A stretch of 64,000 nt of DNA, taken from the NCBI GenBank assembly GCA_002104895.1, contig MCFG01000140.1, forward strand, positions 84,298-148,297, read 5' to 3'. Positions 1-64,000 of this stretch are shown here, one piece after another. Every line of letters starts with the position of its first letter. The stretch's first letter is position 1. Made by a program: the position numbers and the translations under genes. Under the pieces are notes generated by a model. The model was not told the origin of the DNA, did no database searches, and saw only the letters and a list, made by a program, of their open reading frames with translations. Source of the stretch: Anaeromyces robustus (lineage: Eukaryota > Neocallimastigomycota > Neocallimastigomycetes > Neocallimastigales > Neocallimastigaceae).

Positions 1-1154
1 ATTTAAAATTAATAATCAATTAATATATTAATTTATTAATAAAATTATCTAAAAAAAAAAAAAAACGCTGAAATAATAATGAAATTACAGGTAAAAAATT
101 TACCTTTTTTAAATAATAAATATTAATACATTTAATATTAATAATATATATTTATTTATTTTTATATTAAAATAATTTTGAATCTTTTATTCAACTAATA
201 ATTTATGATTACACAAAATGATCTTTTACAGTAATGAACAAAATATGTAATAAAGAAAAATAGATTAAAAATAATAATAAAATATAATAAAATAAAATAA
301 AATAATATTATATATTATATCATCAATTATATTATATATAATATTATATTATATTATATCATAAATTATATTATATATTATATTATATATTATATTATAT
401 ATTATGTATAATAAAAAATTAAAAATGGTAGAATTAATGTTTTTTTTTGGTTAAAAATTTAATTTGTTTATTAATTTGATATTTTAAAAATAAATTAAAT
501 TAATTTAAATTAAATTAATTTAAAGTTTATAAACCGAAATTGAAAAATTTTTATGGTTTATATTATATTGTTTATATTTATATTATCTAATATGGATATA
601 ACCTTTTTAAAATGGCGCTTCTATAAATTAAATAAAATAGCATGGGTGACATTAAATAAAATATTATAACGAAAAACATAATTTTCGTTATAATATTTTT
701 GTAAAAAAAAATATTTTGTATATATATGTATTATATATATATATACAATATAATTATTATTAAAGTAACATCAATTGTTTATATATATTTTGTAAAAGTA
801 ATAAATAATTCTTCTACTAAATAAAAACACTTAATAATAATAAAAAATAATTAAATTTTTTACTTATGGATTTGAATTATAATATACATATCAAAAATAT
901 TGTTAAATGTTATTATTAATAGTAATTTAATATCAATTTTTATTTATTATATTTTTATTTTTCATTATTGTCTTTCTATTATTTATTTATTATTATAAAA
1001 TAATAATTTGGTTATATTGTTTTTTTTTATAGTATTTATTGATATATATATATATTTACATATTCAATAAATTTTCATTATATTCTATTCTATTTTATTT
1101 GATATGTTTTATATAGATATATAAATATAATATAATTTTTATTAAATAAAAGAT

Positions 1155-1204
<50 letters not shown>

Positions 1205-1274
1205 TTAATTTATATAAATTAAAAATAAGCTAGAATAATAAAAATAAAAAAAATAACTAAATATATATATATTT
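1..1274. other. AT-rich intergenic, 3' side of the Bud4-like gene
   Basis: No coding region is supported here. It holds short AT repeats (for example TATAT tracts around 300-400), a perfect 18-bp inverted repeat at 658-699 (listed separately) and a homopolymer T run of about 46 bases at roughly 1157-1203. The Bud4-like gene ends on the minus strand at 1275. Confidence 0.7.
658..699. repeat. Perfect 18-bp inverted repeat with 6-nt loop
   Basis: Positions 658-675 are exactly the reverse complement of 682-699, separated by ACATAA. The stem contains the uncommon CG dinucleotide (AACGAAAA / TTTTCGTT). It lies in intergenic DNA, so it could be a foldback from a small transposon remnant or a structured transcript end; nothing in the sequence decides. 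Confidence 0.75.
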
Positions 1275-4200
1275 TTAATTTATGTCTTCTTTCTTTTGTA
1301 ATTCATCCTTAAAATTTAATAATTCAGTCCACCAATTTGGATATTGAAAATCTTCCCATTCCTGTACAATAATTTGAAGTTCTTTACACCAAGCATTCAT
1401 ATCATCTAGTGAATCACATTTAAATTCGATAGCATTTTCATCTTTAAATACTAATTCAAAGATATAATTTTCATTAGATGATAAAGAAGGGTTCATGACA
1501 ACAATTGTTGTGTATTCTTCACCATTTGGTAAAGTATCATTAATAAATTGACTATTTTGAGGGTCTGGCAAAAGTAAATTTATAAATTTACATTGTGTTA
1601 AATCAATAGAAGCTTTCATTTCAGATGTCTATTTTTTATAAATATTTTGGCAAATCATAATATATTATTAAATAAAAAAAAAAGTATAAAATGATATGTA
1701 TTTTAATATTATATAATAGTAATATAATATAAAATATAAAATATAAAATTATGGTATATATTAATAAATTAATTACCTCTGAATTAAATGCCATAAGTTT
1801 TTCTCCAACTAATCTATAGAATCTTCTTTCCCAATCCTAAAAAGAGAAATAATTATATAGTTTTATATTGTTATTTTATTGGTCATTAACATATTAATAA
1901 ATAAAGATAAATATATACATTAACATCACCGCCTTTTTGACTTAAGTAACCTGTTTTAGTTTCTGTCTCATGCCAACTTTTACATTCCATACAATCAAGA
2001 CAATCTGCAATTGTTTTTGGAACAAATAAATCCTATTTATATATATATTTTTTATAAAATATAATTGTTTATTGATATTATTATATATATGTATATTTTA
2101 ATAAAATAATTATTTATTAATATATTATTATTTATATATATTTTTATATAAAATAATTATTTATTAATATTTTATTATATATAAATATAATTATAAATAT
2201 TAAAATATTATTCTCTTTATATTTATGTATAAATATATATATATATTACCTCTTTATATGAAAAGTCTGGAATATAAAATACAGACATATTTAATCTTCC
2301 ATTAAGGATAACTAATGGGGAATCTAAACCATCCCATTGCATAACCTTCTTACGGATACGTACACTACCAACTGGTGGTAAATCTATTAAATATTAAATA
2401 ATATTTTGTATATATATTAAAAAAAAATTTATTCATATATTAATAAGAATTGATTAATTAATTAATTAATTAATTAGTTGATTGATTGATTGATTGATTG
2501 ATTGATAGATATAATTTTATATAATAACATTAATAAAATCAATCCATCAATATGAACTAGAAAATTATATAATTTTAATTTTTAATTTTAATTATAATTT
2601 TAATTTTAATTTTTACCTGAATTAGTAGTATTGTTTTTTAATGGTTTTGGTGGGCCAATTTCCCATCTAAAATCATCAATTAATTCACCCATATGTTGCT
2701 CTCTAAGGTTCTTTAAATCAATTGTTATTTTTCCAGCAATAAATGTATTACTATCTGTTGATGAAGAATTACCGGAAGCATTTGTCATTGTACTATAAGT
2801 ACTATAAGTACTATATGTAGAATTCAAACTACTATTACTACCACTAATACAATCATATGTTGATTCACGAGATAAATTATTTGATGATGAAGTTACTGTA
2901 CTATTATTTGTATTATTATTTATGGTATTATTATTGAAAATAGTTTTGATAGATGGATAATTATTACGTTTATGATTATTAATTTGAGTACTGGATCCAT
3001 GATCATTATTTATAAATAGTTTTGATATAGATGAATTAGAAGATAGTGATCTAAATTTAATATCACTTTTTCTTGGTAAAGAATTCATATTGTTTATATC
3101 ATCAAACATATTACCATTATAATTCATCATACCATTATTACTCATATGACTACTATTAACACTACTAAAACCATCCATATTTCTATTCTTTTTCCAAAAC
3201 ATTAATTGTTGTATGGTTTTTTTAGAATGTGTCATAGTACGAGTTAAAGTTGACATACCTGAAGAATTACTATTTTTAGAGGATTTCATTGGCATTTGAG
3301 GTGGTAATAAAATTGAATTCTTTTTAATTAACATAACATTAATTTCTAATAAATTTTGATCCGAATTAATTGGTAGATTAATATCTTCATTCAATGAAAT
3401 AATAGGACTATTTCCATGTATTGCATATTGTTTTGTGGTATAACAAATTTCATCATCACATTTAAATTCACAAAACATAGAATACATACAATCGGTTTCA
3501 AAATTACCAGAGAAAAATACTGGACATGTAGATTTAATATCCATTTTATTTAATTTAAATAAGAAATTACCTTTAGAAGTTGAAATATAATTTAAATGAT
3601 CTCTTGACATTCTTTTAGTAGATTCAAGTTCTCCACTCCATGATGCTTTAAATTGAACCATTTTTTGTTTAGTTTTTGTTTTTTTCATAGATGAAGTAAG
3701 TACAGATTTATTATTTAATAAATCAACATTTTTAATTAATCCTATTTTATTATGATTTTTTTGTTCATCATAAATTTTTTTTTCTTTTAAAACAATATCT
3801 GAATGTATATCTTCATCTGTTTCATTTTTACTTTCTTTTATTTTGTCATTTAATATATCAAATTTTGACGTATCAATATTTTCATTTTCATTTGGAATAT
3901 CATTAATTTCATTAACATTATCTTTCTTATCTTCATTTAAAATTTTATTATTTTTTAAATTATTATTCTTTTCATTTTCATTTTCATTTTTATTTTCATT
4001 TTCATTTTCATTTTCATTTTCATTTGAAGTATTTTGCACTATATTTGGAATTTCTAGTGAGGGTGTTTCCTTTTTTTGTTCTATTTTATTATCAATTACT
4101 ATATTTTTATCTTTTTGTATTTCATCTTTTTCTAATGTTGTAGTTATTTTTTCTTCATTTTCTTTTACTTTTACTTTTTCTTCTTCTTCTTCTTCTTTAG

Positions 4201-6412
4201 TTTTTTTATTTTGATTAATATTAATTTTTGTTGTATTTTTTTCCTCTTTAATTGTTACTTTTGTTGCTGTTTCAGTTTCAGTTTTAGTTTTAGGTTCTTC
4301 TTTTGGCTTTTCAACTTTTGATTTTATTTCTTCTTTTTCATTTATTGATTTTTTTAAACTAGAAATACTTGAATTAATATGATCATCTGATTCATTATAT
4401 AAAGTATTATCTGAAAAATCAAAATTACTATTTAATGTAATATTTTCAGAATTCTTTAATTCTTTTAATGGCTCATCTATATTTCTATCAATATTAAAGT
4501 CAGTAAACATCGTACTAAAGTTAGCCTCTTGTGTGACAAATATTTCATCTAATGATAACGAAATTGGATCAATTGTTGGTAAATCTAACGAGAACTATAA
4601 TTTTTTTTATAAAGATTTAATATTAAATAAAAATATTAGTATTATAAATATATATAAAAAAAGTTTATATTCTATATTAATATATATGTATATTATATAT
4701 CAATGAAAAAATTATATATTTACTGAATCGAGTTTTAATGACTTTAAATTAAATTTTTATTTAAGATAATAAATAAACATTAACATTAGTAACATTGGAA
4801 ATAATTTTAAATAATATTTATATTTATATTTATATTTATATTTATATTTATATTTATATTTATATTTATTTTTTGCATAATTATATTATATGCTATTATA
4901 TTATATTATTATATTATATTATATATGATATTATATGATATTATATTATAAATGATATATTGTGTCAATTGATATACTTACTAGGTCAGACTTCATATAT
5001 ATTATAAAGTATTATTAAAAAAATATATAGTTAATATAACTATTTGTATTAATAATTTATATACATTATATATATTTAATATTAATATAATACTTACGAA
5101 GTTATATTCATCATCAATTTTTGATTTCTATATCAATATAAAAATTATATAACAGAAAATAAAAATTTTTTTAGTAAAAATTAATGTATTTGCTTATATT
5201 TATTTACTACAATAATAATTTTTTATTCTTTTAATTCTTATATTTAATTATAATGATATATAATGAATCATATCCACATACAGTTTCAAGTTTAGAAGTC
5301 TTTAAATCTTTATTTGAATCCATATTTTCATTTAACGTAAGATCTGAATTTATTACGGAAGAATCATTAATTGTTTTTGAAATACTGAAATCATCATCAC
5401 TGACAGATATATTTTTGTTATTGTCATTAAGTTCAATATTTGAATTCTCTTTACTTGAGGTATCATTATTATTATTATCGTTTTGTTTGTCATTATTATC
5501 ATTTTGTAAAGTTTCATTAACTGATGATTTTTCAATGATTTGTTTATCTTCTTTATTTTCAATGGTTTCTACATTTTGTTTTTTAATATTATTTTCTATT
5601 TTATCGTTTTGAATAGTTGTTGCTTTTTCTATCTTTTCAAGTGGAGCATCTTTCTTTATTATTTTTTCAGGTATATCTGTTGTTTTTTCTTTTTCAATTT
5701 TTATTTCTTTTTCCTTTTCCTTTTCCTTTTCCTTTTCTTTTTCTAATTCTATTTCTTTTACCTTTTCCTTTTCTATTTCTATCTTATTTTCTTTTTCTTT
5801 TTCTATCTTATTTTCTTTTTCTTTTTCTCTTTTTATTTTATTTTCTCTTTCTCTAATAAATATTTTACTTATTTCTGAAACTTTATTTGTTGATTCAGTA
5901 ACAGGTTTATTATTATTATTACTATTATTATTATTAAATTTTGAACTTAAAAGTTGAACTTTACTTAATTCACATCCTTTTGAATTATTATTTGATTCAT
6001 TCTTTTCATTATATGATTGTTTTTCTGATTTTAAGGTATTAACATCAGGTTTAACTTCAGATCCATTAGAATTTTCTATTGTTGTCACTTCTTTACTAAT
6101 ATGTTTGGTATTTATGTTTTCTGAATTACTTTTAGTATCAGAAGATTGATTAAATGCTTGAATTAGTTTTGAAATATCTCTTTTTTTAATTGAATTTGAA
6201 GATTCACTTACTGGTGTAATAGTTTCTTTTTTTGTATCTGAAAAAAAAAATGATAAAATTATGTTAGAAAAATTAATTTTTTTAATAAAAGTAATAATAT
6301 AATATAAAAAAATATTAAAACTTAAATAATATACATTTACCATTTTCTTGCTTTTCAACCTTGGAAGTTTTAGATAATGATGAAGATATTTCTGAATGAT
6401 TTGAATTATTAA

Positions 6413-6455
<43 letters not shown>

Positions 6456-7649
6456 TGAATCATTATTTTTATTAGTAAGTGGCTGTGCTGTTGTTGTTGT
6501 ATCTTTTTTAGGTATTATTTTTAATTCAATTTCCTTCTTTTCTGTTGTTAATACTGTATTAATTTCATTTTTAATATTTGTATTTTCTATTGGTTTTACA
6601 ACATTTAAAGATTCATTATTGGAAGTATGTGGAGAGGATGATTGATTACCAAAACAATTATTTTTATTAATATTTAATATAGTTGCTTTAATACTTTCTC
6701 TTTCTTTTGTGAAATTTTGGAAATCATTTTCAATTTTTTCAGCTGATGATGTTGTTTTATTACCTGTATCATTAAAACTTTTATTTTTATTAATATTAGA
6801 AATTGTGGCTTTAATATTCTCTTTTTGACAAATATTTATATCTTTTTCAAGTGCTACATTCATTTTTGGTTTAATTACTTCTCCATTAAAAGTCATATTT
6901 TTATTAATATTAGATATTGTTTCTTTAATATTTTCCTTTTGACAGATGTTAAAATCTTTTTCTAATGTTGCATTTCTTTCTTTTTTTAGTGATGAATTGT
7001 CACCGAAACTCATATTATTATTTATATTATTAATAGTTGCTTTAATATTGTCTTTAGCGTTTATAAATATTGGTTTTTTAATCGATTTATCATTAAAATC
7101 ATTGCCATTATTAATATTATTAATAATAGATTTTATATTCTTTTGGGCTAATTTTTCTGATTCTTTTGATAATTCATGTGATTTATTATTAATATTGTTA
7201 TTATTATTATTATTTACAAATTTTTCTTTAACACTATTAAAAGCTGATGATGATAATTTATAATCTTTAATTTTATTATTATTTTCAGATATTGAAGTAT
7301 TATTTTCAAACTTTTCTTTTTTTGCTGCTACTAGTTCAACGCTTTTTAAATGTTTAATATCATCATTTATTACATCCGTAGTTTTATCATTAATATTAGT
7401 TTTATTATTAATTTCATTAGTATTCAATTTAAAATTATTATTATTATTTTTCGGTACTTCTTCATTAGAACTTTGATTGTTTTTTATTTTATTTGGTATT
7501 AAATTATTGTTTGTATCTTCTTTTTTATCTTCTGTAATGGATACCATTTGTGTATCAATTAAACTATTTATTATATCCATATTTATTATATTTGATAATT
7601 TTGATTTATCTATTTTTGTAGTATTATTTTCTGGTATTAATTCATTTTC

Positions 7650-7682
<33 letters not shown>

Positions 7683-8549
7683 TTCTTTTACAGAATAATT
7701 TTCATTTTTATTTTCATTTTCATTATCATTTTTATTATCATTTATTTCATTGCTTTCATTTTCATTTTTAATTGCATTTATTTTTGTAATGTTATCATTA
7801 TTTAATTTTTTTTCACTTTGAATTATTTCTTTTTCATTTGAAGATTCATTATTATTATTAATAGTTGTAGTAGATGTACTTTCAATTTTTGATATAGAAG
7901 TATTAATATCAGTATTTTCACATTGTATAGTTTCATTACTACTTTGAATTTCATCATTTTTTCCTTTTTCCTTTTCTTCTTTTTCTTTTTCTTTTTCTTC
8001 TCCTTCTTCTTCCTCTTCTTTTTCTTTTTCTTCTTTTTCTTCTTCCACTTTTTCTTCTTCTTCCTTTTCTTTTTCTTCTTTTTCTGAAAGTTGACTATTT
8101 GTTACTTTATTTATTAATATTTTTTCAGTATTTATCATTGTATCCATATTATTTTCATTTTTTTCTTCATTTACATTACTAGTTTTATCATTTTTTGATT
8201 TATTGTGTTCTATATTTGCTTTAACATCTTCACATTTTTTCAGTGTATCTAATAAACTTTCTTTTCTTCTTAATTCTTCTCTTTTTTTTTCAATTAAATC
8301 ATTATTAATTTCATTTAAATAATCTGAAAGTTCATAATCTGCTGCAACATCAATTGATGTTTTTCCTAAACCATTTTTATAAGATGGATTTTCACCTTTG
8401 TTTAATATTTTATTTATAACTGATCGTTCTCCTAAAAAGGATGCTAAATGAAGTGTTGTATTATCATTACCCCATCTATAATTACTTAAATCTATTTTTT
8501 GTGGAAGTGCCTATCAATAAATAAATAAATAAATAAATAAATAAATATA

Positions 8550-8624
<75 letters not shown>

Positions 8625-9385
8625 GTAAATAAATAAATAAATAAGTAAATAATAAATAAATAAGTAAATAAATAATTTAATAAAAATAAATAAATAATTT
8701 AATAAAAATAAATAAATAATTTAATGAAAATAAATAAATGATTTAATAAATAAATAATTAAAAAATTTTATAAATATATAAATATGGAAAGAAATTGAGT
8801 TGTTAGTGTTATATGTTTTGAATTTTTGAATATATATTAATAATTTTGAAAAAAAAAATAATTGAAAAAAACTAACTAAAAATAATTATTATATTAACAA
8901 TTATATTATACATTTATTAATTGTAGAACGTTTTAAAATCTTTAAAATAATTATTATATTAACAATTATATTATATATTTATCAATTGTAGAACATTTTT
9001 AAATCGTTAAATAGTATTTTTAAAAATTACTAGACTATTAATTTTACTGATTAAATTAAAAAGAAAAAAGAATGAAGTAGAAATAAAAATCCAATTATTA
9101 ATTATTAACCTGTATTAATTCATCAATAATTTTTTTTCTAACTTCAATTTTGACATCTTCATTTTCTATATCTAATGACATTAATGCAATATGAATTGCA
9201 TTCATTCCTGTCATATCATCTCCTAATAATTCTTCAGCTTCTTTTCCAATGTCCGAATCTTCAAATGGTATTGATCCATTGTACTTTTCAAGAACTAAAT
9301 TTTTATTAATTGCAATTAATTTTTGAATTACACTTAATTTTCCTTCTCTAATTGCTTTAATTAAAGATTGTAGTGATGTTTCCAT
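1275..9385 (-). CDS. Ankyrin + anillin-homology + PH domain protein, Bud4-like (spliced, ~2032 aa)
   Basis: Twelve exons join in phase: 9385-9110, 8510-6341, 6237-5282, 5127-5098, 4990-4982, 4741-4724, 4594-2617, 2383-2250, 2032-1919, 1836-1777 and 1628-1275 are seen directly, the second and third meeting across a 103-nt intron. Residues 1 to about 150 carry ankyrin-like repeats (for example TTLHLASFLGERSV). A very long Asn/Lys/Glu low-complexity region follows, with a ~38-residue repeat. From about residue 1465 there is an anillin-type region (FKASWSGELE, then AGKITIDL near 1770), ending in VPKTIADC and a PH domain (about 1884-2015) with GYLSQKGGDVNDWERRFYRL. The last block is characteristic of fungal Bud4/Int1/Mid2 anillin-like proteins, which organise septins and the division or bud site at the cortex; that role is inferred from family. 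The N-terminal ankyrin part is not found in yeast Bud4. Exon count and small exons rest on splice-site reading alone. Confidence 0.85.
6640..7170 (-). repeat. Degenerate ~38-aa internal protein repeat in the Bud4-like protein
   Basis: Within the second exon the motif (K/R)ENIKATISNINKNxxF recurs about five times at roughly 115-nt spacing: around 6690, 6805, 6920, 7036 and 7130 on the minus strand. Conserved core residues are I-K-x-T/I-I-x-N-I-N-x-N. It stands out from the surrounding homopolymeric Asn and Glu tracts because it is a phrase, not a microsatellite. Function unknown. Confidence 0.65.
8511..9109 (-). repeat. Repeat-filled intron 1 of the Bud4-like gene: (AAAT)n plus a 65-bp duplication
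   Basis: This 599-nt intron separates the two ankyrin-coding exons (donor at 9109-9108, acceptor at 8512-8511). It contains an (AAAT)n array over roughly 8517-8690 and an imperfect tandem duplication of about 65 bp (starts 8881 and 8946). It is far longer than the gene's other introns. Confidence 0.7.
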
Positions 9386-10144
9386 TTTTTATTCTATATT
9401 ATAGTATTAGATATATAATATAAAATGTATATTTATATATTTATATATATATATATGAATTAGTATTCATTTTTTTTAATATATATATATAATAAATATC
9501 ATCATAAATTAAATATATAAAAAATATTTTACATTTTTTCTTTATTTATATAAAAACTATTATATATGAATTTTATATAAATAAAGAAAATTATAATTTA
9601 TTTTAAAAGAGTATATCTAACTATGATAGAAAAAAAGTTCTTTTTTCTAAAAAAAAAAAAACAAAAATAAAGAAAAAAAAATGAATTGTATTATTTGTAT
9701 TATATTGAATATGGATAAAATATAATCCTCTATAATTTTTATATCGTATTAATTTTTTTTTTTTAAATAATTGATTTATAGTAATGAAATTCTATTTATT
9801 AAAGTTCTTAATGCATTATAAAATCTCAAATATTACTTTTTTTAAATAATTTAAAAAAATATTTAAATATAGTTATATTTAAAGATAATAATGTTTTTAT
9901 GATTAATGCATTAAAAATATAAGATTTAAGATTGTAGTCCAGAGTTTTTTATGTTTTATATATCTATCAAAAAATAAGCTATTTTAATTTTATCCCAATT
10001 TTTTTAATTAATAGTAAAATTCAATCTACTTTATAAAATTAATCAATACTACTAAATAATTTTAGCATTATTACAATTTAATATTTATTCAATTTAATTA
10101 GTAACAAAGGCATAAATTTTAGAAATTTTTGTGTATTATATAAT

Positions 10145-10176
<32 letters not shown>

Positions 10177-11095
10177 GGTTTAGTTTAAGCATTGTATTTT
10201 TAAGAATAATTAGAAATTATGTTAATGAACAATTAAACAAAAAAAATTATAACTTTAATAAAAAATAAACCCCTTAAATAAAAAATAATCCTGGCCTGAA
10301 AAAAAAAAAAAAAAAAACTAATCCCAGTACTAATACCATTACCATACATTAATAATAAATATTAATACTAATACTAATAATAAATATATAAATAAATAAA
10401 TAGATAAATAAATAAATAAATAAATAGATAGATAGATAAATAAATAAATAAATAGATAAATAGATAGATAAAAATAATAAATAAATAATTAAATTAATAA
10501 AATATATTTAAATAACTAATTAAATTTTGATTCAGAAACTTTATTTTATTATATATTATTTTTTTGTTTGGAAAATTGAATTATATAATATTATATAACA
10601 ATTTTATAATGGCATTATATTTATTTATTTATTTATTTGTTTATTTATTTATGATATTTATACTGTTATGTAATGATGATTATTCAGTAATATATTCTAA
10701 TAATATATAATAAAATAATTCATTTATATGAATTATTTTATTATGATTATTATTATGAAATATTTATAATGAAGTTTTAAACTTTTTCCAAGTTATATAT
10801 TTACATATATAAATATTTATTTATATAAAATATTGGTATTTATATTCTCAAAAATTATATATATATATTTTTTTTTGCGTATTAATATTATTTTTATTAT
10901 ATAATTTTTATTGATTTATTATGAAAAATATTCTTTTGCTATTATTTTATTAGTGTATGTATGATTATATTTTTTTATAACCATATTACTTTATTATTAT
11001 TTTATTTCATATTGATCTTATTTTTATTTTAGTACATATATATTTATATATATGTTGATAATTATTATTATTATTACTATTATTACTATTATTAC

Positions 11096-11129
<34 letters not shown>

Positions 11130-11187
11130 TTTTTTTTTTTGATGAATTCTTATTTAGTATATTAATAATAAATAATAATAATTATTA
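9386..11187. other. Intergenic DNA upstream of the Bud4-like gene
   Basis: No coding region seen. It contains A and T homopolymers, tetranucleotide AAAT/AGAT repeats near 10383-10490 and an ATT run at 11060-11130. Both flanking genes are on the minus strand, so it holds the Bud4-like promoter and the Vti1 3' end; no specific site could be called. Confidence 0.6.
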
Positions 11188-12754
11188 TTAGAACCATTTA
11201 ATATATATAGTTAGTATAATAAGAATAATTAATATTAATATTATTAAATATGCCATTAATTTATTTGTTCTTATTCTTATTTACGCGATTTTTATAGAAA
11301 TTATCATTAATGAAAAGTATATAAAAATGAAGTAAGAAATATAACATTAGTAAATTATTTATTAATAAAATATTATATTAATATAAAATACCTTCTTTGC
11401 ATATCTTTTAATAATTTGGTACTAGTATCAAGGAATGTGTTAGCACTTCTTAACTAAAAAAAAAAATTAAAGTTTTAATTTATTAGTATATTTTTATTAA
11501 TGATTAAAAATTTTTACAATAATTTTATAAAATAACTAACTGTTTCTTGTGCATGTTCCATTTGTTGTCTTTGACCATATAATACATTTAAAGTTGAAGC
11601 ACCAGTTTGTTCTTTAAATAATATAAATACAAAAAATAAAATATTTAGTTTTATTATATCATATATTTATATTTTAATATAAAATTCCTTTTTAATAAAA
11701 CCGTACCTGCTTCAAGTGCCATTCTATGTGCATTTTGTAAACGTTTACTTGAATTAATTAATTTTTCAGTATTTTTTTGTAATTTTGTTCTTTTGTCTAA
11801 ATCATCAATTATTATATCAACATTATCATTATTATTTTCACCTAAAAGTTGGCGTCTTTCTTCTGTCACATCATTATATGCTGTTTTCTTTTATTTTATT
11901 ATAAATTATTATTGTTAATTAATTATAATAATTAATAGTTACATTATTGTTTGTTATAATAATAATTATAACAAACAACAACAATAATAATAATATAATA
12001 ATAATATAATAATAATAATAATATAATAATAATATAATAATAATAATAATATAATAATAATATAATAATAATATAATAATAATATAAATAATATTAAAAT
12101 ATTTTTATTAAATGATAAAAAGTAATTAATAAATAATAAGAAACTGTTTTTTTTTTTAAATGATTAAAAGTAATTAATAGATAATAATAAAAAATATTAA
12201 AAGATAATTTAACTCTTTTTTTTTTTTTAAAAAAAAAAAAAACTTACAAGTTTTTTCTTTAAACCATCAAGTTCTGATTTATATTCTTTTATTTTAGGTT
12301 GTAATTGAATTCTAGTAGAAGTATTTAAACTTCTTATTTCTACATCCATTTGACTGACCTTTAATTTGAAGAAATTTCATTTATTTTAAATAATCATTTA
12401 AATTAATTGAATATTAATATTGTATTGTTAATGAATTTTAATATTTCATTATAAAATATATTTAATAATTTACAATTTCATCGGCCTCATCTAATTCTCT
12501 TTCTAATTGATTTAATAATTGTTTTTTCTTTTCTATATTTATTTAACAAATATAAAATAATAAAATGTTAATAATTTAAATAACTTTTTTTTTTTTTTTT
12601 TTTTATTTTTTCTATATTTTTACTAAGAATTAATTAATAATTTACCTCCAATTGATTTTTTCAATTTATTTTCTATAGTATCATTTATCTCTGCTGCTAA
12701 AGCATTAAATTCATTTTCATAGGTATTAAAAATCAATGAATCTGATTCTGCCAT
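11188..12754 (-). CDS. VTI1: Vti1-family Qb-SNARE (spliced, 226 aa)
   Basis: Exons 12754-12646, 12532-12474, 12358-12248, 11887-11707, 11611-11541, 11453-11392 and 11275-11188 join in phase with GT..AG introns. The protein is a tail-anchored SNARE: an N-terminal three-helix region (residues 1 to about 95), a SNARE motif (about 130-190) and a C-terminal hydrophobic anchor (about 205-222) ending KWF. The block SSKRLQNAHRMALEAEQTGA and LYGQRQQMEHA match Vti1, with Gln167 at the expected zero-layer position. Vti1 pairs with Golgi, endosomal and vacuolar syntaxins in membrane fusion (family knowledge). Length is close to yeast Vti1. An intron holds an ATAATAATAT repeat near 11995-12085. Confidence 0.93.
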
Positions 12755-13704
12755 TTTTATTTAAATGAATATATAATATATTAAGATAGTAATTGTTTTA
12801 TTTTATTTCTATATTAACACTCTTTTTTATTTAAAATTTTGGTATATTTAATGAATTTTTATATAAAAATAAATTTATTAAAATATAATATTATTATTCT
12901 ATAATTTGAAGTTCATTTATATAATAAAAGAATATTTTTTATATTATTATAATTATTATTATTTTAATTTTATTAATTTTTATTTTTTAAACTTTTTTTT
13001 TTTTTTTTTAACTTTCAAATAGTTTTTTATACAAAAAATTAATTATTAATGAAAATTTATATAAATAAAAATAATTAATAATTTATTTATTATTTAATGA
13101 TAAATATTATAGAAAATATTTTTAATTATTTAATTAAAAATATTATTAAAAAAAAAATATAATACTGTTTTTAATTATTAATAATTTGAAATATTCTATA
13201 TTCATTGTACTATTTATTTCAATCTATTTGACACCATAATTAGTAAAAATATACCTATTTTTTCTTTTTATATCGTATATTTTTATGTAAAAACTTTATT
13301 TATTAATAACATGTTTTTTAGATTTAATATAAGAACTATTAAATATATTAATTATTTAATAATAATTCTTGTAAAAGATTAAACATTTTAAAGTTAGGTT
13401 TTTTTCATATTTTTTTCATATTTTATAATTAAATTCATATTTAAATATTTAATTATAATATATATATATAAATACTATAATTTTAAAATAATTTTTTACT
13501 ATGAAGAAAAAAAAATTATTTTTAAACAAAAAAATCTCAAATTATCGGAAAATGGTTAAATTTATTAATGATATATAATATATTTAAATATATTCAATTT
13601 TATCTTTATAATATAAAAAAAAAAAAGAAAAATAGAAATTAAAATAATAACAACAACATTATAAAATAAATTTATTATAATTAATTTTTAAAGAATAAAT
13701 AGTT
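12755..13704. other. Divergent intergenic region between VTI1 and the 13.7 kb gene
   Basis: Head-to-head spacer of 950 bp, about 90 percent A+T with T and A homopolymers. It must carry both promoters, but no distinct element can be named by eye. Confidence 0.6.
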
Positions 13705-14303
13705 ATGATTCAAAAATTCTCTGATCCTTTACCTTCAATTAAAAATTTTTCAAAGAAAATTCATAGTGAAAATGGTAATAAATTACATATTGAATAAATT
13801 TTCTTTTCTTTAGGTTGTATAATTTAATTTAATATTAAATATTCTATAAAAGAATTGGAATTAGTTAATTTAAAAGCTGATGACAGTGTTAATTTTAAGC
13901 CTGAATATTACAATGAAATTAGTAAGAGGTATAGACCAATGTCTGTACCTATGAGTGAAAGGACTGTTAGAAATAGATATAGTAGGATATTTACAGATTA
14001 AATTAGAATAAATTTTTTTATATTGACAGAAAGAATTTATTAATTTTATATTTGTATATATATTTTGTTTTAATTGTTATTATTTTTTTTTATATTAGTT
14101 ATTAGTCAGACTAAAGAAAATGTTTCTCATGCAAACCTTGTTGAAAAAGAAATTGAAGGATTAGATCCTATTGAAGCTTTTAAAAAAAAATTAATAATTA
14201 ATGAATTAAACATCGAAAGGTAGTATGTTTATAAAAATAAAAATATAATTATATAATATTAAAACAATAATATATTAAAATACATTTCTCTCATAAATAT
14301 ATG

Positions 14304-14338
<35 letters not shown>

Positions 14339-16205
14339 CTTTTTCCTTGATATATATTTTTATAAAATTATAGAAAAAAAAATCCAAAATTGTCCAAAGA
14401 TATTCAAGTTGGAATAAAGAAAAATTATTTAGATATGAAATATAAAAATTATGATTTATTTCCTGATAATAATAAAATTCCAAAAGAGGAAAATAAGACT
14501 GAAAAAAAGGAACAAATAAAAAAAAAAAATTCATGTGAAGATTTGAATTATGATCCATTATTACCTTATATGATGGATTATTATAAAAACCAAATAGAAA
14601 CAGATAATTTAATGTTATATGTATCTAAAAAAAAAAGAGAGTCAAAAAAATTAAATATTAAAGAGTTATATATGTATAATTCTGACTTACAAAAAATAAG
14701 AAATCAAAATAATAAAGATGGTGTTTCTTATAATGGTAATTTCAACATTGGTGGTTGTGAATATGTTGGTGCAGATGATCAAGTATATAAGTTATGTCAG
14801 AAAAGGAATTTTATTTCTCTTCCAGAAAATTATATTAAATATCATAAATATTTGGAAGATAAAGCTGAAAAATTAAATAAAAACAAAAATATAATTGAAA
14901 ATAATAATATAAATGAAAATTCAGTTAAGAAAACATCTTCATTTATAAAAGAAAAGGAAAATAAAAAAATTAATTCAGATAAAAGTATTTTAGACCAAAA
15001 TGAAAAAGAATATCAAACGTATAAAAAATATTCAGACAATAAGAATACTAAAAAACCCATTATACGGACCTATTTTGGCAGTTATAGTGGTTATAATTCA
15101 TTGTCTCGACCAGCATTATATACATCATTAGTAAAGCGGCATAATGCTCATAGAAACAAGGAAAATTACAATATTGAACAAGTAATTATTAATAATAAAA
15201 TAATAATTCTTATTTTGATATTTAAAATTTAAATATATGAATTAACAAGTATTATATATATGAAACATAAAATTACAAATAGATTATATTGAAAAGATTA
15301 AGATATATATTAAATTATAATAAAATAGATAAAGATCATTTATATTTAATTGATAATTTAAAAAATGGGTAAGTTTTTATATTTAATTATTATAATAATT
15401 ATATAATATAGTAAATTAGAAAAAAATCTATATATATATATATTATTAATAATAATATTATTATATTGTTGTTGTTATTATTACTGTTGATATTAATTTA
15501 ATAAGTAATATTCCTGATGAATTAATACAGCGATACTTTTATAAAGATTTTAAATCATTAGAAGAAGTAAGAAATGAATTACTAAATCAGATGCTAAAAG
15601 AAAATGATGACATTGAATTAAAACTCACAAAAAAAGAAAAAACAGAGAATATAAAAGAAAAAGAAAAAGAAAAAGTAAAAGAAAATAAGAATGAAAATAA
15701 TAATGAAAATAATAATGAAAATAATAATGAAAATAATAATGAAAATAATAATGAAAATAGTAATGAAAATAATAATGAAAATAATAATGAAAATAATAAT
15801 GAAAATAATAATGTTCAATATAATAGTAATGAAAATGCAAAATTAAATAATAATTCACAAAAAATGATAAATGAACATAATGATTCAAATGATAAAAATA
15901 GTAATTTTAATTATAAAAATGATAATTCTATTAATTTATTAAAGTTACAATCTAAATCTAAGAAAATGAAAATACTTCCAAAAATTCGTGATCCAACAAC
16001 ACCTAATGAATTATTATATATTATTGATAATTATAAAAATATGAATAAAAAAATGCGTAATGATTATAATAAATATAAAATTTACAATAAACATATACAT
16101 TCTCAAAAATCATCAGATAATAATTTAAGTGAAAATAAATCAAACTCAAAAATAAATAATCCAGTATTATCATATAACGAAATAATAAAAGCATTACAAG
16201 AATAA
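13705..16205 (+). CDS. Unrecognised charged protein, six exons (~637 aa)
   Basis: Exons 13705-13774, 13853-13981, 14099-14219, 14374-15181, 15283-15368 and 15506-16205 join in phase. I do not recognise the family. The least repetitive parts, probably the conserved ones, are RYRPMSVPMSERTVRNRY (about 57-74), the segment around NFNIGGCEYVGADDQVYKLC, and RTYFGSYSGYNSLSRPALYT followed by LVKRHNAHR (about 335-365). A NNNE repeat (about 15690-15810) interrupts the C-terminal half. No signal peptide or membrane segment is visible. The choice of the acceptor at 13852 over a stronger-looking TTTAG at 13813 is forced by a stop codon. It lies 636 bp upstream of, and codirectional with, the TBC1D19-like gene. 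Confidence 0.7.
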
Positions 16206-16840
16206 ATAACTTAACATTTGAAATGCTTTGTTTTATATTATTTTAATTTATTATTAATAGTTATTCTATCTATTAGTATATTTATATATTCATATCCTAT
16301 CTTTTTTTTTTATAAAAAGAATATATTTCGAAATTAAAGTTTTTTTTTTTTAATTACGAAATGCATTTTTCATTTTTGTTTAAAGAAAAAATTAAAAAAT
16401 TATATAAAATAATATAATATAAAAATGTTTTTAATAAATTATATCCACAAAAAAAGAAAAAAAGATAAAAAAAGTACATATTAAAAATTAGAAAGATAAT
16501 AAAAAAAGTATTATAAGTTACACAATGTGATAACATATTTAAAATTTTAATATATAATATCTTTTTTCATTTTTTTTCATAAATAAAACATATATAAATA
16601 TTAAAAAATAAATGATAATGATATTTCTTTTTTAAAAAAAAATTTCATTAATGATATAAAGTTTAAAATTTATCACAAGAAAAAAAAATTTTTTTTATTT
16701 TATTTTTCTGATAATAAAAAAAAAATAAAGTTTAATATTTAAAAGTTGTTTTTTTTTTTTTATAATATATATTTATTAAAACAGAAAAATTATTTGTTTT
16801 CTATAAATAATTTTTTTCTATATATAATAAAACTTTTAAA
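16206..16840. other. Intergenic spacer between two plus-strand genes
   Basis: AT-rich, with A and T homopolymers and no coding region supported. It includes the 3' end of the unrecognised gene and the promoter of the TBC1D19-like gene. Confidence 0.6.
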
Positions 16841-20114
<3,274 letters not shown>

Positions 20115-20664
20115 AATATTATCTTTTTAAATATATTTCATTTAAAAATTAAAATATTATCTTTTTAAATATGTTTCATTTAAAATGAAGATATTATCCT
20201 TTAAAATATATTAGAAAAAAAAAATCTATATTAATATTATAATTGTATATTGATTTTTGATATTATAATAATAATAGCAAAAATAATAATTTCCTATATA
20301 AAAAAATTAATTCTAATTTCATCATGGAAATTTGTTAAAACATTAACCAATTCTATTAAAATTTAAACATATTTATATATAATGTATGATAAGATAAAAA
20401 AATTAATAAATACAATATTTAAAATTATAACAAAAGTACTAAAAAAATTTGTAGAAATAACATAAAAATGGAGATATTTCCACAGTTTTTTTTTTTTTTT
20501 TTTTTGTTAAAATATGTATATATATAATATATATTCATAAAGAATATATAAAAAAAAAAGCTAAACAAAATCGAATGATTATGATGATTACTTATATTTA
20601 TTGTTAAAAAAATTTTTTTTTTAAATTAAGATAAAATAAACAAAATATTAATCTTAAAGTATCT

Positions 20665-21097
20665 ATCTCCACAAGAAGGAACATATTTATAAATAAATGA
20701 TAGATTTTAATGCATATACATCAATAGCTTTATTATTTATATTATTTTTTTTTTCGTCATCAATAAAATTTAATGGATATTCTTTATTTGATTCGCAATC
20801 ATTTTCATTAAAATAATTAAATACTTGATAGCATTAGAGTTTTTCTAAATGAAAAATAGTTGAAGTTATATATTCATAATTATATAATTTGTCGTTTTCT
20901 TTAATTATACCTTTATTATTATTATAAAAATAATTTTTTAATTCTTTATCAGTAAAAGATATAATTTTTTTTAGATAGAAATATTAAATTTATGTATCAT
21001 ATAAATTTAAACTCCATTATTTCTTTATATAATTCTTTTTTTCTTTTTCATAATTTTATACAATACCTCTATTGTACATAACGATGCATCCTTAATA
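20665..21097 (-). pseudogene. Possible decayed coding fragment
   Basis: Read on the minus strand, this stretch has protein-like composition unlike the flanks: segments such as KDASLCTIEVLYKIMKKK, ELYKEIMEFKFI, ISFTDKELKNYFYNN and YNYEYITSTIFHLEKL, then FNYFNENDCESNKEYPLNFI. They are broken by at least one frameshift and by in-frame stops, and no splice sites repair them. The family is not recognised. It ends next to a perfect inverted repeat. Chance AT-rich open frames remain possible. Confidence 0.35.
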
Positions 21098-21165
21098 ATA
21101 TTTAAAATAAACTTTAATATTTATGCCAAATTAGATTCAAAAATATTAAAGTTTATTTTAAATAT
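21098..21165. repeat. Perfect 25-bp inverted repeat with 18-nt loop
   Basis: Positions 21098-21122 are the exact reverse complement of 21141-21165. The loop (21123-21140) is relatively GC-containing. It sits beside the decayed coding fragment and could be a transposon end pair, a transcript foldback or a replication scar. Confidence 0.8.
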
Positions 21166-21736
21166 AAATATTTAGCTACTTAATTTTTTGTCAATTATAT
21201 TATTTTTATATTTTTTTTATTTTGAAATTTTTATTTTGAAATAATTATAAAAATTAGTAAACAAAAATAATTTAATATAATTTACAGTTAACTATTTTAT
21301 TCATTTATTTAAAATATTTCAAATATTTATCTTATGTAACGTAGGACAAAATTATTTAGAATATTTGTACAACTGAAATAATTAGAAAATCAAAAAAAAA
21401 AAAAAAAAAGTCATCATTAATAATTATGTTTCATAATGAAAACTAAAAAAAAAAATGTTATAAAAAATTTTTATCTGAACTACAAATTAATTAAAATGGT
21501 GATAATCTAATATTTTATTTTTTCTATATTTCTCTAATATTTCTCAATATTTTTATAAGAGTAAAAATTAGTACAAAATAAATAGATTAATTAATTTATA
21601 TTAATTCTTGTATTTCATTAACTTAATTATTAATCAATTTTCTACCCCTTAAATTTACAAAAAAAGAAACTTTTTTGTAAATTGGAAAATATTGAAAATA
21701 TCTATAAATAAAAATTTTATGCATATTTAATCAAAT

Positions 21737-21774
<38 letters not shown>

Positions 21775-22154
21775 TTATAATAAATAAAGGAAAAAAAAAG
21801 TTTTTTTTATTTTATTTTTATTTTAAAAAAAGTAATATTATTTTATATAAACAATATTTATAATAAAATAATATTGATAATTAATTTGAAATTTATTTAA
21901 ATTTCATTTTTATTTAAATTATAATAATAAATTTGAAATTTACTTAATTTCATTTTTATTTTAATAAAAATAATAATAATAAAATAAATATATTTATAAA
22001 TGATATTTAATAATACAAAAATACATTCTTTTTAAATATATCAAAAATAATAAAAAAACGATAAGAATTCTATAATAAAATCATAGATTTGAATTAATTT
22101 TTTTTTTTTTTGAAATAAAAAAAGAAGAAAAATAATAGCATTAGAAATAAAAAA

Positions 22155-23820
22155 ATGATATTATATAAACAAAAGCAAAAGAGTATTTACTTAATGATAG
22201 TAAAACTTTTCTTTTTAGGTATATCTATACCTAAAATCTTAGCAAAAGAAAATAATGATGATTGTGAAGTATTTAAGAAATTTATTAGTGAAATGGGAGC
22301 TTCTGTTGATTATGATGTGTCGGAAAAATGCTGTTCATATAATTCAAATACCGTATATTGCGATTCTGGTCAAATTACTAAACTGTAAATATATTTATAA
22401 TTAAAAATATATATAATAATAAATAATATATCATTATTTTTTACAATAATTAACTATATATATATATATTTTTTTTTTTTTGTAAAAAAAAAAAAAAAAA
22501 AAAAAAAGAGAATTAAGAAGCAAGAAACATTTTCAAGGATTAGAATTATCAAGTGAAATTGGAAATTTTAAACACTTGGTGAAATTGTAATTTATTTTCT
22601 ATTCTGATAGAATTATTTTAATATAAAAATATACTTATTAATGATATATGATTTTAATAATTTAAATAATAGAGATTTAAAAAGCAATGATTTGACAGGC
22701 GAAATTCCAGAAAGTATTGGGAATTTAACAAATTTAAAATATTTGTAAGTATATTAAATTAAATTATTAAGGAAAAAATATTTTTTATATAAAAATAAAT
22801 TATTGATTATATTCTTTATATTATTTATATTATTTATAATATTTATATTATAAAATATAGAGATATAAGTGATAATAGATTTAAAGGTAAACTTCCTAAA
22901 AGTATTGAAAATTTAGTCAACCTTGAAACATTGTAATTATTTTTAAATTTTTGAAATATAAATTTTATATAATATTAATTAATTATTATTATTATTATTT
23001 TTTAACCAATATTAGTTATATTAATATTATTTATATATTAAAAAGTCAAAAATATATTATTATAAACTAATTGTATAATATTTATTAATATATATGTTTT
23101 ATAAATAGTAATTTAAATTCGAATTATGGTTTAGAAGGTACAATTCCAGCATTACCAAAATTAGTTAAAAGTAATAATGAAAAAACTCAAACATGTTTTT
23201 TAGAAGGTTCAAAAGTATCATCTGAAAAAATTTGTACAAAGGAGGAAGAAAAAGAAGGAAAGAGAGCTGACAACGGAGGTTTAATAGTTCTAATTATAAT
23301 ATCAATTGGAATTTGTTATTGTGCCTGTTGTAGAGGAAAAAAACCAAAAAAACCTACCGTAATATATACAGTAACTTCTTTAAAAAAGGACAATAATAAT
23401 GGCGGCAATAACAATAATAATAATAACAATAATGTTAATATTAATAGTAACAGTAATAACAACAACAATAATACTACTACTACTAATAGTAATAATAATA
23501 ATTATAATATTAGTATTAATAATTATAATCCTAGTGGTGTTGTTGGTAGTGATGCACAACCATTAATACACACTGTACCACCACCAACAGCTCAACCAAC
23601 AGCTCAACCATATGTAATGTCATCTCCACCATTAACTCAACCATATGGTATGGTTCCAACACCACCTGTAGCTCAACCCTATGTAACAGCACCTCCACCA
23701 CAAGTCTATAGTGTTCCACCACCAACTGTATCTCAGCCTTATACAACTCAACCATATGCAACTCAAGATACGGCAACAGCTCCACCATTATATGAGGAAA
23801 CAAAATTTAATCAATATTAG
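22155..23820 (+). CDS. Leucine-rich-repeat type I membrane protein (spliced, 387 aa)
   Basis: Exons 22155-22384, 22509-22586, 22673-22744, 22861-22932 and 23109-23820. The N-terminus has a signal-peptide-like hydrophobic stretch (about 14-30, LMIVKLFFLGISIPKILA) and a Cys-containing cap (CEVFKKF, EKCCSYNSNTVYC). Plant-type LRRs follow (LTGEIPESIGNLTNLKYL, KGKLPKSIENLVNLETL, LEGTIPALPKLV), then a transmembrane helix (about 207-225, GGLIVLIIISIGICYCACC). The cytoplasmic tail is poly-Asn and then Pro/Gln/Tyr-rich with QPY repeats. No kinase domain is present. It is probably a plasma-membrane surface or adhesion/recognition protein, which is inference. Each middle LRR is one exon bounded by phase-2 introns. 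Confidence 0.88.
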
Positions 23821-24040
23821 AATTAGATAACAGAAGATTATATTTTTTAGAATTATATATTATCATTAATAATAAATGGATGTTAACTTAATATATTAAC
23901 CCAAAAAAAAATATAGAGCAATCAAAACATAATATCATAATGAACTTTATGTTTTTATTAAAATGAAAATGAAAATTAAAAATGTAAATATAAATATAAA
24001 TAAAAATAAAAATAATAAAATAAAATAAAATTAAAATAAT

Positions 24041-24072
<32 letters not shown>

Positions 24073-24326
24073 ATAAAATAAAATTAAAATAAAAATAAAA
24101 TAAAAATAAAAATATAAAATATAAAAATATAAAAATACAATATAATATAATATCATTAAATATTTTTTATTTTTAGTAGATGTTTATATTTAATATAATA
24201 ATTGTATTTATCCAATATTTGTAATTTTTTATATATTAATTTTACCATGATTTATAATACATCATTTTTTTTAATAATACAAGTTGTCATTTTATTTTTT
24301 TTTATTTTATTTTATTTTTTAATATA

Positions 24327-24359
<33 letters not shown>

Positions 24360-24559
24360 CTTGAGAATTCTTTTATATATATACCACTTATAAAACAAAA
24401 CTTTTATTGTTTTATGAAATTGATGAAAAAAAAAAATAAAAAGTAAAAATATATAGGTTTAAAAAATATTTTTGAATATACAAAGAAGAAAAAAAATTTT
24501 ATAGGTATAAATCTAAATACTATAAAATTATTTGTATTATTATTCAAAATATTTTTTTT
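23821..24559. other. Convergent intergenic spacer
   Basis: Lies between the ends of the LRR gene (plus) and the ODA docking gene (minus). It has AAAAT-type repeats at about 23990-24130 and no coding region. Confidence 0.6.
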
Positions 24560-27500
24560 TTATGAGGTAGAATCTGAATTGTTTTTTAATTTAATGGATG
24601 TATTTTTTCCTTCTTGTTCTTTAATCTATATTATTTGAAAAATTAATTTATAGAATGAATTAATTAAAATACAATTAAAGAATTTTCACTTATAATATAT
24701 ATATATTTATATAAAAAAATAATTTTAATACCGAAGACATATTTATTTTCATTAATTCTTCTCTAGACATTGGATGAGAATCATTGAATTTATCATTTTT
24801 CTTATCAACTATTAATGCGTTTTTGCTTACAGATGATTTTTGCATTAAATCAAAGTCATCGCTAAATATATATATATATATTAGTAATTTTTTTAATTAA
24901 TGTCAATAATAAATAATAAAAATATGTAAATTTAAATTACTAATATAAATTTTTCTGATACCTTAATATTGGAACATTGACACCATTATAGGTAACAGGT
25001 GGTAATGGTCCTATACCAAGTAAACTATTAATTTCTTGATTATTAGGTAAGTGAGAATTATCATTTGTAGTTTCAGATTCAATTTTATTACTTATTGGAT
25101 TACTATCAACCATACTATTTCTTTGAGCTTGTTGATTATTATTAATAACATTCGAAAGATTAATGGTGTAATTAATCATTAACAAATTATTAATATTTTC
25201 TTCAATATAATTTAAACATTGCATTAAATTAACATCTTGAATTTTATCTTTTATTTCTAAATTAACTGGAAGTTCAAATTTTACAGTATCAATATCGTCT
25301 TTTGATTTTTCTTCATTTTCATTATTATTAGTAATTTTTTTATTTTCTTCTCCTTCTCCTTCTTCTTCTCCTGAGTCAATATCTCTCGATTTTATTTCGG
25401 CTATTTCGTCTGTATCATTTTCTTTATTTTCATTTTCTTCATTCTTTGAAGATTTATCTTCATTCTCTTGATTTTCTGTATCTGCGGTATAATGCTTATT
25501 AGGAAGTTCTGGAGGAACATATATTTTCTTTACTGGTTTAAAAGTTTGAATGACTTTCATTATATCAAAAACTTTATCTTTTAATATATTTAAACTTCTA
25601 TTACAGTCAATATAGTTATTTTCATATTGAGTATATTTTTTTTTTTGTAACATCTAGTTTTTGCTAGAAACAAATTAAGAAATGAATTAATCAATTAATA
25701 ATTAATAGTTCTAGTAATAACAAATATAAAAATAATAATAATAACAATTTATGAATTATATATATATTTATAATTATATTTACTTCTAATTTTGAAATCG
25801 TAACTTTTCGTTTATCTTCTATTTCAACATTTTGAATTTTTAAATTTTCGATATTTTGTGATATATCTTTAATTTCTTTATTAATATCTCCAACTTCTCC
25901 TATGACTTCTGTAACATAATTAAATAATGAAAAATTTTCTTCTTCTGTTTCATTGAAATTTGCAATTAATTCATTAATATCATTCATTTTAGTACTTTCA
26001 TATATTTTGTCTAATGTTTTTTGATAATTTTCAATATTATTATATGGATCATCTTGATTAACAGCTAAATTAATATTTATTAAATAATTAATATAATATA
26101 ATTTATAATTAGTTTAAATTTCAATATATTGATAATTTTTTTTTTTTTTTAAAAAAAAAAAAAAATAGATTATCATATTTTGAATTTACTTTTTTTATTT
26201 GTTGATCTTGTTTTTTCTGGAACAATTTTTCTTTCAGCATTTTTTGTATTAATAAAATCTCTTGTTTTTTGTTCATGATCTAATAATCTTGACAATTCAT
26301 TAATTTCTTGAGAATGTTGATATAGTTCTTTTTCAGATTTCTCTTTTAATATTGATATTTTGCAATTAGCTTCATCTCTTTTATTTATATATAATTCCAT
26401 TTTTATTTTTCAATGTTAGTTTTTATATAATAAATAAATAAATAATAATAATAACAATAATAATAAAAATTATATTAGATATATTTTTTAAATTACCTTG
26501 TTTGATATGCAGAAGTTGAACTTTCAATGATATTATTAATATGATTTTTTTTATCTTTGATATCTTTAATCAATTTGTTAATAATATTATAAAAAACGTT
26601 TCTTTCTTTTCTATAATAATCTAATTTTTCTCTATTTTTTCTGTTTTCAACTAATGTTGTGTTAAATTTTTTAAGTGACTGTATTATTATAATAAAATAA
26701 TAAATTATATTAAAATCGTATTATTTTTTAACTACAAACACATTTATATAATAAATAAAATTTAATATATAAATTTTTACTTGTTCTAATTTATTTTGAA
26801 GAATTTTTATTGTTTTATTAATATGTTCATGATTTTCTTCGAATTTATTGATGCCTCCTTGTTCTTTTTTCAATGTCATTATTTTTTGATTCATTTCTTC
26901 AATTTTTTTATCCGTTTCTTCTATATATTCATATATTTTCTTTTGTTGTTCAACTAACTTATCTATTAATATATAAAAAATTTATTTGAATTAATATATA
27001 AATATTATTCTATTATTAATTTTTATATTTTTATTTTTATTTTTTTTATTTTTTTTTTTAATTTTAAATATATATTTATTTTTTTTTCTTCATTTATTCC
27101 ATTATTACCTTGATAATCAGATAGCGTTTTAACATCTTTATCGGTTTCATATTTATTTCTACTATAAATTCGATCAGATAATATTTTTTTCTTCATTTCA
27201 AGTTTTTGAATATCATCTTTTAAATAATTTATCATTACACTATTTTATCATTAGTATTTCTTAAATAAGATTAATTTTATATATAATAATATTATTTAAT
27301 TACTTTTGCTTTTTAATACTATTTTGAGATTCCTCGGTATAGGCATCCCGGTCATTTTTTGTTAATCTGTATTCTCTTTGTAATTTTTGTAATTCAATTT
27401 CTAATAGTATTGGTTTATCAATTAATAATTTTCGGAAAAAAACAATATAATTAAGATATATAATATTTTTTATTTGTTATATTGATATAATATTTAAAAT

Positions 27501-27582
27501 ATATTACTGAATTACTTTTTTCATAATAACTATTCGAGTTTGAACTCGATAAATTACTTCCACTAGAAGATATTCTTGACAT
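24560..27582 (-). CDS. Outer dynein arm docking complex coiled-coil protein, ODAD1/CCDC63 (ODA1/DC2) family (~512 aa)
   Basis: Exons 27582-27516, 27400-27304, 27239-27109, 26962-26781, 26678-26497, 26377-26190, 26064-25784, 25653-24962, 24861-24732 and 24625-24560 join in phase. Family signatures in order are QKLQREYRLTKNDRDAYTEE and SQNSIKKQK, then KEQGGINKFEENHEHINKTI, NREKLDYYRKERNVFYNIIN, RDEANCKISILKEKSEKE and TEEENFSLFNYVTE. These match animal CCDC114 (ODAD1)/CCDC63 and Chlamydomonas ODA1. The protein is almost entirely coiled coil, with an acidic, variable C-terminus. In that family it anchors outer dynein arms to axonemal doublets, so it implies a motile flagellated zoospore. The first intron's acceptor (27402-27401) is the least certain junction. 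Confidence 0.88.
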
Positions 27583-29496
27583 TATTTATAATATATTCCT
27601 TTTATATTAAAAAATATACATAATTATGGAATAAAAAAAAAAAATTAATTTTAATAAAGAAAAGAAGATATTTAATAGGAAAAATCTAACGAAAGTTTTT
27701 AATTTTTATATTTAATTTAAATAAATACTAAACTTTAATATATATTTTTCCGTTAATATATAAATAAATGAATAAATAATCAATAAATGAATAAATGAAT
27801 AATTAATAATCAATAGATAAATAAATCAGTAGTTGAATAAATCAATAAATGAATAAATGAATAATTAATAGATAAATAAATCAGTCATTGAATAAATCAA
27901 TAAATGAATAATTAATAGATAAATAAATCAGTCATTGAATAAATCAATAAATGAATAATTAATAGATAAATAATTGAGTAGTTGAATAAATCAATAAATG
28001 AATAATTAATAGATAAATAATTGAGTAGTTGAATAAATCAATAAATGAATAATTAATAGATAAATAATTGAGTAGTTGAATAAATAAATAAATGAATGAA
28101 TGAATGAATTAATAAATAAATAAATAGATAGATATATAAATTAATAAACAAATAAATGACAACCAATAGATGAATAAATCAATAGATGAATAAATAAATA
28201 TATATATAAATATATAAGTAAATGAATGAATAAATAAATAAATTAACAAATAAATATTTCAATAAATATCAAAATTTTTTATATTATTTTCAATTATTTT
28301 ATTATTAAATAAAAATTTAATAAAATATTAAATAACAATAATTCTTTTCTAAATTAAAATATTTTATTCAACTAAATATATTATATATTGTAATTTATCA
28401 TTGCTTTATTGAAAATATATTATATATTTTCATTAATAATAATATATTCAAATAACCTTTAAAAAAAAAACTTTAATTGATTTCACCTAATTTATAATTA
28501 TTCTTTTTTGAATATTATAAAGATTACATTATATAAAAGTGTATTGAAATATGTTTTAATAATTTAAAAAAGTATAATAAAGTTTAATTGATAATATAAA
28601 AAGTAAATTAATAAAAATCTTAAAATGAAAAAGTTATTTACTAAAAATATAGAATTTATAAATATACAAAAAATTATATCAAAAAAATAATAATTAAAGT
28701 TCGGAATATACAATATAAATAATTTCAATTGATTTAAGAATATTTTTTGGATATGAATTATATAGTAAAATATATTAATTTTATAATTATATTTATTATG
28801 ATAAAAAGAACTATTAATGATATTTAATTTCATAATATGTTTTATTAGAAGTTTATTAAAATAAAATTTTGTTTTTTTTGGTTAATTTATATATACTTTA
28901 TAAAGAATATTTTTTGAAAGAATTTCAAATATAGAATTTTTATTTCGTTTCATTTTACATTACATAATTTTTAAGTAAAAATACAATAATAATCATATAA
29001 TATAATTTCACTGGAAATTTTTTTAATTATTTATATATAAGATTATTAATTTCATTTACATTATATATTTTTTATAAGTTAAAACAAAGCATATATTAAA
29101 TATTAAGAAATAATGACGATTTGATTATTCAATATAATACCAATATTATCTTATATATAATTAATAAAATAATATATATTTTGATGTTTTATTCTATAAT
29201 ATTTGCAATATTTAGAAAGTTTTATATCAATTAAATATTTGGAGGATAATTTTTTAAAAAATAATTAGTTAATTTATCACTCAATAATATATCTTTGATA
29301 TTAATAATAATAGTAGTAGTATTTATTATTATTATTATTATTTTTAAAGTACAAAAAATCATTAATTTTATCGAAGTTAGTTAAGATAGTTTGATATCAA
29401 AAATATTCATTTTAATTTTATATATAAAGAAAGTATATGTCAAAAATATTAATAAATAATTAAATTTAATTACAACAATATATAAAGTATACTAAC
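27583..29496. other. Divergent intergenic region with tandem array
   Basis: Promoter-containing spacer between the ODA docking gene (minus) and the RasGEF gene (plus). It holds a 47-bp tandem array (27836-28125) and AT-rich filler. An open frame of 89 codons at 28564-28833 is hydrophobic AT noise. Confidence 0.6.
27836..28125. repeat. 47-bp tandem repeat, about five copies
   Basis: Units starting AATAAATCAATAAATGAATA begin at 27836, 27891, 27938, 27985 and 28032, with a decayed copy at 28079. Spacing is 47 bp except for the first (55 bp, with an 8-bp insertion). Two unit variants differ at CAGTCATTG versus GAGTAGTTG. Confidence 0.85.
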
Positions 29497-32400
29497 ATGG
29501 CATTTAGTGGGTAAAATAAAAAATATATAATTACTTATAGTTTAAAAAATTCAATTTAAATTATATATAATAATTATATATGTTATAATCTTATTATTAT
29601 AATTATTATTCCTTTTTTTTTTTACTAAAAGTGGATCAAATTTTATTGAAGGAAATAATGGTGAATGTTTTTTGAGAATGAAGTTACCAGATGATGGTAC
29701 GACAATGATTAATATACCGAGTAAAACTATAACACTTTGGGATGTTGTATGTAAAGTTGCAGAAAAGAAAAGTTATGTACCTGGAGATTATATAATACTT
29801 GCAGAAAAGGGAAGTAAGAAACTTAAACCCGACCTTTCTGAAACATTAGAATCATATTTAGAATACACATTGAAGTTAATTTCAGGTAAATTAATAAGTC
29901 ATACTATTAGTATTAATATTAATATTTATTGTTTTTATTGTTATTTATTGTTAAATAATTATCATTTTTATGATAACTGTAAAATAAAAGTTGAGGATAA
30001 AAATGAATCACAAAATCGAAGAAGAGGTTCAATTATGAATTCACCAGCATCAAAGAAATTAAACTTTAAAATGAAAAAATATAATTTCCCTGCTACAATT
30101 GATGAAGAACAAATAAAGAAAAAACAACAAAATAGTGTAACTGGAAGTGATTTTAATTTACGTATAGGTAAAAGTAAAAAATCATTTTCATTATTCATTT
30201 TCAGAAGAAGCTCAAGTACATTAATAGATTCAAGACTATCAAATAATTCATTACAAGATGAAAATAATACAGAAGATAGTTTACATGTAAGTGAAATACA
30301 TGAATCATTAAGTGGAGAAAATGGAAGTTTAGCTAGTATAAACAGTAATTTTTATATTTAATTTATAATGAATATTATATGTGATTAATTATGTATTAAC
30401 ATTTAAGTTTATATGTTATCATTAATAAACAGGTATTGAGAGTGCGCAAAATCATGAAGTAGGTTTTAAAGGAAAAGATTTATCTTTGATTGATATTGAT
30501 TCGGGAAAACCTGATGGTTAATATTATATATATTTATTAATATAACGATGTAAACTATTAAATACTGATTATTTTTTTTATACTATAGATCATACTCATT
30601 ATACTATTAGGTAATTAAACAATAAATAATTTTTTATAATATCTATTAAAATATTTATAAATTGTACATATAATTTTTTAAATTAAAATAAAAGAAAAGC
30701 AATTGTTTCTCCTGGTGGAGTTAATAATAGTAATTCTACTCTTAGAAGAAATACATTTCGTAAACATCAAAGGTCACAGACTGATAATATGTATTTAAAA
30801 CAAAATGGAAATACTGATAGTAATGCTACATGTACTATATATATATTATTTAATGATGAAGATAAAAGTGAATTTCAATTTCCAGGAGAAATGCCCATGG
30901 ATGCAATATTATCATGTGCATGTAAGAAAAAAGAATTAGATGAAGAAATATATACACTTCAATCTGAAAATGGTGATAAAATTCAACTTGATAGATTACT
31001 GAAATACTATACACAAGAAAGTAATATAAATATTAATACATTTAAAATAATTGAAGGAGAAAAATATTATAGTACTGTATGTGTAAATGAAAATGACCAA
31101 GATGTTATGATATTACAATATACAAATGATGAAGAGTATGGATTATTATTATTATAATATTAATATATTATATAAATTGAATTGAATAAATGAATATTTA
31201 TTAATATGTATTTAAAGTTTACAAGTAATGGCAGGAACAATAGATAAACTTATCGAAAGAGCAACAGATGATTCTGAAAAAGGTATTCTTTTATTCTTTT
31301 TTCTTTATATTCATATGGAAAAAGTTAAAATGATTTATAATTTAATATTAATAATATAAATATTTATATAATAACAATAGACGATACATTTTTAGATATA
31401 TTCTTATTGACATATCGTGCATATATAAAGCCTATGGAATTTTTCCAACTATTAACAGCAAGATATCCTTTTATTTTATAATATGAGTATTACCATAATA
31501 ATAATAATTTTTATATATTTATTATTTATAATTATAGTTTATATATGTTATTTTCTTTAATAAATAAATACATTTAATTGTGAGCTTCCACCAGATCCTA
31601 GTGAAGATGATATAAAATACTTTGAAGATATGAAAGGATTAATTCAGTCAAAGTAATATTCAATATAAATTTAGTTATAATAAAATTAAAATATTTAGTA
31701 GGTTAATATATATATTTTTAATATTATAAAAAAGTGTTGTAAGTGTTATGGAATATTGGGTGAAGCATCATTGGCATGATTTTGCTGTATATCCAGATTT
31801 AGAAGAAAATTTATGTTCATTTATTAATGAATTAAAACCTTATGAAGAATATACCCAGAGAGTTGAAGATTTTGAAAGCCAAATAGAATTACAAGTAAAT
31901 AATATATAAATATATACAATGAATATATTATAATTTTTATTAATAAAAATTACTTATGATAATATAAAAATATTATTTTAATTTAGAAAAAGAAATATGA
32001 AGATATGTTTGAATACATAAGAAGAGTAGAAAAAAGAGGAAAAGTAATGCAAAGTATGCTTAGTGAATTAGATCCAGTTGTCGTTGCTGAACAATTATGT
32101 ATATATGATTTTAAACTTATGAAAAATATTCATCCAATTGAATATTTAAATCAAATATGGGGAAATAAAGATAATGAAGATTCACCATGTTTAAATTTCT
32201 TTATATCTCGGTTTAATTTAGTATGTACTAATTAATTTAATAAATATAAAAAAAAAATTATAAGGATTTAAGAAATTAATTAAAAATAAAAAAAAAAATT
32301 TAATAATTCAGGAAAGCTTTTGGGCAGCAACTGAAGTATTATCAGTAAAAGATTTAAAAAAGAGAACTGAAACTCTAAAAAAAATTATTCAAGTTACAAA

Positions 32401-33113
32401 GGTAATAGTTAATATTATTTTAAAAATAAAATAAACTTTTTAATACTAATATTTATATATTTAACACTTTTTATTTTATAGTCTTGTTTAGATAATAATA
32501 ATTTCTTTAGTACTTTTGCACTTCTATCTGGATTAAGTACTAATGCAATTCAACGTTTAAAAAAGACTTGGGAAGTAAGAAATTTTAAAAAATAAAGTTA
32601 AATAATTATATATAAATGAAAATTAAATATAATAATAACATATATATAATAATTTAAAAATAATATAGGGACTATCATCAAAAGTAAAAAGTACATTTAC
32701 AGAAATAGAAAAATTAATGGATCCATCAAGAAATATGAGAAATTACAGAATGGAATTAGAATCAAAAGAACCACCTATTATACCGTTTTTACGTAACTAT
32801 TAATATTTTAAATATTTTAAATAAAAAACAAATTAAAATAACAAATTTTATGTATATATAATATAAATAATATTTAGCTATCTATTTAAAGGATTTAACA
32901 TTTATTAATGATGGTAATCAATCGAAAGTGGAAAACATGATAAATTTTGATAAATTAAGAATGATGTCAAATCGTGTTCATGATTTAACAAGTTTAATTG
33001 ATAAATCATATGATTTTAAAGAAGATCCAATTATTCAAAATTATCTTGCAAAACCTCCAAAAGTTGATGATGATAAAGAATTAAAACAAATGTCACTAGA
33101 ATGTGAAAAATAA
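29497..33113 (+). CDS. RasGEF (CDC25-type) with two ubiquitin-like N-terminal regions (spliced, ~777 aa)
   Basis: Exons 29497-29510, 29632-29885, 29991-30344, 30433-30516, 30589-30610, 30695-31135, 31218-31282, 31381-31462, 31572-31652, 31735-31894, 31987-32220, 32312-32401, 32482-32574, 32669-32792 and 32878-33113 keep phase throughout. Residues about 12-90 and 288-370 look like RA/RBD-type ubiquitin folds. The RasGEF_N (REM) region starts near 390 (LQVMAGTIDKLIERA, FLLTYRAY). The catalytic CDC25 domain runs from about 540 (SELDPVVVAEQLCIYDFKLM, CLNFFISRFNLESFWAATEV, SGLSTNAIQRLKKTWE, PIYLKDLTFINDG). RasGEFs load GTP onto Ras/Rap GTPases; the exact target cannot be told. The REM domain is split by an apparent U12-type AT-AC intron (31463-31571). 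The other introns are GT..AG. Confidence 0.9.
31463..31571 (+). other. U12-type AT-AC intron in the RasGEF gene (109 nt)
   Basis: The intron starts ATATCCTTTT, which is the minor-spliceosome 5' splice site consensus, and ends AC. A branch-site match TTCTTTAAT (31553-31561; consensus TTCCTTRAY, one mismatch) puts the branch A at 31560, 11 nt before the 3' end. Removing it in phase 2 gives QLLTAR-FNCELPP, matching RasGEF_N consensus. No GT..AG alternative keeps the frame, because an in-frame TAA follows within 20 nt. Confidence 0.85.
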
Positions 33114-33911
<798 letters not shown>

Positions 33912-36454
33912 TTATATATTTAATCTAATATTTGAAACATCAGATATTTGTAATTTATGTATTCTTTCTTGTAATTCTTCATGAATTTCACTTAATAATT
34001 CCAAGTCAGTATTATAAAATAATTTTTGAAATATTTCAGCATATTGTGCCCTAGATCTCTTTTTGCCATTTGCAGGTGGTTCAAAACCCAATTCTTTAGA
34101 TTTATTATATAAAGAATATATAAATTTAACAAACAATATATATAGTTATATAATATTTATTATAATTATTATTACTGTTTACCTTCTATTATGTCATTAT
34201 GCTTTTGGAATAAAATATTAAAAAAAAGTTAATAATCATATGTTAAAAAAAAAATAAAAAAATAAAATAAAAAAAAAAAAAATAGTATTATTATCGTTAC
34301 TATTATTATTACCATTTCTATATCTTTATCTAAAACATCACTTAAAGTTTTTAGATAAATTGAACTTAAACTTATATCATAATATACATATATTACATCA
34401 TCAAAAGTAACAAAAAACATACATGGTACATCTATAGTAAAAAATTTGTTATATTTAATATTATTTTAATATGATAATTAATGAATATATATATATATTG
34501 ATATAATGCAAATTTTACTTTTATTAGGTGCCATTGCATAATCTCCTGCAACAAATGCACAAACTCTTTCTTCAAAATCAAATTCTACAACATTCATATA
34601 ATGATCAACTATATATGTTAAACCATTCCATGAACCTATAACTAATTCTTCATTTCCATCTTTAATAATAAATTTTATCAATAATATTATTAAAATAATA
34701 TATATTAAGTTTATTTGTTATTATCTTAAAATGATGTACTATATAGAATTGAATATATTAATTTTACCGTTTGTACAATCTATTTTTGAGATTGCAAAAA
34801 GTTGACTATTAACCTGTAATGTCCACTCTTTTTTTAATTTGTAATAAAAATTAATATTTCCATCCATAGTTATCATTGCTGAATAATTAGACCCTTTAAC
34901 ACCTTTAATGTCTGTAATTAATTCTGTTGATACTTCTATCGATCCATTTGATGTATTGTCTTTTTCCTTTATAATTTCACCATTTTTATCAATTAAAATA
35001 ACAACACCTATTAATTATCCAGTTGTATGTATATTCATAAAAAAAATATTTAATATAATAATTATATTAAATATAATTATAATACTAAATCATTTTACCT
35101 CCCGGTTGAGCAACCATTAAAATAGGATTTTTTTTCTGGTCATATGTTATAGCAACTGAACCAAGCTTTATTATAATAATTATAACATTTAAAATTATTT
35201 ATTTGTATTTATTAATTCATTAATTAAAAATATATAGTCACTATAGAACTAATTATTATTTTTTATTTTTTTTTTATTATGTATTAACTACAACTATAAC
35301 TATTTATATATATTATTTATTCTATTAATTATAATTTATTATGCTCTCTTTTTATATAATTTATTACATTTATTTATTATTATTATATTTTATTGATAAT
35401 CATTAAGATAATATTACCTGACCATCAAATGACCAATTCTTTTTTTCTCTTAATAAGACTTTTTCAGTATTATTATCATTATGAATAATAATAACTGCTA
35501 GACCAGTTGTATTATTATTATCTAATGCTACTGTACTAGAGGTATCTGTTTTCATTAATTGAAATGAATGTAAGAATCTATCTGTTCTACCTAAAACTAA
35601 TTCATTATATCCATCTCCATCTTTTTTATAAATTTAATATAAATAATAAATAATATTATTAATTATTATATTAATAAATATGGAAAACATGTTATATTTA
35701 CAGTAATTTAAAATATTATAAAAATAAATTTAGTCAAATACCAATATCAGCAATTAAAATTCTTGATACATTAACTGGCACAGGAATAGTTACTGTTTTT
35801 GTTATAATGTTTTCAATTGAATCTTCATCTTTTGTTTTTACTTTTGAAATTTCAATTATATGACATTGACCTTCACCAGTACCAACAATTAAAGAATTAC
35901 TACCATTATTCCTTTTAAATTAAATAAATAAATTTAATTAATTTTATTATAATAATAATTAGTTATTAAAATAATAAATGTTATGTACCAGACATCACCA
36001 ATAGCAACAGCTGTAATTGTACCTAAATTTTCGAATAATTTCCATAACATTTGTCCTATGGAATTAAATTATTTTAGTTAAAATTATTAAATTTTAAATT
36101 TTAAATATTAAATATTTTAATATTATTTATATTATATTAATAATTAAAAATTAAAAATCATTATAAACATATATATATATATATAATACCTTTAAATATT
36201 CCAACAGTACCAGTAATAGAGCCTATAACAAATTCATTATCGCCATCCTTTTTTATTATATGAACATTAAAATCAATTTAAATTAAATACATTTAAATTA
36301 AAATAATCTAAATTATAATATTTATAAATACATTATCAAGATCCCCAATTTTTAATGATTCATTTGTTATATTTCCTGACCAATTCCATTTCCAACGTTG
36401 AACAAAAGAAACTGACCTTGAAGTTTGAGATTTTAAATTCTTTTTATTATCCAT
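33912..36454 (-). CDS. ITFG2 (KICSTOR subunit) homologue, FG-GAP beta-propeller (spliced, ~462 aa)
   Basis: Exons 36454-36332, 36247-36190, 36055-35989, 35911-35742, 35620-35418, 35165-35099, 35007-34768, 34659-34519, 34431-34313, 34201-34183 and 34093-33912 join in phase. Motifs match animal ITFG2 over the whole length: RSVSFVQRWKWNWSGNI, LDNDGDNEFVIGS, ADIDGDGYNELVLGRTDR, PILMVAQPGG, VNSQLFAISKIDCT, DGNEELVIGSWNGLTYIVDH, VCAFVAGDYA and PCMFFVTFDDVIYVYYDI. Length is close to human ITFG2. In animals ITFG2 with KPTN, KICS2 and SZT2 holds GATOR1 on lysosomes to restrain mTORC1 under amino-acid starvation (established). Function in this organism is inferred. Introns fall just before the DGD-type FG-GAP repeats. 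Confidence 0.9.
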
Positions 36455-41816
<5,362 letters not shown>

Positions 41817-44800
41817 ATGAATTCATTAATTATTAATGAAAAAAACAAAATGTACCAAGCTTCACTTATTCAATCGTCTATTTATTATGCTTATATAGAC
41901 GATAAAGAAAAATGTAATTATAATATTTTTAGAAAATTTACTCTTAAAGATAATGTAAATGTTTCAAAGTTAAAGGAAGGTTTTAAAGATATTTTTAAAA
42001 AATATGAAATTTTAAGAACAAAATTTATGATTCAAGAAATCAATAATGAAAGTAAACTTTTTGCTATTGTTGATAATGATAGTATTTTAAATTTTGAAAA
42101 TTATTCTTACGAAAATAGGAATACTTTTGTTAGAAATTTTGATTTATCGAAGGCTCCTTTAATAAGAGTAGGTTTTATTAAAAATGAAGTTTTATTAATT
42201 GATATTCATAGAATAATTGTTGATAAAGTTTCAGTTGAATTATTAATTAACGATTTAATCGCTTATTATGAGGATGAAATTATAATTCCTCCTTCAATTC
42301 AATTTAGTAATTATGTCATTAATAATAAAGAAAAGATAAATGAAATTATTTTAAAAAATGAATATAAATACATTATGGATTTATTTAATTGTGAATATAA
42401 TCCATTAACTTTTTCTGAAAAAGATAAATATACATTAATTCAATCCAGTGAAAATACAATGAAAAAAATTTCTTTTTCTATTAACAATGATGATTATAAA
42501 ATCATTAATAATTATATTAAATTTAATGGTTTAAATCCAAAATTATTTTTTATTAGTATTTATTGTTTTGTTATGTTCAAGTATACTGAACAAGAATATA
42601 TTTATACCTCATTTATTAATGATGGTAAGGAACGTTACACAAAAAAGGAAATGGGTTTATTTACTAAAATTCAACCTTTTTTAGTAAATTTTAAAAATAA
42701 TAGTAAATGTTTATTTAGTGATATTGTCCAAGAAATTAATAATCATTTTCTTTTTTATGAAAATCATGATATTTCATTTTTAGAATTAATAGATTCATTA
42801 AATTTATTACCAGTAAATAATTGCTTTATTTTTGAATCAAATAATTCTTTAGAAAATAGAAATAATAGAATTTTCGAAAATTTAGATTATAATTCTAAGA
42901 TAGAAGAAGATAATTTTAATTTATTTTTAAATCAACTTTTTAAATTTAATTTAATTTTTAAGGTCATGGATGACCAAAATCAAAATCAATATTCAATTAC
43001 TATAGATTATAGTGAAAATTTATATGATGACTATTTAATTCAGAATATTATGAATAGTTATTTAGAAGTACTTAAGAATAAAGATATTTTACACCAAAAT
43101 CTTTGGGATATTGAATATATTGATGGTCAAGAAAAAAGAAGAATTATGGAATACTTTAATTCTAATAAAACGGCTGGATGTTTGGAGAGTATTCCATATC
43201 ATGTTGCTTTTACTAAAATTGCCAAAGAAATTCCTAATCATATTGCTATTATTTTTGAAAATAAGAAAATTTTGTATAAAGAATTAGATGAAATGAGTAA
43301 TTCTTTAGCTTATTTTTTAAGAAATAAAGGAATTAAAAATAATGACGTTGTTCCAATTATTTGTGATCGTTCTTATTATTTTGTAGTTGCTGCTCTTGGA
43401 ATTATGAAAGCAGGTGGTGCTTTCTTATTTATTGATCCTGCCTACCCAAAAGATCGTATTTCTTATATGGTAAAGGAAGTAAAAGCTAAAATTATTTTGA
43501 AATATTTTAATAATGATAATAATGAAAATAATAAAAAAAATATTATTATATTTGATAATGAAAGTGACGTTTATGATGAATATAATATTAAAAATCATGA
43601 TTATTGTCAAAATATTATGGAAATAACTAATATTAATCAAGGTACTGATATTAGTTGTTTATTCTTTACTTCTGGTACTACTGGTCAACCAAAAGGAATA
43701 TTAATTACTCATGATAATTTAGTTAATTTTTGTGCTTATAGTTTTACGGATCATGGAGAAAAATATATTTTTGATATTGAAAGTGTTTTAGCTTTTACTC
43801 CATTTTCATTTAATATTTCTATTACTGAAATATTTTCACCATTTCTTATGAGAAAAACTTCTGTTTTATGTAGTAATAATGAATTTAATAATCCAAATTT
43901 ATTAGGGGATATAATTAAAAAATATTCAGTTAGTTCTGCTGCTGCTCCTCCTACTAGAATTAAATATTATTTAAGTAATGAAAATTTTAGAAATTCTATT
44001 TATAATCTTAGAACGTTAAGTTTTGGAGGTGAAGGAGTTACCACGGAATTTTTACAAAATGTTATCAAATTTACAAAGGCAACCATTTATTGTGGTTATG
44101 GTACCACCGAAACTACTTCTATGTGTTGTTTTGGTAGTTTAAGTCGTGAAGATATAATTAATGGTAAATTAATTACAACGGGTAAACCAGTTTGTAATTA
44201 CGAAGTTTATATATTAGATGAAAATTTACATCCAGTACCAGTAGGAACCGTAGGTGAAATTTATGTTGGTGGTTATAGTATTAGTAAAGGTTATCTTAAT
44301 AATGAAAATTTAACTATTCAAAGTTTTATTGATTGTCCTTTCCATGGAAACAAAACTAAAATGTATAAAACTGGTGATCTTGGTAAATGGACGAATGATG
44401 GTAGAGTAGTTCATTTAGGAAGAAAAGATTTTCAAGTAAAAATTCGTGGACAAAGAATTGAATTAAGTGAAATTGAAAATAAAATTAAAGAAATTCAAGG
44501 AATTTCTTATACCACTGTTATTGATAAAGTTAAAAAAGATAATGGTGATGGTGAAAAATATTTAGTATGTTATTATATTTCATCCCAAGATATTAGTAAA
44601 AAAACTATTAGAAATTATTTAAAAAATAAACTTCCATTATATATGATTCCAAAATATTTTATAAAGATTGATAAAATTCCAGTAACTGTTAATGGAAAAT
44701 TGGATAGAAGAGCTTTACCAGATCCAAATATTAATGATCTTTTGATGGAAAATTATGAAATTCCAGAAACATTTATTGAAAAGAAATTAGGGGTTATTTT

Positions 44801-47800
44801 TAGCAAAATATTAAATATTAATAAAAATAAAATTGGTAAAAATTCAGATTTTTTTGAATTAGGTGGTGATAGTTTATTAGCTGTTAAAGTTTTAGGTATC
44901 ATTGAAAAAGAATTAAATGTAAGATTAAATGTTAAAGATGTACTTAACTATTCCAATCTTCATGATTTAGGTCAATTTATTGAAGATACATTAAATAATG
45001 AAAATTCTAATTCTAATTCTAATTCTAATTCTAATTCTAATAATAATAATAATGGATTATTCAAACTTGAAAAAATTGAAAAATATTCTGGTAAAGAATT
45101 CCCTATAACATCACAACAATTAGGTATATACATTGATTCTATTAAAAATCCAGATAGTGTCATTTATAATAATCCAATGTCTTTCCGTTTAAATAAAAAT
45201 GTAGATATTTCAAAAATTAAAGATGGATTTCGTAATTTATTGAATAAACAAGAAATTTTGAAAAGTAAATATTATGAAAAGGAAATAAATGGAGATATTG
45301 GAATCTATGGATTTATTGATGATAAATGTGACCTTACTTTTGAATTCTATACTTATGAAAATGCTCATACCTTCATAAGACCATTTGATCTTACAAAAGC
45401 ACCTTTAATAAGAATTGGTTTTATTGGGGATGAAGTATTACTTGTAGATATCCATCATATTATATCAGATGGTACGACCATGACAATCATAAGAAATGAA
45501 TTAAATAATTATTATAATGGTGGAAATATTAAAGAATTAGAAATTCAATTTAAAGATTATGCCATTTATTTAAATGAACAAAAAAATAATGAATATTATT
45601 CTGTACAAAAGGAATATTATAGAAAAATGTTTGATTGTGAATATGAATTAGTAAATTTATCAAAGAAGAATAATGCCAATGCTATTAAAAGGGAAGATAC
45701 TATTAAAGAAAATAAAAAATCTATTGGTATTTGTAGTAGCAGTATTAATAAAGAAATCAGTAAGAAAATTGATGCTTATATTAGAAAGAATAAAATAAGT
45801 AAAACAGCATTCTTCTTTAGTATTTATGGTTATATATTATCAAAGTATAGTGGTCAAGATATAATTTATACTTCCATGATGAGTGCAAATAGAAATAATC
45901 ATTATGTTGATGATATGATAGGTATGTTTGTTACTACTCTACCTTTATTATTAAAATATGATGATGAAGAAATGAATTTCTTAGAAAATATTAAAAGTAA
46001 TATGAATACTGTAATGGATGTTTATCAAAATTCAGATATTTCTTTCTCTGAATTATTAAATTCTTTAAAATTAAAGAAAGTTAATAATTCATTTATATTT
46101 CAACCAAAATCCATATTTCATAGTAATTCAGATAATATTATATTTGAAAATGATCAAAATATAATTTCAAATTCTGATATTAAAAATGAAATTTTTAGAA
46201 ATGATACAAAATTTGATATAACCGTTAACATAATCGAAAATATGGATGATTATCATATCTCTATAGAATATAACAATGAATTATATGAATTTGAATTAAT
46301 GGATCAAATTCTAAATAGTTATATTGAAGTTATTAAAAATATTGATCAATATGAAAATAATATTAATACTATTGAATATATTCCTAAAAATGAAATGGAA
46401 AAAATTATTTATGATTTTAATAAGGATACTAATGAAGATATAAGCAAAAAATTATATCATGAAGAATTTAGTGAAATTGCTAAGAAATATCCAGAAAAAA
46501 GTGCCATTATATTTAACGATTTAAAAATAAGTTTTAAAGAATTGGATGAAATGACTAATTCATTAAGCTTTTATTTAAGAAAAATGGGAATTACTACAAA
46601 TGATATTATACCTTTAATATGTGATCGTTCACCTTATTATATTATTGGTACAACAGCTATATCCAAGGCAGGGGGAGCATTTTTACCTATTGATCCAAAA
46701 TTACCAATTGAACGTATTCAATATATATTAGAAGAGGTTCATTCAAAAATAATTTTATATAATAAGGTTCAAGATGTAATTGATAAATTATTATTATTAA
46801 ATAAAAATTATACGGTTTACAACTTAGAAAAACATAATTATAAATTAAATATTGGTTCTATTAATAATGTTAATGAACCAGAGGATACATGTTATGTTTT
46901 ATTTACATCTGGTACTACAGGAAAACCAAAAGGAACATTAGTTAGTCATTTCAACGTTTATAATAATTTAAGATCTCATGATTCTAATGATGAAGAAGAT
47001 TGTTACGATCATTTATGTTTATATCATTTTATTAAAAAAGAAAGTGTTAATAATATTTTAGGAATTACAAACTTTTCATTTGATATTTCACATAACGAAA
47101 TAACATTCAGTTTAATTCATGGTTTAACAATTATTTTAATTGATAATTCAGTAAGTGAAAATATTGATTTATTGGCAAATATGATATTAAAAAATAATGT
47201 AGAATTTATCAATACTACACCAACAAGATTTAAACTTTTTATGGAATATGAAGAATTTAGAAAATGTATTAGTTCAGTTAAAATTATATCATTAGCAGGT
47301 GAAGCATTATCAATGGATTTGTGTAAGTATATTCATCAGTATTCAAATTGTAAAATTCTTAATGGATATGGTCCTACTGAATGTACAATTACTTCTACCT
47401 ATAAAGAAATTGATTTTGAAAATGATTATAAGGTTACTATTGGTAAACCACAATGTAACTATAAAATTTATTTATTAGATAAATATATGAAACCTGTACC
47501 AATAGGAGTAGAAGGAGAAATATATATTGGAGGATATGGTGTTGGTAAAGGATATCTTAATCGTGAAGATTTAACTAACAAAAGTTTTATTAATTGTCCA
47601 TTTAATAAATCAGGTGATAAACATAATGAAATAATGTATAAGACAGGAGATCTTGGAAAATGGACAAGAAATGGAGAAATCGAATATTTAGGAAGAATTG
47701 ATTTCCAAGTTAAAATTCATGGACAAAGAATTGAATTAGGAGAAATTGAAAGTATAATAAATGAAATAAAAGAAATTAAACAAGGAATAGTTATTGATAA

Positions 47801-50800
47801 AGTCAAATCCAATGGAGAAAAATATTTAGTTTGTTACTATCAATTATACAATAATGATATTAATGAAATTGAAGGAAAGAACATTCGTGAATATCTTAAG
47901 AATAAATTACCTTCGTACATGATTCCTAATTATTATAGAAAAATTAATGATATACCATTAACAGTAAGTGGTAAATTAAATAGAAAAGAATTACCAGAAA
48001 TTAATATTGAAGATATTATTAAAGATGAATATGTAGCACCAGAAACAGAAATTGAAAAGTGTATATGTTATATATATAGTAAAATATTTAATATTAATGA
48101 AAATGAAGTTGGAAAAACAAGTGATTTCTTTGAATTAGGAGGAGATAGTTTAAATGCTATTAGACTTATTTCTATGATTGAAAAAAAATTAAAAGTTAAA
48201 TTAAGTATAAAAGATATTTATGAAAATTCCATAGTTGTTGATTTAAGTAATTCTATTGAAAAAATATTAAATAGTAACAATAATTCTAGAAATGTTGAAA
48301 TTATTGATAAACGAAATAGTAAAGAATTCCCAATTACATCACAACAATTAGGTGTTTATATTGATTCTATTAAAAATGAAGGTAGTATTATTTATAATAT
48401 TCCATTTTCATTTAAATTAATTAAAAATGTAAATATTGAAAAGATTAAGAATGGATTTAATAAATTATTCCAGAATCAAGAGATTCTTAGAACAAAATAT
48501 TATTCTGTTGAAATTAACGGTAAAGAAGAAGTTTATGGATATATTGATGATGAAAGTACTTTAGAATTTGAAGAATATACATATGATAATATTTCTTCAT
48601 TTGTACGACCATTTGATTTATCAAAAGCACCATTAATTCGTGTAGGATTTATTAAAAATGAAGTTTTATTAATTGATATGCATCATATTATATCAGATGG
48701 AACAACAATTTCTATTATTATAAATGAAATTAATAAATATTATAATAGATCATCAATATCAGAATTAGAAGTTCAATTTAGTGATTATGCTATTCATATG
48801 AATGAAATGAAAAATAGTGAAATATACTCTAAAAAAATTGAATTTTACAAAGAAATGTTTAAAGAAGATTATGAAATTACAAATATTCCTCATAAAGAAA
48901 AAATAAAAGAATATAAATTGAATGGAAATGAAGAGAGTCAAATTGGAAATTCTGAAAGATATATTGATACTTTAATGAGTGAAAAAATCAATGAATATAT
49001 AAGAGTTAATAGAATTAGTAAAACAGTGTTCTTTTTAAGTATTTATGGATATATATTAAGTAAATATAGTGGACAAGAAATTATATACACTTCAATGATG
49101 AATGCCAACAGAAATAATCATTATTTAGAAAATATGATAGGTATGTTTGTAAGTACTCAACCAATTCTTCTAAAATATGATGAATCAAATAAATCATTTT
49201 TAGATATTATTAAAATGAATATGGAAATATTAATGGAATTATATAATAATCAAGATATTTCATTTTCAGAACTTGTGAATCTTTTGAAATTAAAAAAGGT
49301 TAATAACGCTTTTATATTCCAACCTATGAGAATTTTTGAGAATAATAATTCAGATGAATCAATAATTTCAAAAGAAATTCAAAAAATTTATTCGCTTTAT
49401 GAGGAAAATAATGAATTCCAATTAAATAGTGATAACATCACTAAATTTGATATAACATTTAATGTTATTGAAAATAAAGAAGGATATATGATAACCATTG
49501 ATTATAATAAAAATATATATGAATCATTCATGATTGAAAATATAATAAATAGTTATGTTGAAGTAATAAAATATTTAGATAAATTCAATGGAAATATTCA
49601 AGAAATTGAGTATATTCCAAAAGAAGAAAAGGAAAAAATTATTACTAAATTCAATGATAATAAATTTGAATATGGTTGTGATAAATTATATCATGTAGAA
49701 TTTAGTAAAGTCGCTAAAGAAAATAAAGATAAAATAGCAATAATATGTAGTGGAATTGAAATTAATTATTCAGAATTAGATGAAATGAGTAATTCATTAG
49801 CTAATTATTTACGTAAACATAATATTGGAAGAGGTGATATTATTCCTATCATTAGTGAACGATCATTTTACTTTGTTATTGGAACATTAGCGGTAATGAA
49901 ATCAGGTGCAGCTTATTTACCAATTGATCCAGATTTTCCAGAAGAACGTATCAAATTCATGATAGAAGAAGTTCAATCTAAAATAATATTGGAATATATA
50001 ACAGATAAAGAAAATCATTTAAAACTTCAAAATAATAATTGGAATATTTATTCATTATCAGAACATAATTATAAAGAATATGTTAATGAAATAAATAATT
50101 ATAATGAAGCAAATGATTTATGTTATGTTCTTTTTACCTCTGGTACTACAGGAAAACCTAAAGGAACAATGATTACACATAATAATTTAGTAAACTATTG
50201 TTTATATAGTCATACATATAATGGAGCAAAAAACATATTAGAACCAAAAATAAATAGTGCTTTAGCATTTTCAAAATTTACTTTTGATATGTCAGTTGGA
50301 GAAATATATTTACCACTATTAAATGGATCAAGAGTAATACTTTGTAATGATGAAGAATATAATAATCCAAATATAATAGGAAATATTATTATTAAGTATA
50401 ATATTGATTTTATATTTAGTGTTCCATCAAGAATAGAAAACTATATAAAAGATAATAAATTTAAGAATTCATTAAAGAATATCAAATATATGTATATGGG
50501 TGGAGAATTATTGAATCATAAAACATTAGAAAATATAATTGAAAGTACTAATGCAATAATATATAATCCTTATGGTCCAACTGAAACAACAGTTATTTGT
50601 ACTCTTAAACAATTAACAAATGGAAATAATAATGAAAATATTAATGATATTAAAATAAGTATAGGTAAACCATTATGTAATTGTAAGATTTATATTTTAG
50701 ATAAAATGTTGAAACCAGTTCCAATTGGAGTAGAAGGAGAAATATTTATTAGTGGATATGGAGTTGGAAAAGGATACCTTAATCAACCAGAATTAACGAA

Positions 50801-53800
50801 AGAAAAATTTATAGAATGTCCATATTATTGTATTAATAATAAGCCTTGGACTATGTATAGAACAGGAGATTTAGGTAAATGGAATGAAGAAGGTGAAATT
50901 ATATGCTTAGGAAGAATTGATTTCCAAGTTAAAATTCGTGGTCAAAGAATTGAATTGAGTGAAATTGAAAATACAATTAAAGAAATGAAAGAAATTGAAT
51001 ATTCTACAGTAATTGATAGAGAAAATGAAGATGGAAATAAATATCTCGTATGTTATTTCATCAGTGAAAAAATAATCAAAGGAAAAGAAATTAGAGAATA
51101 TTTAAAGAATAAACTTCCTTCTTACATGATTCCAAATTATTTTGTTAAAATTGATAATATTCCAATAACATCAAATGGTAAATTAGATAGAAAATCATTA
51201 CCAGAACCAAATATTAAAGATTTAATGAAAGAATCATATTCACCACCAATTAATGAAACGGAAGAAAAAGTATGTGAAATCTTTAGTCAAATATTTAATA
51301 TTCATAAAAATGAAATAGGAAGATTCAATGATTTTTATGAATTTGGAGGAGATAGTTTCAAAGCTATTCAAGTATGTACTTTAATTGAAAAAGAATTTAA
51401 AATTAAAGTAAATATGAAAGATATATTTTTACATACAATAATATTTGATTTAGGACAATTCATTGATAATAAATTGAATGAAAATATTGTAAAAGAAGAA
51501 AAAATATATAATTTAATTGAAATCAAGAAATATAATAAGAAAGAATATCCAATAACATCACAACAAATGGGAGTTTATATTGATTCCATTAAGAATCCAA
51601 ATAGTATTATATATAATATTCCTTTTTCATTCCAACTCAATAAATCCGTTGATATTAAAAAGATTAAAGAAGGATTCCGAATGATATTTAATAAACAAGA
51701 AATATTAAAAAGTAAATATTCAACCAAAGAAATTGATGGTAAAACAGCAATTTATGGATATATTGATGATGAATGTTCATTAGAATTTGAAGAATACACA
51801 TATGAAAATGCTAAAACATTTGTTCGACCATTTGATTTATCGAAAGCACCACTAATTCGTGTTGGATTTATTAAAAATGAAGTTTTATTGATTGATATGC
51901 ATCATATTATATCAGATGGTATTACAATGTCAATTTTAAAAAAGGAAATTAATAAATATTATAATAGATTATCAATATCTGAATTAGAAATTCAATTTAG
52001 CGATTATGCTATTCATATGAATGAAATGAAAAATAGCGAATGGTATTCTAAACAGATAGAATTTTATAAGGAAATATTTACAGAGGATTATGAAGTTATA
52101 AACATCCCTCAAAAGGACGACATAATTGAATATGATATAAATAAAAACGAAAAAAATGAAATTGGAAATTGTATTAAAGTTATTGATAATTCAATGAGTG
52201 AAAGAATCAATGAATATATCAAAACTAATTCATTAAGCAAGACAGCATTCTTCATTAGTATTTATGGATATATATTAAGTAAATATAGTGGACAAGAAAT
52301 TGTATATACTTCAATGATGAGTGCTAATAGAAATAATCATTATTTAGAAAATATGATAGGTATGTTTGTAAGTACTCAACCAATTCTTCTTAAATATAAC
52401 AAAGAAAATATTTCTTTCTTAGATATTATTAAAGAAAACATGGAAATTATAATGGAATTATATAATAATCAAGATATATCATTTTCAGAACTTATAAATA
52501 CTTTGAAATTGAAGAAAGTAAATAATTCTTTCATTTTCCAACCTAAGAGTATTATTGATAATAATAATTCATCAGATGAATCAGTATTTTCTAAAGAAGA
52601 TATTCAAAAGATGTATTCTCTTTATGAAGAATCTAATGAATTCAAATTGAATAATGATAATACCACAAAATTTGATATAACATTTAATGCTGTTGAAAGT
52701 GAAAAAGGATATCTATTGGTAATAGAGTATAATAAAAATGTATATGAATCTTCAACAATTGAAAATATAATGAATAGCTGTATTGAAATGATCATGAATT
52801 TAGATAAATTCAATGAAAATATTCAAAATATTGAATATATTCCAAAAGAAGAAAAGGAAAAGATTATCACTAAATTCAATGATAATGACTTTATATATGA
52901 TTGTGATAAATTATATCATGTAGAGTTTGGCCATATAGCTAAAGAATATCCTGAATCAATAGCTTTAATATATAATAATACAAAATATAAATATAGAGAA
53001 TTAGATGAAATGAGTAATTCATTAGCACATTATTTAAGAGAACATGGTATTGGAAGAAATGATATTATACCAATTATTTGTGAAAGAACACCTTATTATA
53101 TGATTGGAACACTTGCAATTTCAAAAGCAGGTGGTGCATTTTTACCAATTGATCCAAAATATCCATTAGAACGTATAAAGTATATTTTAGATGATGTAAA
53201 ACCATCGATTATTCTTACTTATAATGTAGATAAAATAATGAAAGATTTAAAACAAGATCATGATTATAATGTATATAAAATTAATAATCATGATTATGAA
53301 AAAAATAGAATGATGATAGAAAATATCAATTCATCTGATGATACATGTTACGTTCTTTTTACATCAGGAACAACAGGTAAACCTAAAGGAGCCATGGTTA
53401 GTCATTTCAATATTTATAATTTCATTAGAAAGTATGATGATAATAAAGATCGTATCAATATGTATAATACGATAATAAGAAATAATGGAGTAAATAATAT
53501 GATGGCCATTGCTAATTTCCCATTTGATCTTTCTCATATTGAAATAACATTTAGTTTAATTCATGGATTAACAATAGTATTTGCTGATGAAGAAATGTTA
53601 GAAAATATTAGTGATATGGGTAATTATATTAAAGAAAACCAAATTGAATTCATCACTACCACACCTACAAGATTTAAATTATTTATGGAAAATGAAGAAT
53701 TTAAAAATCAATTAAAACAAATCAAAGTTTTAATATTTATAGGAGAATCATTACCATTAAGTTTATGTAAAGAAATACATAAATATTCTGAATGTAAAAT

Positions 53801-54374
53801 TTATAATAGTTATGGACCAACCGAATGTAGTGTTACATGTACATTAAAAGAAATTGATACTGAGAAAGAAGAAAAAATTAGTATTGGTAAACCTATGACC
53901 AATTGTAAAGTATATATTCTTGACAAATATAAAAAACCAGTTCCAATTGGAGTAGTAGGATATATATATATAGGAGGATTTGGAGTAGGAAAAGGATATT
54001 TAGGAAGACCTGAATTAACGAAAGAAATGTTTATTCAATGTCCATTTAATAATAATTCTAATGGAAATGTTAAAGAAGAATATGAAAAGACAAGTGAAAT
54101 TGTTAATAATAATGTAAATTCACACAATACAATTATGTATAATACAGGAGATTTAGGTAAATGGAATAATAATGGAGAAATTGAATATTTAGGAAGAGCT
54201 GATTTCCAAGTTAAAATTAAAGGACATAGAATAGAATTAGGAGAAATTGAAAATACAATTAAAGAAATTCAAGAAATTGAACAATGTGCAGTTATTGATA
54301 GAAAAAATGAAAATGAAGAGAGTTATTTAATTTGTTATTACACTATGAAAAATCCAGATAGTACTACTACTACC

Positions 54375-54417
<43 letters not shown>

Positions 54418-57400
54418 GTTATGGAAAAAGAATTAGAGAATATCTTAAATTGAAACTTCCAATATATATGATTCCAAATTATTTCAAATTAATTCAGGTA
54501 TTACCAGTCACTAGAAATGGTAAATTGGATAGAAAAGTATTACCTGAACCAGATATAAATGATATCATTGAAGAAAAATATGTTAAACCAGTAAATAAAA
54601 TTGAAGAAAAGATATGTGAAATATATAGTCAAATATTTAACATTGATATAAATAAGATTGGAAGAACAAGTGACTTTTTAGAATTAGGAGGAGATAGTTT
54701 ACAAGCAATTCGAGTAGCAACATTTATTGAAAAAGAATACAAAGTTAAGATATATATGAAAGATGTTCTTTCTCATTCAACAACATTTGATTTAGGAAAA
54801 TTCATTGATTATAAAATTAAAAATGATAAAGAAAACGAAAAAGAAATACATATTATTAAGAAGTATAATCAAAAAGAATATCCAATTACATCACAACAAA
54901 TGGGAGTTTATATTGATTCAATTAAGAATCCAAATAGTACAATTTATAATATTCCTAGAGTATTACCACTTAATAAATCCATTGACATAAAAAAGATTAA
55001 AGAAGGTTTTAATAAATTATTTAATAAACAAAATATATTAAGAAGTAAATATATTGAAGTAGAAATAGATGATAAAACTGAAATACATGGATATATTGAT
55101 GATGAATGTAAATTAATATTTGAAGAATATACATATGATAATGCAAAAACATTTGTTCGACCATTTGATTTATCAAAAGCACCACTAATTCGTGTAGGAT
55201 TCATTGAAAACGAAGTTTTATTAATTGATATGCATCATATTATATCAGATGGTACTACAATGTCGATTATTATAAATGAAATTAATAAATATTATAATGG
55301 CTTATCAATGTCAGAATTAGAAGTTCAATTTAGTGATTATGCTATCCATATGGATGAAATGAAAAATAGTGAATGGTATTCTAAACAAATAGAATTTTAT
55401 AAAAAAATGTTTAAAGAAGATTATGAAATAGCCATGATACCTCAAAATGATTATAAAGTAATAGAATATAATGAAATATGGAATATAAATAAATGAAAAC
55501 AAAGAAATTGAAATTGGAAACTGTGACAAATATATTGATGCTTTATTGAGTGAAAAAATCAATGAATATATTAGAATTAATAAGATTAGTAAAACATCAT
55601 TCTTTTTAAGTATTTATGGATATATATTAAGTAAATATAGTGGACAAGAAATAATATACACTTCAATGATGAGTGCTAATAGAAACAATCATTATTTAGA
55701 AAATATGATTGGTATGTTTGTAAGTACTCAACCAATTCTTCTGAAATATGATAAACCAAGTAAATCATTTTTAGATATAATTAAAATGAATATGAAAATA
55801 TTAATGGAATTATATAATAATCAAGATATTTCATTTTCAGAATTAATAAATGCTTTAAAATTGAAAAAAGTAAATAATTCCTTTATATTCCAACCTAAAA
55901 GTATAATTGAGAATAGTAATTCAAATGGATCAGTATTTTTAAATGAAGACGTTCATAAAATGTATAGCCTTTATGAAGAATCTAATGAATTCCAATTAGA
56001 TAATGATAATACCACTAAATTTGATATAATATTTAATGTAATAGAAAGAAATGAAGGATATTTATTAGAAATAGAATATAATAAATTAAAATATAATGTT
56101 GAAACAATTAATGATTTAATGAATAGTTATATAGAAGTATTAAACAATATAAATAATTTCGATAAATCAATTAAATCAATAAATTATCTACCTAATAATA
56201 TGAAAAATGAAATTTTATATAACTTTAACAATAATTGGAATGATAAAGAAAGTTATGGATTTTATCATGAAGAATTCAAAAGAATAGCAAAGATTAATCC
56301 AGATAAAGTTGCTATTAAATTTAATAAAGAAAACATAACATATAATGAATTAGATAAAATAACAAATTCGTTATCTAATTATTTAAGAAAAATTGGAATA
56401 AAAAGAAATGATATTATTCCAATAATTACTGAAAGAAATCCATATTATATTATTGCTTTACTTTCAGTATCTAAATCAGGAGCAGCTTATTTACCAATTG
56501 ATATAAAATTACCAACTAAAAGAATTGAATATATTTTAAAAGAAGTTAATCCTAAAGTTATTCTTTATGACACTGTTAATATTGAAAATATGAAAATTAA
56601 AATCGACATTAAATATAATTATTACAATTTACGCACACATAATTATAATAATGATATAAATGATATTGTTAACATAAATAAGCCTGAAGATATATGTTAT
56701 ATATTATTCACTTCAGGTACTACTGGAAAACCAAAGGGAGTTTTAATTAATCATTTTAATATATATAATTATGTAAGATCATTTGATGAAGAAAATAAAG
56801 AATGTAATAATAATTTATGTATTTATAATATATTCATTAAAAATCATAATATAAAAAATGTTTTATCAATAACTAACTTTGCATTTGATTCAGCACAAAC
56901 TGAAATTACATTTAGTTTAGTTCATGGATTAAAAATAATATTAGCAGATGATAATATTTCATCAGATATAAAATTATTATCAAAATATATGATAGATAAT
57001 GATGTAGAATTCATTAATACAACACCAACTAGATTTAAATTATTTATTGAAAATGAAGAATTTAAAAAATCTTTAAATAATTTAAAGATAGTTTATTTAG
57101 GAGGTGAAGAATTAACATTAGATTTATGTAAAAGAATTCATAAATATCTCAATGTAAGATTTATAATAGTTATGGTCCAACAGAATGTACAGTAGATTGT
57201 TCCATTAAAGAAATAAATGAAGACAATGAAAATGAAATAACAATTGGAAAACCAATTTGTAATTGTTCGATATATATTTTAGATAAATATTTAAATCCAA
57301 TTCCTATTGATGTTGAAGGTGAAATATATATCAGTGGTTATAATGTTGGACAAGGATATATAAATAAAGAAGAATTGACAAAAGAAGTATTTATAAGTAA

Positions 57401-60400
57401 TCCATTTAAAAATGGTGAAATGATGTATAAAACAGGAGATTTAGGTAAATGGACTAGAAATGGAGAAATAAAATATTGTGGAAGAATTGATTTACAAGTT
57501 AAAATTCATGGTTTAAGAATTGAATTACATGAAGTAGAAAATACAATTAAAGAAATGGAAGAAATTGAATATTCTGTAGTAATTGATAGAAAGCACGACA
57601 ATGGAGATAAATATTTAGTATGTTATTTCATTAGTGAAAAGTTAATTAATGGAAAAGAAATTAGAGAATATTTGAAGAATAAACTTCCTTCTTACATGAT
57701 TCCAAATTATTTTGTTAAAATTGATAATATTCCAATAACATCAAATGGTAAATTAGATAGAAAATCATTACCAGAACCAAATATTAAAGATTTAATGAAA
57801 GAATCATATTCACCACCAATTAATGAAACAGAAGAAAAAGTGTGTGAAATCTTTAGTCAAATATTTAATATTCATAAAAATAAAGTAGGAAGATTTAACG
57901 ATTTTTATGAATTTGGAGGAGATAGTTTCAAAGCAATTCAATTATGTAATTTAATTTCAAAATCATTTAATATTAAAGTCAATATTCAAGATATATTATC
58001 ACATCCAATAATTTCAGAATTTAGTGAATATATTGAAAATAAATTAAATAAAGAAATTGGAAAAGAAAATGAAATAATAGATTTAATTGAAATTAAAAAA
58101 CATAATAAGAAAGAATTTCCAATAACATCACAACAAATGGGAGTTTATATTGATTCGATTAAGAATCCAAATAGTATTATATATAATATTCCAGATATGT
58201 TCCAACTTAATAAATCAATTAATATTGAAATTATTAAAGAAGGATTCCAAATATTATTTAATAAACAAGAAATATTAAGAAGTAAATATTCTTCAAAAGA
58301 AGTAGATAGTAAAACAGAAATTTATGGATATATTGATGATGAATGTTCATTAATATTTGAAGAGTATACATATGAAAATGCTAAAACATTTGTTCGACCA
58401 TTTGATTTATCGAAAGCACCACTAATTCGTGTAGGATTTATTAAGAATGAAGTTTTATTAATTGATATGCATCATATTATATCAGATGGTATTACAATGA
58501 CAATTATTATAAATGAAATTAATAAATATTATAATGGATTATCAATATCTGAATTAGAAGTTCAATTCAGTGATTATGCTATTCATATGAATGAAGTGAA
58601 AAATAGTAAATGGTATTCTAAACAAATAGAATTTTACAAAGAAATGTTTAAAGAAGATTATGAAATTACAAACATTCCTAAGAAGGAAAGAGAGATTGTG
58701 AATGAATATGAAATAAATAAAGAAGAAATTAATGAAATTGGAAATTGTATTAAAGTTATTGATAATTCAATAAGTAAAAATATCAATGAGTATATCAAAA
58801 CCAATTCATTAAGTAAAACAGCATTCTTTATAAGTATTTATGGATATATATTAAGTAAATATAGTGGACAAGAAATAATATACACTTCAATGATGAGTGC
58901 TAATAGAAATAATCATTATTTAGAAAATATGATAGGTATGTTTGTAAGTACTCAACCAATTCTTCTTAAATATAACAAAGAAAATATTCATTTTTAGATA
59001 TTCTTAAAGAAAATATGAAATTATAATGGAATTATATAATAATCAAGATATATCATTTTCAGAACTTATAAATACTTTGAAATTGAAGAAAGTTAATAAT
59101 TCTTTCATTTTCCAACCTAAGAGTATAGTTGAAAATAATGATTCAAATGAATCAATATTTTCAAAAGAAGACATTCAAAATATATATTCCTTTACGAAGA
59201 ATCAAATGAATTCCAATTAGATAATGAAAATACACTAAATTTGATATAACATTTAATGTTATAGAAAGTGAAAAAGGATATTTATTGGTAATAGAGTATA
59301 ATAAAAATGTATATGAATCTTCAATAATTGAAAATATAATGAATAGCTGTATTGAAATGATCATGAATTTAGATAAATTCAATGAAAATATTCAAAATAT
59401 TGAATATATTCCAAAAGAAGAAAAGGAAAAGATTATCACTAAATTCAATGATAATGACTTTATATATGATTGTGATAAATTATATCATGTAGAATTTAAT
59501 CGTGTTGCTAAAGAGAATCCTGAATCAATAGCTTTAATATATAATAATACGAAATATAAATATAGAGAATTAGATGAAATGAGTAATTCATTAGCACATT
59601 ATTTAAGAGAACATGGTATTGGAAGAAATGATATAATACCTATTATTTGTGAAAGAGCACCTTATTATATAATTGGAACACTTGCAATTTCAAAAGCAGG
59701 TGGTGCATTTTTACCAATTGATCCAAAATATCCATTAGAACGTATAAAGTATATTTTAGATGATGTAAAACCATCGATTATTCTTACTTATAATGTAGAT
59801 GAAATAATGAAATATTTAAAACAAGATCATGATTATAATGTATATAAAATTAATAATCACGATTATGAAAAAAATAGAATGATGTTAGAAAATATCAATT
59901 CATCTGATGATACATGTTACGTTCTTTTTACATCAGGAACAACAGGTAAACCTAAAGGAGCCATGGTTAGTCATTTCAATATTTATAATTTCATTAGAAA
60001 ATATGATGATGATAAAGATCGTATCAATATGTATAATACGATAATAAGAAATAATGGAGTAAATAATATGATGGCCATTGCTAATTTCCCATTTGATCTT
60101 TCTCATATTGAAATAACATTTAGTTTAATTCATGGATTAACAATAGTATTTGCTGATGAAGAAATGCTAGAAAATATTAGTGATATGGGTAATTATATTA
60201 AAGAAAACCAAATTGAATTCATCACTACTACTCCTACAAGATTTAAATTATTTATGGAAAATGAAGAATTTAAAAATCAATTAAAACAAATCAAAGTTTT
60301 AATATTTATAGGAGAATCATTACCATTAAGTTTATGTAAAGAAATACATAAATATTCTGAATGTAAAATTTATAATAGTTATGGACCAACCGAATGTAGT

Positions 60401-60943
60401 GTTACATGTACATTAAAAGAAATTGATACTGAGAAAGAAGAAAAAATTAGTATTGGTAAACCTATGACCAATTGTAAAGTATATATTCTTGACAAATATA
60501 AAAAACCAGTTCCAATTGGAGTAGTAGGATATATATATATAGGAGGATTTGGAGTAGGAAAAGGATATTTAGGAAGACCTGAATTAACGAAAGAAATGTT
60601 TATTCAATGTCCATTTAATAATAATTCTAATGGAAATGTTAAAGAAGAATATGAAAAGACAAGTGAAATTGTTAATAATAATGTAAATTCACACAATACA
60701 ATTATGTATAATACAGGAGATTTAGGTAAATGGAATAATAATGGAGAAATTGAATATTTAGGAAGAGCTGATTTCCAAGTTAAAATTAAAGGACATAGAA
60801 TAGAATTAGGAGAAATTGAAAATACAATTAAAGAAATTCAAGAAATTGAACAATGTGCAGTTATTGATAGAAAAAATGAAAATGAAGAGAGTTATTTAAT
60901 TTGTTATTACACTATGAAAAATCCAGATAGTACTACTACTACC

Positions 60944-60986
<43 letters not shown>

Positions 60987-63900
60987 GTTATGGAAAAAGA
61001 ATTAGAGAATATCTTAAATTGAAACTTCCAATATATATGATTCCAAATTATTTCAAATTAATTCAGGTATTACCAGTCACTAGAAATGGTAAATTGGATA
61101 GAAAAGTATTACCTGAACCAGATATAAATGATATCATTGAAGAAAAATATGTTAAACCAGTAAATAAAATTGAAGAAAAGATATGTGAAATATATAGTCA
61201 AATATTTAACATTGATATAAATAAGATTGGAAGAACAAGTGACTTTTTAGAATTAGGAGGAGATAGTTTACAAGCAATTCGAGTAGCAACATTTATTGAA
61301 AAAGAATACAAAGTTAAGATATATATGAAAGATGTTCTTTCTCATTCAACAACATTTGATTTAGGAAAATTCATTGATTATAAAATTAAAAATGATAGAG
61401 AAAATGAAGAAGAAATACATATTATTAAGAAGTATAATCAAAAAGAATATCCAATTACATCACAACAAATGGGAGTTTATATTGATTCAATTAAGAATCC
61501 AAATAGTACAATTTATAATATTCCTAGAGTATTACCACTTAATAAATCCATTGACATTAAAAAGATTAAAGAAGGTTTTAATAAATTATTTAATAAACAA
61601 AATATATTAAGAAGTAAATATATTGAAGTAGAAATAGATGATAAAACTGAAATACATGGATATATTGATGATGAATGTTCATTGATATTTGAAGAGTACA
61701 CATATGGAAATGCTAAAACATTTGTTCGACCATTTGATTTATCGAAAGCGCCACTAATTCGTGTAGGATTCATTGAAAACGAAGTTTTATTAATTGATAT
61801 GCATCATATTATATCAGATGGTACTACAATGTCGATTATTATAAATGAAATTAATAAATATTATAATGGCTTATCAATGTCAGAATTAGAAGTTCAATTT
61901 AGTGACTATGCTATTCATATGGATGAGATGAAAAATAGTGAATGGTATTCTAAACAAATAGAATTATATAAAAAATTGTTTAAAGAAGAATATGAAATAG
62001 CCAGGATTCCTCAAAATGATAAAGTAATAGAATATAATGAAAATAATGAATATAAAATAAATGAAAACAAAGAAAGTGAAATTGGAAATTGTGACAAATA
62101 TATTGATACTTTAATGAGTGAAAAAATTAATGAATATATTAGAATTAATAAGATTAGTAAAACATCATTCTTTTTAAGTATTTATGGATATATATTAAGT
62201 AAATATAGTGGACAAGAAATCATATATACTTCAATGATGAGTGCTAATAGAAACAATCATTATTTAGAAAATATGATAGGTATGTTTGTAAGTACTCAAC
62301 CAATTCTTCTAAAATATGATCAATCTAATAAATCATTTTTGGATATTCTTAAAGAAAATATGGAAATTATAATGGAATTATATAATAATCAAGATATATC
62401 ATTTTCAGAACTTATAAATACTTTGAAATTGAAGAAAGTTAATAATTCTTTCATTTTCCAACCTAAAGATATTTTTGAAAATAGTAATATAGATAATTCA
62501 ATATTTCCATATGAGGAAATTAAAAAAATGTATAGTCTTTATGAAAAATCTAATGAATTCCAATTAGATAATGATAATATTACAAAATTTGATATAACAT
62601 TTAATGTAATAGAAAGAAATGAAGGATATTTATTCGAAATAGAATATAATAAATTAAAATATAATGTTGAAACAATTAATGATTTAATGAATAGTTATAT
62701 AGAAGTATTAAATAATATAAATAATTTCGATAAATCAATTAAATCAATAAATTATCTACCTAATAATATGAAAAATGAAATTTTATATAACTTTAACAAT
62801 AATTGGAATGATAAAGAAAGTTATGGATTTTATCATGAAGAATTCAAAAGAATAGCAAAGATTAATCCAAATAAAGTTGCTATTAAATTTAATAAAGAAA
62901 AAATAACATATAATGAATTAGATAAAATAACAAATTCGTTATCTAATTATTTAAGAAAAATTGGAATAAAAAGAAATGATATTATTCCAATAATTACTGA
63001 AAGAAATCCATATTATATTATTGCTTTACTTTCAGTATCTAAATCAGGAGCAGCTTATTTACCAATTGATATAAAATTACCAACTGAAAGAATTGAATAT
63101 ATTTTAAAAGAAGTTAATCCTAAAGTTATTCTTTATGACACTGTTAATATTGAAAATATGAAAAATGAAATCGATATTAAATATAATTATTACAATTTAC
63201 GTACACATAATTATAATAATGATATAAATGATATTGTTAACATAAATAAGCCTGAAGATATATGTTATATATTATTCACTTCAGGTACTACTGGAAAACC
63301 AAAGGGAGTTTTAATTAATCATTTTAATATATATAATTATGTAAGATCATTTGATGAAGAAAATAAAGAATGTAATAATAATTTATGTATTTATAATATA
63401 TTCATTAAAAATCATAATATAAAAAATGTTTTATCAATAACTAACTTTGCATTTGATTCAGCACAAACTGAAATTACATTTAGTTTAGTTCATGGATTAA
63501 AAATAATATTAGCAGATGATAATATTTCATCAGATATAAAATTATTATCAAAATATATGATAGATAATGATGTAGAATTCATTAATACAACACCAACTAG
63601 ATTTAAATTATTTATTGAAAATGAAGAATTTAAAAAATCTTTAAATGATTTAAAAATAGTTTATTTAGGAGGTGAAGAATTATCATTAGATTTATGTAAG
63701 AAAATTCATAAATACTCTCAATGTAAGATTTATAATAGTTATGGTCCAACAGAATGTACAGTAGATTGTTCCATTAAAGAAATAAATGAAGACAATGAAA
63801 ATGAAATAACAATTGGAAAACCAATTTGTAATTGTTCGATATATATTTTAGATAAATATTTAAATCCAATTCCTATTGATGTTGAAGGTGAAATATATAT

Positions 63901-64000
63901 CAGTGGTTATAATGTTGGACAAGGATATATAAATAAAGAAGAATTGACAAAAGAAGTATTTATAAGTAATCCATTTAAAAATGGTGAAATGATGTATAAA
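41817..64000 (+). CDS. Giant multimodular nonribosomal peptide synthetase, 3' partial, at least 7 modules
   Basis: An intronless frame opens at ATG 41817 and runs off the window, giving more than 7,390 codons. Order: C1-A1-T1, C2-A2-T2, C3-A3-T3, C4-A4-T4, C5-A5-T5, C6-A6-T6, C7-A7 (cut). Each module shows SGTTGKPKG (A3 motif), YGPTE, TGDLGKW, GQRIEL and NGKLDRK in the A domain, GGDS in the carrier, and HHIISDG in C2-C7. No epimerase, reductase or thioesterase is seen yet. It would assemble a peptide by amino-acid adenylation, thioester loading and condensation. C domains begin PITSQQxGVYIDSIKNP, reminiscent of Firmicutes NRPSs. With the lack of introns beside 6-15-exon neighbours, this suggests acquisition from bacteria, later shifted to host AT content. 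The frame is interrupted at about 55465-55496, 57148, 58990, 59016, 59190 and 59232. Confidence 0.93.
41840..44990 (+). other. NRPS module 1: degenerate C1, unusual A1, T1
   Basis: C1 (about 41840-43130) reads DIHRIIVDK at 42201-42227 where HHxxxDG is expected, so the second His and the Gly are lost. A1 (about 43190-44730) has FNISITE in place of FDxSxxE and YGTTE in place of YGPTE. Specificity positions read N-I-T-A-S-G-G-S-M, with Asn at 235. T1 carries its pantetheine Ser at 44871 (GGDS). A short NS-repeat linker follows (about 45003-45050). Confidence 0.85.
45090..48270 (+). other. NRPS module 2: C2-A2-T2
   Basis: C2 has an intact HH at 45453 (DIHHIISDG). A2 (about 46440-48010) has FDISHNE and NGYGPTECTIT; specificity positions read D-I-N-N-S-A-G-I-T. 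T2 pantetheine Ser at 48147. A2 shares the NTTPTRFKLF loop with A4-A7, unlike A1 and A3. No substrate is assigned. Confidence 0.88.
48320..51480 (+). other. NRPS module 3: C3-A3-T3
   Basis: C3 HH at 48681. A3 (about 49680-51215) has FDMSVGE and NPYGPTETTVIC; specificity positions read D-M-G-F-Y-G-P-V-I. T3 Ser at 51354, in GGDSFKAIQ. From about 51,000 on, the sequence is closely matched 6.57 kb downstream, where the A5 tail and T5 lie. Confidence 0.88.
51540..54810 (+). other. NRPS module 4: C4-A4-T4
   Basis: C4 HH at 51900. A4 (about 52900-54560) has FDLSHIE and NSYGPTECSVTC; specificity positions read D-L-I-T-I-I-S-V-T. A poly-Asn insertion (about 54378-54415) sits between the A8 and A10 motifs. 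T4 Ser at 54696. A4-T4 is almost identical to A6-T6. Confidence 0.88.
55460..55498 (+). other. Frame break in NRPS C5 (stop TGA at 55494)
   Basis: The in-frame copy at about 62030-62072 is two bases longer over the same stretch; the missing bases lie in A-rich runs. The frame moves from 0 to 1 (modulo 3) and coding continues at once, without any splice-site pair. Confidence 0.75.
57144..57153 (+). other. Single-base frame break in NRPS A5
   Basis: Here AAATATCTCAATG stands where A7 has AAATACTCTCAATG at about 63710, one base short. It falls just before the YGPTE motif, which is intact in the next frame. Confidence 0.85.
58110..61390 (+). other. NRPS module 6: C6-A6-T6, frame broken in C6
   Basis: C6 HH at 58470. 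Four single-base deficits relative to C4 lie between 58,988 and 59,235. A6 repeats the A4 signature and its poly-Asn insertion (about 60945-60985). T6 Ser at 61265. From about 59,236 the frame is open to the window end. Confidence 0.85.
58985..59240 (+). other. Cluster of four single-base frame breaks in NRPS C6
   Basis: Compared with C4 at 52,400-52,680, one base is missing at each of about 58990 (homopolymer T), 59016 (GG to G), 59190 (TCTC to TCC region) and 59232 (A run). The frame goes 0 to 1 to 2. Sequence outside the gaps stays highly similar. Confidence 0.8.
61445..64000 (+). other. NRPS module 7: C7 and partial A7
   Basis: C7 HH at 61802, with no frame breaks. A7 (from about 62815) repeats the A5 signature (FDSAQTE, NSYGPTECTVDC) and is cut by the window edge after the GEMMYK motif that begins TGD-type core A7. 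Confidence 0.88.

Follow-up and report, generated by a model that had tools for sequence, protein, structure and literature searches.

A very probable U12-type AT-AC intron in a Ras-family guanine-nucleotide-exchange gene of a probable anaerobic gut fungus, and an atypical U6atac in the same genome

The stretch of 64,000 nucleotides that we analyzed (the window; 17.8% G+C) contains a gene of the Ras-family guanine-nucleotide-exchange type, whose coding sequence is interrupted from 31463 to 31571 by what is, with high confidence, a U12-type AT-AC intron removed by the minor spliceosome. The host probably belongs to the anaerobic gut fungi (Neocallimastigomycota). Its genome, searched over 70,169,043 bases in 769 contigs, harbors at least 150 matches to CBM_10 (150 scored among 683 candidates), which we take to be the module that serves as dockerin in these fungi. 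The features discussed below are collected in Table 1.

Minor introns of the U12 type are marked by an RTATCCTTT-like element at the 5' end. The intron starts with such an element, ATATCCTTTT, which occupies 31463-31472 and fits this consensus, and toward its other end it carries TTCTTTAAT, close to the branch element TTCCTTAAC. From the presumed branch A to the intron end there are 11 bases, in agreement with the distance of about 10 to 15 bases from the 3' end that characterizes U12-type introns, and the best duplex between TTCTTTAAT and the U12 box of this genome has an energy of -4.2 kcal/mol. A preliminary description of the window, made by eye from the letters, had placed the intron at 31463..31571 on the basis of these signals, and ATATCCTTTT, TTCTTTAAT, A31560 and the AC at 31570-31571 were all confirmed.

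We then asked what the removal of the intron does to the protein. Joining 31462 to 31572 gives the spliced product LLTARFNCELPP and restores the phrase FFQLLTARFNCELPPDPS in frame; if the intron is retained, the frame runs into a stop within at most 7 codons. The joined protein has 774 residues. RasGEF_N covers residues 389-491 (profile positions 1-105 of 106, 77.4 bits), and the RasGEF domain covers residues 549-724 (203.1 bits), both by Pfam. By arithmetic from the exon lengths, the codon split by the intron is that of residue 436, which lies within RasGEF_N. Exact removal therefore restores both the frame and a conserved domain, and the in-phase repair of the REM domain that had been claimed is borne out, since RasGEF_N (REM) is unbroken across the junction. 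The relatives of the joined protein in the PDB are Epac (RapGEF4), CDC25 and SOS-type chains, and no RasGEF relatives were found in viral contigs. In the gene model, 12 GT-AG introns were placed by script and the last intron and the stop codon by eye. The earlier statement that every other intron of the window reads GT..AG was checked in this gene only and stands for its 13 other introns, 12 of them scripted and 1 read by eye.

Table 1. Positions of the intron, its signals, the surrounding gene and the U6atac copies
Feature	Position	Strand	Basis
Predicted U12-type AT-AC intron, 109 bases, phase 2	31463..31571	+	signals read directly; frame; Pfam match unbroken over junction
5' splice-site element ATATCCTTTT	31463..31472	+	read directly; fits U12-type 5' consensus
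Branch-site element TTCTTTAAT, with A31560 as presumed branch A	31553..31561	+	read directly; duplex with the genome's U12 box
Intron 3' terminal AC	31570..31571	+	read directly
RasGEF gene with RasGEF_N and RasGEF domains, 14 introns (13 GT-AG, 1 AT-AC)	29497..33114	+	gene model, Pfam, PDB
Exon 8, upstream of the intron, first part of REM domain	31381..31462	+	gene model
Exon 9, downstream of the intron, REM domain continued	31572..31652	+	gene model
U6atac, only full-length copy found	L003:1501-1648, contig C1:239650-239797	minus	Rfam
U6atac 5' fragment, about the first 38 nucleotides before diverging, box GCCGAGAGACAG	L004:1501-1587, contig C766:128917-129003		box-free search

Among the minor-spliceosome RNAs named for a covariance-model search in the preliminary description, U12 and U6atac were recovered above their Rfam cut-offs, U4atac as a candidate below its cut-off, and U11 was not found. 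U12 scored 57.4 bits (cut-off 53) and carries the branch-binding box GAGTAAGGATAATAAC. U6atac scored 61.5 bits (cut-off 33), and a long run of T lies just after its gene. With the E-value limit unchanged, this model also matched 8 of the 14 control genomes, none of them above the cut-off; weak matches in our genome (L005-L010) lie, as judged by eye, inside a repeated element and were taken as chance. The U4atac candidate reached 40.4 bits, below the cut-off of 53, and with an unchanged E-value limit the model also matched one of the 14 control genomes. The 5' end of the candidate can form 14 uninterrupted pairs with the genome's own U6atac (-25.7 kcal/mol) and a second, shorter helix (-7.6 kcal/mol), and we consider a U4atac gene in this genome probable.

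The Rfam model for U11 found nothing in the whole genome at E-values up to 1. With 3 mismatches or fewer, an 18-base pattern matched at 147 places (213 for the reversed control) and picked out no U11, and a layout pattern gave 62 places (48 for the control) among which no U11 could be settled. Of these 62, 31 were ranked by script, with the best 14 of the 31 listed, and Rfam scans of 21 of the 31 ranked loci yielded no U11. One locus, L065 (1501-1630; contig C13 from 94806), is noncoding and is laid out like a U1 or U11 RNA: its 5' end, AAAAGGA, is free, its fold is branched, and it contains AATTTTTGG as well as a hairpin at the 3' side; it has no Rfam match and its folding energy is ordinary (z -0.25), and we regard it as a weak U11 candidate. 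A search for PDCD7 (59K), the one protein specific to U11/U12 that was looked for, gave no match in the genome but none in the control genomes either and is therefore uninformative.

The strict AT-AC pattern was found at 13 places in the whole genome, compared to 6 for the reversed pattern. These correspond to 11 distinct 5' sites, six of which, RasGEF included, rejoin open frames that are not open when unspliced. The six introns are 109-119 bases long, with an insert G+C of 0.06-0.16 and phases of 2, 1, 2, 0, 1 and 2, and all six genes keep near-ideal minor-intron signals. In three of the five sister genes, a Pfam match above cut-off spans the junction (FH2 formin, ATG9, and tubulin-tyrosine ligase [TTL]); a fourth shows EF-hand models below cut-off that begin just past the junction and is phospholipase-C-like by eye, and the fifth has no Pfam match. 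The remaining sites were dropped: L020 has a frame that is open without splicing (533 codons), the long frames at L019, L026 and L030/L031 are not rejoined, and L024 rejoins an open frame (30 + 47 codons) but has an insert of 32% G+C that appears by eye to be antisense coding sequence. The claim that this organism keeps a functional minor spliceosome is supported by U12 and U6atac above their cut-offs, by the U4atac candidate and by the five sister AT-AC introns; taken as sequences, these strongly imply a working minor spliceosome.

One strict genome search for minor introns of the GT-AG kind (GTATCCTT, TTCCTTRAY, gap 60-90) gave 0 places and 1 in the control, a result that falls short of proving absence. 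Since at least six AT-AC introns were found, this suggests an AT-AC-rich set, and AT-AC may be the main or even the sole kind of minor intron in this genome. According to the text of PMC10639083, AT-AC introns make up about 26% of minor introns in human and 77% (196/253) in Blastocystis. The latter resembles our genome in that the introns found here are AT-AC and the strict GT-AG search gave none; however, Blastocystis is unrelated, only six introns are recognized here, and the searches differ in strictness.

The U6atac of this genome reads AGCCGAGAGA where the Rfam consensus (RF00619) reads AAAGGAGAGA. At the 5'-splice-site box, the Rfam alignment sets the consensus GUaUGAAAGGAGAGAAGG against GUAUGAGCCGAGAGACAG, without gaps and with high posterior. 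The box of a canonical U6atac is complementary to intron positions +4 to +9 (UCCUUU), whereas AGCCGA is not: C14 and C13 face C6 and U7, which results in mismatches at +6 and +7, with a wobble at +8 and pairs left at +4, +5, and +9. The best duplex with the intron is accordingly -3.0 kcal/mol, compared to -8.8 kcal/mol for the consensus box. Like canonical U6atac, the RNA has an ungapped 5' domain, the GAGAGA core, complementarity to U4atac and a 3' T tract; the difference is that nucleotides 12-14 are GCC instead of AAG, so that C14 is unable to pair with C6. A search that left the box free and allowed up to 3 mismatches elsewhere recovered the full gene and the 5' fragment as the two copies of this genome, both with GCCGAGAGACAG (reversed control, 0). 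The fragment looks like a partial copy. Searches for other eukaryotic U6atac copies among viral contigs and among prokaryote genomes gave 0.

The two central pairs with the intron CCUU thus cannot form, and yet the introns retain ATATCCTTT, which in the sister introns is imposed by the search pattern. When positions +6 to +8 were left free, three introns were recognized (formin L025, ATG9, and TTL), all with CCTTT, among 35 of the 46 matches (30 with loci and 5 already seen among the strict AT-AC sites); the 46 matches of this search are not above the 46 of its control. L034/L035 and L043 were flagged by the frame test and rejected as antisense to long open frames, and L038, also flagged, was rejected for a low-complexity join with no recognizable protein. 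In the set with +6 to +8 free, L024, rejected above, and L048 were flagged by the frame test as well; L041, which has a long frame upstream, was not.

As reported in the accessible part of PMC4980772, G14 and G15 of human U6atac pair with intron C5 and C6, based on compensatory mutants in cultured mammalian cells, and, in the words of a figure legend in the review PMC8283771, the interaction of the AAGGAGAGA box is characteristic of the minor spliceosome and shows perfect conservation. In a limited literature search we did not find a change of the U6atac box discussed in the texts as far as they were available, which is no proof that it is unpublished. The mismatch is unexpected; it deserves follow-up and should be accepted only after a check in the anaerobic fungi at large. 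If C14 is natural in this U6atac while the introns retain C6, nature would have provided a test of how far this helix is needed, and the box could matter more than the intron itself.

Several other explanations of the intron have to be weighed. The other introns of the RasGEF gene are of the major type and nine frame-keeping GT/GC-AG combinations exist, and the major spliceosome might hence remove this stretch, either from such nearby sites or as a rare U2-type AT-AC intron. We enumerated the nine pairs, which start at GTGCATAT or at GC sites, and rejected them because each one deletes conserved REM residues; in addition, a full U12-type 5' element and a well-placed branch element are both present, and we consider major-type splicing very improbable. 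The least probable explanation, to which we give hardly any credit, is that the motif reflects chance, an assembly error or a decayed gene and that no splicing takes place. It is true that words of the 5' element are common in this A+T-rich window, where RTATCCTTT occurs 8 times versus 3.64 expected, and the 5' word alone is therefore unremarkable. The strict pattern (ATATCCTTT..TTCYTTAAY..AC, both strands of the window), however, has a single occurrence in the window and none in any of the 200 dinucleotide shuffles, and a looser U12 pattern occurs at 3 places, with a shuffle mean of 0.055. Moreover, the intron is removed precisely, and outside it the gene is open with a full RasGEF match.

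The intron could also be of U12 type by descent in a genome whose minor spliceosome is decaying or being replaced, with U11 perhaps lost, U6atac no longer reading the site, and splicing either poor or carried out by a hybrid machinery. The failure of the Rfam model, the 18-base pattern and the layout pattern to find U11, the U6atac mismatches at +6 and +7 and the lack of GT-AG minor introns in the one strict search would all fit such a decay. Nevertheless, U12, U6atac and the U4atac candidate retain functional pairings, near-ideal signals persist in six genes, and U11 is hard to detect by sequence, the searches for it not being exhaustive. We rate this explanation as even less probable than splicing by the major spliceosome, and we keep to a U12-type intron removed by a minor spliceosome. 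As to the U6atac box itself, it is simplest to suppose that CCUU is still read by U11 and that the helix with U6atac has weakened; alternatively, the assembly may lack a second U6atac gene, or the system may be decaying. A wider proposal, which we put forward tentatively and hold to be rather doubtful, is that the minor spliceosome works with a drifted U6atac box (AAAGG to AGCCG) whose helix has gone from six possible pairs to 2+2 around two mismatches. The introns would then keep ATATCCTTT because U11 still reads the 5' site, U6atac would hold that site weakly, in a manner nearer to that of U6 in major splicing, and the set of minor introns may have been reduced to those with AT-AC ends.

Following the established mechanism of the minor spliceosome, ATATCCTTT at the start of the intron would first be recognized by a presumed U11, and U12 would pair with TTCTTTAAT, bulging A31560. 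U6atac, delivered in its pairing with U4atac, would take the place of U11 at the 5' end, after which cuts would be made at AT and AC and the exons would be joined. That splicing takes place, the order of the steps and the existence of U11 are inferences.

The background given in the preliminary description, that U12-type introns are found in early-diverging fungi, agrees with the published record. Larue and Roy 2023 (PMC10639083), in the part available, describe minor introns together with minor snRNAs in Neocallimastigomycetes and name Piromyces finnis and Neocallimastix californiae. This is the same class, with the same combination of minor introns and minor snRNAs as here; the likeness holds at class level, as that text gives neither a gene list nor snRNA sequences for Neocallimastigomycetes. 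U12-type RNAs are also mentioned in Zygomycota and Chytridiomycota in the corresponding portion of Bartschat and Samuelsson 2010 (PMC2846911). In the open-licence literature we found nothing on RasGEF genes with U12-type or minor introns or on the spliceosomes of anaerobic fungi. Minor introns in this fungal class are already published, and our intron adds one gene to the known pattern, in which the minor spliceosome disappeared from most fungi but persisted in some early-diverging ones. For this lineage the finding, though real, is fairly ordinary, and what merits further attention is the U6atac box.

In human, minor introns are present in 100% of RASGRP genes, 71% of Rap-GEF genes, 60% of phospholipase C genes and 100% of diaphanous formins, according to the part of PMC6865273 available. 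These families match those found here (RasGEF, formin FH2, and EF-hand/phospholipase-C-like) at the level of the family. Because the families are rich in human minor introns, the six introns look ancient, as judged from this gene-family agreement.

Two other regions came up during the searches. On contig C6, two box C/D snoRNAs (SNORD33 and snR61 families), both just over their gathering scores, lie close together at L063:441-524 and 699-781. In the window, the plus strand from 41817 to 64000 contains very long open frames of 4559, 549, 540, and more than 1572 residues; the frames of 549 and 540 residues match condensation, AMP-binding and carrier domains, and from its sequence the region appears to be a giant peptide-synthetase-like gene. 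Within it lie two copies of a 168-base repeat, at 57192-57359 and 63761-63928. Both copies matched the loose U12 pattern on the minus strand and were rejected by eye, being copies of one repeat that is antisense to the peptide-synthetase-like coding sequence.
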